Positions 1 to 64,000 of a stretch of DNA of 64,000 bases are shown here, piece by piece. The notes beneath the pieces were generated by a model. That model was not told where the DNA came from. It made no database searches and saw only the letters and a list, made by a program, of their open reading frames with translations. The number at the start of each line of letters is the position of its first letter. Positions within the stretch are counted from its first letter, which is position 1. The DNA is taken from positions 1,364,001 through 1,428,000 of the forward strand of contig NZ_CP006942.1 of assembly GCF_000521605.1 (NCBI RefSeq), read 5' to 3'. A program made the translations under genes and the position numbers. The DNA comes from Mannheimia sp. USDA-ARS-USMARC-1261 (GTDB lineage: Bacteria; Pseudomonadota; Gammaproteobacteria; Enterobacterales; Pasteurellaceae).

Positions 1-491
1 GGATTGGCAATAAAAATTAGCTTGGTTTTTTCGTTGATCGCCGCTAAAAAGCCCTCTAAATCGTGCCCCCAATTTTTAGCAGGAATTTCACGAGCAACGG
101 CATTAATAGCTTTGGTAACCAGTGGGTAAACAATAAACGCGTATTGTGAATAGATAATTTCATCTTTATCGCTGGCAAAGGTATGAGCAAATAGTTCTAA
201 TAAATCATTTGAACCATTACCTAAAGTAATTTGATTTGGCTGTAGGTTGAATTTTTTTGCGATAGTCGATTTAAGCTCAAACCCGTTTGAATCAGGGTAA
301 CGCGTTAAATCATCAAGTTGGTTGATAATCGCCTGTTTAGCACTTTCAGGGAAACCAAACGGATTTTCATTTGAAGCCAGTTTGATGATATTTTGAATAC
401 CCAATTCACGTTCTAATTCCTCAATAGGCTTTCCTGCTTGATAAGGCGAAAGCGATTTCACCCCTTCATTGGCGATGTTGAAAAATTGCAT
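1..491 (-). CDS. hisC: Histidinol-phosphate aminotransferase, N-terminal part (cut by window edge)
   Basis: PLP-dependent aminotransferase of histidine biosynthesis, converting imidazole-acetol phosphate to histidinol phosphate. Reading back from the ATG at 491, the protein begins MQFFNIANEGVKSLSPYQAG and contains LASNENPFG, the N-terminal signature of the HisC branch of class I/II aminotransferases, followed by LTRYPDSNG and the cofactor-phosphate region LGNGSNDLLELFAHTF. The frame is open to base 1, so about 163 residues of an expected 350-370 are present; the catalytic lysine lies outside the window. Upstream, ftsH ends in its own terminator, so hisC probably has its own promoter in 492-650. 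Identity as HisC is firm; which paralog (some Pasteurellaceae carry two) is not resolved. Confidence 0.9.
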   Translation of the reverse strand, partial: MQFFNIANEGVKSLSPYQAGKPIEELERELGIQNIIKLASNENPFGFPESAKQAIINQLDDLTRYPDSNGFELKSTIAKKFNLQPNQITLGNGSNDLLELFAHTFASDKDEIIYSQYAFIVYPLVTKAINAVAREIPAKNWGHDLEGFLAAINEKTKLIFIAN

Positions 492-633
492 AATAACCTC
501 TGTTTTTCTTATTAAAATATCACGTGATTTTAGTAGAGAAAGGATTATTTTACCAGTAAAAGTTTTGTTACAACTGGAAAGAAATAAGTACAGATTAATG
601 CTTTGCCTTATTGGTAAAAAATTAATGAAAAAC

Positions 634-643
634 GACCGCTTGT
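634..643 (-). repeat. DNA uptake signal sequence
   Basis: Exact GACCGCTTGT (complement of ACAAGCGGTC) in the hisC-ftsH gap, next to the ftsH terminator. Confidence 0.85.
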
Positions 644-648
644 AAACA

Positions 649-682
649 AAAAAACCGAGAACAAGTTGCTCTCGGTTTTTTT
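649..682 (-). terminator. Intrinsic terminator of ftsH
   Basis: Inverted repeat AACCGAGA / TCTCGGTT with a short loop, followed on the minus strand by seven T. It lies 10 bases past the ftsH stop. Confidence 0.85.
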
Positions 683-692
683 AACTTATCTA

Positions 693-2645
693 TTAGTGTT
701 CCGCTTTAGTATCAGCAAGGGAATCACCAATATTGTTATCCTTAGTTGGCTTATCATCTATGATAGAAGTAGTATCTGCAGCTTGCTCACCACTTGGTGG
801 CGTTGCATTGTCATCTTTGGTTGGTGTATCACTCCAACCTGATGGTTCTCCAACCGGGCGACGAGCCATTAAGTCATCAATTTGTTTACTATCTAAGGTT
901 TCGTATTTCAATAAGGCATCTTTCATTGCGTGTAAGATATCCATATTTTCTTCTAACGTTTGCTTCGCACGTTGATAGTTTCTATCAATGATCTTACGCA
1001 TTTCGGTATCAATGAGCTTTTGCGACTCTTCAGATACACCTTTAATCGCCCCCATTCCGTCTTCATTTTGGTAGAAGATCGGACCGAGTTCTTTCGAGAA
1101 ACCCCATTGCGTTACCATTGCTCGTGCAATTTGGGTTGCACGATGGATATCAGAAGATGCCCCAGTGGTGATTTTATCTTCCCCGAAAATCAAACCTTCA
1201 GCGATACGACCTGCAAATAAAGTTGAAAGCTGACTTTCTAATTTGGTGAAGGTCTCACTTACACGGTCGCCTTCCGGTAAGAACTGTGCAAAACCGAGTG
1301 CTTGGCCGCGAGGTACAATCGTTACTTTATTTAATGGATCGTGTTCCGGCATTAAATAACCGACAATAACGTGTCCTGCTTCGTGGTAAGCCGTGTTGAT
1401 AATCTCTTTTTCCGTCATCGTATTTGAACGACGTTCCGGACCCATATTAATTTTATCACGAGCTTCTTCAAAATCTTCCATCGTTACTACACGCTTATTT
1501 TTACGTGCTGCGAACAATGCTGCTTCATTCACTAAGTTTGCTAATTGAGCACCTGAATAACCCGGTGTACCACGAGCAATTTGCATTGGATCAACACCTT
1601 CTGCAAGCGGTACTTTTTTCAAGTGAACTTTCAAGATCTGCTCACGACCTTTTACATTCGGCAAATCAACTGTTACTTGGCGGTCAAAACGTCCCGGACG
1701 GGTTAAAGCGTCATCAAGCACATCAGCACGGTTAGTTGCGGCGATAATAATCACACCTTCCGAACCTTCAAAACCGTCCATTTCTACTAGCATTTGGTTA
1801 AGCGTTTGCTCTCGCTCATCGTGTCCGCCACTAAAGCCTGCTCCGCCACGTTTACGACCTACTGCGTCAATCTCATCAATGAAAATGATACAAGGGGCAT
1901 TTTTCTTCGCTTGGTCAAATAAATCACGCACACGCGAAGCACCCACACCAACGAACATTTCAACGAAATCCGAACCAGCCATCGTAAAGAACGGCACGCG
2001 AGCTTCACCGGCAATTGCTTTTGCCAATAAGGTTTTACCTGTTCCCGGAGGTCCAACCATTAAGATCCCTTTTGGGATACGTCCGCCTAGTTTTTGGAAT
2101 TTGCTTGGATCACGCAAGAATTCAACGACTTCACCTACTTCTTCTTTCGCTTCATCGCAACCGGCAACATCAGAGAAACGGGTTTTGACTTCATCTGCTG
2201 TCAGCATTTTCGCTTTGCTTTTACCAAAGCCCATTGCACCTCGACCACCCCCGCCTTGCATTTGTCGCATATAGAAGATGTAGAAGCCGATCAATAGCAA
2301 CATTGGGAACCACGAAATCAAGATTTGCGATAACAAACCACGACGCTCTGCCGGTTGCCCTGTAATCACCGCATTGGTTTTAGCCAAGTCCGCCATCAGA
2401 TATTCATCATACATTGGCATTACGGTTTGGTAAGTTGCACCATCGTTCTTGGTAACCACAATAGTGTCGTCATTCTGTTTGAAATCGACCCCTTTTAAGC
2501 GATTTTCTTTAATATCACTCAAAAAAGTCGAATATGGCACAGTGTTTGAAGCTCCACCAAAATTAGAATTGAAGCCTTCGTAGGCAGTCATCATTACAAT
2601 GGCAACCACCACCCAAAGCAAAATATTTTTAACCATATCGTTCAA
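693..2645 (-). CDS. ftsH: ATP-dependent zinc metalloprotease FtsH
   Basis: Inner-membrane AAA+ protease that degrades misassembled membrane proteins and short-lived regulators (in E. coli LpxC and sigma-32). 650 residues, the usual length. Two N-terminal membrane helices (about 5-22 and 104-126) flank a periplasmic domain. The AAA module has Walker A GPPGTGKT at 198-205, Walker B IIFIDEID near 253-260 and the second region of homology ending RPGRFDR near 316-322. The zinc site HEAGH is at 421-425. The tail is low-complexity and acidic. It lies 109 bases downstream of rlmE on the same strand, the conserved rlmE-ftsH pairing. The gap between them carries a degenerate uptake sequence. Confidence 0.98.
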
Positions 2646-2754
2646 GGTTAATCTCCTATCTTCTTAATAAAAACTGTTTAAGGTTACTATAAAAGCGGTT
2701 AAATTTCTTAACTTTTTTGCAAAATTTTAGCAAAAACAAACGCTTGTGTGGTTT

Positions 2755-3381
2755 CTAGCCTTTATAGCCTGTTGCAACTATATAAACTTCTCGAGAACGA
2801 TCTCGTGAAGCTTCCGGTTTTCTGACTTTTACTACACTAAATAGCGAACGAATTTCTCTGAGATATTCATCAAATCCTTCGCCTTGAAACACTTTTACCA
2901 CAAAACTACCTTTGGGTGCTAATACTTGACGGCACATATCTAATGCTAATTCCACCAGATACATTGCACGAGGAATATCAACAGAAGGCATACCGCTAAA
3001 ATTAGGTGCCATATCAGACATTACCACATCAACTTTTTCTTCCCCAACACGTTCTAATAACGCGTTCAGAACAGATTCTTCACGGAAATCGCCTTGTAAA
3101 AAATCAACCCCGACAATCGGGTTCATATCTAAAATATCGCAAGCAATAACTCTGCCTTTACTGCCAATTTGTGTAACCACATATTGCGACCAACCGCCTG
3201 GTGCCGCTCCTAAATCCACAACTGTCATACCCGGTTTAAATAAACGGTCAGTTTGTTGAATTTCATCTAATTTGAAATATGCACGTGAACGTAATTTTTG
3301 TTTATGTGCTTTTTGTACAAATTGATCTTTAAAATGTTCCGCAAGCCAGCGAGAGGAACTTGCACTACGTTTTCTACCCAT
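2755..3381 (-). CDS. rlmE: 23S rRNA (uridine-2552-2'-O)-methyltransferase RlmE (FtsJ/RrmJ)
   Basis: SAM-dependent methyltransferase acting on U2552 in the A-loop of 23S rRNA on the 50S subunit; heat-inducible in E. coli. 208 residues against 209 in E. coli. SAM motif [10 protein letters not shown] is at 55-64. The catalytic tetrad K-D-K-E can be placed at K38, D123, K163 and E198, all present. It starts at an ATG at 3381 and precedes ftsH on the same strand. Confidence is very high. Confidence 0.97.
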
Positions 3382-3494
3382 TTTTCTTTTTGTTTAGTTA
3401 ATCCAAGAATTAATAATAAGGTTTAAATTAGCGAATTCAAGAGATAATGAAAAATTAATCTTCGTCAGCTCTTGAATATTAATATTTATTGTTC

Positions 3495-4583
3495 TTAAGG
3501 AACAATTACGGTAAATACATAAGTCGCTAAAATTATGAGTAATACAATACCATAAAGTATATTGGTTTGACCGTGATTAAGCGAAAGCATTGCCACAAAA
3601 GATGAAAGCGAAAGTAAGACCATTGATTTCCAGTCTAACCCTAACACCATATTGATGTCATATAATACGCAAACAATAGCTACTGCCGGAATAGTCAAGC
3701 CAATACTTGCAACCGCAGAGCCTAGTGCAAGGTTTATGCTAGTTTGTAAACGGTTGCGGCGTGCTGCTGTTAATGCGGCTAATCCTTCCGGTAATAATAC
3801 CACTGCTGCAATAATTACCCCAACTAAAGCCACCGGAGCCCCTGCACCTAACACCATTTGTTCAATAGATGGCGAGAGTGCTTTCGCTAGAAATACAACA
3901 ATACCTAAGCAAATAATTAAAAATAATAAACTTGTTAGTGCTACTTTCATTGAAGGTGGTTCTGCGTGATGCGATGGGTTATCATCATCTTCAACTAAGA
4001 AATAATCACGGTGGCGAACCGTCTGAATTAAAATAAATGATGCATAAAGCACAATAGAGGCAATTGCGACAAAAATTAATTGAGATGGGCTATAAGTTGC
4101 ACCTTCTGTACTTGTGGTAAAGTTTGGTAATACTAAAGTGATCACTAAAATAACAACTAAAGTTACTAATGCAGTGCTGGCTGATTTTTGACTGAAAAAT
4201 TGCTCACGATGCTTTAATCCACCAATTAATAAACAACCACCTAAAATACCGTTTAGAATGAGCATTATTGCCGCAAAAACGGTATCACGGGCTAAATACG
4301 CGGTATTATCTCCGCCGGCAACCATCAATGATACAATAAGCGATACCTCAAGCACGGTAATGGCTAATGCAAGAATAATAGTACCAAAAGGCTCGCCTAC
4401 TTTATGTGCTACAACCTCTGCGTGATGAACCGCTGATAAAACACTCCCAATCAGAAAAGCACCTGCGACTAATTGCAAAACCAGGCTTTCTTTTATGCCG
4501 ACAAAATAGATAATCCAAGCTGCAATAGGTAATAAAAGCGACCAAATAGGCAAAGGCTGATGACCTTTTTGTACTGTTGGCAT
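3495..4583 (-). CDS. chaA: Calcium/proton antiporter ChaA
   Basis: Inner-membrane cation/H+ exchanger (CaCA superfamily), expected to export Ca2+ and, in E. coli, Na+/K+ at high pH. 362 residues, close to the family's usual length, with about 11 hydrophobic segments. The two inverted alpha-repeats are visible: an HAEVVAHKVGEPFG segment with a following acidic LEVSLIV (about 54-86), and LLPEGLAALTAARRN with following GSAVASIGLT (about 265-295). A charged His/Asp loop (EDDDNPSHHAEPP) separates the two halves near 200. It is monocistronic, with about 110 bases before rlmE and divergent from glmU. Confidence 0.9.
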   Translation of the reverse strand: MPTVQKGHQPLPIWSLLLPIAAWIIYFVGIKESLVLQLVAGAFLIGSVLSAVHHAEVVAHKVGEPFGTIILALAITVLEVSLIVSLMVAGGDNTAYLARDTVFAAIMLILNGILGGCLLIGGLKHREQFFSQKSASTALVTLVVILVITLVLPNFTTSTEGATYSPSQLIFVAIASIVLYASFILIQTVRHRDYFLVEDDDNPSHHAEPPSMKVALTSLLFLIICLGIVVFLAKALSPSIEQMVLGAGAPVALVGVIIAAVVLLPEGLAALTAARRNRLQTSINLALGSAVASIGLTIPAVAIVCVLYDINMVLGLDWKSMVLLSLSSFVAMLSLNHGQTNILYGIVLLIILATYVFTVIVP

Positions 4584-4860
4584 AAATTCTCCTTAATATT
4601 AATTAGTTACGTACTCCATTTTGTCATTCTATCAAAAAGATTTTTAGTTGTAGAGAAATATAAGAAATAAGTAATACCTATTTATTCCATAATCCGCTAA
4701 ATCTTCTCTTAAAAAATCATAAAACGCAGTCCAAACGGAATTTTTTGCTCCAATAAATGAAATTATTGAATAAAAAGAGTAAAATATCGCAAAAATCACG
4801 CTTTGGCATATCATTTAAATATCTTGCTAAAGTAACACATTAATTAAATAAGGATCTTTT

Positions 4861-6225
4861 ATGACTCAACTGAGCGTTGTAATTTTAGCAGCGGGTAAAG
4901 GCACTCGTATGTATTCAGATTTACCAAAAGTGTTGCACCCGGTTGCCGGTAAACCGATGGTAAAACACGTTATTGATACTGCAAAACAGTTGGATGCCAA
5001 ACAAATTCATTTAATTTACGGACACGGTGCGGATTTATTAAAAACACGCTTAAGTGAAGAGCCTGTAAACTGGGTATTCCAAGCCGAGCAATTAGGCACA
5101 GGGCACGCAATGCAACAAGCTGCCCCATTTTTTGCTGATGATGAAAATATTGTGATGCTCTATGGCGATGCTCCATTGATTACCAAAGCTACCTTAGAAC
5201 GTTTAATTGCGGCTAAACCTGAAAACGGTATTGCACTATTAACTGTTGAATTGGAAAACCCGACCGGATACGGACGTATTATTCGTGAAAACGGCTCAGT
5301 AGTTGCTATTGTTGAACAAAAAGATGCAAACGAAGAACAACTTAAAGTGAAAGAAGTAAACACCGGTGTAATGGTAGCAAGTGGTGCAAGTTTCAAAAAA
5401 TGGTTGAAAAACCTCAATAATAACAACGCACAAGGCGAATATTACATTACTGATGTGATCGCAATGGCAAATCAAGACGGTTTCAAAGTACAAGCAGTTC
5501 AAGCCACTGAATTTATGGAAGTGGAAGGGGCAAATAATCGCCTGCAACTTGCTGCATTAGAACGTTTCTATCAAAAACGTGAAGCGGAAAAATTATTGCT
5601 TGCCGGCGTGACAATTATCGACCCAACTCGCTTTGATATTCGTGGTACTGTCACCCACGGTAAAGATGTCTCTATTGATGTGAATGTCATTTTAGAAGGC
5701 GAAATCAAGCTAGGCAACAACGTGAAAATCGGTGCCGGCTGCGTGCTGAAAAATTGTGAAATTGGCGATAATGTGGAAATCAAACCTTATTCTGTGCTTG
5801 AAGATTCAGTAGTAGGTGCGAAATCTGCTATCGGCCCATTCTCTCGCTTACGCCCGGGTGCGGAATTAGCGGAAGAAACCCATATCGGCAACTTCGTTGA
5901 AATCAAAAAAGCGACTATCGGAAAAGGTTCTAAAGTGAATCACTTAACCTATGTGGGCGATGCAGAAGTAGGTAAAGATTGTAATATCGGTGCAGGTGTG
6001 ATCACTTGTAACTACGATGGTGCAAACAAATTCAAAACTATTATCGGCGATAATGTATTTGTTGGTTCAGATAGTCAATTAGTCGCCCCTGTTACTATCG
6101 CCAGCGGCTCAACCATCGGTGCCGGTGCTACGGTAACCAAAGATGTGGGCGAAAATGAGCTTGTTATCAGCCGTGTACCACAACGCCACATTCAAGGCTG
6201 GCAACGCCCAACCAAAAAGAAATAA
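4861..6225 (+). CDS. glmU: Bifunctional N-acetylglucosamine-1-phosphate uridyltransferase / glucosamine-1-phosphate acetyltransferase
   Basis: Makes UDP-GlcNAc for peptidoglycan and LPS: acetylation of GlcN-1-P in the C-terminal half, then uridyl transfer in the N-terminal half. 454 residues, standard length. The nucleotidyltransferase signature [18 protein letters not shown] starts at residue 9. The second half (about 250-440) is a left-handed beta-helix of hexapeptide repeats, with the acetyltransferase active-site region [12 protein letters not shown] and ending GWQRP. Shine-Dalgarno AAGGA lies 6 bases before the ATG. It stands alone, ends in a strong terminator, and is convergent with guaA. 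Confidence 0.98.
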
Positions 6226-6226
6226 T

Positions 6227-6235
6227 ACAAGCGGT
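6227..6235 (+). repeat. DNA uptake signal sequence
   Basis: Exact ACAAGCGGT directly after the glmU stop, followed by TTTTTTGCAAAA, the typical extended context. Confidence 0.85.
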
Positions 6236-6257
6236 TAAATTCTGCTGATTTTTTGCA

Positions 6258-6291
6258 AAAGCCTCTGTGTTTTCACAGAGGCTTTATTTTT
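6258..6291 (+). terminator. Intrinsic terminator of glmU
   Basis: Perfect 12-bp stem AAAGCCTCTGTG / CACAGAGGCTTT around a TTTT loop, then ATTTTTG on the plus strand. Confidence 0.92.
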
Positions 6292-6302
6292 GTGTACATA
6301 GA

Positions 6303-6333
6303 AAAGTAAGGGAGAACAAATTGTTCTCCCTTA
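6303..6333 (-). terminator. Intrinsic terminator of guaA
   Basis: Perfect 12-bp stem TAAGGGAGAACA / TGTTCTCCCTTA with a 3-base loop, followed on the minus strand by CTTTTC, immediately past guaA. Confidence 0.85.
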
Positions 6334-6342
6334 ATGACTATA

Positions 6343-7914
6343 TTACTCCCACTCAATCGTTGCTGGAGGTTTTCCGCTAACATCATACACTACGCGGGAA
6401 ATGCCGTTCACTTCGTTGATGATACGGTTGGAGATTTTACCTAATAAATCATAAGGCAAGTGAGCCCAATGTGCGGTCATAAAGTCGATGGTTTCAACAG
6501 CTCGTAAGCTCACAACCCAGTCGTATTTACGTCCATCCCCCATTACTCCGACCGATTTCACTGGCAGGAATACAGTAAAGGCTTGGCTAACTTTGTAATA
6601 CCAGCCTGAGTTGTATAACTCTTCAATGAAAATTGCATCGGCTTTACGCAGTAAATCACAGTACTCTTTCTTGATTTCACCAAGTACACGTACACCTAAG
6701 CCAGGACCAGGGAATGGGTGGCGGTTCAGCATTTCAGCCGGTAAGCCGAGTGCCAAGCCGATTTTACGTACTTCATCTTTAAATAATTCACGCAATGGTT
6801 CAACTAAGCCGAGCTTCATATAATCCGGCAAACCGCCCACATTGTGGTGTGATTTAATCACGTGTGCTTTACCTGTTTTACTTGCGGCGGATTCGATTAC
6901 ATCAGGGTAGATTGTGCCTTGTGCTAACCATTTTACTGAGGTTAATTTTTTCGATTCATCATCGAACACGTCCACGAAAACTTTACCGATCGTTTTACGT
7001 TTCGCTTCCGGCTCATCAATGCCTTTTAACGCATCCAAGAAACGATCTTCCGCATTGACACGGATAATGTTTAAGCCGAATTTATCTCCAAACATTTCCA
7101 TTACTTGATCGCCTTCGTTTAAACGGAGCAAGCCGTTATCCACGAATACGCAGTGTAAGTTTTTGCCGATAGCACGGTGTAATAATAATGCCGTTACAGA
7201 CGAATCTACTCCACCTGATAAACCTAAAATTACCTCATCATCGCCCACTTGCTCTTTAATACGAGCAACGGCATCTTCGATAATGTTTTCCGGTGTCCAG
7301 TTACGCTCACAGCCACAAATGCCTACCACAAAGTTGGTTAGAAGTTCTAAACCACTTTTTGTGTGTGTTACTTCAGGGTGGAACTGCACGCCATAGAAAC
7401 GGCGGCTTTCGTCCGACATTGCCGCAATCGGGCAAGTTGGTGTAACGCCAGTTACTTGAAAACCTGCAGGTAAACGCGTTACTTTATCACCGTGGCTCAT
7501 CCAAACATCTAATTTTGGCTCACTAGCGGTTAAATCATCGTTTAATTTTGCAAATAGGTTATCGGTTGCTTGTAATGCCACAGATGCATAACCAAACTCA
7601 CGGTGATCGGAAGTTTCGGTTAAGCCACCTAATTGCATCGCCATCGTCTGCATTCCGTAGCATATACCAAGCACAGGCACACCTGCATTGAATACATATT
7701 CAGGGGCACGAGGGCTGTTTTCTTCAGTGGTACTCTCAGGTCCTCCTGAAAGAATAATCCCCGTTGGATTAAATTCACGGATCTGTTCTTCCGTTACGTC
7801 CCAAGCCCAAAGCTCGCAGTACACGCCAATTTCACGCACACGGCGGGCGATAAGTTGGGTATATTGTGAACCGAAGTCTAGGATAAGGATTTTGTGGTTG
7901 TGGATGTTAGTCAT
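6343..7914 (-). CDS. guaA: GMP synthase (glutamine-hydrolysing)
   Basis: Last step of GMP synthesis: XMP + ATP + glutamine to GMP. 523 residues, standard. The class I glutamine amidotransferase domain (about 1-205) has the nucleophile in GICYGMQ (C85) and FHPEV. The ATP-pyrophosphatase domain has the P-loop [10 protein letters not shown] near 230-240. The C-terminal dimerisation domain ends KPPATIEWE. In E. coli guaA directly follows guaB. Here it is on the same strand but separated from guaB by two unrelated genes. Only 24 bases separate it from the small membrane protein upstream, so readthrough from that side is likely. Confidence 0.98.
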
Positions 7915-7938
7915 TTTCTTTCTCTGTTAATTTATAGA

Positions 7939-8337
7939 TTATTCTTTACCGCGCTCTCTGAGTATATCTGCAATTTCTCTTAGTACCTGTTGATGTTTTT
8001 GCTCAAATTGATTAGGAGTTGAATAGTTTTGAAATGAAACAATACTAAAAATTGCACCAGGAATTGCATACAGCCATGTCAAAATATCAGATAAATTTCC
8101 TACTTTATAGCAACCATAAATAAACCCTAAAATCAAAACAGCAATAGATATGATTACAAATGGTTTTTTTTCTGTTTTCCTTCTATCCCTTTCAATTAGC
8201 AACCTTTGATTTCTGAATATTCTCTCATCAACTAGTTCTTCATTGGAACATTGAACTAATGGTTTCCCTACATTTATATTATTCTCTTGAATAATTATAT
8301 CACCAGTCCCTAAGTGCTTAGCATCTCTGAATTTCAT
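7939..8337 (-). CDS. Hypothetical two-helix membrane protein
   Basis: 132 residues; I do not recognise the family. The N-terminal 50 residues are polar and start MKFRDAKHLGTGDIIIQ, followed by a basic stretch RDRRKTEKKP (about 50-59). Two hydrophobic segments (about 60-78 and 87-104) suggest a membrane hairpin, and the tail is a polar, helix-prone segment QKHQQVLREIADILRERG. The gene is noticeably AT-rich compared with guaA and guaB. It lies between the HAD phosphatase and guaA, all on the minus strand, with a 58-base gap upstream. Its position inside what is usually a guaBA operon suggests an inserted accessory gene; the function is unknown. Confidence 0.7.
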   Translation of the reverse strand: MKFRDAKHLGTGDIIIQENNINVGKPLVQCSNEELVDERIFRNQRLLIERDRRKTEKKPFVIISIAVLILGFIYGCYKVGNLSDILTWLYAIPGAIFSIVSFQNYSTPNQFEQKHQQVLREIADILRERGKE

Positions 8338-8395
8338 TCAAACTCCTATTTTTTATCTATGTTATTGTACACAAATAGTTAATATGTTTTACCAT

Positions 8396-9076
8396 TCACA
8401 CAAGCGATCGATTTTCCCAGATCTTTTGCAAAATACCCAAAATCTCATTCATATCCTTCCCCATATAATCCGCTAAACTTTGGTCTATCAACATTCGTTT
8501 TTCTTCATAGCCAATCACGGTTAAGCCAGCAGTTTTAGCGGATTTCATTCCGTAGTAGGAATCTTCAATCGCTACCGCATTTTCAGGGTTCACACCTAAT
8601 TTTTCGCAGGTGTAGCGGTAAATAGTTGGGTCAGGTTTGCTGTGTTCAAACTGCTCGCCGCTGACGATAAAATCAAATTCATCTTTAATACCGCAGACGG
8701 TCAATATATTATCAATGTGCGATTTTGCCGATGAAGACGCCACTGCTAATTTAATATTATTTTGCTTGGCGAAATCAATGATCTTTTGAATATCGGCTCG
8801 GAAAATGGTACGGAAATCGACTGTGCTAAATAAATTTTGGAAAAAGGCATAGTAGCGGCTGCGGATTTCTTCAATCGGCAAGCTGGATTCACTTAATTTT
8901 TGCACAATCACCGGAATCTCTTTTAAACATTTCCCCACTACTTCGGATTGCTGTTCCAAGGTAATCGGGCGGTTATGTTCTTTGAGATCTTCAATAAACT
9001 GCTTTTGCAGTGAAAACTCAAGATATTCGGTATCGACAATCACGCCGTCCATATCAAAAATGATAGCTTGGAGCAT
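8396..9076 (-). CDS. HAD-superfamily phosphatase / beta-phosphoglucomutase-like protein
   Basis: Cytosolic HAD hydrolase, subfamily IA with an alpha-helical cap. Motif I FDMDGVIVDTE (nucleophile D8, general acid D10), motif II VASSSAKS near 112, motif III lysine in HSKPDP and motif IV AIEDSYYG are all in order in 226 residues. The DGVIVDTE form is typical of beta-phosphoglucomutase-like and sugar-phosphate phosphatases. The substrate cannot be told from sequence. An uptake sequence and two REP-like hairpins lie upstream, between it and guaB, so it may have its own promoter. The 3' end is followed closely by the small membrane protein gene. Confidence 0.88.
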   Translation of the reverse strand: MLQAIIFDMDGVIVDTEYLEFSLQKQFIEDLKEHNRPITLEQQSEVVGKCLKEIPVIVQKLSESSLPIEEIRSRYYAFFQNLFSTVDFRTIFRADIQKIIDFAKQNNIKLAVASSSAKSHIDNILTVCGIKDEFDFIVSGEQFEHSKPDPTIYRYTCEKLGVNPENAVAIEDSYYGMKSAKTAGLTVIGYEEKRMLIDQSLADYMGKDMNEILGILQKIWENRSLV

Positions 9077-9089
9077 AGAGACTCTCTTT

Positions 9090-9098
9090 ACAAGCGGT
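9090..9098 (+). repeat. DNA uptake signal sequence
   Basis: Exact ACAAGCGGT followed by TAATTTTTCGCAAA, 14 bases upstream of the HAD gene start. Confidence 0.85.
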
Positions 9099-9131
9099 TA
9101 ATTTTTCGCAAAATATTACAATTGTTTGCAG

Positions 9132-9197
9132 GGGCGAAATATTTTTCGCCCTTTTACATTGGGTAAATTTTATAGGGCGAATAATGATTCGCCCCTA
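9132..9197. repeat. Two related REP-like hairpins
   Basis: First hairpin GGGCGAAA-TATT-TTTCGCCC at 9132-9151. Second hairpin GGGCGAAT-AATG-ATTCGCCC at 9175-9194, flanked by TA/TA. The shared core GGGCGAA/TTCGCCC in two copies 23 bases apart looks like a small dispersed repeat. It lies just past the guaB stop and could stabilise or terminate the guaB mRNA. The second hairpin touches within 6 bases of the guaB 3' end. Confidence 0.75.
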
Positions 9198-9202
9198 CAA
9201 CA

Positions 9203-10666
9203 TTAGCCCATACGGTAGTTTGGTGCTTCTTTGGTAATAGTCACATCGTGAACGTGTGATTCTTTAATGCCCGCACCGCTAATACGTACAAATTGGGCTT
9301 TAGTGCGTAATTCTTCAATCGTCGCACAGCCGGTTAAGCCCATGCAAGAACGTAATCCCCCCATTTGTTGGTGGATAATTTCTTTTAATAAGCCTTTGTA
9401 TGGAATACGCCCTTCAATGCCTTCCGGCACTAATTTGTCGGCGGCGTTATCTGATTGGAAATAGCGGTCGCTTGAGCCTTTGCTCATTGCTCCTAAAGAT
9501 CCCATTCCACGGTAAGATTTAAATGCTCTGCCTTGGTAAAGTTCGATTTCACCCGGTGCTTCTTCCGTACCGGCGAACATTGAGCCAACCATCACACAGC
9601 TTGCACCGGCTGCAATCGCTTTAGAAATATCGCCTGAGTAACGAATACCACCGTCTGCAATTACAGGAATTCCACGCTCTTTTAATGCAGCTGCTGCATC
9701 GGCAATTGCGGTAATTTGTGGCACACCCACACCTGTTACGATACGAGTAGTACAAATTGAACCCGGACCAATCCCCACCTTCACCGCACTTGCACCGGCA
9801 TCCGCTAACGCAATTGCTCCTTCAGCCGTTGCTACGTTACCTGCCACAATCGGGAGATCTGGATATTTTGCACGGGTTTCTCGCACACGTTGTAAAACAC
9901 CTTCTGAATGACCGTGTGATGAGTCAATTAACAACACATCTACACCTGCTTTCACTAAGGCATCAATACGCTCTTCATTGCCCGGACCAGCACCGACTGC
10001 TGCCCCAACACGCAAACGTCCTAATTCATCTTTACACGCATTCGGCTTGCTTTCAGCTTTTTGGTAATCTTTTAAAGTGATCATCCCTTTTAATTTGAAG
10101 TCATCACTCACCACTAATACTTTTTCAACACGGTGTTCGTGCATTAAATGAAAAATTTCATCACGGCTTGCACCTTCTTTTACCGTAACTAAACGCTCTT
10201 TTGGCGTCATAAATTCACGCACGGTTTTGCTTAAATCGCTCACAAAGCGAGTATCACGCCCGGTGATAATTCCCACTAAATTTTGGTTTTCATCCACCAC
10301 AGGATAGCCTGCAAAACCGTTTTGTTTCACGATATTCGCTAATTCAGCAAGAGTAATATCAGGAGAAACGGTTACCGGCTCAGAGACAATACCGCTTTCA
10401 AATTTTTTCACTTTACGCACACGATCAGCTTGGCGTTCAATCGACATATTTTTATGGATAAAACCAATGCCGCCTTCTTGGGCTAACGAGATCGCTAATT
10501 TGGTTTCGGTTACGGTATCCATTGCCGCAGATAACATTGGAATGTTTAAGCGAATGCTTTTAGTTAATTGAGTTGAAAGATCGGCTGTGTTTGGAAGCAC
10601 TGTGGAGTGTGCTGGGACGAGAAGAACATCATCAAAAGTGAGTGCTTCTTGTTTGATACGTAACAT
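9203..10666 (-). CDS. guaB: Inosine-5'-monophosphate dehydrogenase
   Basis: NAD-dependent IMP to XMP oxidation, the committed step toward GMP. 487 residues, standard. The TIM barrel is interrupted by a pair of CBS domains at about 95-205. The catalytic loop [15 protein letters not shown] is near 298-312, the IMP-binding IADGGI segment near 338 and the flap region RGMGSLGAM near 386. Start ATG at 10666 has AAGGAATT upstream. It has its own strong promoter and a PurR-type box (separate entries). No guaA follows directly, unlike the usual guaBA operon. Confidence 0.98.
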
Positions 10667-10726
10667 TGCAATAATTCCTTAAAAAGTGATTAAAATGAAA
10701 AAACTGTATTGGAAAATTGCGAGCGG

Positions 10727-10755
10727 ATTATACAGATAAAAATGTAAGTTGTAAA
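10727..10755 (-). promoter_or_regulatory. Sigma-70 promoter of guaB
   Basis: On the minus strand TTTACA (10755-10750), a 17-base spacer, then a perfect TATAAT (10732-10727). It is about 60 bases upstream of the guaB start. Confidence 0.85.
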
Positions 10756-10761
10756 CTTTCT

Positions 10762-10777
10762 AGGCAAACGTTTTCGC
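10762..10777 (-). promoter_or_regulatory. PurR-type operator upstream of guaB
   Basis: AGGCAAACGTTTTCGC matches 13 of 16 positions of the enterobacterial PurR box ACGCAAACGTTTGCGT, including the core GCAAACGTTT. It ends 6 bases upstream of the -35 hexamer. PurR control of guaB is established in E. coli; here it is inferred. Confidence 0.75.
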
Positions 10778-10795
10778 TATTTGTAAATAAAATAA

Positions 10796-10853
10796 ACAAG
10801 CGGTTAGATTTCTCTTATTTTTTGCAAAAAAATGAGGAAATCTAACCGCTTGT
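10796..10853. terminator. Paired uptake sequences forming a long hairpin
   Basis: Perfect 17-bp arms (10796-10812 and 10837-10853), each carrying ACAAGCGGT, around a 24-base T/A-rich loop. It sits between the acrB terminator and the guaB promoter and could act as a transcription barrier. Confidence 0.75.
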
Positions 10854-10856
10854 AAC

Positions 10857-10881
10857 CAAAAGGACATATTGCTACGTCCTT
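10857..10881 (-). terminator. Terminator of the acrRAB operon
   Basis: Stem AAGGAC / GTCCTT with a 10-base loop and a minus-strand T run, 15 bases past the acrB-type stop codon. Confidence 0.75.
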
Positions 10882-10896
10882 CCTTTGTATTAAGTT

Positions 10897-13800
10897 TTAC
10901 GCTTCTTTTGTGGTTGGAAAATATTTTTCCTCATCAAATTCACGTAAAGGTTTGTGCTCCTGACCTAAGAAGGTGTAAATCACAGGCAGTACAAACAGGG
11001 TAAATAGTGTTCCAATCGCAAGACCTGCCACAATGACCATTCCCATACTGAAACGAGCAATCGCACCGGCACCTACCGCAAATAAAAGCGGAATTAAGCC
11101 CGCAATCATCGCTGCTGTTGTCATCATAATCGGACGTAAACGAATGGTTGCCGCATAAACAATAGCATCATAGCGAGATTTGCCGTGATTTAATTGCTCT
11201 TCTTTTGCCACTTCACACATCAAGATACCGTGTTTGGTGATTAAGCCAACAAGCGTAATCAAGCCCACTTGCGAGTAGATGTTGAGCGTGTAGCCTGCCG
11301 TCCAAATACTATTGGCAAATGCCATCATATCTTTAGAGCCTGTGCCGGCGGCAATTCCCATAAACAGTCCTTTCATTGCTGATGGAATGTTCATAACCAG
11401 TAATGCTCCACTTACTGCCAATGGAACAGAAACTAAGATTACTAGTGGATCACGCCAAGACTCAAACTGAATTGCCAGTACGATATAGATAATCACAACC
11501 GCAAGTGCAAATGTCATTGCCATTGCATTACCTTCTTGAATAAATTGACGAGACTCACCTCTAAAATCGTACTGATAACCAGTAGGTAAAGTGCGATCTA
11601 ATTCTGCTTTCGCCCAATTTACGGCATCACCGATAGAACCGGATACTACACCGCCAATTGTCGCAGAGTTTAACTGGCTCATACGAGGTAATGAGGATGG
11701 TGAGGTAGTTAATTCCATTGTAACAAATGAACCTAGCGGAATAGATTCGCCAGTTGCAGTCGTAACATAGTAGTTCATTAAATCTTCAGGATTTAAACGG
11801 TCGTTACGTACTGCTTGCGATACAATTGGATAAGCACGAGAGTCAATATCGACACGGGTAATAATTGCACCCGATAAGAATGCCCCTAATGTACCACTTA
11901 CTTGCTGCATCGTTACGCCATAAGCCCCCATTTTTTCACGGTCGAATTTCATATTCATCGTTGCCGTGTCAAATTTTAGGTCTAGGTTCGCAAAGAAGAA
12001 CTGCCCAGATGCCTGTGCTTTTTTCAAGAACTCGGAAGCCACCACTGCTAATTTTTCATAGCTGTCTGCGGTTGTAATCACAAGTGAGAACGGTAAGCCG
12101 TTTTCGCCTGTTGAGATCTCAGGGAAAGCAATCGCATTTACGTCCATTGCAACTACTTTTTTCCCCAGAGCTGCAATTTCGTTTGAAATTTCTGCACGCT
12201 CACGAGTACGATCATTCCAATCTTTTAATGCGATAATCGATAATGCACTATTACCACCATTGAACCCTGAGATAGTCATAACCGATGAAACTTCAGAGAC
12301 TTTAGATACTTCCTCAGTAAACGGAGCTAAGGCCGCTTCTGTATAATCTAAATTTGTGTTAGATGGACCATTCGAAATCCCTACAACGAAACCGCGATCT
12401 TCTGTTGGAGCAACTTCACTTGAAAGCGAGGTAAATAAGAACGGTAGGCTTGCAAAAATCAATACCGCAAAGAACAGCATAAAACCACGAACTGCCATTA
12501 CCGCACTTAGCATATTGGTGTAGCAGCTTGTCATTTTATCTAGCGAGCGATGAACAAAGCGTGCAAAACGAGATTCTTCACCTTCTTTATGCTCTTTTAA
12601 CACTCGGCTAGACATCATCGGTGAAAGCGTAAGAGCTGCAATTCCTGAAATAAATACCGCACCGGCAAGAGTTAAAGCAAACTCTTTGAAAAGTGTACCT
12701 GTTACCCCTGTCATTAATGCCATTGGGGAATATACTGCTGCTAATGTGATTGTCATTGAAATTACCGGTAAGGCAATTTCACGCGTACCAATAATTGCTG
12801 CATCAAATGGCGTTTTACCTTCTTTAACGTGGCGTTCTACGTTTTCAAGTACTACGATCGCATCATCTACTACTAAACCAATCGCTAATACTAACGCAAG
12901 TAAGGTTAGAAGATTGATTGAGAAGCCAAACATTTGAAGCAGGAACAATGCCCCGATAAGTGAAATCGGAATGGTAATGACGGGTACAATCATTGCACGG
13001 AGCGAACCTAAGAATAGGATAATCACAACTAATACAATAACGGTTGCTTCTAAAATAGTACGGATAACTTCATTGATTGAGCTATCAATTGCAATGGTTT
13101 TATCATAAACGATATCCCCTTGAATGCTATCCGGTAAGTTTCTCACGACCTGATCAAACATTGGGTAAATATCTTTTGCTACAGTCAATGAGTTAGCTGT
13201 AGCTGCAACTGAAACCGCTAAAACCACCGCTTCTTTGCCACTTACTGTTGCACGAGCAGCATCACTAGCTTTATCTAATTCTACGGTGGCAATATCTTTG
13301 AGTTTAATTGTTCTACCATCTGGTGTCGTTGAAACGGTAACTTGTTCTAGCTCTTGAACAGAAGGCGTTGTTGATAAAACTTTGTTTTTATATACCGTAT
13401 AATAACCGTTAGCATTACCGGCTGCAGTTTGTAAGTTATTAGCACTTAATGCCGATAAAACCGCTGAGCCCGATAGCTTATTGCTCGCCATTTTATCCGG
13501 ATCTAACCAAATGCGTAAGCCAAAAGTTGAACCATACACATCTACGCTTGAAACACCATTTACGGTAAAGAATTGCGGTTTAACCACACGGTTCAGGTAA
13601 TCGGTTACTTGTGCCGTATTTAATTCATCAGACACAAATCGAATATACATTAACGCATCATTAGAACCGGTCGAAACTCTGATAGACGGGTCATCAATAC
13701 CTCTCGGTAAATTAGAACGTACCGCATTCACTTTTGCCGAAATGTCTGAAAGTGCTGCATTCGGATCGGTATTTAACTTCATTTTCGCAGTAACTGTTGT

Positions 13801-14064
13801 CGTACTTGGCGAGCTTGATGAAGTCATATAGTCGATATTATCCGCTTGAGCGACCGCCTCTTCTAACTGTGAGGTAACAAGAGCTTGCATTAAACCGGCA
13901 TCAGCACCTGAATAGTTCACGCTTACCGTTACAATAGAAACAGTCATCTCCGGATATTCACGCACCTGCAATTTTTCAATCGATTGTAAGCCTAAAATCG
14001 TAATGAGTAAGCTAATACAAACGGCTAAAACAGGGCGTTTAATAAAGATGTCAGTAAATTTCAC
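10897..14064 (-). CDS. acrB: RND-family multidrug efflux permease (AcrB-like)
   Basis: Inner-membrane proton/drug antiporter of a tripartite efflux pump; 1055 residues with the RND layout of 12 membrane helices and two large periplasmic loops. The N-terminus (MKFTDIFIKRPVLA) is typical. The proton-relay pair is present in TM4 (GLVVDDAIVVLENVERH, near 402-418), and a lysine in TM10 (VGLITKHGIL, near 955). It follows the adaptor gene by 11 bases. No outer-membrane TolC-type gene is adjacent, so the pump must use a channel encoded elsewhere, as in H. influenzae. Exact substrates cannot be read from sequence. Confidence 0.93.
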   Translation of the reverse strand: MKFTDIFIKRPVLAVCISLLITILGLQSIEKLQVREYPEMTVSIVTVSVNYSGADAGLMQALVTSQLEEAVAQADNIDYMTSSSSPSTTTVTAKMKLNTDPNAALSDISAKVNAVRSNLPRGIDDPSIRVSTGSNDALMYIRFVSDELNTAQVTDYLNRVVKPQFFTVNGVSSVDVYGSTFGLRIWLDPDKMASNKLSGSAVLSALSANNLQTAAGNANGYYTVYKNKVLSTTPSVQELEQVTVSTTPDGRTIKLKDIATVELDKASDAARATVSGKEAVVLAVSVAATANSLTVAKDIYPMFDQVVRNLPDSIQGDIVYDKTIAIDSSINEVIRTILEATVIVLVVIILFLGSLRAMIVPVITIPISLIGALFLLQMFGFSINLLTLLALVLAIGLVVDDAIVVLENVERHVKEGKTPFDAAIIGTREIALPVISMTITLAAVYSPMALMTGVTGTLFKEFALTLAGAVFISGIAALTLSPMMSSRVLKEHKEGEESRFARFVHRSLDKMTSCYTNMLSAVMAVRGFMLFFAVLIFASLPFLFTSLSSEVAPTEDRGFVVGISNGPSNTNLDYTEAALAPFTEEVSKVSEVSSVMTISGFNGGNSALSIIALKDWNDRTRERAEISNEIAALGKKVVAMDVNAIAFPEISTGENGLPFSLVITTADSYEKLAVVASEFLKKAQASGQFFFANLDLKFDTATMNMKFDREKMGAYGVTMQQVSGTLGAFLSGAIITRVDIDSRAYPIVSQAVRNDRLNPEDLMNYYVTTATGESIPLGSFVTMELTTSPSSLPRMSQLNSATIGGVVSGSIGDAVNWAKAELDRTLPTGYQYDFRGESRQFIQEGNAMAMTFALAVVIIYIVLAIQFESWRDPLVILVSVPLAVSGALLVMNIPSAMKGLFMGIAAGTGSKDMMAFANSIWTAGYTLNIYSQVGLITLVGLITKHGILMCEVAKEEQLNHGKSRYDAIVYAATIRLRPIMMTTAAMIAGLIPLLFAVGAGAIARFSMGMVIVAGLAIGTLFTLFVLPVIYTFLGQEHKPLREFDEEKYFPTTKEA

Positions 14065-14075
14065 TTACTACTCCA

Positions 14076-15281
14076 TTAAAGTTTGCTGTTTTTTGCTGGT
14101 GTGCTAATACCAACGGCTTCAATATCAGACACTTTTACTAACGAGTTATTACTCAAACGTTGTAATCCACCCGTTACAATTAAATCACCTGCTTTCACGC
14201 CTTTCACTAATTGTGAATAATTACCTCTGCGGTCAGCGGTTTTCACTTCCGCTTGTTTTGCACGGTACATTTTATTTACATCTAAACTTGGATTTTGTGC
14301 TGCCATTTTATTAACCTTCTCTTTATCTTCCTCAGATAAAGGCTGCAACACATAAACCGTTTCACCATACATTGTATAAGCTACCGCAATTTGTGGCACA
14401 ACAACCTGCTCTGTTTGAGTTGGTAACGCTACATTTAAACGTGCAAACATACCTGAAAGCAATTTTTCTTGCCCTTCCTCAATCACCGCTTCAACATTCA
14501 TTAAACCTGTTAAACGATCAACGGCAGGATCAATTGCCACAATACGAGCAGGGAAAGTTTGTGCAGGTAACGCATCAATCTCTGCTGTTACTTTTTGACC
14601 AACCGAAACTTGCTCAACATTAGTTTGTGGAAGGGTAAAACGTACTTTCATAGAAGATTGATCTTCAACACGCACAATTTCAGTTCCCATTGTGATGTAT
14701 TGTCCTACATTTACATTCACGATACCCGCCACACCACTAAATGGGGCATAGATTTGACGACGTTTGATAATTGAACGTAATGACTCAATATTCGCCAATA
14801 GTTGGTTATAAGTTGATTGAGCATTATCAAATTCTGCTTTTGAAGCACTGTTCGATGCAATCAAATTGCGATAACGTTCAAAATTGGCTTTAGCTGTTGA
14901 AAGCTGGGCTTCTGAAGCTCTTAAATTAGCAAGTTCGACGCTGCTGTCAAATTCAACTAAAAGATCACCTTTTTTCACACGCTGACCTGATGTAACCAGC
15001 ACACGGCTTACCACACCTGAAGTTTCAGCACTTAACATCGCCCCTTGATTTGGGCGAATATAACCAACTGCTGAAATTGTGGGTGTCCATTCTTGTGTAG
15101 TAACCTGCATTGCCGTTACTTCACTAACAGATTCAGGCATATTTGCCGCAGCTTCTGTTTTTTTCATCGCCCCGATTTTTTGTAATCCTACGATTGCAGC
15201 AAATACAATCAATACAATTAACAATGTGAGTACAATTAAAAACTTTCTGCCTTTGCCCGGCTTCTGCGTTTCCGTTGTCAT
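14076..15281 (-). CDS. acrA: RND efflux periplasmic adaptor subunit (AcrA-like)
   Basis: Membrane-fusion protein linking the RND permease to an outer-membrane channel. 401 residues: an N-terminal membrane anchor (about 13-31, FLIVLTLLIVLIVFAAIVGL) rather than a lipobox, a barrel-sandwich lipoyl-like half GVVSRVLVTSGQRVKKGDLLVEF near 88-110, a helical hairpin (about 115-165), then the second half YAPFSGVAGIVNVNVGQYI near 173 and a beta-barrel. It lies 30 bases after acrR and 11 bases before the permease on the same strand, so all three should be co-transcribed. Confidence 0.92.
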   Translation of the reverse strand: MTTETQKPGKGRKFLIVLTLLIVLIVFAAIVGLQKIGAMKKTEAAANMPESVSEVTAMQVTTQEWTPTISAVGYIRPNQGAMLSAETSGVVSRVLVTSGQRVKKGDLLVEFDSSVELANLRASEAQLSTAKANFERYRNLIASNSASKAEFDNAQSTYNQLLANIESLRSIIKRRQIYAPFSGVAGIVNVNVGQYITMGTEIVRVEDQSSMKVRFTLPQTNVEQVSVGQKVTAEIDALPAQTFPARIVAIDPAVDRLTGLMNVEAVIEEGQEKLLSGMFARLNVALPTQTEQVVVPQIAVAYTMYGETVYVLQPLSEEDKEKVNKMAAQNPSLDVNKMYRAKQAEVKTADRRGNYSQLVKGVKAGDLIVTGGLQRLSNNSLVKVSDIEAVGISTPAKNSKL

Positions 15282-15311
15282 ACATTCTCCGTAAATAAAT
15301 AAAAAATAAAC

Positions 15312-15884
15312 CTAAAAAGTAATTGCTTTCCAAGTGCGTAAAATAATCTCATCAAGATATGCTTCAAAATTACTGTCTTGATTGAGCTTTTGTAGATACT
15401 TAATATCTACCAATGTACCAATACTTAACGCATAGAGTAATTCATTTGGTAAATCTACAATTATTTTTTGCTTCTTACCTTCAAAAATTAACTTATTCCA
15501 AAATGAATTTTCATCTGCAATGGTTTCCCGAATTAGCTCATCAATTCCAACAACTGCCTGAAATTGTTTTACCAACTCCAATCGTTCTGTTAAAAACTGC
15601 CATTTCTTTTGCATCAATGCTTGATATTGCTGAAATAACTCCATTTCAGAGATAAACTCAAAAGACAAGTAATTGTTATAACATTCAAGCAATTGAGTTG
15701 CTAACCCGTGCAATAAATCATCTTTTGTTTTAAAGTAAAGATACAATGTACCCGAAGCAATACCTGCTTCTTTGGCAATATTACGCATTGAAAGGTTTTG
15801 TAAACCCTCATCTACGATTAGCTTTTCAGTGGCTGATAAGATACGATTTACCATCTCTTCTTTTGGCTCGATCCGCCTAGACAT
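15312..15884 (-). CDS. acrR: TetR/AcrR-family transcriptional repressor
   Basis: 190 residues. The N-terminal TetR helix-turn-helix spans about 10-56, with EEMVNRILSATEKLIVDEG then LSMRNIAKEAGIASGTLYLYFKTKDDLL. The C-terminal ligand-binding half is poorly conserved, as usual. It is the first gene of the acrR-acrA-acrB operon, and a palindromic operator sits immediately upstream, consistent with autorepression and efflux control through drug-induced release. The direct ligand is unknown. Confidence 0.9.
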   Translation of the reverse strand: MSRRIEPKEEMVNRILSATEKLIVDEGLQNLSMRNIAKEAGIASGTLYLYFKTKDDLLHGLATQLLECYNNYLSFEFISEMELFQQYQALMQKKWQFLTERLELVKQFQAVVGIDELIRETIADENSFWNKLIFEGKKQKIIVDLPNELLYALSIGTLVDIKYLQKLNQDSNFEAYLDEIILRTWKAITF

Positions 15885-15901
15885 TTGATCTCCTAGCCTA
15901 T

Positions 15902-15919
15902 AATGAACGGTCGTTCATT
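15902..15919. promoter_or_regulatory. AcrR operator palindrome
   Basis: AATGAACG-GT-CGTTCATT: perfect 8-base arms with a 2-base centre, 17 bases upstream of the acrR start. The size and symmetry suit a TetR dimer. It overlaps an AT-rich stretch (CATTATA on the minus strand) that may be the -10 region. Confidence 0.8.
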
Positions 15920-16000
15920 TTAGCCATTTTTAGGAAAAAAGAAAGCAGAAAAATCATAAAAATGATGAATAAATTCATTGAAAAAATTAAATTTTTTTGA

Positions 16001-16010
16001 ACAAGCGGTC
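16001..16010 (+). repeat. DNA uptake signal sequence
   Basis: Exact ACAAGCGGTC with downstream TTTGCAAAA, between acrR and yejL. Confidence 0.85.
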
Positions 16011-16122
16011 GGATTTCGTCAAAACTTTGCAAAAATCAGCCAAACAATAAGTCTGAATACTACTTTCTGCCTATTTTTATGCTACTATTGAAATATATCT
16101 TTAATATATCTTTTATCTATTT

Positions 16123-16344
16123 ATGGCAACAAAATCTAAATATCATACAAAGCAATTTGATGCATTATTAGCCGATCTTATTGTAACTATTGAAAAGCAC
16201 AAAGCTCCCGTTGATTTATCTTTAATGGCATTAGGTAATATGGTAACGAATATTTTAAGCGAAAATATTCAAAACCCCTCGCAGCGTGAAGCTCTTGCAG
16301 AAGCTTTTGCAGACGCACTAAAACAATCATTAAAAGCTAAATAA
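16123..16344 (+). CDS. yejL: YejL family (UPF0352) protein
   Basis: 73-residue soluble protein matching the YejL family in length and pattern (SKYHTKQFDALLADLI, then APVDLSLMALGNMVTNIL and a C-terminal helix REALAEAFADALKQSL). The biochemical role is unknown in the family. It is 5 bases ahead of yejM, the conserved yejL-yejM pair, so the two are almost certainly translated from one mRNA. Nothing unusual is seen in its composition. Confidence 0.9.
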   Translation: MATKSKYHTKQFDALLADLIVTIEKHKAPVDLSLMALGNMVTNILSENIQNPSQREALAEAFADALKQSLKAK

Positions 16345-16349
16345 CAATT

Positions 16350-18086
16350 ATGTTTAAACGCCTACACGCTTTATTGCCGGCAAACTCCCGCCAATATCGG
16401 GACGCCACCTCACAGAAAATAACGTGGGGACACTGGTTTGCACTATTTAATATTGTGTTAGCGTTACTCATTTCGTCTCGTTATGCATTCAATGCAGACT
16501 GGCCAAATACTCTTGTCGGCAAACTTTACTTTTTTGTCAGCTTATTTGGGCATTTCAGTTTTGTTGTTTTTGCGGCTTTTCTACTAATTTTGTTTCCACT
16601 CAGTTTCATCATTAAAAATGACCGTACCTATCGAGGACTTTCGGTTATTCTTGCCACAATCGGGCAAACTGTTTTATTAGTTGATACTGAAGTCTTTAAG
16701 CAATTTTCTTTGCATTTATCACCGCTTGTATGGGATTTATTAGTCAATCCCGAAGAAGGTGAACTTACCCGAAAATGGCAACTATTATTTGTGCCAATGC
16801 CACTGATTTTATTAGCAGAAATGATTTACTCTCGTTGGTGTTGGCAGAAGCTGCGTAGCTTCAGTCGCCAAAAATGGGGAAAATATGTTGCGTTATTTTT
16901 CTTAGTAAGCTTTACTGCCACCCATTTAATCTATGCGTGGGCTGATATGAATGCTTATCGCCCGATTACCGCCCAAAAAGCGAATTATCCGTTGTCTCAC
17001 CCGATGACCGCTCGTAACTTTTTAGAAAAACACGGATTTATTGATAGAGCGGAATTAGATCAAGAAATTGAAGAAAGCGGGCGTTTAGATACCTTTTTCT
17101 TAAATTATCCTAAGGCTTCTTTAGTCCCAACTCAGCAATCAAATACAAATATTTTATTAATTAATCTCTCAGGTTTGGCTAAAGAGATGATTAATGCTGA
17201 AAATATGCCTTATCTCTCCGAAGTCAGTCAGCACTCTTATCGCTTTATGAACCACTATAGCAGTGGCGATAACCATTCAGCAGGTGCGTTAGGGTTATTT
17301 TATAGTTTAAGTGGGAAATATTTAGATTCTGTATTGGCGGATAAAACCGTTTCACCATTAATTCAAGTTTTCAAAAAATCGAATTATCAGCTAGGGCTTT
17401 TCTCCCATAACGGATTTGCTGATCCGATTTATCATCAAGCTATTTTCTCTGGTATTTTATTACCTACAGCACATAGCAATGTTGGGGCAATTTCACAATG
17501 GAAAAGTTGGATTAGCAGTCGTTCGCTGGATAATCCGTTTTTTAGTTATTTGGATTTAAGTGTGCCATCAGCTGCATCTAGTCAAGATCAACAAAAACTA
17601 TTCGATCTGCAATTCGCTGAAATTTGGCAACACTTAACGCAAAATGCATTATTAGGTAATACGTTGGTTATGATTACTTCTGATACTACCAACAATGACT
17701 CAACCGATGAAAATCCGTTTGCGAAGAAACACATTCAAGTTCCAATGCTATTTTATTGGCAAGGCGAAAGTAAAGAGTACAATTTCCTCTCAAGCCATTT
17801 AGATATTATGCCAACGTTATTAAGTGGCTTCTTTAAAGTGCAAAATCCGCTTAGCGATTATGCACAAGGTATTGATTTAAGTACCCAGAGCCAACGCCTG
17901 TGGGTCTCTAGCTCTAACCATAAATGGAATGTGGCAGTAATGCCGAATGGCGAGCAATACCATATTGATCGCAAAGGGAATTTCAAACATTTCAATGCAA
18001 ATGGAGAAATAGAGAAAGACACTCGCCCACCGCTTGCTTTGTTCTTGCAAATGATTCAGCAAAGCAATCAGTTTATTGAGAAATAA
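16350..18086 (+). CDS. yejM: Inner-membrane protein YejM (PbgA/LapC), LPS homeostasis
   Basis: 578 residues. Five N-terminal membrane helices (about 27-195) are followed by a periplasmic sulfatase/alkaline-phosphatase-fold domain (about 250-570). In E. coli this protein senses periplasmic LPS and restrains LapB/FtsH-mediated turnover of LpxC; the sulfatase-like domain is regarded as non-enzymatic. Features seen include the opening QYRDATSQKITWGHWFALFN, the globular-domain start TNILLINLSGL near 265, and an LDIMPTLLSGFF segment near 485. It is downstream of yejL and ends at a paired-uptake-sequence hairpin. Functionally it connects with ftsH, also in this window. Confidence 0.93.
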   Translation: MFKRLHALLPANSRQYRDATSQKITWGHWFALFNIVLALLISSRYAFNADWPNTLVGKLYFFVSLFGHFSFVVFAAFLLILFPLSFIIKNDRTYRGLSVILATIGQTVLLVDTEVFKQFSLHLSPLVWDLLVNPEEGELTRKWQLLFVPMPLILLAEMIYSRWCWQKLRSFSRQKWGKYVALFFLVSFTATHLIYAWADMNAYRPITAQKANYPLSHPMTARNFLEKHGFIDRAELDQEIEESGRLDTFFLNYPKASLVPTQQSNTNILLINLSGLAKEMINAENMPYLSEVSQHSYRFMNHYSSGDNHSAGALGLFYSLSGKYLDSVLADKTVSPLIQVFKKSNYQLGLFSHNGFADPIYHQAIFSGILLPTAHSNVGAISQWKSWISSRSLDNPFFSYLDLSVPSAASSQDQQKLFDLQFAEIWQHLTQNALLGNTLVMITSDTTNNDSTDENPFAKKHIQVPMLFYWQGESKEYNFLSSHLDIMPTLLSGFFKVQNPLSDYAQGIDLSTQSQRLWVSSSNHKWNVAVMPNGEQYHIDRKGNFKHFNANGEIEKDTRPPLALFLQMIQQSNQFIEK

Positions 18087-18092
18087 AAATAA

Positions 18093-18150
18093 ACAAGCGG
18101 TCATATTTTCTTTAATTTTTGCAAATTTTTCAGAAAATATGACCGCTTGT
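18093..18150. terminator. Paired uptake sequences as a bidirectional terminator
   Basis: Perfect 19-bp inverted repeat (18093-18111 / 18132-18150), each arm starting with ACAAGCGGTC, loop T/A-rich. It lies between the convergent ends of yejM and the adhesin gene and probably terminates both. Confidence 0.82.
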
Positions 18151-18177
18151 ATTCTTAAAGTCTAGGGATCAATTAGA

Positions 18178-21100
18178 TTACCACTGATACATATAGCCAG
18201 CCCCAGCCATACCAAAACCACTGGAATCAACCGATACGCTTCCTTTAATAATGTGTTTACCATTATCCGATAATCTCGAATAACCGACAGATACCGCACT
18301 TTCGCCACGATAATTAGCAACCCCGACACCTACACCACTTGCACCACTTCTAGTAACTTGTGGAATATTTGCCATAGCACCAGCTTGAGCAATACCCGCT
18401 CGCAATTTATGATCCACGCGATTCACTTTTGCATCTAAATGACGAACGTTATTGTCCACTTGTTTTAATTGACGAACATTAACTGCATCTGTATCTTCTC
18501 GACCATCAGCAATGTGAGTAACTCTATGACCACCATTATTCAGCCCATTTGAAGTTAATCTCACCGATTTTCCTGTTGCTTTATTATGAACAGTTACTCC
18601 ATCATTATTTACCAAAGTATTACCTGCTTTCACACTCTTAACAGAAATATCCTCATTCAATTTCACATTAACCGTATCACTTGAAGCTAATGTTGTAATG
18701 TTACGATCACCCTTAACTTTTACTGTGCTTCCTAATTTTTTCGCTTCAGTTGAACCACTATCACCTGCAAAAGTTAAGCCTTTATTTGTAACTGTTGTAT
18801 GAGCATCTACGCCTTTTTGAACGTCTGCTTTTGTTTTTTCAGCTAAATCTACAGAATAATTAGTAACATTATTTGCATCTTTAACACCTTTCGCTACAGT
18901 TATTGCATCAGAACCTGCACTTACAGAAGCACCATCTGCATTTACTGTGTAAACGGATTGTCCATTGCCACCTGCTGTTGAAGTAACAGAGGTAACATTC
19001 GTGCCAGCTTTCACTTCTGTTTTTGAAGCCGCCACATTTGTATTAAAATCATTAATCACTTTATGTAATTGACTACCATTTACAGCATCCTTACTCTGGG
19101 CGGAAATATCACCATCTGCCACGCCTGTTACTTTCTGATTACCTGCATTAATACCAGCTTGATTAATAGTAACATTTCCTACATTTAGTGCTTTGTTTAC
19201 CTTAATAGTATTCAAATCCACATCTTTTGCAACAGCTACTGTATAAACTCTCTTACCATTAACTTCATTGCCACCACTTACTACAATATTATCTCCTTGA
19301 GCAACTTCAGTAATAGTATTACTATCTATTGCTTCTTTTTTAACAACCAATGTACCATTTTCTACCTTAATCGTCTCATTATCAGTATTGATAGACAACG
19401 CATAAGCACGTGTCATATTAGTAACATCAATAGTAGGCGTTAAGGTTAAGCCGCTATTATTTTGAGCTGATACGGTAGTATCCCACGCATTAACGGTATA
19501 TTCATTTTTATTCGGTGTTTGATCAACTTTCGTATTTTTGCCACTTTTTACTGCCGTAGTCGCAAATTGAATGGCTTCGTGAATAGTATTTTTACCTGTT
19601 CCACCAATATTAGTGAATGTAATGTTACCGTCTTGATTCATTTTAGCATTGCCGCCAAAATTAGTTACAACAGAATTTCCAACATTACCTAATGCGTGTT
19701 GGGTAAGATATAACTGCGAACCATTAATTGCATCTGTACTGTCTTTAGCTATTCGACCTGCCGCCACATTAATAATTTTACGCTCTTTGTCTTTTGAACC
19801 TACACTTACCGTTGCTAATGGATTGTTACCAGCAAAGTCTGAATAAGTAATACCATTTACTGTTGCAGGTATAGCAGCAAGTGGGGCTTCTGTAGTGGAA
19901 TATGAACCCAATGCTAGAGCCTCTTTGTGCATAGCTTGTGAATATGCCCCAATCGCCACTGCATTTTCTGTTTCAGATGCTGAAGCTGCTTGCGTATATT
20001 TCTCTTTCAGAACTGCTAATTCTGCTGCTAAGGTAGTTGATTTCGCTTTAAGATCATTATAGGTGCTTGCTGAAGGTGAAGTATGAGCTAATACGCGTTC
20101 ATTGCTATAATATTCATCTAGCTTAGTGAAATAATCTAGTGTCGCTTCCTCTAACTCTAGGCTACTTCCTACAAAAGCATCATGCCCTAATGCTAATGCT
20201 CCTTCAGCCATTGTTAAAGCATTAGAACCCATTGCCATAGAATAAGCTGAAATCGCACGGCTATTCGCTCCCACAGCAATAGACTGATCATCATCTGCTT
20301 TTGCATCACTACCCATTGCCATACTTAAGTTACCATAAGCACCAGCTTTAGCCCCAGTTGCAATTGAAGATAATCCACTTGCTACGCTATAAGAACCTGT
20401 TGCTATCGCATCTTTTTTACCTGCATACGAATGTAATCCTGTACCAATAGTGCCATACGCCACCGCATTAGAAAGCGTACCTAAAGCAGTAGAATATGCA
20501 CCTGATGCCACTGATGATGTACCAACAGCAGTACCAAAAGCACCATTTGCGTGAGCATTATTCCCTAATGCTGATGAATTTGTACCCACTGCTTTAGCAA
20601 TAGTCCCTAATGCTGTCGCTCCCCAATTGGTTGCTTTTGCTTGATTACCGATAGCATTCGCAGATTCTACAGTTGTTTCTGCTTGATAACCTATTGCAAC
20701 CGTACGCCAACCATCACTTTTAGCCTCTAAACCGACTGCAACAGATTCGCTGCCTACCGCATTACTTTTCTTACCAATAGCAATAGAAGATAGTTTCTCT
20801 GCGGTTGAATCTAAACCTATTGCGATAGCATTTTCCCCTTTCGCTTTAGCATTCACACCTGCTGCTAACGCATTTTTTGCACTTGCCCCACCTTTTGCAT
20901 CAACTGTTCCTTTATTTGTTGTTGCATCACCTGCTGATTGAGTGGCATCGCCTGTATTAACGTGGAAGTAATTCTCTGGTTGAACAACGGCATCATTACT
21001 ATTAATAACTTCGAGTTTTCCTTCTTTATTAATCTGAATAGTTTTATTATCTGTATTGATAGACAATGCATAAGCACGAGTCATATTGGTATCATCAATA

Positions 21101-22842
21101 GCAGGCGTTAAGGTTAAACCACCATTATTTTGAGCTGATACAGTAGTATCCCACGCATTAACAGTATATTCATTTTTATTCGGTGTTTGATCAACTTTCG
21201 TATTTTTGCCACTTTTTACTGCCGTAGTTGCAAATTGAATAGCTTCGTGAATAGTGTCTTTACCTGTTCCACCAATATTAGTAAATGTAATGTTACCGTC
21301 TTGATTCATTTTAGCATTGCCGCCCAAATTAGTTACAACAGAATTTCCAACATTACCTAATGCGTTTTGAGTAAAATATAACTGCGAACCATTAATTGCA
21401 TCTGTTGATTTTTCTGCAATTAAACCTGCTGCTACATTTTGAATACGGCGTTCTTTGCCAACATTTCCTACTGATAAAACTGAAATAGGTTTAGCACCTG
21501 CAAAACTTTTATAAGTAATATTTGAAACTTGTCCTGATGCATAAGAGGTTGTTCCTGCAGAGGCTTGGGTTAGCGTATCTGTTGTAACTGAATTCGTACC
21601 AAGTGCAACCGAACTTCCAATCGTAGCATTAGCATTTGTGCCAAAAGCTAACGCATCATTTGCACTTGCATTTGCACCAACACCAATGGCAACTGCCTGA
21701 CTTTCTGATGCTTTTGTGTTATACCCCAAAGCAACTGACCTAGTTCCATTTGCATTAGCACTCGTGCTTAGAGCTAAAGCACTGTCTGCACTAGCATTGG
21801 TATTTGTGCCTAAAGCTAACGCATTGCTCGCACTAGCATTGGCATTTGTTCCTACCGCAAGTGAGCTGCCTGCCAAGGATTTTGTATTAACGCCAATAGC
21901 ATAACTGTTATAAGCTAAAGCATTAGCACCACTCCCTAAAGCAACTGAATGCTGCCCACTTGCATTAGCGTTAGAACTAAGTGCAACACTTGAAGAACCC
22001 ATTGCTTTTGCAAAATAACCTTGAGCAATTGAGCCATCCCCGCTCGCTTCACTAGCATATCCTAATGCCATTGCAGCAGAACCTCCCGATTTGCTGTCTC
22101 TACCAATGGCAATAGCACCCTTATTTGTTGCCTTAGAGAGTACCCCTAATGCAAGGGAGTTCATGCTATTTGAAAGAGCATCCCACCCCATAGCAATAGA
22201 ATAATGGTCTTCAGCTTTAGCCGCTTTACCTACTGCCACAGAATGAGTACCTGATGCGTTTGCCTCTAATCCAACTGCTACTGCATAATATCCAGCATTG
22301 GATTTTGCCCCTATCGCTTGTCCATTCAAACTTGTGGCTTTTGTGCCAATTGCCATAGTGTAAACACCTGTCGTATTAGCATCTACACCAATAGCTACAG
22401 CAGAATCACCGTGGCTATAAGCACCATCACCAATAGCAATTGCACCCGAAACTCTAGTTAATGCACCTTTACCAATTGCAACAGCCCCACGAGCCATACC
22501 GCCAGAATTAAGATTATGGGCTTCGGCATTTGGACCAATTGCAATCGACTTTTCTACTGCTGAAGCAGGATTAGCCTTAGAACTGCCAATTGCAACACTA
22601 GTTGAGTTATTATTAGTAGTACCATCATCATTTATCTTATAAGCCATTGCATTATTTAGGCTAAATAGCCCTAATAGCAATGCAGATAAAGTAAATACTT
22701 TGCTTTTATCCGAATATGCTGCTATTTTTTTACGCTTAGGTTTAGATGAAGAAGATATAGAGAAGTGTGTTTTAGCCAATTCAGAACAAACAATAAAAGT
22801 TTGAAGATAACTATTCCATTTTACTTTGAATATTCTATTCAT
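18178..22842 (-). CDS. Trimeric autotransporter adhesin (YadA/Hia-type)
   Basis: Surface adhesin of 1554 residues, type Vc secretion. The N-terminus is an extended signal peptide (MNRIFKVKWNSYLQTF then a basic stretch KPKRKKIAAY and hydrophobic core, cleavage near NAMA|YK at about 67). Head 1 (about 75-440) is a run of 14-residue YadA-type repeats (SVALGTNANA-like). A neck DAINGSQL near 479 and a stalk follow. Head 2 (about 655-1010) contains a helical insert. Further necks are near 1037 and 1255, with DAVNVRQLKQ near 1452. The last 70 residues form the membrane-anchor beta-barrel ending GYMYQW. A TTTA repeat tract precedes its promoter. The frame is intact; the receptor is unknown. Confidence 0.96.
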   Translation of the reverse strand: MNRIFKVKWNSYLQTFIVCSELAKTHFSISSSSKPKRKKIAAYSDKSKVFTLSALLLGLFSLNNAMAYKINDDGTTNNNSTSVAIGSSKANPASAVEKSIAIGPNAEAHNLNSGGMARGAVAIGKGALTRVSGAIAIGDGAYSHGDSAVAIGVDANTTGVYTMAIGTKATSLNGQAIGAKSNAGYYAVAVGLEANASGTHSVAVGKAAKAEDHYSIAMGWDALSNSMNSLALGVLSKATNKGAIAIGRDSKSGGSAAMALGYASEASGDGSIAQGYFAKAMGSSSVALSSNANASGQHSVALGSGANALAYNSYAIGVNTKSLAGSSLAVGTNANASASNALALGTNTNASADSALALSTSANANGTRSVALGYNTKASESQAVAIGVGANASANDALAFGTNANATIGSSVALGTNSVTTDTLTQASAGTTSYASGQVSNITYKSFAGAKPISVLSVGNVGKERRIQNVAAGLIAEKSTDAINGSQLYFTQNALGNVGNSVVTNLGGNAKMNQDGNITFTNIGGTGKDTIHEAIQFATTAVKSGKNTKVDQTPNKNEYTVNAWDTTVSAQNNGGLTLTPAIDDTNMTRAYALSINTDNKTIQINKEGKLEVINSNDAVVQPENYFHVNTGDATQSAGDATTNKGTVDAKGGASAKNALAAGVNAKAKGENAIAIGLDSTAEKLSSIAIGKKSNAVGSESVAVGLEAKSDGWRTVAIGYQAETTVESANAIGNQAKATNWGATALGTIAKAVGTNSSALGNNAHANGAFGTAVGTSSVASGAYSTALGTLSNAVAYGTIGTGLHSYAGKKDAIATGSYSVASGLSSIATGAKAGAYGNLSMAMGSDAKADDDQSIAVGANSRAISAYSMAMGSNALTMAEGALALGHDAFVGSSLELEEATLDYFTKLDEYYSNERVLAHTSPSASTYNDLKAKSTTLAAELAVLKEKYTQAASASETENAVAIGAYSQAMHKEALALGSYSTTEAPLAAIPATVNGITYSDFAGNNPLATVSVGSKDKERKIINVAAGRIAKDSTDAINGSQLYLTQHALGNVGNSVVTNFGGNAKMNQDGNITFTNIGGTGKNTIHEAIQFATTAVKSGKNTKVDQTPNKNEYTVNAWDTTVSAQNNSGLTLTPTIDVTNMTRAYALSINTDNETIKVENGTLVVKKEAIDSNTITEVAQGDNIVVSGGNEVNGKRVYTVAVAKDVDLNTIKVNKALNVGNVTINQAGINAGNQKVTGVADGDISAQSKDAVNGSQLHKVINDFNTNVAASKTEVKAGTNVTSVTSTAGGNGQSVYTVNADGASVSAGSDAITVAKGVKDANNVTNYSVDLAEKTKADVQKGVDAHTTVTNKGLTFAGDSGSTEAKKLGSTVKVKGDRNITTLASSDTVNVKLNEDISVKSVKAGNTLVNNDGVTVHNKATGKSVRLTSNGLNNGGHRVTHIADGREDTDAVNVRQLKQVDNNVRHLDAKVNRVDHKLRAGIAQAGAMANIPQVTRSGASGVGVGVANYRGESAVSVGYSRLSDNGKHIIKGSVSVDSSGFGMAGAGYMYQW
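19376..19736 (-). repeat. Internal duplication in the adhesin gene, copy 2
   Basis: About 360 bp, near-identical to 21044-21404 (offset 1668 bp, i.e. 556 codons). It encodes the neck/stalk module containing NAKMNQDGNITFTNIGGTGK and VNAWDTTVSAQNN. Differences are scattered single bases. Confidence 0.88.
21044..21404 (-). repeat. Internal duplication in the adhesin gene, copy 1
   Basis: Partner of 19376-19736. Long stretches are identical, for example around TTCGGTGTTTGATCAACTTT. A direct repeat of this length inside one gene allows loss or gain of the intervening 1.67-kb head module by recombination. Confidence 0.88.
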
Positions 22843-22874
22843 TATTAAGCCTCAAATTTTGATAATCCAACAAC

Positions 22875-22903
22875 ATTATATCCTTACTCCTATTCGCTTA
22901 AAA
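22875..22903 (-). promoter_or_regulatory. Putative promoter of the adhesin gene
   Basis: Minus strand: perfect TATAAT (22880-22875), a 17-base spacer and a weak -35 TTTTAA (22903-22898). Transcription would start about 25 bases before the ATG, which has GAGG as ribosome binding site 8 bases upstream. The weak -35 lies 33 bases from the TTTA repeat tract. Confidence 0.55.
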
Positions 22904-22936
22904 TTAATTATGCGTAAATATATGTAAGAAATGTTG

Positions 22937-23019
<83 letters not shown>

Positions 23020-23048
23020 GTTAATGATATGTTAAAAATATAATAATA

Positions 23049-24230
23049 CTAGATTTTCTTATATGCCAAACAAATAAAAATAAACCAACATATTGCAATA
23101 AATACCAAACTACCGCCTAAAAATCCGATATAGGACAAACCTAATTGATTTATTACAACACTTCCTATTAATGCTCCAGTTCCAATTCCCATATTGTAAG
23201 TTCCTGAAAATATAGCAGTCGCAACATCAGTAGCATCAGGTGCGAGTTCGATCACTTTCATTTGTAACGCAATACTCATACCTGTAATACCGATACCCCA
23301 TATAAATACTAGGGCAAACATTGAAATAGTAGAATGACTTAATGGCAATAAACAAAGCTGACTTAGCATAATAATGCTAATGCCACTTAAAATAAATTTA
23401 TTCGGGGCTTTACCGTATAGTTTACCAAATAAGAAACTGGCTGTAATACCGGCTACACCAAACACTAATAAAATCAATGTGGTCGTTTTCGGGCTGATTG
23501 CACTGATTTGAACCATAAATGGCTCAATATAGCTATAAGCCGTAAAATGCCCGGAAACAATCAGTATAACTAGCAAGAAAATGCCAACCAGAAATGGACG
23601 TTTAAATAAAATCGGCAAACTTTTTATTGAGCCTGCATTTTTACTTGGTAAATAAGGCAACAATCGCCAGAGCATTATTACCACAATAAAAGCAATAACC
23701 CCAATGATGCTAAAAGTCGCCCGCCAACCTAAGGCTTGCCCGATCATTCGTCCAAGTGGTAATCCTAAAATCATTGCAAGTGAACTGCCTAGAGCTAACA
23801 TAGCCAAAGCTTGTCTTTTCTTATCTTTTGGAGCAACTCGAACAACCAATGAGGCGGTAATCGACCAAAAAATCGCGTGAGACACCGCAATAATAATACG
23901 TGAAATTAATAACACCCAGAAATTCCACGCAACAACCGACAAAATATGGCTAAGAATAAAGAGGCTAAAAAGCAGGATAAGTAATTTTTTTCTTTCCATT
24001 TTTGCTGTCAGCAACATCAATGGCAAAGATAATCCAAATACCACCCAAGCATATACCGTAATCATAATACCTGTACTAGAGGTTTCCATTTGAAAACTCG
24101 CAGCGATATCTGACAGCAAGGCAATAGGGATAAATTCTGTTGTAATAACAATAAATGCCGCAAAGGCGAGGGTAAATACTCTTAGGAAAGATAATTTCCG
24201 TTGAGCTTTTCGAGCAAGTTTCATATACAA
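23049..24230 (-). CDS. sotB: MFS exporter, SotB-like (sugar/arabinose efflux family)
   Basis: 393-residue major-facilitator protein with 12 hydrophobic segments. The N-terminal segment FLRVFTLAFAAFIVITTEFIPIALL, the TM4-5 motif SITASLVVRVAPKDKKRQALAMLALGSSLA and the GLPLGRMIGQ loop fit the drug:H+ antiporter-1 subfamily that includes SotB and YdeA, which export sugars such as arabinose and IPTG in E. coli. The substrate here is unproven. It lies between the mukB terminator and the adhesin's repeat tract on the minus strand, with no obvious partner gene. Confidence 0.82.
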   Translation of the reverse strand: MYMKLARKAQRKLSFLRVFTLAFAAFIVITTEFIPIALLSDIAASFQMETSSTGIMITVYAWVVFGLSLPLMLLTAKMERKKLLILLFSLFILSHILSVVAWNFWVLLISRIIIAVSHAIFWSITASLVVRVAPKDKKRQALAMLALGSSLAMILGLPLGRMIGQALGWRATFSIIGVIAFIVVIMLWRLLPYLPSKNAGSIKSLPILFKRPFLVGIFLLVILIVSGHFTAYSYIEPFMVQISAISPKTTTLILLVFGVAGITASFLFGKLYGKAPNKFILSGISIIMLSQLCLLPLSHSTISMFALVFIWGIGITGMSIALQMKVIELAPDATDVATAIFSGTYNMGIGTGALIGSVVINQLGLSYIGFLGGSLVFIAICWFIFICLAYKKI

Positions 24231-24244
24231 AAATCCGAGAAAAG

Positions 24245-24276
24245 TAAAAACCCAAAAGCTGAAAGAGCTTTTGGGT
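24245..24276 (-). terminator. Terminator of mukFEB
   Basis: Perfect 11-bp stem ACCCAAAAGCT / AGCTTTTGGGT with loop GAAAG, then a minus-strand T run; 31 bases past the mukB stop. Confidence 0.9.
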
Positions 24277-24306
24277 GTATGAAAAATAAGAATCGCTTTC
24301 TAAGTT

Positions 24307-27300
24307 TTACTTAGCGAAACCTTTTAAGCCCACTACGTGAACATACTCTTGGTTATTAGCGATCTTACGCACCAATTTATAAGTTGTACCACGTTCAGGG
24401 CTGATGTTTTCAGGTGCGGCAATTAATAACTGCATATCCAAACGCTCACACAATTCAAAGAGTGTGTTGATGGAAGTTGCATCTAAACGAGCGGCCTCAT
24501 CTAAGAAGAGCAAGCGAGCCGGCAGAATATCTTTCGCACGCATACGGCGAGCTTCTTCTTCCCAGCTTTGCACCACCATTAAGAGAATCGACATACCTGT
24601 ACCGATTGCCTCACCGGTAGATAACGCACTACTTTCAGCACGCATCCAGCCGTCTGCACCACGGAAAGTTTCCACTTCTAAATCGAGGTAGTTGCGGTAA
24701 TCCAACAACTCTTCGCCAATAGTTTGCGGTGTACGCTGCCCCATTTCGATATGCGGATTCACACGTTTATAAAGCATTGCCAGCGCCTCTGAGAAGCTGA
24801 GTTTTTGGCTGTCAAACAAGTCTTTATGCTCTTCACGATTATTAGATAACGCATTAAGTAAAATAGCGTACGTATCACGAATATTCACTACCAAACGTAC
24901 CCCCTTCACCTGACCGAAAGCGATATTTTGTAGCCCTTGGTTCAGTTGAAGAATCCGATTTTGCTCACGTTGAATCGTTTTGCGTAAAATATTCGCCACT
25001 GATTCCGCACTGATCGCTAATTTTTTCTCACGACCGGTTAGCTCATTCGTTAAGCGAGAAAGCTCGATTTCCATCTGCTCAATTGCATCAATCGGATCAT
25101 CTGTTTTGATAATATCCTGACGAATACGCTCACGCAGATGTTGGTAAACCGCAATAAAGAACGCCACTTTATTTTCCGGCTTACGGCTATCTTCCGAAGC
25201 TCGCAAGCTATCACGCAAGTATTCATTATCCGCCACCGCTGTACGCAATGCACCTAAGGCTTTATCGGAAATAGAACGTAACTCTTCCGCTGATTGATAA
25301 GCTAATTCACGGCGATTGAGGCGTTTTTCCACATCACTGTTGCGAGATAAACGCTGAACAATACACCAACTCGCTTTTGCCTGTACCACTAATTCACGTT
25401 GTGCTTTATAGTCACGCTCGGCTTTGCGTAATGTGCGGTTGAGGTTGTCCATTTCAGCCTCAATCACTGCGATTTGTTTATCCAAATAGCCTTTGCGGGA
25501 ACGTTGTTGGCTTAGGCGTTGTTGCAATTCATCACGGCGAGATCTTGCACGCTCTTCCGCCCCGCTGTCGCCACGCACACCTAAATCATCAATTTCACGA
25601 ATTAACTCTTGTAGCATTTGGTTTTTCGCATCATACGAGCTACGCAAGCCGGTAAGAACTTGGTTGTATTGCGATAACTGAGCTTGAGCTTGGCGTAGCT
25701 GATCACGAGCCTGTTCACGTTCACGTTGAGCATTTTCCAAACGTTGGCGAAGTTGCTCAGTTAATGCAGAGCCTTCTGTGCCAACCGTTTCTTCATAGCT
25801 AAAGTGTAAACGGCGATTTATCACATCCGCTAAGCTAAACACTTTTTGTTGTAACACTTTTTGCTCTGCTATCGAACGGCTGTAATCTGCCTCAAGTTGC
25901 TCAAATAGAGCCGGGTCGCTCTTAAGGGCTGCGGCAATTGGCTCTAATTGGGTTAAGGCTGAACCGAATTGGCGAATAAAGATCTCTTCTTCTTCTGCCG
26001 TTTCTAACTGTTCACGACAAGCTTCCGCTCTTTCAGTTAAGGTTTCGTCCGCTAACAGTGATGCAAGCGGTAGAATTTTATTTAAAATTTGCAACTGAGC
26101 TTTTACGCTCTCTAGCTGATGGCGAAGTTGCTGTTCGTTCCCGCTGGATTGTGCCAATTCACGCTCAATTTCCGCACGTTCAGCAGTAATCTCTTGCATT
26201 ACCGTTTCTGGGTTGTCTTGGAACGCTAAATTCAAATGTGTGCCAACAAATTGGCTTAAATGTTGATGTAAACGCTGACATTTTTGTACATCAAAAGCAC
26301 GCTCAGCGTGTTTTTCGGCAATCGCATCACGCTCAGTTTTTAAGGTTTCTAAATGTTTTTCACGAGCGGCACGACCAAATAACGGTACTTCAGGGAATTT
26401 CGAGTAACGCCATTGACGCTCTGAAACTTTAACCACCACTCCTTCGCTTAACTCTTCGGCACTGAATACCGCATCGTCAAAGGCAGATGGGTCGCCTTCA
26501 ATTAAATAGAGATCGCTCGGGCAATCATCTAATTTATCTAATTGAGCTTTTACCACCTCTAAATCACGTACCACAATAGCGTGGCGAGCCTCGCCATATA
26601 AGGCGGAGAAATAAGGTGCATCTTCAATCGACACATCATCATATAATTCAGACAGCAACACACCGCCAAAACGCTCAGCTAATTGGTTTAAGCGGGCATC
26701 TTCCGAGCCATCCGGTTGGCTTAAACGGGTAATTTTTGCCTCTAAACGCTGCTCTTTACGGGCTAATTCATCACGCTCAAGGGTTGCCTCACGCTCTTTG
26801 CTCAGCATATTTTGCATAAACTGCATTACGGCTTGGCTGGCTTCAAATTTCTCACCACACTGTTCTTCCAAACGAGCCAATGCCGATTGTGCCGTGTGCC
26901 ACGCCGGGGCATTTTTCGCTAATTGCTGATATTGTTGGTTCAGTTGTTCACGCTGTTGGCGTTGGGTTGAACGTTGCTCAACGAAATCAGATAATTCCGC
27001 CTCTAAATCTTCTAAACGTGCTTGTTGCTCTTCAAAATATTGCTCAAGCTCTTCGCCTGAATTTAAAGAAAGTTGAGCTTTTTGGTTAAATTCCGCCAAC
27101 AAACGTTCGGCATTTTGTTGTTGATGTAAGCGATGCTCTAATTCATTGAGTTTTTGGCGTAATGCCACCGCTTGTTGAGCTTGCATTTTTTGCTCAGGGA
27201 AAGCGGAAAGCAGCGAACGAGCCTCTTCCCACGCTTGCGAGCGGTCAATTTCCCCTGAAATTTTGCAAACTAATTCAAAGGCTTTCTCAAACTGGGTTTT

Positions 27301-28785
27301 CGCCATATCCGATACGGCTAAACGCTGTTCAAGATCGAATACTTTATCGGTCAGATCCTCTGCTTGAGCTTCAAATTCGGCGTGATAATCTTCAATGTTA
27401 TTTAAGTCCAAATTTGCCAAGCCGGTTAATTGTTTCGCTTTTTCTAACGCATTAATCGCTTGTTGATATTGCAACGCTCGGGTTTGTTGAGCATCTAAGG
27501 CTTGTTGGTAATCCGCCATTTGCGAACGAAGTTCTTCAACGTGCTCGTCAGCCTGATCAGCTCTCGCCTGAGCGTTTTCCGCCAAATCAGCAATTTCTTC
27601 CAATGCCTCTTGTTGTTCTTCCAGCTTGATATTCAGCTCTTCCACTTCATCTTGATAGCGTTCGATTTTTTCTTGATGGCGTAGTGCGTTCATCACTAAA
27701 TTAAGATGATCGTTCGCACTATTATATTCCGCCTCTAACGCATTTTCGGTTTCAGAGATGTCTGCGGTTTCACGGCTAAATTCCACAAAGCGTTGCTGCT
27801 CAAGCAAAATTTTTGATTTTGCTGCATACCACTCTTTACGTTGCTCTAACGCTTGTAACACATTACCACGGCGTTCGTTGGCATTACGCATATAATCTGC
27901 CGATACATAATTGGTCGATTCGGTAATCAAGCGTTTGAACATATCACGATCAGATTGGGTCACTTTGATCGCCTCTAACGTCATACGGTTTTCACGCAAA
28001 GCCGATTCCATATCTTGGAACGCTTGGCGAACGCCTGTATTTTCCGGCAATAAGTAATCACGCAGCGATTTGGTAATCACGCTGGAAATACCGCCGTAAA
28101 GTGATGCCTCAATTAATTTATAGAATTTACTGCGATCAGCCGCTGAACGTAAACGTTTTGGAATCACGCCTAAGTCGAACATAAAGCTGTGGTAATCGGT
28201 AATGGAGTGATATTGCTTAAATTGAACCTCTGTGCCTTCAAATTTATCTTTTAATTCATTTAACGGCAGCACACGGGCTTTTTCACCTAGTTGTTCGGTT
28301 AAAAGGCTGATAATGCTTTGATCTGCAGGAATGTTTTGCACCGAGAACGAGCGGATATCCACTTTTTTATCACGCCCCACAATTTGCTGTAAACGCACGC
28401 CGGTAATAATTCGCTGACCACGAGAGTTCAGTGATTCCAACACTGCATAACAGACACCGGCTTTTAATTTACCATATAAACCTTTATCACGAGAGCCTGA
28501 GGTTGAGCCGGCTTCAGTGGTATTACGGAAGTTAAGTAAGGTTAAATCCGGAATCAATGCGGTAACAAAACCCGCCATTGTAGTGGATTTACCCGCACCG
28601 TTACCGCCCGAAAGCGTAGTAACTAATTCGTCTAAATCAAAAGTACGGGCAAAAAAACCGTTCCAGTTAATTAAAGTTAAAGACTGGAATTTACCGCGTT
28701 TTACACCTTCGTGGCGAGGCATAACAGGTGCAAGAGTAGCTGCTTGTTCCATTGGGTTTTCGTCTAATAATTCAATGTTTTCCAT
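24307..28785 (-). CDS. mukB: Chromosome partition protein MukB
   Basis: SMC-like ATPase of the MukBEF condensin, compacting and segregating the chromosome. 1492 residues, family length. Walker A GNGAGKST at 61-68. Long coiled-coil arms (about 240-640 and 850-1200) rich in E/Q/R/L flank the hinge (about 650-780, around [20 protein letters not shown]). The C-terminal head has the ABC signature [11 protein letters not shown] near 1360 and Walker [13 protein letters not shown] near 1405. It starts 6 bases after mukE, in the usual F-E-B order. MukB also binds topoisomerase IV ParC in E. coli; parC lies about 8 kb away here. Confidence 0.98.
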
Positions 28786-28791
28786 TCTTGA

Positions 28792-29514
28792 TTATTCCTC
28801 ATCAGCCACGTCTGTATCATCTAAATCATTTGCAAGATTTTCATCTAATTCAACCGCTTGTTCGGCAAGTAATGCTGGCGTGGTTGCCTCACCATCACGA
28901 ATTAAGCGTAATTGTGCCTCGCGTGGATCATCGCCGGTACGCACATCGGCACCAAAGCGGAACACTGCTTCTGCAATCACAAATTTTTTGCTGTTTTGCT
29001 CGCCAATGCGGGTAATAATGCCGATTCGAGATAAGCGGCGTAAAGCACCACCCACTTTTTCCATTAATTTGGCACGGTCTAAATCTGAGCCTGTCGAACG
29101 TGGGTTCACCGCTTTTAATAATTTGCTCTCGTCTGCCAAATTCAGCAATTCTTCATACACATCGTCGTAGCTGAAAATACCTTGCTGAGCCAAGCGTTCA
29201 GGGCTTAAATAGAGATAACACAACACTTTACCGACCAACATTTCCATTTCAGACATTGCCGCACGGTTAATGAGCGTTGATGCCTTCGGACGTAAATAGA
29301 AAAAGCCTTCCGGCGCACGAATTAATTCCACATGGTAACGGCGGTAAAACTCTTCCAGCTCCGTTTGGAAATCCATCAAAAAGGCATATTCATCAAGGGA
29401 TTCTGTGTTGATGTGACGACCGGCACGCAGTTGGCTGTCAAGCTGTGGGAAAATGGGGTTGGCAATCGCTACCGCCAATTTCGGGGAAATAACATCTTGG
29501 ATATTGTCTGTCAT
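28792..29514 (-). CDS. mukE: Chromosome partition protein MukE
   Basis: 240-residue winged-helix (kite) subunit that bridges MukF and MukB heads. Characteristic segments: [25 protein letters not shown] at the N-terminus, then [32 protein letters not shown] and [19 protein letters not shown]. The C-terminal tail is acidic. The last 30 codons contain an uptake sequence. It lies between mukF (60-base gap) and mukB (6-base gap). Confidence 0.97.
28853..28861 (-). repeat. DNA uptake signal sequence inside mukE
   Basis: ACCGCTTGT (complement ACAAGCGGT) in the codons of the acidic C-terminal tail of MukE, with TTTGCAAGATTTT nearby on the forward strand. Confidence 0.75.
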
Positions 29515-29548
29515 TTTGTGTTCTCTTTGCTAAATTTTCTCTAAAAAC

Positions 29549-29558
29549 GACCGCTTGT
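29549..29558 (-). repeat. DNA uptake signal sequence
   Basis: Exact GACCGCTTGT in the mukF-mukE gap. Confidence 0.85.
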
Positions 29559-29574
29559 TACTGATTGTATTGGG

Positions 29575-30918
29575 CTATTTGTTATATTGATCGATCACAT
29601 TTGCCTGTACTTCGGCACCACGATCATTAATGGCTTGCCACTGCGGATAAACGGCTTGGTTGTCTTGGCTTGCCATACCGAGTTTTACCGCCTGATCCAC
29701 AATAATTCTTGCTACATCAAAATGGCGGGATTCTGGGAACATTGCGAGCTGATCACGCAAAATTGCCCCTAAATCAATCGGCTTGCCTTCCGCACGATAA
29801 GGCGCAAGATGAGCTTGCATCGTAGCAATAATTTGTTCTTGCACATCAGACAGCGATTCATATTCCAATTCACTTGGCAATTCGCCAACTGATTCTGCCT
29901 CATTGAGCATCGCTTCATCATCACGCAGATCTAATAAAGGCTCTGCTTTTGCGGTATAAAGCAACCAAGGAGAATTATAGTAATCTTGAATAGATTGGCG
30001 TAAACGCTGACCGAATACACGGTTTTTATCCATATCTATGGCGGTACGGATAAATTTATGAACGTGGCGGTCGTAGCCAATCCAAAGATCTATCGCCTGT
30101 TGTCCCCAACTGATAATGCGGTCTAATTTATTCTGTAAATTGACAATAAGCTGGTCGATAAAATCCAAATCATCACGGGCAATTAAACAGCTTTGAATAC
30201 GTAATAATTGGGCTTGTAATTTATCGCCGGCAGCATTTAACGTATCTTGCAATTCACGCAAATTGCCTGAGGTTTCATCTAACAACTGCTCACAGCTCAT
30301 AATCGCCTCGTGCCAGTTTTGGCGTAACAATTCCGCAATTCGCTCACGAATTTGGTGCTGGTTTTCATCCATAATACGTTGGGAAAGATCGATGCTGTCA
30401 AAAATTTCCGCCACCGAATATTTCAACGGTGCAAACACATTATTCCGCCAAAAACGTTCATCTTTAGCTTCTGCCGTCCCCTCTTCCGCAGCAACCGAGG
30501 CTCGTTGGATTTCATCGGCGACAATTGAAAGTTGAATGGAAAGACGTAAATTGGAAAATTCACGCTGACGAACGTAATAATCAGAAATCCCCACTCCAAG
30601 CGGTGTGACACGATAAATCGCCAATCCTTCGGTAAATTCGCTGGTAAAACGGTTTAATAAACGCTGCCTTACTAAGTCGTTAATCGCATTATTGGCACGT
30701 TGGGTAAAGGTGGAATCCGACTGCTCAAACGCATTAGACACATAACGAAAAAGATCGATAAGATCACTTTCTAATAATTCACCATCGGTCTGTTCTTGAT
30801 TGTAAATAGAAATCGCAAGTAAGAAAGCGAGGCGGTCGGAAGAGAGTGAAAGAGAAAATTCACGATCCTTCGTCCACGAAATGAGTTCTGGAATAGTCTG
30901 TGCCAATTCGTTCTGCAT
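29575..30918 (-). CDS. mukF: Chromosome partition protein MukF (kleisin)
   Basis: 447-residue kleisin of MukBEF. The N-terminal winged-helix dimerisation domain (about 1-120, [32 protein letters not shown]) is followed by a helical middle region with heptad character and a C-terminal winged helix that contacts the MukB head. First gene of mukF-mukE-mukB; its promoter must lie in 30919-31100, where I cannot choose a convincing hexamer pair. In E. coli a methyltransferase gene (smtA/cmoM) precedes mukF; it is absent here. Confidence 0.97.
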
Positions 30919-31151
30919 ACGGCTTAATCTGTTATTTGTTTATAAAAATGGTGACTATTGTAACTGAATGGAGGCAAAATGGGAATGTGTAAAATACAAG
31001 CCTTGGTTTTAGCTAGTTTTTTATAAACTACTGACTAACTGATGAATTTTAAACATTCTCTTATTTACTAATTATTATAGAATATTCAATTTTCTTTTAT
31101 TACAGCGTAAAATTATCTATCGCTATTTTAAAGTATTTTAACCTCAAAACT

Positions 31152-32009
31152 ATGTACAAAAACCTCTCTCTACTTTCGCCAAATACCTCCTTTGACTTTG
31201 AGCTAGCTGTCGGATTGACTCAATGCGAAAAAGGAAATTATCTTGATTCTGTTGTCAATAAACAAGGTATGAATGGCTATATGTTACAGCTGACAACTTT
31301 TGGTAGTGGCACAATTTTTGACGGAAAAAATACGTTTAATGTGAATCGAGGACAACTTCTTCTCTTTTCTCCAAATGTGATTCAAAATTACCAACGTCAT
31401 TCTGAGTCCCTATATTGGCACTATAAATGGATCTATTTTTTACCAAATCCTAAATGGAATAAATGGTTAAATTGGTCTAATAAAGAAGCAGGAATTGGTC
31501 GGATAAAAATTAATGACAATCGATATTTCCAAGAAATCAGCCAGCTTTTTTCTAAAATTGAGCTTGAATTAAAATCTAGCCACTTTTTTAAAGAAGATGT
31601 GGCGACAACTCTATTGGAGTATTTATTGATGAAGTGTATTTCCGCAGAGAAAATTGAGGTTATACCAGCCATTGATCAACGTATTCTTAATGTTTGTAAT
31701 TTAATCTTGTCTAATTTATCCCGGAATGACAGTGTAGAATACATAGCAGAAAAGGTATTTTTATCTCCCTCTCGACTATCTCACTTATTTAAAGCATCTC
31801 TAGGCATTAATTTAGTTCAATGGAGAGAACTACAGCGTATTGCAGAATCAAAAAAACTATTATATTTCTCTAACGTTTCAATATTAAATATCGCTAAATC
31901 ATTGGGCTATGAAGACCCGTTGTATTTTTCTAAAATCTTCAAAAAGCACACCGGATTATCCCCTTCTGAATTTAGAACTATCGAAAGACGTAAAGATAAC
32001 GAAGTGTGA
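31152..32009 (+). CDS. AraC-family transcriptional regulator
   Basis: 285 residues. The N-terminal cupin-like ligand domain (about 1-150) includes LQLTTFGSGTIFDG and RGQLLLFSP. The C-terminal double helix-turn-helix (about 185-280) has SVEYIAEKVFLSPSRLSHLFKA and ILNIAKSLGYEDPLYFSKIFKKHTGLSP. It is immediately upstream of, and co-directional with, a sugar ABC transporter and kinase operon, so it most likely activates that operon when the sugar binds. No clear Shine-Dalgarno precedes the ATG. AT-rich codon use resembles the operon it precedes. The inducer is unknown. Confidence 0.9.
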   Translation: MYKNLSLLSPNTSFDFELAVGLTQCEKGNYLDSVVNKQGMNGYMLQLTTFGSGTIFDGKNTFNVNRGQLLLFSPNVIQNYQRHSESLYWHYKWIYFLPNPKWNKWLNWSNKEAGIGRIKINDNRYFQEISQLFSKIELELKSSHFFKEDVATTLLEYLLMKCISAEKIEVIPAIDQRILNVCNLILSNLSRNDSVEYIAEKVFLSPSRLSHLFKASLGINLVQWRELQRIAESKKLLYFSNVSILNIAKSLGYEDPLYFSKIFKKHTGLSPSEFRTIERRKDNEV

Positions 32010-32030
32010 TCTAGATCTCACTTCGCTTTT
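32000..32030 (+). terminator. Terminator-like hairpin at the end of the AraC gene
   Basis: CGAAGTG / CACTTCG outer stem with inner GATC-TA-GATC and a following CTTTT. It overlaps the AraC stop codon and the CRP-like site, so one palindrome may do two jobs. Confidence 0.6.
32002..32023. promoter_or_regulatory. CRP-binding site candidate
   Basis: 22-base palindrome centred on TGTGATCTAGATCTCA, matching 19 of 22 positions of the E. coli CRP consensus (TGTGA, six bases, TCACA with flanking A/T). It lies about 175 bases upstream of the binding-protein gene, a place suited to catabolite activation of the sugar operon. Confidence 0.72.
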
Positions 32031-32105
32031 CGTAGCAGAATTTTCCATATCAATAACAAAAATTTACCTGTTCTCTCCTCCACTTAAAGCATAAGATTAA
32101 GACAG

Positions 32106-32131
32106 CTTTAATAGTGCTGTTTCTATTAAAG
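32106..32131. promoter_or_regulatory. Inverted repeat, candidate regulator site
   Basis: CTTTAATAG, 8 bases, CTATTAAAG: perfect 9-base arms, 67 bases before the binding-protein ATG. It may be an operator for the neighbouring AraC-type regulator or overlap the promoter. Confidence 0.5.
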
Positions 32132-32139
32132 TAAAGATA

Positions 32140-32158
32140 ACCTGCTATTGGAGCAGGT
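32140..32158 (+). other. Leader hairpin before the sugar operon
   Basis: ACCTGCT-ATTGG-AGCAGGT, a 7-bp perfect stem 39 bases upstream of the binding-protein ATG. There is no T run, so it is not a terminator; it may protect the 5' end. Confidence 0.5.
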
Positions 32159-32197
32159 GTACAACGTAATGACTTCTTAATTTATGAGGGAAGAACA

Positions 32198-33172
32198 ATG
32201 AAAAAACCAACATTAAAACACGCATTATTTTCCGGAATCTTAGCATTAAGCTGCTATAGTTCAGCTCTGGCGAATGATATGGTCAATATTTCTAAAATTG
32301 ATGGTATGCCTTGGTTTAACCGTATGGCTGAAGGCGTCGTTCAAGCAGGTAAAGACAATAACATTAACGCCTACCAAGTTGGTCCGTCAAATACGGATGC
32401 TCCACAGCAAGTGAAATTAATTGAAGACTTAATTGCCAAAAAAGTGAGTGCAATCTCTATCGTTCCAAATGATGCAAATGCCTTAGAACCGGTGCTGAAA
32501 AAAGCAAAACAAAATGGCATTGTCGTTTTAACAAATGAATCTGTAGGTCAACCAAGTGCAGATTGGGATATTGAAATTATTGATAATGCTCAGTTTGCGG
32601 CAGATTATGTTGAAGAAGTTGCCAAAGCAATGGGCGGTAAAGGCGGATATGTGATTTATGTAGGTGGTTTAACCGTACCTCAACATAATTTATGGGCAGA
32701 TTTATTTGTGAAATACCAAAAAGAACATTATCCAGATATGTTTGAAGTTACCAGTAGAATGCCGGTTGCAGAAAATATCAATGATGCTCGCCGTACAACG
32801 ATTGACTTAGTAAAAGCTCACTCTGATTTAAAAGCAGTAGTATCTTTCGGTTCTCAAGGTCCTATTGGTGCAGGTTTAGCTGTCAAAGAAAAACGCTTGA
32901 AAAATAAATTGAATGTTTTCGGTATGATGATCCCATCTCAAGCTGCTAATTTAATTAAAAGTGGTGATATTACAATGGGAATCACTTATGACCCAGCTAA
33001 TGCAGGTTATGCCCTTGCCGCTATTGCAGCAAAAGTGTTAAAAGGTGAAAAAATTGAAGACGGCTTAGAAATCCCTAATGTTGGTAAAGCTAAAGTGGAT
33101 GCAGAGAAAAAATTACTCCAATTCCACAATGTACTTAAAGTGACTAAAGATAATATCGACAACTTATATTAA
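32198..33172 (+). CDS. Periplasmic sugar-binding protein of an ABC transporter (LsrB/RhaS-like)
   Basis: 324 residues. Signal peptide MKKPTLKHALFSGILALSCYSSALA, cleaved before ND. Type I periplasmic-binding fold of the ribose/rhamnose/AI-2 group: MPWFNRMAEGVVQAGKDNNI, then LIEDLIAKKVSAISIVPND and AVVSFGSQGPIGAG. Compared with AI-2 receptor LsrB, the AI-2-contacting Asp-116 and Asp-Gln 166-167 appear replaced (LTNES; TVPQHNLW), so AI-2 is an unlikely ligand; a pentose or deoxysugar is more likely. Shine-Dalgarno GAGGGAAG precedes the ATG. First gene of the transporter operon. Confidence 0.88.
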   Translation: MKKPTLKHALFSGILALSCYSSALANDMVNISKIDGMPWFNRMAEGVVQAGKDNNINAYQVGPSNTDAPQQVKLIEDLIAKKVSAISIVPNDANALEPVLKKAKQNGIVVLTNESVGQPSADWDIEIIDNAQFAADYVEEVAKAMGGKGGYVIYVGGLTVPQHNLWADLFVKYQKEHYPDMFEVTSRMPVAENINDARRTTIDLVKAHSDLKAVVSFGSQGPIGAGLAVKEKRLKNKLNVFGMMIPSQAANLIKSGDITMGITYDPANAGYALAAIAAKVLKGEKIEDGLEIPNVGKAKVDAEKKLLQFHNVLKVTKDNIDNLY

Positions 33173-33224
33173 TCTACGATAAATATGGGTTCTTTATGAA
33201 CCCATATTTCTCTGAGGAGGCATT

Positions 33225-34712
33225 ATGGCATTTATTTCCATGCAGAATATCAGTAAGACATTCCACGGTATAAAGGCATTAAATCAAGTAAACCTCTCTT
33301 TAGACTATGGAGAAGCTCTCTGCCTTGCCGGTCAAAACGGTTGTGGAAAATCCACGCTAATCAAAATCCTATCAGGTGTTTATCAACCTGATAAAGGAGC
33401 TAAAATCCAAATCGGTGCGACCACATATTCTAAATTAACTCCCCAAGAATCTATTGAAAAAGGGATTCAAGTTATCTATCAAGATCTGGCTCTATTTCCT
33501 AATTTAACAGTCGCAGAAAATATAGCGATAAATTTACACCGCAAGTTTAGCTGGGTAAGTCAGGAAGAGATTCAAAAGGTCGCTTTAAATGCGGTTCAGA
33601 GTATTAATGCTGATTTAGATCTTAATGCAGTTTTAGAAGATTTACCCATTGCACAGCAACAATTAGTTGCTATATGTCGTGCATTGGCACAAAACGCTCG
33701 CCTATTGATTATGGATGAGCCAACAGCATCTCTTACGGCGAAAGAAGTACAAGATCTGCTAAAAGTTGTACTAAAGTTAAAAAGTAAAGGCATTAGTATT
33801 ATTTTTGTCAGTCATAAATTACAAGAAGTAATGAGTGTCTCTGATACCGTTTTAGTACTTAAAAATGGCAATATAGTTGGTCAATATCCTATCAGTGAAA
33901 TGGATGAGAAACGTTTAGGATTCTTAATGACCGGATTAGAAATCGAATACAAGCGGTTAGATTTGCCCGATTTTTCGCAAAGAAAAACAGTACTAGAAGT
34001 ACGTAACTTAACATTACCTCGTCAATATGAAAATATAAATTTTGCATTACGAGAAGGGGAAATTATTGCTTTAACCGGTTTACTGGGTTCAGGACGTACG
34101 GAATTATGCCTTAGCTTATTCGGGATTACTCAGCCTAAATCCGGCGAAATATTATTAAATGGAAAAAAAGTCATTTTTAAAACAAATCGTGATGCTATCA
34201 AAAATGGGATTGCTTATGTGTCAGAAGATAGAATGACAACCGGATTAATTATGGCAGAGTCCATTCATCACAATATCATATCTACTATTTTTCATAAGAT
34301 CTGTGGTGGACTTAATATTATTAAATCTTCAACGGCGTATCAACATAGTCAAGAGCTCATTGACTCACTAAAAATTAAAGTAGCTGATTCAGATTTGCCA
34401 GTAAATACCCTTTCAGGGGGTAATGCTCAACGGGTTTCCATTGCTAAATGGTTAGCGATTGATCCTAAAATTATTATTTTAGATGCCCCAACTATTGGCG
34501 TAGATATTGCTAATAAAGAAGGTATATTCAATATCATTAAATCATTAGCACAGAAAGGTATTGCAGTTATTTTTGTTACCGATGAAGTAGAAGAGGCATA
34601 TTACAACAGTCATAGGGTTCTTGTAATGAAAAAAGGCAAGATATTGGACAAAATTCTACCTATTAATGCAACAGAAAAATTGATTGCGGAGGTCATCTAT
34701 GAAAATCACTAA
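33225..34712 (+). CDS. Sugar ABC transporter ATP-binding protein (tandem ABC domains)
   Basis: 495 residues with two fused nucleotide-binding domains, as in RbsA, MglA and LsrA. Domain 1 has Walker A GQNGCGKST near 36-44, a degenerate signature region LPIAQQQLVAICRALAQNA near 140 and Walker B LLIMDEPTAS near 162. Domain 2 has a degenerate P-loop region LTGLLGSGRTEL near 285-296, signature TLSGGNAQRVSIAKWLA near 395 and IIILDAPTIGVD near 418. GAGG precedes the ATG. Its 3' end overlaps the permease start by 14 bases. The inter-domain linker carries an uptake sequence. Confidence 0.94.
   Translation: MAFISMQNISKTFHGIKALNQVNLSLDYGEALCLAGQNGCGKSTLIKILSGVYQPDKGAKIQIGATTYSKLTPQESIEKGIQVIYQDLALFPNLTVAENIAINLHRKFSWVSQEEIQKVALNAVQSINADLDLNAVLEDLPIAQQQLVAICRALAQNARLLIMDEPTASLTAKEVQDLLKVVLKLKSKGISIIFVSHKLQEVMSVSDTVLVLKNGNIVGQYPISEMDEKRLGFLMTGLEIEYKRLDLPDFSQRKTVLEVRNLTLPRQYENINFALREGEIIALTGLLGSGRTELCLSLFGITQPKSGEILLNGKKVIFKTNRDAIKNGIAYVSEDRMTTGLIMAESIHHNIISTIFHKICGGLNIIKSSTAYQHSQELIDSLKIKVADSDLPVNTLSGGNAQRVSIAKWLAIDPKIIILDAPTIGVDIANKEGIFNIIKSLAQKGIAVIFVTDEVEEAYYNSHRVLVMKKGKILDKILPINATEKLIAEVIYENH
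33949..33957 (+). repeat. DNA uptake signal sequence inside the ABC ATPase gene
   Basis: ACAAGCGGT followed by TAGATTTGCCCGATTTTTCG and CAAAG: a full extended uptake context within coding sequence, at codons about 242-255, exactly in the linker between the two ABC domains. Confidence 0.85.
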
Positions 34713-35658
34713 TAATTATATCCTTTCTGCAACTATATTCGCTTTAGTCGTTTTGCTTACACTTTTTACCAATGACTTTGCGACCATAGAAAACATCTAT
34801 GATGTGGTCAATAATTACTCAATGCTAATGATTTTAGCTTGTGGGTTATTTGTTGTCCTTATTTCAGGAGGTATTGATATTTCTTTTCCTGCCATAACTA
34901 TTATTTCGCAATATGTTATGGTAACAATAATAGGAAAATATGATATTGGCTTTTTAGGTGTGTTCGCTATCTCATCTTTCATTGGGATTCTGTTAGGTTT
35001 TGTTAATGCCCTGTTTGTTAATAAGCTGAGTGTACCTTCCATTATTATTACAATTTCAACATTGAATATCTTTTATGGGGGGCTACTCTATTTCACGAAA
35101 GGAGTATGGTTATACGACTATCCTGAATGGTTTATACAAGAACGCCTATTTTTCAAACAAACCTCTCAAGATGGATTTGAGTTCGGTATCTCATTCCAAG
35201 CAATTATGGCTATTTCATCTGTATTATTGACGTGGTTAATTACCCGTAAATTAACTATCGGTAGAAAAATTTATGCACTTGGTGGGAATCAAGATGCTAC
35301 ATCTCGAATTGGGTTTAATATTCTATCTCTGCATTTATTTGCTTATGGTTATATGGGGTTTATGGCTGGAATAGCAGGAGTTGTACAATCTTATACCGTA
35401 CAATCCGTTGCTCCTGATTCGCTACTCGGTTATGAGTTAACCGTACTTGCAGCTGTCGTTTTAGGTGGAGCTAGCTTATCTGGAGGTAAAGGAACATTAT
35501 TAGGAACAGTTATGGGAGTAATGCTGCTAGCAATCATTCAAAATGGCTTAAATTTAATGAATGTTTCTTCTTATTGGCAAACAATCATTACCGGTATCAT
35601 TATTATATTAAGTATTAGTGCTACTGCATTAGGGCAATTTAAAAAACAAGGAGTATAA
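34699..35658 (+). CDS. Sugar ABC transporter permease 1
   Basis: 319 residues starting MKITNNYILS at the ATG at 34699; this start has GGAGG 6 bases upstream and overlaps the ATPase stop by 14 bases, better than the TTG 15 bases earlier. RbsC/LsrC-type permease with 8-10 hydrophobic segments. Family landmarks are GGIDISFPAITIISQYV (about 57-73) and the cytoplasmic coupling loop TIGRKIYALGGNQDATSRIGF near 192-212, then AAVVLGGASLSGGKGT near 250. It pairs with permease 2 as a probable heterodimer. Confidence 0.92.
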   Translation: MKITNNYILSATIFALVVLLTLFTNDFATIENIYDVVNNYSMLMILACGLFVVLISGGIDISFPAITIISQYVMVTIIGKYDIGFLGVFAISSFIGILLGFVNALFVNKLSVPSIIITISTLNIFYGGLLYFTKGVWLYDYPEWFIQERLFFKQTSQDGFEFGISFQAIMAISSVLLTWLITRKLTIGRKIYALGGNQDATSRIGFNILSLHLFAYGYMGFMAGIAGVVQSYTVQSVAPDSLLGYELTVLAAVVLGGASLSGGKGTLLGTVMGVMLLAIIQNGLNLMNVSSYWQTIITGIIIILSISATALGQFKKQGV

Positions 35659-35660
35659 CG

Positions 35661-36611
35661 ATGAAAAGAAAAATTGATCATACTATTTTTTATCTATTGG
35701 CTCTTTTTGCTATTGCTGTGATTGCTTTTAGTCTTTTAATTCCGGATATCTTTTGGTCTATCAGTAATTTTCAGTCAATGGCATCTCAAATTCCCGTCTT
35801 AGGAATTTTAACGCTTGCAATGGCATTACCGATGCTAACAGGTGGAATAAATCTTTCTATTATTGCCAGTATGAATGCTTGCTCACTCATTATCGCTTAT
35901 TTTATTACTCAGTACACCGGTATTTCTTGGCTATTTATGTCGATTATATTGAGCCTCTTCTGTGCATTAGTGATCGGTTTGCTCAATGGAACACTTATCG
36001 CCATTATTCGAGTTTCTCCGATTCTCGCTACATTAGGGACAATGACATTAATCAATGGTATTAATATATTAGTAACAAATGGATCTACAATTGCAAACTT
36101 CTCTGACAGTATTTTAAATATTAGTGCATCTACATTTTTATGGATTCCTACTCCTATTTTAATATTCTTATCGCTTGCAGGGGGGATATGGTTCTTCCTA
36201 GAAAAAACATCTATTGGCAAGGCAATCTATTTCATTGGTAATAATGAAAAAGCGACCTATTACTCAGGTATTAATACGAAAAAAGTACTCATTTGGGTCT
36301 ATATAATCTCATCTGTACTTTGTGTATTCGCTGCTATTTTAATGATGTCAAAACTTAATTCAGCCAAAGCCTCTTACGGCGATTCTTACTTACTAATCTC
36401 TATTCTTGCTACTGTACTAGGCGGAATAAATCCAGATGGTGGTAAAGGGAAATTAATAGGTATTATGTTAGCTCTTGTCTTACTTCAAGTCATTGAAAGT
36501 GGCTTAAATATGCTTGGTATTAGTAGTTACATCACAATGATCTTGTGGGGCAGTTTATTGTTACTATTTATCTTCTTACAAAAAAATCATATTTTCCTAT
36601 TAAAACGTTAA
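35661..36611 (+). CDS. Sugar ABC transporter permease 2
   Basis: 316 residues, same family as permease 1: GGINLSIIASMNACSLII near 61, TSIGKAIYFIGNNEKATYYSG near 183-203 and ATVLGGINPDGGKGK near 250. Only 2 bases separate it from permease 1, and GGAG precedes the ATG by 8 bases. Two permeases plus one fused ATPase is the layout of the lsr and rha-type transporters. Strongly AT-rich, like its neighbours. Confidence 0.92.
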   Translation: MKRKIDHTIFYLLALFAIAVIAFSLLIPDIFWSISNFQSMASQIPVLGILTLAMALPMLTGGINLSIIASMNACSLIIAYFITQYTGISWLFMSIILSLFCALVIGLLNGTLIAIIRVSPILATLGTMTLINGINILVTNGSTIANFSDSILNISASTFLWIPTPILIFLSLAGGIWFFLEKTSIGKAIYFIGNNEKATYYSGINTKKVLIWVYIISSVLCVFAAILMMSKLNSAKASYGDSYLLISILATVLGGINPDGGKGKLIGIMLALVLLQVIESGLNMLGISSYITMILWGSLLLLFIFLQKNHIFLLKR

Positions 36612-36623
36612 CAGGAGTAAATT

Positions 36624-38219
36624 ATGCAAAATGAGAAACAACTAATTGAACAAGGCAATATAGTCATTGGTATTGAATTAGGCTCAACCCGTATAAAAGC
36701 GGTATTAATTAGTACCGAAGGAACAATACTCGCTACCGGAGGAGCCGACTGGGAAAACAGACTGATTGATGGCATTTGGACATATCATCAAGATGAAGTT
36801 TGGGAGAAACTCCAAGCAGCATATAGTGATTTAGCTAAAACCGTAAAAGAAAAATACCATGCAATTATTCGTTCAGCGAAAGGGTTAGGCATTAGTGCAA
36901 TGATGCATGGTTATTTGCCTTTTGATAAACAAGGAAAACAGCTCGTTCCATTTAGAACTTGGCGAAATAATATTACCTTAGAAGCATCTGAAAAATTAAC
37001 AGAGCTTTTCCAATATCCGATTTCCCAGCGTTGGAGTATTGCTCATTTGTATCAAGCCCTATTAAACAATGAACCACATTTAAAGGAGGTTGATCATATC
37101 ACGACATTATCTGGTTATGTTCACTGGCAACTCACTGGAGAAAAAGTCTTGGGAATTGGCGATGCTTCAGGAATGTTTCCGATTGATACAGATTCTCACT
37201 CCTACAACAAAAAGATGCTTGCCCAATTTGCACAATACATTTCTCAATTTAATATGCCTTGGCAGCTGAATACAATCTTACCAAAAGTGTTGGTTGCCGG
37301 TGAATCAGCAGGCAGATTAACTGAACAAGGTGCAAAATTACTTGATCCAAGTGGTAATTTACAAGCAGGAATCCCGCTATGTCCTCCTGAGGGAGATGCG
37401 GGTACAGGTATGATTGCAACTAATTGTATTAAAGAAAAAACGGGAAATATTTCAGCAGGAACGTCTGCATTTGCAATGATTGTGCTAGAAAAAATGCTGT
37501 CAAAAGTTTATCCAGAATTAGATATCGTGACTACACCAGCAGGAAAATTAGTCGCAATGGCACACGCCAATAACTGTACATCTGATATTAATGCTTGGGT
37601 TAATTTATTCGGGGAGTGTTTGGATACATTTGGAATCCATGTGTGTACAGAAGAATTATATGAAATACTGTTCTTACATTCGCTACAAGGTGATGCCGAT
37701 TGCGGTGGGCTACTTTCCTATGGTTTTCACTCTGGGGAACATAATGTCGGTTTATCTGAAGGTTGCCCTATGTTCCTACACCCAACGAAAGCCAATTTTA
37801 ACTTAGCTAATTTTATGAGAGCCCACCTTTACACTGCTTTTGGGGCGATGAAATTGGGGATGGATATTCTCATTAACCAAGAAAAAGTAGAAATTTCCCG
37901 TATATTAGGACACGGTGGTATTTTTAAAACAGAGGGAGTTGCACAGAAAATTCTAGCTTCAGCACTCAATATACCACTTGCAACAGCCAGCACAGCATCA
38001 AACGGAGGAGCTTGGGGGATTGCATTGTTGGCTAATTTCTTAACATACTCTGACAAACAAACATTAGAGCAATATTTGGATAAGTGTATATTCAATACCA
38101 CTCAACTCAATCTCATTCAACCTGATAAAACGATGAGCGAAGGATATGAACAGTTTATGCAACGATATAAAAGAGGGATTTCTGTAGTGGAGAAAGCACT
38201 CTATCTAAATATACCTTAG
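36624..38219 (+). CDS. FGGY-family carbohydrate kinase
   Basis: 531-residue sugar kinase expected to phosphorylate the imported sugar in the cytoplasm. Landmarks: N-terminal phosphate-binding motif GIELGSTRIKAVLI (about 16-29), ISAMMHGYLPFD near 91 and FRTWRNNI near 112 in the substrate region, adenosine-binding ISAGTSAFAMI near 276, and the C-terminal LGHGGIFKTEGVAQKILASA followed by ASNGGAWGIALL near 455. AGGAG precedes the ATG. The subfamily (ribulo-, xylulo-, rhamnulo- or AI-2-type) cannot be fixed by eye. It is the last gene; no isomerase or aldolase is nearby. Confidence 0.9.
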   Translation: MQNEKQLIEQGNIVIGIELGSTRIKAVLISTEGTILATGGADWENRLIDGIWTYHQDEVWEKLQAAYSDLAKTVKEKYHAIIRSAKGLGISAMMHGYLPFDKQGKQLVPFRTWRNNITLEASEKLTELFQYPISQRWSIAHLYQALLNNEPHLKEVDHITTLSGYVHWQLTGEKVLGIGDASGMFPIDTDSHSYNKKMLAQFAQYISQFNMPWQLNTILPKVLVAGESAGRLTEQGAKLLDPSGNLQAGIPLCPPEGDAGTGMIATNCIKEKTGNISAGTSAFAMIVLEKMLSKVYPELDIVTTPAGKLVAMAHANNCTSDINAWVNLFGECLDTFGIHVCTEELYEILFLHSLQGDADCGGLLSYGFHSGEHNVGLSEGCPMFLHPTKANFNLANFMRAHLYTAFGAMKLGMDILINQEKVEISRILGHGGIFKTEGVAQKILASALNIPLATASTASNGGAWGIALLANFLTYSDKQTLEQYLDKCIFNTTQLNLIQPDKTMSEGYEQFMQRYKRGISVVEKALYLNIP

Positions 38220-38235
38220 TATTTACCCCAAATAT

Positions 38236-38270
38236 AAAAACCGTTTGAATAAACTATCCAAACGGTTTTT
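38236..38270. terminator. Bidirectional terminator, sugar operon / parC
   Basis: Perfect 12-bp stem AAAAACCGTTTG / CAAACGGTTTTT with an 11-base loop and T runs on both strands, between convergent kinase and parC genes. Confidence 0.88.
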
Positions 38271-38308
38271 TATTTATACAAGCTATTGCAAATTTTCTCA
38301 AAAAAACA

Positions 38309-38317
38309 ACCGCTTGT
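38309..38317 (-). repeat. DNA uptake signal sequence
   Basis: ACCGCTTGT with TTGCAAATTTT upstream on the forward strand, just past the parC stop. Confidence 0.8.
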
Positions 38318-38320
38318 TGC

Positions 38321-40567
38321 TTAATCGACAATTTCCACAGTGGAATTTGTGCTTAAACCTCGCACTAATTGCGATCCTTTTCTTGCACGTTCACCGCGGT
38401 AGTTGTCGATATCGCTTGGTTTGAGCGTAATTTTGCGTTTGCCGGAAACAAACACGAGAGATTGTGTAGGCTTGATAACCAATAAACGAGCCAAATATTC
38501 ATCACCTGATTTTGCCGCTGCTGCGGAAATATTGATGATTTTATTGCCTTTACCTTTCGATAATTCAGGTAATTCGCTAACAGGGAACACCAACATTCTG
38601 CCGACATTACTCATCGCTACAAGCGATAAATTTTCATCGTTTTCCAATAATTGCGGCGGCAGCACTTTTGCATTTTCTGTTAAAGAAATGACCGCTTTCC
38701 CTGCTTTGTTGCGAGAAACCAGATCTTCAAAAGTACAGATAAAGCCGTAGCCCGAATCCGATGCCATTAGCACTTTGGTGTCTGAATTTGCCATTAGCAC
38801 TTGCTGAATGGTTGCCCCTTCAGGTAAGGTGATTTTGCCTGTCAGTGGTTCACCCTGTGAACGTGCCGATGGTAATGAAGTCGGATCTAACGCATAAGCT
38901 CGCCCTGTGCTGTCTAAAAAAACCACCGGTTGATTACTTCTGCCTCGAGCGTGGGCGAGATAACCATCTCCTGCACGGTAGCTTAAGCCTTCCACCTCAA
39001 TATCGTGTCCTTTGGCACAACGTACCCAGCCTTTTTCCGAGAGGATCACCGTTACATCTTCAGTTGGGGTTAAATCACTTTCGGCAATTGCTTTCGATTC
39101 CGCACGCTCCACTAATGGCGAACGACGAGGGCTGGCGAAGGTTTTCGCATCTGCCTGAATCTCTTTTTTGATTAAGCTGTTTAAACGGCGTTCCGAGCCT
39201 AAAATCAGTTGCAGTTCATCACGCTCTTTTTCAAGCTCTGATTTTTCCGCTTGTAATTGGTGTTCTTCCAATTTTGCCAAATGGCGTAAGCGGAGGTTTA
39301 AAATCGCTTCGGCTTGAATATCGGTTAAATTAAAGCGTGCCATTAATTCCGCTTTCGGTTCATCTTCGTTACGGATAATCTCAATCACCTCATCAATATT
39401 CAAAAAAGCGATCATCAAACCGTCTAAAATATGCAAACGGCTTAAAATTTTATCCAAACGATAATTTAAGCGACGAGTTACCGTTGTGCGGCGGAATGTG
39501 AGCCATTCGGTTAAAATCGTCAGTAAATTTTTTACTGCCGGTTTGCCGTCTAAGCCAATCATATTCATATTGACTCGATAACTTTTTTCCAAATCGGTCG
39601 TCGCAAAAAGATGACCCATTAAGGAATCAAAATCAATGCGATTTGAGCGTGGCACAATTACCAAACGGATTGGGTTTTCGTGATCAGATTCATCACGAAT
39701 ATCGTCCACCATCGGCAGTTTTTTATTTCGCATTTGGGTGGCAATTTGCTCAATAATCTTTGATGGCGAGGCTTGGTGTGGTAAAGCGGAAATCACAATT
39801 TCGCCCTCTTCTTTTTTCCACACTGCACGCATTTTAATCGAACCACGACCTTGCTCATACATTTTCGCAATTTCTGCTTTTGGCGTGATAATTTCCGCCT
39901 CAGTCGGGTAATCCGGTCCTTGTACCACAGTCAGAATGTCGTCTAATGTGGCTTTCGGATTATCCAATAGCATTACGCTTGCATCAGCAAGTTCGTTGAT
40001 ATTATGTGGCGGAATATCCGTTGCCATTCCCACCGCAATCCCCATCGTGCCGTTGAGCAAAATATGTGGCAAACGGGCGGGTAAATACTTTGGCTCTTCA
40101 ATCGAACCATCAAAATTCGGCTGATAATCAACTGTTCCTTGCCCCAATTCGCCTAACAATACTTCAGCAATTTTTGAGAGCTTAGATTCGGTATAACGCA
40201 TTGCGGCGAAGGATTTTGGGTCATCCGGTGCCCCCCAGTTCCCTTGTCCATCAACCAATGGATAGCGGTAAGAGAACGGCTGAGCCATTAACACCATTGC
40301 TTCATAACAAGCACTGTCGCCGTGTGGGTGGAATTTACCTAACACATCCCCCACCGTTCTAGCGGATTTTTTATATTTTGCCGAGGCGTTTAAGCCTAAT
40401 TCCGACATTGCATAGATGATACGGCGTTGCACAGGTTTTAAGCCATCACCGATAAACGGCAATGCCCTGTCCATAATTACATACATTGAATAATTGAGGT
40501 AAGCATCTTCGGTAAAACGCTTAATCGGCATCTGTTCAATGCCTTCGTAATTGATTTCAGTCGTCAT
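38321..40567 (-). CDS. parC: DNA topoisomerase IV subunit A
   Basis: Catalytic A subunit of topoisomerase IV, decatenating daughter chromosomes. 748 residues, standard. The breakage-reunion domain has the active tyrosine Y125 in FAAMRYTES. The quinolone-resistance region reads [11 protein letters not shown] with S85 and E89 (E. coli S80 and E84), i.e. the susceptible-type residues. The C-terminal half is the beta-pinwheel domain. parE is not adjacent. Start at the ATG at 40567, with a paired, degenerate uptake sequence upstream. Confidence 0.98.
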
Positions 40568-40870
40568 TTCTGATTTATTCTTATTGGAAAAATGAGCGTT
40601 ATTTTCTACGATTTAACGATTTTAGTCTAGCTTGAAACGCAAGCGGTCATTTTTGTTTATCATTTTGCAAAAAATCATCAAAAAATAACCGCTTGCATAA
40701 GCAAAAAATAGGCGATTTTTTATGAAAACTTCTGTACAATAGACAAGTTTTATTTTTTATATTGAGAGGCGGCTATCAAAAATTCTTTTGGTGTTTGAGA
40801 GTTTTTTTGCTAGTCGCAATTTAGAAAAATAAAACGAAAATAATAGTAAATTCTTAAAAAGGAAAACAGA
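40568..40870. other. parC-pnp divergent intergenic region with a structured pnp leader
   Basis: 303 bases. Contains a degenerate uptake pair (about 40640-40697, GCGGTC and ACCGCTTGC), a TACAAT (40735-40740) that could be a pnp -10, and a foldable element at 40769-40817: GCGGCTA pairs with TAGTCGC (one G-U), with an inner TCAAA / TTTGA stem. Then AT-rich sequence runs to the AAAAGGAAA ribosome binding site of pnp. No gene is seen. Confidence 0.6.
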
Positions 40871-43021
40871 ATGACTCCAATTGTTAAACAATTTAAATAC
40901 GGTCAGCATACCGTAACATTAGAAACAGGTGCTATCGCACGTCAAGCAACCGCAGCCGTAATGGCAAGTATGGACGACACTACAGTATTCGTGACTGTAG
41001 TGGCTAAAAAAGATGTGAAAGAAGGTCAAGATTTCTTCCCATTAACAGTGGATTACCAAGAGCGTACTTACGCGGCAGGTCGCATCCCGGGTGGTTTCTT
41101 CAAACGTGAAGGTCGTCCATCTGAAGGCGAAACTTTAGTTGCTCGTTTAATCGACCGCCCTGTTCGTCCACTATTCCCAGAAGGTTTCTTCAATGAAATC
41201 CAAGTGATTGCAACTGTGGTTTCGGTAAACCCACAAATCAGCCCGGACTTAGTGGCAATGATTGGTGCATCAGCAGCATTATCATTATCAGGAGTGCCGT
41301 TCAACGGTCCTATCGGTGCAGCTCGTGTCGGTTTCATTAACGATCAATTCGTGTTAAACCCAACCACATCAGAACAAAAAATCAGCCGTTTAGATTTAGT
41401 GGTTGCAGGTACAGATAAAGCCGTATTAATGGTGGAATCTGAAGCGGACATTTTAACTGAAGAGCAAATGCTTTCAGCGGTAGTATTCGGTCATCAGCAA
41501 CAACAAGTAGTGATTGAGAACATCAAAGAATTCGTAAAAGAAGCTGGCAAACCACGTTGGGATTGGGTTGCTCCACAACCAAATACTGATTTAATCAATA
41601 AAGTGAAAGCCTTAGCAGAAAGCCGCATTGGCGATGCTTATCGCATTACTGAAAAACAAGCACGTTACGAGCAAATTGATGCAATTAAAGCGGAAGTAAT
41701 AGCTCAATTAACGGCTGAGGATGAAACAGTGAGCGAAGGTGCTATCGTTGATATTATTACTTCATTAGAAAGTTCTGTAGTGCGTAGCCGTATTATTGCA
41801 GGCGAACCACGTATTGATGGTCGTACGGTAGATACTGTGCGTGCGTTAGATATTTGTACAGGCGTATTACCTCGTACTCACGGTTCTGCAATCTTCACTC
41901 GTGGCGAAACTCAAGCATTAGCGGTTGCAACGCTTGGTACAGAACGCGATGCTCAAATCATCGATGAATTAACGGGTGAAAAATCAGACCGTTTCTTATT
42001 CCACTACAACTTCCCTCCATTCTCTGTGGGTGAAACAGGTCGTATCGGTTCACCAAAACGCCGTGAAATCGGGCACGGTCGTTTAGCAAAACGTGGTGTG
42101 TTAGCGGTAATGCCAACCGCTGAAGAGTTCCCGTATGTAGTACGTGTAGTTTCTGAAATCACTGAATCAAACGGTTCATCTTCAATGGCATCTGTTTGTG
42201 GTGCATCTCTTGCGTTAATGGATGCTGGCGTGCCAATTAAAGCAGCTGTTGCAGGTATCGCAATGGGCTTAGTGAAAGAAGATGATAAATTCGTGGTTCT
42301 TTCAGATATCTTAGGTGATGAAGACCACTTAGGCGATATGGACTTCAAAGTAGCCGGTACTCGCAATGGTGTTACGGCACTACAAATGGATATTAAAATT
42401 GAAGGTATCACACCGGAAATTATGCAAATTGCGTTAAACCAAGCAAAAGGTGCTCGTATGCACATTTTAAGCGTAATGGAACAAGCAATTCCTGCTCCAC
42501 GCTCAGATATTTCTGACTACGCTCCACGTATTCACACGATGAAGATCGATCCGAAGAAAATCAAAGATGTAATTGGTAAAGGTGGTGCAACTATCCGTGC
42601 ATTAACTGAAGAAACCAATACTTCAATTGATATTGATGATGACGGTACAGTGAAAATTGCCGCAACTGACGGCAACGCAGCGAAAGCAGTAATGGCTCGT
42701 ATCGAAGAAATTGTAGCAGAAGTGGAAGTAAACCAAATCTACAACGGTAAAGTAACCCGTGTTGTTGATTTCGGTGCATTTGTGTCAATTTTAGGCGGTA
42801 AAGAGGGCTTAGTTCACATTTCACAAATTACTAACGAGCGTGTAGAGCGTGTAGCGGATTACCTGCAAGTTGGTCAAGAAGTACAAGTGAAGGTGGTAGA
42901 GATCGACCGTCAAGGTCGCATCCGCTTAACAATGAAAGATCTTAACAGCACAAATTCAGAAGTGAATGCAGAAGAAACTGTATCTGAAGAGGTTGTAGCA
43001 ACAGAACAAGAAAATATCTAG
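40871..43021 (+). CDS. pnp: Polyribonucleotide nucleotidyltransferase (PNPase)
   Basis: 3'-5' phosphorolytic exoribonuclease and degradosome component. 716 residues, standard. Two RNase PH-like domains (about 1-210 and 310-545, with [14 protein letters not shown] and [17 protein letters not shown]), then KH domain ([16 protein letters not shown] near 558-573) and S1 domain ([26 protein letters not shown] near 624-649). In E. coli pnp follows rpsO and its leader is cut by RNase III. Here rpsO is not upstream, but the leader does contain a fold. Confidence 0.98.
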
Positions 43022-43038
43022 TTCTGGATTATAAAGGC

Positions 43039-43076
43039 GAATAACGGATACAATACTATCCGTTATTCAGTTTTTT
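43039..43076 (+). terminator. Terminator-like hairpin after pnp
   Basis: 12-bp stem GAATAACGGATA / TATCCGTTATTC with loop CAATAC, then AG and TTTTTT. It lies between pnp and nlpI; partial readthrough is possible. Confidence 0.85.
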
Positions 43077-43103
43077 AGTGTTCCTTAATAAGGATAGGCA
43101 GTG

Positions 43104-44021
43104 ATGGTACAACTGTTTAAGTTGTTTCGAATCCGTTTCTTTTTACTTAATTTAGTTTCTGTTCTCGTGCTAACAGGTTGCACTGGTCGTTATTCTGATT
43201 TAGTCTCAATAAAGAACTTAGCATTAGCAGAACTTAATCCCCAACTTCGTTTTGAACAAGAAGCAATGATGGTAAGGCTCAGCCAAGTATTGGAAGAAGC
43301 TCCATTAACGCCCTCTGAACAAGCAGACCTCTATTTTGAAAGAGGGGTTATTTACGATAGTTTGGGATTGTGGTCTCTAGCCCGTTATGATTTTGCTCAA
43401 GCGATTTCGATTAATCAACGAATGGCAGCAGCTTATAACTATATGGGATTATACCTTCTACTTGAAGGCGATTACGACAGCTCAATTGATGCCTTTAATG
43501 CCGTATTAGAGTTAGATAACGAATATAGTTATACTTATCTAAATCGTGGTTTGGCATTCTATTATAGTGGTCGTTATTCTGAAGCTCAGCGTGATTTATT
43601 ACGTTTTTACGAAGAAGATAAAAAAGACCCTTATCGCGTGTTATGGCTCTATTTTAATGAGCTGGAACTTACGCCAACAGAGGCTAAAAATAATTTACAA
43701 AAAAGAGCTAATGCCCTTTCTCCCGATTATTGGGGAACAAATATTGTAAATTATTTTTTAGGCAAGCTAAATTTAGCTCAACTTCGTGCTATAATGGATA
43801 GTGAAGCTAAAGAAAATAGCTCGCAATATGCGGAAATACTAACAGAAACGTATTTCTATTTAGCAAAACAACAACTCAAATTAGATCATAAAGATGAGGC
43901 AATCAGCCTTTTCCGCCTTGCTTTAGCAAATCAAGTGTTTAACTTCGTTGAGTATCGTTTTGCCCTGTTTGAACTATCACAAATTCGTGGTATGACTCAA
44001 ACATCTCCCATTGTTGAATAG
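43104..44021 (+). CDS. nlpI: Outer-membrane lipoprotein NlpI (TPR protein)
   Basis: 305 residues from the ATG at 43104 (a GTG directly before it is an alternative; AAGGA sits 9 bases upstream). N-terminal lipoprotein signal with lipobox LTGC, giving a lipidated cysteine near residue 26. Then tetratricopeptide repeats: DLYFERGVIYDSLGLWSLARYDFAQAI, AYNYMGLYLLLEGDYDSSIDAF and TYLNRGLAFYYSGRYSEAQRDL. NlpI adapts periplasmic peptidoglycan endopeptidases to the Prc protease in E. coli. The pnp-nlpI-deaD order is conserved. Confidence 0.92.
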   Translation: MVQLFKLFRIRFFLLNLVSVLVLTGCTGRYSDLVSIKNLALAELNPQLRFEQEAMMVRLSQVLEEAPLTPSEQADLYFERGVIYDSLGLWSLARYDFAQAISINQRMAAAYNYMGLYLLLEGDYDSSIDAFNAVLELDNEYSYTYLNRGLAFYYSGRYSEAQRDLLRFYEEDKKDPYRVLWLYFNELELTPTEAKNNLQKRANALSPDYWGTNIVNYFLGKLNLAQLRAIMDSEAKENSSQYAEILTETYFYLAKQQLKLDHKDEAISLFRLALANQVFNFVEYRFALFELSQIRGMTQTSPIVE

Positions 44022-44034
44022 GGAAATAGGACAG

Positions 44035-44043
44035 ACAAGCGGT
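44035..44043 (+). repeat. DNA uptake signal sequence
   Basis: ACAAGCGGT with TTAATTTTGCAAAA after it and a near-complementary AACCGCTTA at 44072-44080, just past nlpI. The facing pair may form a weak terminator. Confidence 0.8.
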
Positions 44044-44219
44044 TAATTTTGCAAAAAAACTTACAAAAATAACCGCTTATACTCAGGGGATTTTTAGAGC
44101 ATTACGCTTTGTTATTTCGTTTCTTCCTAATCTCAACAATATAATTTTTTTATTGAATGCGGCAACAGGAAATAGCCTTTATTTTCTGTTCTCTGCCATT
44201 CCCAACTAAATGGTTTTTT

Positions 44220-46034
44220 ATGACAACTGAATCTTTAACCTTTGCCGACTTAGGCTTACCTCAATCTATTCTTGATGCTGTGAACGATATGGGCTTTGTA
44301 AACCCTTCACCAATCCAACAAGAATGTATCCCTCATTTATTAGCCGGTCGAGATGTGCTTGGAATGGCACAAACCGGAAGTGGAAAAACAGCAGCGTTCT
44401 CTTTACCTCTATTAGCTCAAATCGATCCAACACAACGCCATCCACAAATGTTAGTGATGGCACCTACTCGTGAATTGGCAATCCAAGTGGCTGATGCCTG
44501 TGAACAATTTGCGAAAAATCTCAAAGGTACTCGTGTAGTTACTATTTATGGTGGACAACGTTACGACATTCAACTTCGAGCATTAAAACAAGGCTCACAA
44601 GTCGTTGTAGGAACGCCAGGGCGTATTCTTGATCATATTCGTCGTGGCACATTGGATTTATCTGAATTGAAATTTATCGTATTAGACGAAGCGGATGAAA
44701 TGCTCCGTATGGGCTTTATTGACGATGTTGAAACCATAATGGCTGAATTACCGGAAGATCATCAAACTGCCCTATTCTCAGCTACAATGCCGGAACCGAT
44801 TCGTCGTATTACCCGCCGCTTTATGAAAGATCCGCAAGAGGTCAAAATTAAAGCGACTGAACGCTCTGCTCCGGATATCGAGCAAAGTTACTGGTTAGTA
44901 AACGGTTTCCGCAAAAATGATGCGTTATTACGTTTCTTAGAAGTGGAAGAGTTTGATGCGGCAATTATCTTTACCCGTACCAAAACAGGCACTATCGACA
45001 TTACCGAATTATGTGAACGTAACGGCTACCGTACCGCTGCCTTAAACGGCGATATGACTCAACAAGCCCGTGAGCAAACTTTAGAAAAACTTCGTTCAGG
45101 TCGTTTAGACATTTTAGTTGCAACTGATGTTGCTGCTCGTGGTATTGATATTGAACGCATTAGTTTAGTTATCAACTACGATATTCCACTTGAAGAAGAA
45201 TCTTACGTTCACCGTATCGGTCGTACCGGTCGTGCCGGTCGTTCAGGTCGTGCATTATTATTTGTTGAGCCTCGTGAACGTCGTTTATTACGCAACATTG
45301 AAAACCTAATCAAAAAACCGATTAATGAAGTGGCAATTCCAAACCACGAAGTATTAATGGAAAAACGCCGTGAGAAATTCAAAGCCCGTATTTCTAAACA
45401 ATTAGAACATCACGATTTAGAAAAATATCGTGAGTTACTGGAAGATTTATTCACAGCAGACCAAGATCACGAAGAACTAGCAGCAGCAATGATGATGTTA
45501 TTGCAAGAAAAACAAAAACTCATTCTTCCACCGGACCCTGTCGTTCGTGCCGCTCGCTCAGAACGTGGACGTGATCGTAATGACAGAAACGACCGTAGAA
45601 CTGGTCGTGAGGAACGTCAAGGTAGCGGTATGGCAATGGATTTATATCGTATCGAACTTGGTCGTGAAGATGGAGTGGAAGTACGCCATATCGTAGGTGC
45701 GATTGCAAATGAAGGCGATATCAGCAGCCGTTATATCGGGCATATCAAGTTACACGATACCTACTCGACTATTGAATTACCACAAGGTATGCCAAAAAAT
45801 TTAGTGCAACACTTTGCTAGTAAAGCTCGTGTGTTAAGTAAACCAATGCAAATGAGCTTATTAGGACCGGCAAACAGTGCAAGCAATGCTAGCCCGTTTG
45901 ATGGTGGTCGTGGCAAAGGTGAGCGTCGTGATCGCAATGATAGAGGCGGTCGCCGTGATGGCGGTTTTAGTAAAGACCGTAAAGGTGGCTTTAAAGAAAA
46001 ACGCTTTAGCGAAAAGCGTGGTCGCCGTGATTAA
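44220..46034 (+). CDS. deaD: ATP-dependent RNA helicase DeaD (CsdA)
   Basis: Cold-shock DEAD-box helicase for ribosome assembly and mRNA decay. Start chosen at the ATG at 44220 ([18 protein letters not shown]), since the family's proteins begin here; the 21 extra codons upstream do not look like the family. 604 residues: Q motif near 10-32, Walker A AQTGSGKT at 50-57, DEAD at 156-159, SAT near 190 and a helicase C motif [11 protein letters not shown] near 332. Then the RNA-binding DbpA-type domain and an Arg/Gly-rich tail. The ribosome binding site before 44220 is weak. A long leader (about 200 bases) precedes it. Confidence 0.95.
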
Positions 46035-46040
46035 TTAACA

Positions 46041-46067
46041 AAATGCCCTAGTCAATAGGGCATTTTT
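46041..46067 (+). terminator. Terminator of deaD
   Basis: Perfect 10-bp stem AAATGCCCTA / TAGGGCATTT, loop GTCAA, then TTT. Confidence 0.9.
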
Positions 46068-46083
46068 CATATTACACTATTTT

Positions 46084-46092
46084 ACAAGCGGT
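46084..46092 (+). repeat. DNA uptake signal sequence before tadA
   Basis: ACAAGCGGT followed by CTTTTTTCTATATTTTTTGC and AACT. Its extended context runs right up to the tadA start codon. Confidence 0.82.
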
Positions 46093-46116
46093 CTTTTTTC
46101 TATATTTTTTGCAACT

Positions 46117-46635
46117 ATGTTTATAAAACCTAATCAAATTTCTTGTTCAACAGAAATTTCCGAACAAGATATTGCCTTTATGCAATACGCTTTAGATTTA
46201 GCTGATTTAGCTGAAGCAAAAGGCGAAATACCAGTAGGGGCGGTATTAGTCGATAAAAATCAAAATATCATTGGAAAAGGTTGGAATCAAACGATTCAAT
46301 TATCTGATCCCTCCGCTCACGCTGAAATGCAAGCTATCCGCCAAGCAGGGCAAATGATTGGTAATTATCGACTATTGGATTGTACGCTCTATGTAACACT
46401 TGAACCCTGTCCAATGTGTGCAGGAGCGATTTTACATAGCAGAATTGGTCGGTTGGTGTTTGGTGCAAGTGATTATAAAACAGGTGCAGTAGGCTCACGT
46501 TATCATCTATTTGAAGATTATAAAATGAACCATTTTTTAGAAATACAAGGCAACGTGCTAGGGAAGGAATGTAGCCAAAAGATAAGCGATTTTTTTAAGA
46601 GAAGGCGAGAAGAAAAAAAGCATAATCATAAGTAA
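46117..46635 (+). CDS. tadA: tRNA-specific adenosine-34 deaminase
   Basis: Essential deaminase making inosine-34 in tRNA-Arg(ACG). 172 residues. Zinc site: H68 and catalytic E70 in PSAHAEMQAIRQ, and C98/C101 in EPCPMCAGA. Other family landmarks are PVGAVLV, GNYRLLDCTLYVTLEP and RIGRLVFGASDYKTGA. The ATG at 46117 is used since homology extends upstream of the next ATG (46180), but there is no clear Shine-Dalgarno because an uptake sequence occupies that place. The tail is basic (KRRREEKK). Confidence 0.94.
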   Translation: MFIKPNQISCSTEISEQDIAFMQYALDLADLAEAKGEIPVGAVLVDKNQNIIGKGWNQTIQLSDPSAHAEMQAIRQAGQMIGNYRLLDCTLYVTLEPCPMCAGAILHSRIGRLVFGASDYKTGAVGSRYHLFEDYKMNHFLEIQGNVLGKECSQKISDFFKRRREEKKHNHK

Positions 46636-46663
46636 AAAGGCATAGTAAAAAATGTGCTATGCC
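46632..46663 (-). terminator. Terminator of mltB
   Basis: Stem GGCATAG / CTATGCC with an 11-base loop, followed on the minus strand by TTTTT; 12 bases past the mltB stop and touching the end of convergent tadA. Confidence 0.8.
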
Positions 46664-46674
46664 CTCTAAATGTA

Positions 46675-47769
46675 CTATTGACCAACTGATGCTAAAATTC
46701 TATCTGCAAATTTACCGATACTAATACCAAAATTATTCGATTTGTTCCAATCCATTAAGGTACGGAAATTACTAGACACCAAAAATGCTCTGCCTGCCTC
46801 TTTATCCGGGCGGATTAACCAGACTTTTTTACCATTTAAGCGAGCCATTTTTGCCACTTCTTGATCATTAGGGTACGCAAGATACACACCTAATGACTGC
46901 CATTCAGCTAAGGTTCTTGCCTTATTGGCTTCAATGCCTGAAAAACTTAAATCCATTGGAGCAGATAAATTCACTTCCACTCCCCAAGGTAATTGGTCAT
47001 CCCAGCCAACAGTTGAAAGATAATTTGCAATAGAAGCAAAAGCATCGGCTTCATTCTCCCAAATATCTTTTTTGCCATCATTGTTGCCATCAGCCGCATA
47101 GGTTAAATAGGAAGTTGGCATAAATTGGGTTTGTCCCATTGCACCAGCCCAAGATCCAAGCAATTCGTAGCGTTTAATCGTACCATCATTAAGCATTTTC
47201 ATTGCATTTACAAACTCTTGTGTGAAGAGCTTTTCACGGCGACCTTCAAAAGCAAGAGTAGCTAATACCGAAAGCACATCAAAATCGCCTTGATTACGCC
47301 CGAAGCTGCTCTCCATTCCCCAAAGTGCCAGAATATACTCTTTTTGTACACCATATTTTTGGCTTGCACGAGTTAAATCTGCATTATATTCATACCAACG
47401 TTCAATCGCTTGATTTACTTTGGTTTGATTTAATACTTTATTCAAGTAATTCGTTACGCCATTTGGATTTGGAGGTGGGGGCGGTAAATTTGGATCACGT
47501 TTACGAGCCGCTTGCTGCTGGTCTAACTGAACTGCTCTCGCATTATAATTAATAAATTTCTGCTCATTTAATGTTTTTGCAGAAACGCCTGCACCTGCTG
47601 CTTTCTGCTTTAAGAAATGCACATAGTCATTAAAATTGCTGACTGAACGTGATTTCGTGTATTTTTCATCTAAGTCTAAACGTGAATACTGCTTGGAATT
47701 ATCACTTGAGCACCCAGCAAGGGCTAAGGTAATAATTGCTAAGGGTAAAGTAAAAAGTGTCGATTTCAT
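46675..47769 (-). CDS. mltB: Membrane-bound lytic murein transglycosylase B
   Basis: Outer-membrane-anchored peptidoglycan lytic transglycosylase forming 1,6-anhydromuropeptides. 364 residues. Lipoprotein signal with lipobox LAGC, C20. Catalytic glutamate E153 in LWGMESSFGRNQGDF. The GWAGAMGQTQFMPTSYLTYAADGNNDGKKD-type region is present near 205-235 (read as SWAGAMGQTQFMP), with an EF-hand-like calcium loop in DGNNDGKKDIWE. It starts 3 bases after truB with no Shine-Dalgarno, suggesting translational coupling. The Pro-rich stretch PPPPPNPNG near 96 is a linker. Confidence 0.93.
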   Translation of the reverse strand: MKSTLFTLPLAIITLALAGCSSDNSKQYSRLDLDEKYTKSRSVSNFNDYVHFLKQKAAGAGVSAKTLNEQKFINYNARAVQLDQQQAARKRDPNLPPPPPNPNGVTNYLNKVLNQTKVNQAIERWYEYNADLTRASQKYGVQKEYILALWGMESSFGRNQGDFDVLSVLATLAFEGRREKLFTQEFVNAMKMLNDGTIKRYELLGSWAGAMGQTQFMPTSYLTYAADGNNDGKKDIWENEADAFASIANYLSTVGWDDQLPWGVEVNLSAPMDLSFSGIEANKARTLAEWQSLGVYLAYPNDQEVAKMARLNGKKVWLIRPDKEAGRAFLVSSNFRTLMDWNKSNNFGISIGKFADRILASVGQ

Positions 47770-47772
47770 CTG

Positions 47773-48696
47773 CTATTCTGTTAAGTTAATCATTCGGTTA
47801 GGACGAATTACATTATCACAAGTAACCTCTGCCACACCTAAAAATTGTGCATTATCGGAATATAGACGCACCAAACCATAAATTTGATTAGGATTGTCAA
47901 ACCTAACTCTTTGACCAAAACCAACAGCTTTAGTTTGTTGTTCAGTTAAATTTATTTTAATGAGGTTTGATACCGCTGTATCCATTGGTAATAAATGGCA
48001 ATCCAACTCTGCAAGCGGTTGATTTTCCGCTAACTTTTGCAAATCTGCATAGCTTATCATTTTATCAATCGGATAATTCGCTACAGAGGTTCGACGTAGC
48101 ATAGTAACGTGAGCCCCACAACCAAGCACTTCGCCTAGATCATCAATAAGGGTACGAATGTAAGTGCCTTTTGAGCAGTGCACTTCTAACGTTAAAAACG
48201 GTGCATTGTACTCAATAAAATTCAGCTCAAAAATCGTAATCGGGCGTGCTTCACGCTCAATAGTAATCCCTGCTCTTGCATATTCATAAAGCGGTTTCCC
48301 GTTATGTTTTAAGGCAGAAAACATTGTCGGCACTTGCAGAATATCGCCTCTAAATTGCCCTAAAGTTGCTAAAATATCCGATTTTGTTACATTTACTTCT
48401 CTGGTTTCAACGATTTCCCCTTCTGCATCGGAAGTATCTGCTCTTTCGCCTAATTTAGCGGTAACAAGATAACGTTTATCAGAGTCTAATAAAAACTGAG
48501 AAAACTTAGTTGCTTCGCCTAAACAAATCGGCAGCATACCTGTTGCCAAAGGATCTAACGCCCCGGTATGCCCCGCTTTGTTGGCTTGGAAAATCCGTTT
48601 TACCTTTTGCAGAACATCGTTTGACGACATTCCCTGCGGTTTATCTAATAAAAAAACGCCGTGAATATCACGACCACGCTTACGAGGTCTAGACAC
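47773..48696 (-). CDS. truB: tRNA pseudouridine-55 synthase
   Basis: Makes pseudouridine-55 in the T-loop of elongator tRNAs. 307 residues. Start is GTG (48696), with AGAGGA 8 bases upstream and 2 bases after rbfA. Catalytic aspartate D48 in [18 protein letters not shown], then [18 protein letters not shown] near 100 and [15 protein letters not shown] near 179. It is the last of the nusA-infB-rbfA-truB series, and mltB follows at 3 bases. Confidence 0.97.
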
Positions 48697-48698
48697 AA

Positions 48699-49079
48699 TT
48701 AGTCCTCTTTATGCTTTTCTTCATCATTTTTGATCACATTAGACACAAGGTTAGACATACGCATACCTTCTACTAATGATTCATCATAGATAAAACGTAA
48801 TTCAGGCACGATACGCAAACGCATTGCTTTCCCTAATAGCGTGCGAATATAAGGGCTGGCTTTTTCTAAGCCCTTCATTCCTTGTACAATCGCTTCACGA
48901 TCATTATCAAATAAGAAGGTAACAAAGATTTTTGCATAAGCTAAATCTCTGGACACTTCTACATCTGAAACTGTTACCATACCGATACGAGGGTCTTTCA
49001 CTTCGCGTTGTAAAATAACTGCAACCTCTTTTTGTAACTCTTGGGCTACGCGGTCGCTACGTTTAAATTCTCTGGACAT
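48699..49079 (-). CDS. rbfA: Ribosome-binding factor A
   Basis: 126-residue KH-fold protein for 30S maturation and cold adaptation. It matches the family in length and pattern: [54 protein letters not shown]-like N-terminal region and [20 protein letters not shown]. Located 110 bases after infB, with a structured gap between them, and 2 bases before truB. Belongs to the nusA-infB operon. Confidence 0.97.
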
Positions 49080-49091
49080 TTTCTATTTCCT

Positions 49092-49136
49092 ATAATAGCG
49101 GAAAGGCACCCGTGCCAACACGCGTGCCGTTATTAT
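49092..49136 (-). other. Structured element between infB and rbfA
   Basis: ATAATAGCGG (49092-49101) pairs with CCGTTATTAT (49127-49136), one G-U, enclosing GC-rich GGCACCCGTGCC and GCGTGCC elements. It lies 13 bases before the rbfA start codon and may influence rbfA translation or mRNA processing. Confidence 0.5.
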
Positions 49137-49173
49137 GTAAGCGGTCAATTTTTACAAATTTTTTGCAAAATCA

Positions 49174-49183
49174 GACCGCTTGT
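49174..49183 (-). repeat. DNA uptake signal sequence after infB
   Basis: GACCGCTTGT, facing a partial copy AAGCGGTC at 49139-49146 across a TTTTGCAAAA-type spacer; 7 bases past the infB stop. Confidence 0.83.
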
Positions 49184-49189
49184 TGATGA

Positions 49190-51736
49190 TTAGATCGAAC
49201 GCTTAATCTCAACGATTTCAAATACTTCGATTTGGTCGCCGACTTTTACATCGTTGTAGTTTTTCACGCCGATACCACATTCCATACCGTTACGGACTTC
49301 ACTTACGTCATCTTTGAAACGACGGAGAGATTCTAGCTCACCTTCAAAGATTACTACGTTATCACGTAAAACACGGATTGGGTTGTTACGTTTAACCACA
49401 CCTTCCGTTACCATACAACCTGCGATAGCACCAAATTTCGGGTGGCGGAACACATCACGCACTTCTGCCAAGCCGATGATTTCTTGTTTGAACTCAGGCT
49501 GTAACATACCGCTCATTGCCGCTTTCACATCATTTAATAATTCATAAATAATTGAGTAGTAACGTAAGTCGATGTTTTCCGATTCAATCACACGACGAGC
49601 TGAAGCATCTGCACGAACGTTAAAGCCGACCATAATCGCATTTGAGGCTGCGGCTAAAGTTGCATCCGTTTCGGTAATACCACCCACGCCTGAACCGACA
49701 ATTTTCACTTTCACCTCTGCGGTTGAAAGATCCATTAACGACTGGCTAATAGCTTCTACCGAGCCTTGAACGTCTGCTTTTACGATAATGTTCAATTCTG
49801 CCACATCGCCTGCGGTCATATTGCTGAACATATTTTCTAATTTCGCTTTTTGCTGACGAGCTAATTTCACATCACGGAATTTACCTTGACGGTAAAGTGC
49901 AACTTCACGGGCTTTTTTCTCATCACGCACAACTGTCGCTTCATCACCTGCTGCAGGTACGCCTGAAAGACCTAATACCTCAACCGGAATTGATGGACCG
50001 GCACTTTCAATGTCTTTACCGTTTTCATCACGCATTGCACGAACACGACCGTATTCAAAGCCACAAAGTACGATATCGCCTTTGTTTAATGTACCTGATT
50101 GAACTAAAATGGTTGCAACCGGACCACGACCTTTATCTAAGTATGACTCGATTACTACACCACTTGCCATACCTTCTTTCACAGCGGTCAATTCTAACAC
50201 TTCAGATTGAAGTAAGATTGCTTCTAAAAGCTCATCAATCCCCATTCCTTTCTTCGCAGAAACAGGCACGAATTGTACATCACCACCAAATTTTTCAGAG
50301 ATCACTTCGTGTTGTAATAATTCTTGCTCAACACGATCCGGGTTTGCTTCCGGTTTATCAATTTTGTTTACAGCAACTACAATCGGTGCACCCGCTGCTT
50401 TAGCGTGCTGGATAGCTTCGATAGTTTGAGGCATCACACCGTCATCAGCCGCAACTACAAGCACTACGATATCGGTCGCTTTTGCACCACGTGCACGCAT
50501 TGAGGTAAATGCTGCGTGTCCCGGGGTATCTAAGAAGGTGATCATTTTACCGTCATCAGTTTCAACGTGATAAGCACCGATGTGCTGGGTAATACCACCC
50601 GCTTCGCCTGCGGCAACTTTTGCTTTACGAATATAGTCAAGTAATGAGGTTTTACCGTGGTCAACGTGTCCCATAATGGTTACAACAGGTGCACGAGTTA
50701 CTTTTTCTGCGTTAGTATCACGATCTTCTAAAACCGCTTCTTCTAACTCATTTTCTTTACGCAGAATTACTTTATGCCCCAGTTCTTCCGCCACTAATTG
50801 AGCGGTTTCTTGGTCAATAACTTGGTTAATTGTAACCATTTCTCCCATTTTCATCATCATTTTGATGATTTCCGTCGCTTTTACTGCCATTTTATTAGCA
50901 AGTTCCGCAACAGTAATGGTTTCACCAATCACAACATCCGCTTTTACAACCTGCACAGGCTTGGTAAAGGCTTGCTGTAATGCTGCACCTTTCTTACCGT
51001 GTTTACCTTTGCCTTTCACTTCTTTTTGGTTACGGCGATCTGCACTGCGTTCGTTTTTATCATCTTCACGACCGCCTTTTTTCGCTTTTGCCACACTCGC
51101 TTTACCACGCCCACGGCTGGCTTCGCTACGACGGTCGTTATCACGATCTGCTTCACGTGCGTAAGAAGAAGTAAAACGATCATCATCAAAGTCTTCATTG
51201 CTACTATTGTCGTTTGATTCTTCGAGTTCAATTTCTGCTAAACGACGAGCATTTTCCGCAGCACGTTTCGCTTCCATTTCTGCTTTTTGCTGAGCTAACT
51301 CTTCTTGCTTACGGCGTAATTCTGCTTCTTCTTTACGCTTCGCTTCTTTTTCCGGATCGACGGCTTTTTCTTGCTTAACTTGAGTTTGTGCTTTTGGTTT
51401 TTCTTCTTTTGCTTTGCTATTTGGCATTACAGGAGCAGAAGGTGTTTTACTAGCGGTCGATTCTGCTGATTTTTTTGCAGCCTCTTCTTTAGCTGCTTTT
51501 TCTTTTGCCTCAGCTTCTGCTTTTTCACGAGCTAACTTTTCAGCGGCTTCTTTTTCAGCTTTTGCCTTTGCAGCAGCTGCTTCTTTTGCGGCTTTCTCTT
51601 GTAATGCTTTCGCATCAATTTTTGGTTTTTTCTCTTTTACTTCAACCGCTTTTACTTTACCGCTTGTAGTTGTAGCATTCACTTTACTCGCTTTGCGGGC
51701 ACCGCCAAGCGAAAGTGTTTTTTTCTCTTCAGTCAT
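49190..51736 (-). CDS. infB: Translation initiation factor IF-2
   Basis: Initiation GTPase that places fMet-tRNA on the 30S subunit. 848 residues. The N-terminus carries an IF-2N-like segment ([18 protein letters not shown]) and a long Ala/Lys/Glu-rich linker (about 35-190). The G domain has G1 GHVDHGKT near 351-358, G3 DTPGH and G4 NKID. Domains II-IV follow, ending [12 protein letters not shown]. It lies 23 bases after nusA. Internal starts used for shorter IF-2 forms in E. coli were not assessed. It works with the metY product, encoded in the same cluster. Confidence 0.97.
51659..51667 (-). repeat. DNA uptake signal sequence inside infB
   Basis: ACCGCTTGT within codons about 24-27 of infB (TTTSGKVKA region). 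Confidence 0.75.
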
Positions 51737-51759
51737 CTTTTTTATCCTCTTTGCTTAGC

Positions 51760-53256
51760 TTAGTTGAACCAACAAATTTGACGAGCTGCCATAATTAACT
51801 CGCCTGCTTTCTCTTCTGAGAGCTCTTCAATATCAGCTAAATCATCAACACCTTGCTCTGCAAGTTCTTCAAGCGTTGTAATTTGTTTTTCCGCTAATTT
51901 GAATGCAATATGACGATCCATACCTTCGAGCGTTAATAATTTATCTTCAATTTGAGCTGATTTTAATAATTGCTCTTCTTCTAACGCTTTTTTGGTAATC
52001 GCATTTTTAGCTCGAGATTGAAGCTCTTCGACTAAATCTTCGTCTTCTAAGCCATCAATTGCCATTAAGGTATCAACCGGTACATACGCGATTGCTTCTA
52101 ATGAAGTAAAACCTTCTTCAATTAATACTTGAGCAAATTCTTCATCAATTTCCAATGCTGAAGTTAATAAATCAATTACTTTACCGTCTTCTTCTGCACT
52201 CTTTTGCGTTAATTCTTCGTTTGTCATTACATTTAACGCCCAGCCTGTTAATTGGGTTGCTAAGCGTACGTTTTGACCATTACGACCAATTGCTTGAGCT
52301 AAATTTTTTGATTCAACTGCAATATCCATTGAGTGAGCTTCATCGTTAATTACAATAGAACTTACATCAGCCGGTGCCATTGCATTAATCACGAACTGGG
52401 CTGGGTTTTCATCCCAAAGCACGATATCAACACGCTCGCCACCGAGTTCATTACTAATAGCTTGAACGCGAGCACCACGCATACCTACGCAAGCACCTAC
52501 CGGGTCAATACGTTTATCGTGTGTTTTCACTGCAATTTTTGCACGAGAACCTGCATCACGAGCTGAACCTTTGATCTCAATCACACCTTCCCCAATTTCA
52601 GGCACTTCAAGCTTAAATAACTCTTCAAGCATCACAGGTTTTGCACGGGTAACAAACAGTTGAGGACCTTTTGACTCAGGTTTGATCTCATATAATACAC
52701 CACGCACACGGTCGCCCGGACGGAAGTTTTCACGAGGGAGCATATCTTCACGTACAATCACCGCTTCGCCTTTAATGTCTTCCGTTTTACCGGCTAATTC
52801 AAGGAAAATATTATCACGAGTTACTTTTTTCACGGTTGCAATAATAATTTTGCCTAAATCTGAGCGGAATTCGTCAATAATTTTAGTTTTTTCAGCTTCA
52901 CGGATTTTCGTTTTCACTACTTGACCGAAAGTTTGAATTGCTACACGACCAAATTCGATCGATTCCACTTCATCTTCAATAAAATCGCCTAGTTGTACAT
53001 TTGGATCTTCAAATTGTGCAGCTTCTAAGCTGATTTCACGCGTCATATTACTCACGTTTTCCACAACTGCCCAACGGCGGAAAGTTTGGAAATCGCCGGT
53101 TTTGCGATCAACGACTACACGCACATCAATGTCTAAATCACGGCTTTTCTTCGTTGCAATGGTTAAAGCCGTTTCTAATGCTTCAAAAATCGCTTCTTTT
53201 GGTAATTGCTTTTCGTTTGATACTGCTTCTGCAGCTAATAAAATCTCTTTACTCAT
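51760..53256 (-). CDS. nusA: Transcription termination/antitermination factor NusA
   Basis: RNA polymerase-associated elongation factor controlling pausing, termination and antitermination. 498 residues. N-terminal RNAP-binding domain (about 1-130), S1 domain (about 135-200, [20 protein letters not shown]), two KH domains (about 205-345, with [17 protein letters not shown] and [12 protein letters not shown]), then two acidic repeat/helix-hairpin-helix domains to the C-terminus. It lies 20 bases after rimP and 23 bases before infB. Autoregulation through the tandem hairpins upstream of rimP is plausible. Confidence 0.98.
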
Positions 53257-53276
53257 TTTGTCAGTTTGCCTTCATC

Positions 53277-53738
53277 TTAAAAATTAAAAACGGGAACTAA
53301 ATTTGCTTTTTGAATGTTGCCAAATGCGAATTGACGGTCTTCGTTATCTACGGTTAGGGTAATAAAATCGCCTTCAACTGCTTTGATTTGACCTTGCCAT
53401 TTACGGCGGTCGAACATTGGAATACGCAAATGAATAACTACATCACGCCCAATGAAACGTTCATAATGAGCAATCGTGAATAGCGGTCTATCTAAACCCG
53501 GCGAAGAAACTTCTAAGTTATATTTATCTGCAATCGGGTCTTCCACATCAAAAATCGCACTGACTTGACGGCTCACATCGCTACAATCATCAATGGTTAC
53601 ACCGCCCTCTTTATCAATATATAAGCGAACTGTTAAAAAACGTCCCGCACGTTGGCATTCAATGCCGACTAATTCAAAGCCTAATGCTTCAATAGAATCC
53701 AGCACAAGCTCTTCTAATTTTTGTTCTAAGGTTGCCAA
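53277..53738 (-). CDS. rimP: Ribosome maturation factor RimP
   Basis: 153-residue 30S assembly factor. The start is a TTG at 53738 giving [25 protein letters not shown]: this is where the family's homology begins, and GGAG lies 6 bases upstream. The longer open frame to 53876 runs through two terminator-like hairpins and is not coding. Landmarks: [37 protein letters not shown] and [14 protein letters not shown]. First protein gene of metY-rimP-nusA-infB. A TTG start may limit its expression relative to nusA. Confidence 0.95.
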
Positions 53739-53754
53739 ATCAATCTCCAAATAT

Positions 53755-53779
53755 AAAAAAAGCCGGATAAACCAGCTTT
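53755..53779 (-). terminator. Terminator-like hairpin 3 in the rimP leader
   Basis: Minus strand AAAGCTGG-TTTAT-CCGGCTTT (one G-U) followed by a T run; it ends 17 bases before the rimP start codon. Confidence 0.75.
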
Positions 53780-53808
53780 GATACGTTAATTTCTGTACCA
53801 ATTTCCGT

Positions 53809-53842
53809 AAAAAAACCCCAGACGGGAAACCGTGGGGCTTTA
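53809..53842 (-). terminator. Terminator-like hairpin 2 in the metY-rimP interval
   Basis: CCCCA / TGGGG outer stem with inner CGG-GAAA-CCG, followed on the minus strand by seven T. Confidence 0.78.
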
Positions 53843-53872
53843 AGCGGTTTGTTTTTTTATGATGCAGCGACA

Positions 53873-53882
53873 ACAAGCGGTC
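53873..53882 (+). repeat. DNA uptake signal sequence
   Basis: Exact ACAAGCGGTC followed by TTTTTTTGCTAATTTTTTGC and AAAA, between hairpins 1 and 2 downstream of metY. Confidence 0.85.
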
Positions 53883-53924
53883 TTTTTTTGCTAATTTTTT
53901 GCAAAATTAATTAAAACACCATAT

Positions 53925-53959
53925 AAAACAAAACTCACAACTTTAACCAAAGCTGTGAG
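53925..53959 (-). terminator. Terminator-like hairpin 1 after metY
   Basis: CTCACA / TGTGAG outer stem and CTTT / AAAG inner stem, then TTTTGTTTT on the minus strand; 9 bases past the tRNA 3' end. Confidence 0.8.
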
Positions 53960-53967
53960 CTTAAAAC

Positions 53968-54044
<77 letters not shown>

Positions 54045-54057
54045 TCTGATGGGGCTT

Positions 54058-54085
54058 ATTATAGGCTTTTAATGTAAAAATGCAA
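54058..54085 (-). promoter_or_regulatory. Promoter of metY (and the nusA operon)
   Basis: Minus strand TTGCAT (54085-54080), a 16-base spacer, TATAAT (54063-54058), then a GC-rich discriminator AAGCCCC typical of stable-RNA promoters. It begins 8 bases after the slt stop. Confidence 0.82.
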
Positions 54086-54092
54086 GCATTTT

Positions 54093-56249
54093 TTAATATT
54101 TTCGCCCTAATTCCTCTTGATAGAACATTTTTAGCTCATTTTTTGATTTTTCACCCACATTACCATACAACATCTGGTAATAGTAGTCATAAGCCAACAC
54201 ATTCTGCACATAGCCTCTCGTTTCATAAAATGGAATACTGGCAATGAATTCATCCATTTCTAAAGTGCCGTTACTGCGTTTGAGCCACTGCTCTACCCGC
54301 CCTGCTCCTGCATTATACGCCGATGAAATCAAAATACGGTTATTTGGATATTTTTCATTAAGCTCCATTAAATGCGTTGTGCCAAGCATAATGTTGTTGA
54401 ATGGTCTAAAAAGATCTCGCTCTCCCCTAAACTGCAAACCATTATCTTTCGCTGTTTTTTCCGCTGTTGTTGGCAGCATCTGCATTATCCCTCTTGCATT
54501 GGTGTGTGATTGAGCTTGTGGATTCCAAGCACTCTCTTGGCGTGCAATAGCTTGTGCAAATGATTTACTGATTTTCTTATCTTGTAAATTCAGCTCAAAC
54601 CAATCGGAATACGCATTCGGCAGACGTAAATCGATATTATCAAAGGCTTTTATCTGGATTGTACCTTCCACCGCTAAATCATACCAATTTTGCTCTTTTG
54701 CATATTGAATAATAGCAAGTTGAGTTTTAACAGGCGAACTCTCTCCCGTTTCAGTTTTCACATTATTGATTAAATTAATCCAAACACGCTTAGCCTGATC
54801 AATTTGCCCAAGCTCACGCAATTCCTGAATACGCTCAAATTGCTTTTCATACAATTCACGTTGTGCCTGCGTTAAATCCGCCACTTCAATAATAGGGAAT
54901 TGGTAAGCCATACCTAATTGTTGTGCCGCCAGCATTGGGTAAAAGCCACGCTCTTTGGCAAGTTCTTCAAATATCGTTTTACGCTTAGCTTCATTCTTTT
55001 CAATTTTAGCCGACCAGTAACGCCACTCTGCCTTATTTTTAGCTTCACTTGAAAGAGAAGCTAACCATTCATTTAAATCTGAGCGTTGCCAAATTGCCAT
55101 ACGCAATCTGCGTTCTAACAGATTATCAGCTCCTAAGCCTTTAATCTGCTCATCACGCCAGAATTGGAACGTTGGTTCTTCATTATCGAAATGTCGGCTA
55201 ATAAAAGCGGTTTTTAACGCTTTAAATTCATCTTCACTAAATTGATATTTCTCAGCCCATACTTGATATTGCTCGAATGTCGGATTATCTAGTTTCTCTG
55301 GCTGATTGCGGATATATTTCGGCAATAACTCAATAATAATAGCTTTATTTTCTGATTTAAATGCAGAATCAAGCGGTTGATTTTCAATAAAATTTTGCAA
55401 ATCTTTCGGATTAGCCGATACTTTCTCAACTGAACTTAACCACGTTTTCAGATTTTCATCAGTTGCATTAAGTGCTAGATTAGCAATTTCCGCATTTGCA
55501 TTTTGTTTGACTAATTCGACCACTTTCAAACGTACTTTTTCATCTGTTTTTAAGCCTTGATCTCGCCAAAAACTTTCTAAATTCGCACAGTCAGACGTTA
55601 ATTTAGGATTAGCCAGCCAGAAATCATCAAATTCTTTCACTAATGCCGATAATTCTGCATTTTCTACTTTTTGCTCAACCATTGGATTGATTTGGGCTTT
55701 ACTCGCCGCTATTTCATAATGAGCAGAAAACACACGGCATTGTTCCGCTAATTGTGTTGGCTTCACACTCTTTGCGTACTCTACTAATTCTTCAAATTTC
55801 TGCTCACGATAGAGCTGCTCAAACAGAAAATTCTGCAACTGCCGTTGATATAAAGATTCTGGATATTTTGCTACAAAGGCTTTAACTTCTTGCTCTGTTG
55901 CTTGCTTCAATGTCATTTTAGCATTCAGCAGCTTCCATTCGGCTTCCATTTCTAACGGATAGCCCGATAAAGTCGCCAATAAACGTTGGATAACTTGCTC
56001 TGTTGCAGGCGATAAATTTTTCTGACTGACTGCCACATCGACCAAATAGTTAATTTGCTGGAAATTTTCTCTCTGCTTTAAACGTAAATTTTCTGCGTGC
56101 TGTAACTCTTTCTGATAAATAACCAACCAATCATTTTTTAATTGTTTTAATTCTGTTTCAGTGTAACTTTTTAATGGCTCTTTCTCGGCACCTGCCGCAA
56201 ATGTATATTGGCTTGCTAAAAATACAGCAAGCAATGTTTTCTTCCACAT
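54093..56249 (-). CDS. slt: Soluble lytic murein transglycosylase (Slt70-type)
   Basis: Periplasmic exo-lytic transglycosylase. Start taken at the ATG at 56249 (MWKKTLLAVFLASQYTFAAGA, a good signal peptide), with AAGGAG 7 bases upstream; an in-frame ATG 14 codons earlier lacks these features. 718 residues. A long helical superhelix (about 30-540) precedes the catalytic domain, with glutamate in AIARQESAWNPQAQS near 555, RGIMQMLPTTA near 575 and SAYNAGAGRVEQWL near 645. The promoter is directly upstream, followed further up by the tRNA pair. Confidence 0.95.
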   Translation of the reverse strand: MWKKTLLAVFLASQYTFAAGAEKEPLKSYTETELKQLKNDWLVIYQKELQHAENLRLKQRENFQQINYLVDVAVSQKNLSPATEQVIQRLLATLSGYPLEMEAEWKLLNAKMTLKQATEQEVKAFVAKYPESLYQRQLQNFLFEQLYREQKFEELVEYAKSVKPTQLAEQCRVFSAHYEIAASKAQINPMVEQKVENAELSALVKEFDDFWLANPKLTSDCANLESFWRDQGLKTDEKVRLKVVELVKQNANAEIANLALNATDENLKTWLSSVEKVSANPKDLQNFIENQPLDSAFKSENKAIIIELLPKYIRNQPEKLDNPTFEQYQVWAEKYQFSEDEFKALKTAFISRHFDNEEPTFQFWRDEQIKGLGADNLLERRLRMAIWQRSDLNEWLASLSSEAKNKAEWRYWSAKIEKNEAKRKTIFEELAKERGFYPMLAAQQLGMAYQFPIIEVADLTQAQRELYEKQFERIQELRELGQIDQAKRVWINLINNVKTETGESSPVKTQLAIIQYAKEQNWYDLAVEGTIQIKAFDNIDLRLPNAYSDWFELNLQDKKISKSFAQAIARQESAWNPQAQSHTNARGIMQMLPTTAEKTAKDNGLQFRGERDLFRPFNNIMLGTTHLMELNEKYPNNRILISSAYNAGAGRVEQWLKRSNGTLEMDEFIASIPFYETRGYVQNVLAYDYYYQMLYGNVGEKSKNELKMFYQEELGRKY

Positions 56250-56308
56250 AGTTTTCTCCTTAGTCGTTAGCTTTTGGCAGAAAAAGGGCAATAAAGTTCA
56301 ACTGGATT

Positions 56309-56337
56309 ATTCTAAGAAAATATTGAATTAAAGTAAA
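56309..56337 (-). promoter_or_regulatory. Promoter of slt
   Basis: Minus strand TTTACT (56337-56332), a 17-base spacer, TAGAAT (56314-56309), about 60 bases before the slt start. Confidence 0.6.
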
Positions 56338-56352
56338 AATGATGAGTTTCAA

Positions 56353-56426
56353 TGGAGGCGTGTCCCGGAGTCGAACCGAGCTACATGGATTTGCAATCCA
56401 GTGCATAACCGCTTTGCTAACACGCC
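56353..56426 (-). tRNA. tRNA-Cys (GCA)
   Basis: 74 nucleotides with encoded CCA. Anticodon GCA in ATTGCAAAT; acceptor GGCGTGT / ACACGCC and T loop TTCGACT. It closely resembles E. coli tRNA-Cys. It lies 15 bases after tRNA-Gly, probably on one transcript. Confidence 0.97.
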
Positions 56427-56441
56427 GTAAGATTTGAAAAT

Positions 56442-56517
<76 letters not shown>

Positions 56518-56528
56518 ACTTGAGGTTT

Positions 56529-56584
56529 CACAACACTGCGTTGTGGAATGAGGTGCATTTTACGGATTTATGATTTTATGTCAA
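56529..56584 (-). promoter_or_regulatory. Promoter and 5' leader hairpin of the tRNA-Gly/Cys transcript
   Basis: Minus strand perfect TTGACA (56584-56579), a 16-base spacer, TAAAAT (56562-56557). The precursor leader then has a CACAAC / GTTGTG hairpin (56529-56545) 12 bases before the mature tRNA-Gly. Confidence 0.8.
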
Positions 56585-56657
56585 TGACAAAATGAAACTT
56601 CTACTGCTGAATGCTGAAAAAAACTTCACTCGACTTGATTAGAGCCTTAAAAATAAT

Positions 56658-56702
56658 CAAGCGGTTGATTTTTGCAAAAAATTTACAAAAATCAACCGCT
56701 TG
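56658..56702. terminator. Paired uptake sequences after lpdA
   Basis: Perfect 17-bp arms (56658-56674 / 56686-56702) containing CAAGCGGTTG, with an 11-base loop. It lies 14 bases past the lpdA stop and is the likely terminator of aceEF-lpdA. Confidence 0.78.
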
Positions 56703-56716
56703 CTAGTGGTTATAAA

Positions 56717-58141
56717 TTAGCGTTTTTTCGCTTTTGCGTTTGGTAAGTCTGTGATAGAACCTTCAAACACTTCTGCCGCTAATCCAACAGATTCGTGCAA
56801 GGTTGGGTGAGCGTGAATGGTTAATGCAATATCTTCTGCATCACAGCCCATTTCAATTGCCAAGCCGATTTCGCCTAATAATTCGCCACCATTACTACCT
56901 ACAATCGCACCACCTAATAAGCGGTGAGTGTCTTTATCGAAAATTAACTTTGTCATACCTTCTGAACATTCAGAAGCAATCGCACGACCTGAAGCAGCCC
57001 AAGGGAATTTAGCAACTTCGTAGTTTAAGCCTTCTTGTTTACACTCTTTCTCAGTTTTACCAACCCAAGCAACTTCCGGCTCAGTGTAAGCGATTGATGG
57101 AATCACTTTCGGATCGAAGTAGTGTTTTTGTCCGGCAATTACTTCTGCTGCAACGTGTCCTTCGTGAACACCTTTATGAGCTAACATCGGCTGACCAACA
57201 ATATCACCGATTGCGAAGATATGTGGAACGTTAGTACGAAGTTGTTTATCTACAGGAATAAAGCCTCGTTCATCAACATGTACGCCTGCTTTGCCTGCAT
57301 CAATTAATTTGCCGTTTGGCACACGACCGATAGCAACTAGTACAGCATCGTAACGTTTAGTGTCGTTACACGCTTTGCCTTCCATTGAAACATAGATACC
57401 GTCATCTTTTGCTTCAACCGCAGTTACTTTAGTTTCAAGCATTAGCTTGAATTTTTTCTCGATCTGTTTGGTATAGATTGCCACAATGTCTTTGTCCGCT
57501 GCTGGAATCACTTGGTCGAACATTTCAACCACTTCCACTTCTGAACCTAAAGCATTGTAAACCGTCCCCATCTCTAAACCGATGATACCACCACCCATAA
57601 TTAAAAGTTTTTTAGGAACTTCTTTTAATTTTAGGGCATCTGTTGAATCCCAAACACGCGGATCTTCGTGTGGAATAAATGGTAATTGAATTGGGCGTGA
57701 ACCTGCTGCGATAATTGCATTATCAAAGGTAACAGTTGTTGGATTACCATCACGATCACGAGCTACTAATGTGTTCGGACCTGTAAATGTCGCTTCGCCT
57801 TCAACCACTTGTACTTTACGAGCTTTCGCCATACCGGCTAGTCCACCCGTTAATTTTGATACAACAGCTTCTTTACCTGCACGAACTTGGTCTAAATCAA
57901 TAGTCGGCTCACCAAATGTTACACCATTATGCACTGCGTGTTTGGCTTCTTCGATTACTTTTGCAACGTGTAGTAATGCTTTAGACGGAATACAGCCTAC
58001 GTTTAAACATACACCACCTAAAGTTGAATAACGTTCAACGATTACCGTTTCTAAACCTAAGTCTGCACAGCGGAATGCTGCTGAATAACCCGCCGGACCT
58101 GCACCAAGTACCACGACTTGTGTTTTAATTTCTTTGCTCAT
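56717..58141 (-). CDS. lpdA: Dihydrolipoyl dehydrogenase (E3)
   Basis: FAD/NAD oxidoreductase that reoxidises the lipoyl groups of pyruvate (and 2-oxoglutarate) dehydrogenase. 474 residues, standard. FAD motif VLGAGPAGYSAA (about 11-22), redox-active C45 and C50 in GGVCLNVGC, NAD motif IMGGGIIGLEMG near 182 and the catalytic His-Glu region in HAHPTLHES near 443. It lies 70 bases downstream of aceF, as the third gene of the operon. Confidence 0.98.
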   Translation of the reverse strand: MSKEIKTQVVVLGAGPAGYSAAFRCADLGLETVIVERYSTLGGVCLNVGCIPSKALLHVAKVIEEAKHAVHNGVTFGEPTIDLDQVRAGKEAVVSKLTGGLAGMAKARKVQVVEGEATFTGPNTLVARDRDGNPTTVTFDNAIIAAGSRPIQLPFIPHEDPRVWDSTDALKLKEVPKKLLIMGGGIIGLEMGTVYNALGSEVEVVEMFDQVIPAADKDIVAIYTKQIEKKFKLMLETKVTAVEAKDDGIYVSMEGKACNDTKRYDAVLVAIGRVPNGKLIDAGKAGVHVDERGFIPVDKQLRTNVPHIFAIGDIVGQPMLAHKGVHEGHVAAEVIAGQKHYFDPKVIPSIAYTEPEVAWVGKTEKECKQEGLNYEVAKFPWAASGRAIASECSEGMTKLIFDKDTHRLLGGAIVGSNGGELLGEIGLAIEMGCDAEDIALTIHAHPTLHESVGLAAEVFEGSITDLPNAKAKKR

Positions 58142-58160
58142 ATTTGCCTCAATTTGTTAT

Positions 58161-58206
58161 ACAAGCGGTCGATTTCGCAAAATTTTTTACAAAAACAACC
58201 GCTTGT
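58161..58206. repeat. Facing uptake sequences between aceF and lpdA
   Basis: ACAAGCGGTC (58161) and ACCGCTTGT (58198-58206) face each other across a T/A-rich spacer. It may form a weak hairpin that lowers lpdA readthrough. Confidence 0.75.
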
Positions 58207-58211
58207 TAAAA

Positions 58212-60113
58212 TTACATTACTAAACGACGAATATCTGCTAATACGCCATTGATATAGCTTAAGAATCTTGCACCATCAGCACCATCAATTACACGGTGGT
58301 CAAATGATAATGACAATGGAAGCATTAAACGTGGCTCAAATTCTTTGCCGTTCCAAATCGGTTGCATTTCAGATTTAGACACGCCTAAAATTGCCACTTC
58401 CGGTGCATTCACGATCGGGGTGAAGTGTGTAGTACCGATACCACCTAAACTTGAAATAGTAAAACAACCGCCTTGCATATCTGACGCAGTTAATTTACCT
58501 TCGCGTGCTTTTTTCGATACTTCCATTAATTCACGAGAAAGTTCGATAATGCCTTTTTTGTTTACATTTTTAAATACCGGAACAACTAAGCCGTTTGGTG
58601 TATCTACCGCAACACCGATGTTGATATATTTTTTCAATGTTAAACGTTGTGCATCTTCAGAAATTGAGCTGTTGAAACGAGGGAACGCTTCTAACGCACT
58701 TGCTACCGCTTTCATAATGAATACCACAGGCGTGATTTTCACATCCAACTTACGTTTTTCAGCTTCTTTATTTTGTTCTTTACGGAAGTTTTCTAATTCT
58801 GTGATGTCTGTACGATCGAAGTGCGTAACGTGTGGAATCATTACCCAGTTACGATGTAAGTTTGCACCAGAGATCTTATTGATACGGCTTAATTCAACTT
58901 CTTCAACTTCACCAAACTTACTGAAATCAACTTTCGGCCACGGTAATAAGCCTAAACCGGCACCGTTTGCTGCACCTGTTGCCGCAGCAGCTGTTCCACC
59001 TTGTTTTTCAAATACTTGAACTGCCGTTTTAACGTATGCTTGAATATCTTCTTTAACGATACGACCTTTACGACCTGTACCTTTTACTTTATCTAAGTTT
59101 ACACCAAACTCACGAGCTAAACGGCGAATTACAGGTGTTGCGTGTGCATAACCTGCCGCTGAAACCACTTGTTCTTGATTTAAACCAGATTGGTTTTGAC
59201 CTGTGGCAACTGCATCAGCTTTCGCTGGAGCGGCTACTTGTGGAGCAGGATCTGAAGCCACTTGAGTAGCTGCTGGTGCAGGTGCTGCACCTGCTACTTC
59301 AAATTTCATAATTAATGAACCGGTTGAAACTTTATCACCTGATTTCACTAAAATTTCTTTTACAACACCTGCAAATGGAGCCGGTACTTCCATTGATGCT
59401 TTATCGCCTTCAACAGTAATTAAAGATTGCTCTTCTGATACAGAATCTCCTACTTTAACCATAATTTCAGTTACGTTTACTTCATCGCCACCAATATCCG
59501 GTACATTCACATCTTTAATTGCAGATGCTGATGCTTGAGCCGGTGCAGCAGCTTCTGCAACCGGAGCTGCTTGTGCTGGTGCAGATGATGCTGTTTCAAA
59601 CTTCATAATTAATTTGCCTGTTGAAACTTTATCGCCTACATTGATAAAAATTTCTTTTACCACGCCGGCAACCGGAGCAGGAACTTCCATTGACGCTTTA
59701 TCGCCTTCAACGTTAATGATTGATTGATCAACTTCAACGCTATCACCTACTTTAACCATAATTTCGGTTACGTTTACTTCATCTGAGCCAATGTCCGGTA
59801 CATTAACTTCAACAACTGCTGAGGTTACCGGTGCAACAGGGGCCGCTTCTGCTTTTGGAACTTCAACCGCTGGTGCAGCATCAGCTGATTCCAATACTAA
59901 CATTGGGGAACCGGTTGAAACTTTATCACCTACTTTTACTAATACTTCTTTTACCACACCTGCTTCCGGTGCCGGTACTTCCATAGATGCTTTATCGCCT
60001 TCTACGTTAATGATTGATTGGTCTACCGAAATAGTATCGCCAACTTTTACCATCACTTCAGTAACACTTACTTCATCTGAACCGATATCTGGTACATTAA
60101 TTTGTTTTGACAT
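58212..60113 (-). CDS. aceF: Dihydrolipoamide acetyltransferase (pyruvate dehydrogenase E2)
   Basis: Core of the pyruvate dehydrogenase complex, passing acetyl from lipoyl arms to CoA. 633 residues. Three tandem lipoyl domains, lipoyl lysines K41, K139 and K238 in [12 protein letters not shown], joined by Ala/Pro-rich flexible linkers. Peripheral-subunit-binding domain near 325-360 ([27 protein letters not shown]). Catalytic domain to the end, with [15 protein letters not shown] near 603-617. The three lipoyl repeats are very alike at DNA level. It lies 108 bases after aceE. Confidence 0.97.
59310..60110 (-). repeat. Three tandem lipoyl-domain DNA repeats in aceF
   Basis: Units of about 290-300 bp around 59890-60110, 59590-59815 and 59300-59510. 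The lipoyl-lysine segment is nearly identical in all three. Confidence 0.8.
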
Positions 60114-60211
60114 TTTAAAATCCTTCTTTTGTAAACAGATAAACTGATTTTATCCTTACAAATTTAGGGTGGGTTTCCCCACCCCATTTTGCAAAATTTT
60201 CGTTAAATTTT

Positions 60212-60220
60212 ACCGCTTGT
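60212..60220 (-). repeat. DNA uptake signal sequence
   Basis: ACCGCTTGT preceded by TTTTGCAAAATTTT, immediately past the aceE stop. Confidence 0.82.
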
Positions 60221-60221
60221 A

Positions 60222-62879
60222 TTACGCATATAATGGGTTAATACGATCCACATTTAAGCCAAATTTAGCAATAGCATCAGCAACAACTTTAGTTTCCACT
60301 GTGCCTTCTTTCGCTAATTGAGCAAGTGCTGCAACTACTACATAACGCTCATCAACTTCAAAGTGTTCACGTAAGTTTGCACGGCTGTCTGAACGACCAA
60401 AACCATCTGTACCTAACACGTGATAGTGTTTGCTTGGTACATACGCACGAATTTGTTCAGCGTATAGTTTCATATAGTCAGTTGCTGCAACTGTTGGTAA
60501 ATCAGCTAACACTTGTGCTACATAAGGAACACGTTGTTCCTCTGTTGGATGTAATAGATTCCAACGTGCAGCATCCGCACCATCACGACCTAACTCATTG
60601 AATGATGGAGCTGAGAATACATCTGCGGTTACACCATAGTCATTTGCAAGAATTTGAGCCGCTAAGCGAACATGACGCATAATTGCACCTGAGCTTAATA
60701 ATTGAACACGACCTTTACCTTTGCCTTCAACCGTTTCAAATTTATATAAACCTTTACGGATACCTTCTTCTGCACCTGCTGGCATTGCCGGTTGGTCTGT
60801 AATTTCGTTTAATGTTGTGATGTAGTAGAAAACATCTTCTTGAGCTTCACCATACATACGGCGGATACCATCTTGAACGATTACCGCCACTTCAAATGCA
60901 AATGCCGGGTCATAAGTTACACAGTTCGGAATTACACCTGCTTGGATATGGCTATGACCATCTTCGTGCTGTAAACCTTCACCATTTAAGGTTGTACGAC
61001 CTGATGTACCACCGATCATAAAACCACGAGCTAATTGGTCACCTGCTAACCACATCATATCACCCACACGTTGGAAGCCAAACATTGAGTAATAGATGAA
61101 GAATGGGATCATCGGCAAGTTGCTTACCGAGTAAGAAGTCGCTGCAGCTACCCAAGATGCGGTTGCACCTAATTCGTTGATACCTTCTTGTAATACTTGA
61201 CCATCTTTTGCTTCACGGTAGTAAGCTACTAAATCACGGTCTGATGGCACATAGTTTTGACCAAATGGATTGTAAATACCGATTTGACGGAATAAACCTT
61301 CCATACCGAAAGTACGAGCTTCGTCCGCAATAATTGGTACGATTTGCTGACCGATATTTTTATCTTTTAATAGGGTATTTAACACTCGAGAGAATGCCAT
61401 CGTAGTTGAAATACCACGCGGTTGCTCATCTAATAATGCTTGGAATTCCGATAATTTAGGCACTTTGAATTCAACAGTGAATTTCGGTTTACGCACCGGT
61501 ACATAACCGTTTAAATCTTTACGTTTACCGTGTAAGTAGTTGTATTCTTCTGAACCCTCAGCAAATTTGATGTAGTCTAAGTTTTCAACTTGCTCATCAG
61601 TTAATGGCAATTCAAAGTAATCACGGAAGCCTTTTAAGCTCTCTAATGACATTTTCTTAGATTGGTGAGCAGTATTTTTACTTTCTGCTTCAGGAATACG
61701 GTAGCCTTTTACTTGTTGAGCTAAGATCACAACCGGCTTGTCTGATTTTTGTGCTTTCGCATACGCTGCGTAAAGTTTTTCAGAATCGTGTGCACCACGA
61801 CGTAATGCCCAGATTTCATCATCTGTCATATCTGCAACTAATGCCGCAGTTTCCGGGTAACGACCAAAGAAATGCTCACGTATATAGGCACCGCTTTTTG
61901 ATTTAAATGTTAAATAATCACCATCTAACACTTCCATCATTAATTGGCTTAGTTTACCTGAAGTATCTTTTGCGAATAATTTATCCCACTCACTACCCCA
62001 TAATACTTTAATCACTTCCCAGCCGGCACCAGTAAATACGCCCTCTAATTCTTGAACGATTTTACCGTTACCGTTTACCGGACCATCTAAACGTTGTAAG
62101 TTACAGCTAACGGTGAAGATTAAGTTATTTAATTTTTCACGACCTGCGAAAGATAATGCACCTTTAGATTCGATTTCATCCATTTCGCCATCACCTAAGA
62201 ACGCATATACTTTTTGATCTGCGGTATCTTTTAAGCCACGATGTTCTAAATATTTTAAGAAACGTGCTTGGTAGATAGCATTAACAGGACCTAAACCCAT
62301 TGATACGGTTGAGAATTGCCAGAATTCAGGCATTAATTTAGGATGAGGGTAAGAAGATAAGCCGTCAACAAAAGCTTCTTGACGGAAGTTATCCATTTGT
62401 TCTTCAGTAATGCGACCTTCTAAGAACGCACGAGCATACATACCAGGAGCAGCGTGTCCTTGGAAGAAGATTAAATCACCGCCATTTTTCTCAGTCGGGG
62501 CTTTGAAAAAGTGGTTGAAACAAACTTCATACATTGTAGCCGCTGATTGGAATGTTGAGATGTGTCCACCTAAGTCAAGATCTTTTTTCTGGCTACGAAG
62601 TACTGTTGCAATCGCGTTCCAACGTACCGCAGAACGAATACGACGCTCGATTTTATGATCACCCGGATAAGCTGGTTGCTCAGAAACAGGAATCGTGTTT
62701 ACATAATCTGTCGTTGTACCTGTTGGCAATGAAACACCGCCAGCACGAGCTTGGCTAATAACTTGTTCAACAATAAATTGAGCACGCTCTAGACCTTCTT
62801 CACGAATTAATGAATCGAGTGATGCTAACCAATCTTGAGTTTCGATTGGATCTACGTCATTTCTCAAGTTCTCTGACAT
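60222..62879 (-). CDS. aceE: Pyruvate dehydrogenase E1 component (homodimeric type)
   Basis: Thiamine-diphosphate enzyme that decarboxylates pyruvate and acetylates E2 lipoyl groups. 885 residues, matching the single-chain E1 of enterobacteria. N-terminal E2-binding segment (DVDPIETQDWLASLDSLIREEG), ThDP motif GDGEMDEIESKGAL near 230 to ANNLIF-type LNNLIFTVSCNLQ, and a transketolase-like C-terminal half with GTSGRTTLNGEGLQHEDGHS near 622-641. First gene of aceE-aceF-lpdA. The regulator gene pdhR that precedes it in E. coli is absent. Confidence 0.98.
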   Translation of the reverse strand: MSENLRNDVDPIETQDWLASLDSLIREEGLERAQFIVEQVISQARAGGVSLPTGTTTDYVNTIPVSEQPAYPGDHKIERRIRSAVRWNAIATVLRSQKKDLDLGGHISTFQSAATMYEVCFNHFFKAPTEKNGGDLIFFQGHAAPGMYARAFLEGRITEEQMDNFRQEAFVDGLSSYPHPKLMPEFWQFSTVSMGLGPVNAIYQARFLKYLEHRGLKDTADQKVYAFLGDGEMDEIESKGALSFAGREKLNNLIFTVSCNLQRLDGPVNGNGKIVQELEGVFTGAGWEVIKVLWGSEWDKLFAKDTSGKLSQLMMEVLDGDYLTFKSKSGAYIREHFFGRYPETAALVADMTDDEIWALRRGAHDSEKLYAAYAKAQKSDKPVVILAQQVKGYRIPEAESKNTAHQSKKMSLESLKGFRDYFELPLTDEQVENLDYIKFAEGSEEYNYLHGKRKDLNGYVPVRKPKFTVEFKVPKLSEFQALLDEQPRGISTTMAFSRVLNTLLKDKNIGQQIVPIIADEARTFGMEGLFRQIGIYNPFGQNYVPSDRDLVAYYREAKDGQVLQEGINELGATASWVAAATSYSVSNLPMIPFFIYYSMFGFQRVGDMMWLAGDQLARGFMIGGTSGRTTLNGEGLQHEDGHSHIQAGVIPNCVTYDPAFAFEVAVIVQDGIRRMYGEAQEDVFYYITTLNEITDQPAMPAGAEEGIRKGLYKFETVEGKGKGRVQLLSSGAIMRHVRLAAQILANDYGVTADVFSAPSFNELGRDGADAARWNLLHPTEEQRVPYVAQVLADLPTVAATDYMKLYAEQIRAYVPSKHYHVLGTDGFGRSDSRANLREHFEVDERYVVVAALAQLAKEGTVETKVVADAIAKFGLNVDRINPLYA

Positions 62880-63209
62880 AGTATTCTTCCTTATTAAATT
62901 AATGATTGAAGTATAAATAACAAAATTTTAACAAATTTTGCTTGTTTGATGGTTTTTAGACCAATTTTGATCGAAAAAATTCATCTTAAATCGCTACTTT
63001 GAATTTCTTCTTAGCTGAAACTTAAGACTAAAAACCACAAGTAAACTAATTATCTATTTGATTTTAAACGTTTTTTACAGAAAATTATAAAATTTGTTTA
63101 AATTTTGTAGATAAATTTGTAGTGCAAGATAGCAAAAATCGCTGGTTTTGTCTAATTTTCAAGGGGAAGGCTTTCTTCTCCATTTATGAAAATAAAGTAA
63201 CATCACATT
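62880..63209. other. aceE upstream region, gene-free
   Basis: 330 AT-rich bases between aceE and pyrD. It holds the aceE ribosome binding site (AAGGAAGA), a candidate ArcA-type direct repeat at 62918-62932 (GTTA, 7 bases, GTTA on the minus strand), and an imperfect GGAGAAG / CTTCCCC hairpin (63153-63183) past pyrD. I see no open frame or RNA gene, and no canonical PdhR box. Confidence 0.55.
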
Positions 63210-64000
63210 CTATTTTTGCTTTAAGCGAACCTTAGCAACCTCTTGAATAAGTGATGGACCTTGATAAATCATCGCAGAGTAAACTTGAAGTAAACTCGCA
63301 CCGGCATCAATTTTCTCCTGCCCACTTTCTAGTGAATGAATGCCTCCGCTTCCAATGATAGGTACACGCCCGTTTAATTCTGTAGATAATCTTGCAATCA
63401 ATTTAGTACTTAATTGATGCAGTGGCTTACCACTTAATCCACCTTGCTGCTCAGAGTGCGTTAGACCAACCACACTTTCACGAGAAAGCGTGGTATTGCC
63501 TGCAATTACGCCATCAATTTGATGTCGAACCAGACTATCTGCAACAGACGCAATTTCTTCATCGGTTAAATCAGGGGCAATTTTTAATACAAGTGGTCGA
63601 TATTTACCAATTTTTTGCGAAAGTAATACTTGTTCTTGCTTAAGGTTATACAGTAAATCATCTAAGGCTTCGCCATATTGCAAACTACGCAAATTTTTAG
63701 TGTTTGGCGATGAGATATTAACCGTTACATAATCCGCATATTCATACACTTTGCGTAAGCAAATCAAATAATCATCTAAGCTACGCTCAATCGGCGTGAT
63801 CGAATTTTTACCGATATTAATTCCTAGAATGCCGTCATATTTTGCTTTTTTCACATTTTCAATTAAAGCATCTACACCTTTGTTATTAAAGCCGTTACGG
63901 TTAATAATGCCTTCAGCTTCTAAAACTCGAAATTGCCTTGGTTTAGGGTTTCCGTCTTGTGCAACAGGCGTAACCGTCCCCACTTCAATAAAGCCAAACC
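63210..64000 (-). CDS. pyrD: Dihydroorotate dehydrogenase (quinone), C-terminal part (cut by window edge)
   Basis: Membrane-associated flavoenzyme oxidising dihydroorotate to orotate in pyrimidine synthesis, class 2. The frame is open through the right edge: [20 protein letters not shown] continues upstream without a start, so about 70-75 N-terminal residues are missing. Visible: [22 protein letters not shown], the catalytic serine region [35 protein letters not shown] and the FMN-phosphate motif IGSGGIHS. Ends at 63210, with a weak hairpin downstream. Confidence 0.95.

Follow-up and report, generated by a model that had tools for sequence, protein, structure and literature searches.

A predicted CRP site at the end of an araC-like gene and an araBAD-type promoter layout before a sugar transporter operon in Mannheimia

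The palindrome in which an araC-like gene of Mannheimia sp. USDA-ARS-USMARC-1261 ends is very probably a cAMP-CRP site. It would belong to a promoter that is activated by CRP together with an AraC-family regulator, has the layout of Escherichia coli araBAD, and drives an operon for a sugar ABC transporter and a kinase. The predicted site is well supported by its sequence, its conservation and the layout of the elements around it. The initial annotation had assigned it to the downstream sugar operon, and this agrees with its conservation, with its fixed spacing to a pair of AraC half-sites and to the -10 element, and with the araBAD-like order of these elements. In the mechanism that we infer for the binding of CRP and AraC, activation and the start of transcription at this promoter, cAMP-CRP would sit at about -92 in the absence of preferred sugars, while the AraC-like protein, together with its sugar, would fill the pair of direct half-sites that adjoin the CRP site. 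At the second half-site the regulator would touch a weak -35 element and bring RNA polymerase to the -10 element (32092-32097). The half-sites, which were absent from the initial annotation, account for the exact position of the CRP site. The stop codon of the regulator gene lies inside the CRP core because the gene stands upstream in the same direction, with its end packed against the promoter, and the RNA can form a hairpin because the CRP site is palindromic.

The case is largely ordinary, given that the promoter is very probably of the known araBAD type, that its layout is shared with related bacteria and that the hairpin is probably a by-product. It nevertheless indicates that the CRP-I1-I2 layout of E. 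coli araBAD has been kept in the Pasteurellaceae, in the species of the window (the whole stretch of 64,000 nucleotides that was analysed) with a CRP-to--10 distance that is the same to the base pair. This layout would here precede an operon of another kind, and its regulator gene points the other way. The sugar operon gains a predicted start site, two putative AraC half-sites and a putative CRP site. Coordinates are collected in Table 1.

Table 1. Features of the regulator gene, the promoter region and the operon, in window coordinates
Feature	Position	Strand	Remarks
AraC-family regulator gene	31152-32009	+	285 aa; stop TGA 32007-32009; NF007860 match
Hairpin from CRP palindrome in araC transcript	32000-32025	+	7 bp, T:T mismatch, 3 bp, loop CTAG; then CTTTTCG
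CRP site (predicted)	32002-32023	.	19/22 consensus positions; centre between 32012 and 32013; core in 22/22 orthologous regions
AraC half-site, I1-like (predicted)	32033-32049	+	TAGCAGAATTTTCCATA; TAGC and TCCAT columns invariant in 22/22
Second AraC half-site, I2-like (predicted)	32054-32069	+	TAACAAAAATTTACCT; 21 bp from first
Weak -35 CTGTTC	32068-32073	+	overlaps end of second half-site; 18 bp before -10; by analogy with E. coli araBAD
-10 TAAGAT	32092-32097	+	79.5 bp from CRP centre
Sugar ABC transporter substrate-binding protein	32198-33172	+	first gene of operon
Sugar ABC transporter ATP-binding protein	33225-34712	+	
ABC transporter permease	34684-35658	+	
Second ABC transporter permease	35661-36611	+	
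FGGY-family sugar kinase	36624-38219	+	xylulokinase/ribulokinase-like

The palindrome and the promoter elements

Bases 32000-32025 (CGAAGTGTGATCTAGATCTCACTTCG) form a near-perfect 26-bp palindrome in which 12 of the 13 symmetric positions pair, the remaining one being a T:T mismatch. The 22-mer at 32002-32023 differs from the consensus AAATGTGATCTAGATCACATTT at three positions and has the TCTAGA centre exactly. Direct reading of the sequence confirms the earlier description of a near-consensus CRP palindrome (19 of 22 positions) that overlaps the AraC stop codon, the TGA at 32007-32009 being the TGA of TGTGA in the CRP core. Matches to the CRP consensus with at most three mismatches are rare. 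The 64-kb window contains this one only, none of 100 shuffled windows had one, and the whole genome (2.39 Mb) has 8 such places against none for a reversed control pattern. Note that the looser core TGTGA-N6-TCNCA is not rare, since it was found once in the window with 0.45 expected and at least once in 34 of 100 shuffles.

The genome encodes a CRP protein that is 75% identical to its E. coli counterpart (E 8.9e-102). Five of the seven other strong CRP-like places were examined. The mannitol PTS gene has two of them upstream, mannose PTS IIAB and aspartase have one each. The fifth, in locus L135 (1501-1522; G000 C1 33847-33868), stands shortly 3' of a co-directional lactaldehyde reductase gene and upstream of an aldehyde dehydrogenase gene, so that the window is not alone in having a CRP-like site close to the end of a gene. 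Genes for mannitol and mannose PTS, aspartase and aldehyde dehydrogenase are of the kind typically under CRP control in enterobacteria.

Excerpts of a study of Pasteurellaceae CRP sites (PMC3739930) assign CRP-N sites to sugar utilisation genes in Haemophilus influenzae. The site of the window resembles the CRP-N sites described there in that a left half with the canonical TGTGA precedes a sugar operon, and is unlike the CRP-S type, for which the same excerpts give three A. suis sites, all with TGCGA in place of TGTGA. The right half reads TCTCA, not TCACA, in the window and in 18 further orthologous regions (T in 19 of 22).

The E. coli araBAD promoter shares with the window the order CRP, I1, I2 and promoter, as well as half-sites 21 bp apart. 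Measured from the CRP centre, the first half-site, the second half-site and the -10 TAAGAT of the window lie at 20.5, 41.5 and 79.5 bp, and the same measurement on E. coli araBAD (NC_000913) gives 21.5 bp for I1, 42.5 bp for I2 and 79.5 bp for the -10 TACTGT. Consequently, both half-sites are closer to CRP by 1 bp in the window than in E. coli, while the distance from CRP to the -10 is identical. By analogy, transcription is predicted to start at about 32104, which would place the CRP centre at about -92. This compares with -93.5 in E. coli araBAD, where CRP helps break the AraC loop according to PMC7408454; two proximal AraC sites and a CRP site are also described in PMC4760080. The initial annotation had expected a start between 32060 and 32170, and the predicted (not mapped) start falls within that interval.

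The two systems also differ. The araC gene is upstream and co-directional in the window but divergent in E. coli, and the operon of the window encodes a transporter and a kinase in a genome without a match to the araA family, unlike E. coli araBAD. Furthermore, no distal, O2-like looping half-site was identified above chance in the window, in which half-site matches with at most two mismatches number 12 (8.2 expected; at least 12 in 12 of 100 shuffles). Across the genome the half-site pair has one perfect match, which means no more than that the pair occurs a single time, the search pattern having been derived from the window. A second pair at three mismatches was rejected, as the reversed control also gave one. 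A phage collection held no near match to 31900-32210, and the literature, searched at listing level, gave no description of this promoter.

Conservation among orthologous regions

We compared 35 orthologous loci (L001-L008, L031-L041 and L111-L126), 13 of which were dropped as identical over 250 bases, so that 22 distinct regions were kept, with regulators 56-100% identical to that of the window. The whole-genome loci (24 of the 35) are those of the 24 among 140 family genomes whose regulator is at least 55% identical. The orthologues of the regulator include those of Nicoletella, Histophilus, Rodentibacter and, with 80% identity, Mannheimia haemolytica. Over the compared region, locus L031 of M. 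haemolytica does not differ from L004, which comes from G001, a genome of the genus to which the window also belongs. Eleven loci of a distant regulator group (L009-L014 and L127-L131; 41-49% identical) stand outside the counts. Four of these (L012, L014, L127 and L129) have a half-site 20.5 bp from their best CRP-like site, by a scoring under which some sites may be overlooked.

The CRP core in the form TGTGA-N6-TC-N-C-R, a pattern written after the orthologous sequences had been viewed, is kept at the araC end in all 22 distinct regions, and in all 22 its centre lies 20.5 bp before the TAGC of a TAGC-N7-TCCAT block. The -10 element, sought by three hexamers that were also picked after viewing the sequences, lies 79.5 bp from the CRP centre in 13 orthologues, 78.5 bp in 7 and 80.5 bp in 2. 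The araC stop codon, measured by its first base, lies at a varying distance from the CRP centre, namely 5.5 in 16 regions, 10.5 in 3, 11.5 in 1 and 13.5 in 2, and the six orthologues with a shifted stop have TAA or TAG 0-3 bases before TGTGA. A fixed distance to the half-site combined with a varying distance to the stop argues that the CRP site is in register with the promoter and not with the end of the gene.

The information content of alignment columns follows the same elements. It is 2.00 bits per column in the left CRP core and 1.81 in the right core, falls to 0.61 in the spacer that leads from CRP to the first half-site, and is 2.00 again in each of the two boxes of that half-site. The boxes of the second half-site have 1.38 and 1.48 bits, values that are understated since counting was free of gaps and L125 and L126 carry one extra base before this half-site. 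These two regions retain the core but match only 13 and 14 of the 22 CRP consensus positions.

Two inverted repeats were noticed in the leader. The first lies at 32105-32132 (CTTTAATAG...CTATTAAAG), right 3' of the predicted start, and a stem of at least 7 pairs occurs at this place in 18 of 22 orthologues (300 mononucleotide shuffles: mean 5.3, maximum 12). Its arms vary by clade (CTTTAAT/ATTAAAG and CCTTAATT/AATTAAGG), with an unrelated stem in L007, and it is perhaps a hairpin that stabilises the 5' end of the mRNA. The second hairpin (32140-32158; ACCTGCT...AGCAGGT) is a minus-strand entry in the terminator scan, with 1.0 expected by chance; L004 and L005 have a stem of different sequence near the equivalent place.

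The hairpin and alternative readings of the palindrome

Besides the CRP site, the initial annotation had proposed that the palindrome ends the regulator transcript, and hence that it has a dual role in DNA and RNA. Folding confirmed a hairpin with a CTTTT tail for these bases (-10.3 kcal/mol over 26 nt), but the stability is only marginally unusual, the 61-nt stretch around the hairpin having -14.6 (z -1.76) and 10 of 200 shuffles being as good. Termination and the dual role were not borne out. By a d'Aubenton-Carafa-type formula, the hairpin of the window scores -21.4, whereas the thr attenuator of E. coli reaches +62.2 and a terminator candidate behind the kinase gene +14.5. The best scores of the 22 orthologous stretches range from -72.6 to -7.4, none above zero, and for many of these stretches, among them L118 and L122, the highest score belongs to a hairpin other than the palindrome. 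A simple terminator scan did not have the hairpin at 32000-32025 among its entries, perhaps because the T:T mismatch splits the stem. The element is like a Rho-independent terminator in having a stem-loop followed by T; it departs from one in its interrupted stem, its four T after a C, its negative score and a hairpin that is not generally conserved.

Indeed, the fold of the palindrome reaches -10.3 kcal/mol in the window and L002, -9.6 in L003, -7.2 in L032 and -7.1 in L118 and L122, and is weaker than -5 in the remaining 16 of 22. A hairpin of -7 kcal/mol or better is thus found in 6 of 22 regions, and one followed by a run of at least four T only in L001, L002, L118 and L122 (4 of 22). The T runs are 6 in L118 and 5 in L122, and the CTTTT hairpin of the window is identical in L002.

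We consider it unlikely that the palindrome was selected twice, as a CRP site in DNA and as an intrinsic terminator of the araC transcript in RNA, although the folds and T tails of these few regions speak for it, as do patterns of change in the stem. Stem cells are paired in 80.0% of cases against a shuffle mean of 76.4%, a share reached by 2 of 500 shuffles, and the covariation score was reached by 5 of 500; related sequences can, however, exceed such shuffles without structure. Both sides have changed in five rows at pair 9-32 of the outer stem, which is formed in 18 of the 21 distinct rows, in four rows at pair 8-33 and in two at pair 12-29. These two-sided changes allow, to some degree, that the palindrome is under selection for more than CRP binding. 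Against this, pairs 12-29 and 8-33 are formed in only 6 and 10 of 21 rows, and the outer left arm is about as variable as the spacer (0.58 against 0.61 bits). Four of the ten stem pairs never vary, and all four lie in the CRP core or its A/T flank. Sliding the stem by 1-3 columns lowers pairing to 32-52%, and pairing above that of slid versions is expected from a CRP site that is itself palindromic. The hairpin is probably the natural symmetry of the CRP site with occasional longer arms, a by-product that in a few species may terminate weakly at most. A CRP palindrome that stands at the end of a gene can look like a terminator. There is a small chance that in a few lineages (the species of the window and its near relative L002; L118 and L122) the palindrome has been lengthened and now ends the araC transcript as a functional terminator. 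CRP binding and termination would then compete or alternate, and so set the read-through from the regulator gene into its own operon.

It is very improbable that FNR or another relative of CRP, and not CRP itself, uses the site. The window does contain GAT-N4-ATC and matches 7 of 10 positions of the FNR consensus, but among the orthologues 10 of 22 match 5 or 6 of these positions and the other 12 match 7, whereas TGTGA-N6-TC-N-C-R is present in 22 of 22. This candidate was rejected, given that the orthologues keep the CRP core and not the FNR positions. That the palindrome is a terminator only, as its location at the 3' end of a gene might suggest, has next to no probability, since the core and its spacing persist where the hairpin is lost (L007, L035 and L039) and since the rarity of 19-of-22 matches (one in the window, 8 in the genome), together with the conservation of core and spacing in orthologues, led us to reject a chance likeness to CRP.

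The regulator and the sugar operon

The regulator passes the NCBIfam arabinose AraC model NF007860 with 355.5 bits (cut-off 208) and is 39% identical to E. coli AraC. The genes of the operon (32198-38219) are co-directional with it. Family models did not name the substrate, those for the transporter and kinase falling below their cut-offs (ATP-binding protein: best 25 of 191). Although the regulator passes the arabinose model, the L-arabinose isomerase (araA) family, present in 32 of 140 Pasteurellaceae genomes, has no match in the whole genome, which speaks against catabolism of L-arabinose by the isomerase route.

The Pasteurellaceae genome G024 has a gene for a related regulator, behind which stand araA and a gene for a kinase similar to that of the window, an arrangement from which the window kinase may be taken to act on a ketopentose. 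An araD-like gene (L148 1498-3074; G000 C1 at about 124 kb) scores 383 bits, just under the araD cut-off of 389.1, and adjoins an open reading frame that by eye resembles L-xylulose-5-phosphate 3-epimerase. This araD-like gene and the putative epimerase are a possible outlet for the product of the kinase. At about 38210-38340, 3' of the kinase gene, the sequence CCGTTTG...CAAACGG followed by TTTTTT forms an intrinsic terminator candidate (score +14.5), and this hairpin plausibly terminates the operon.
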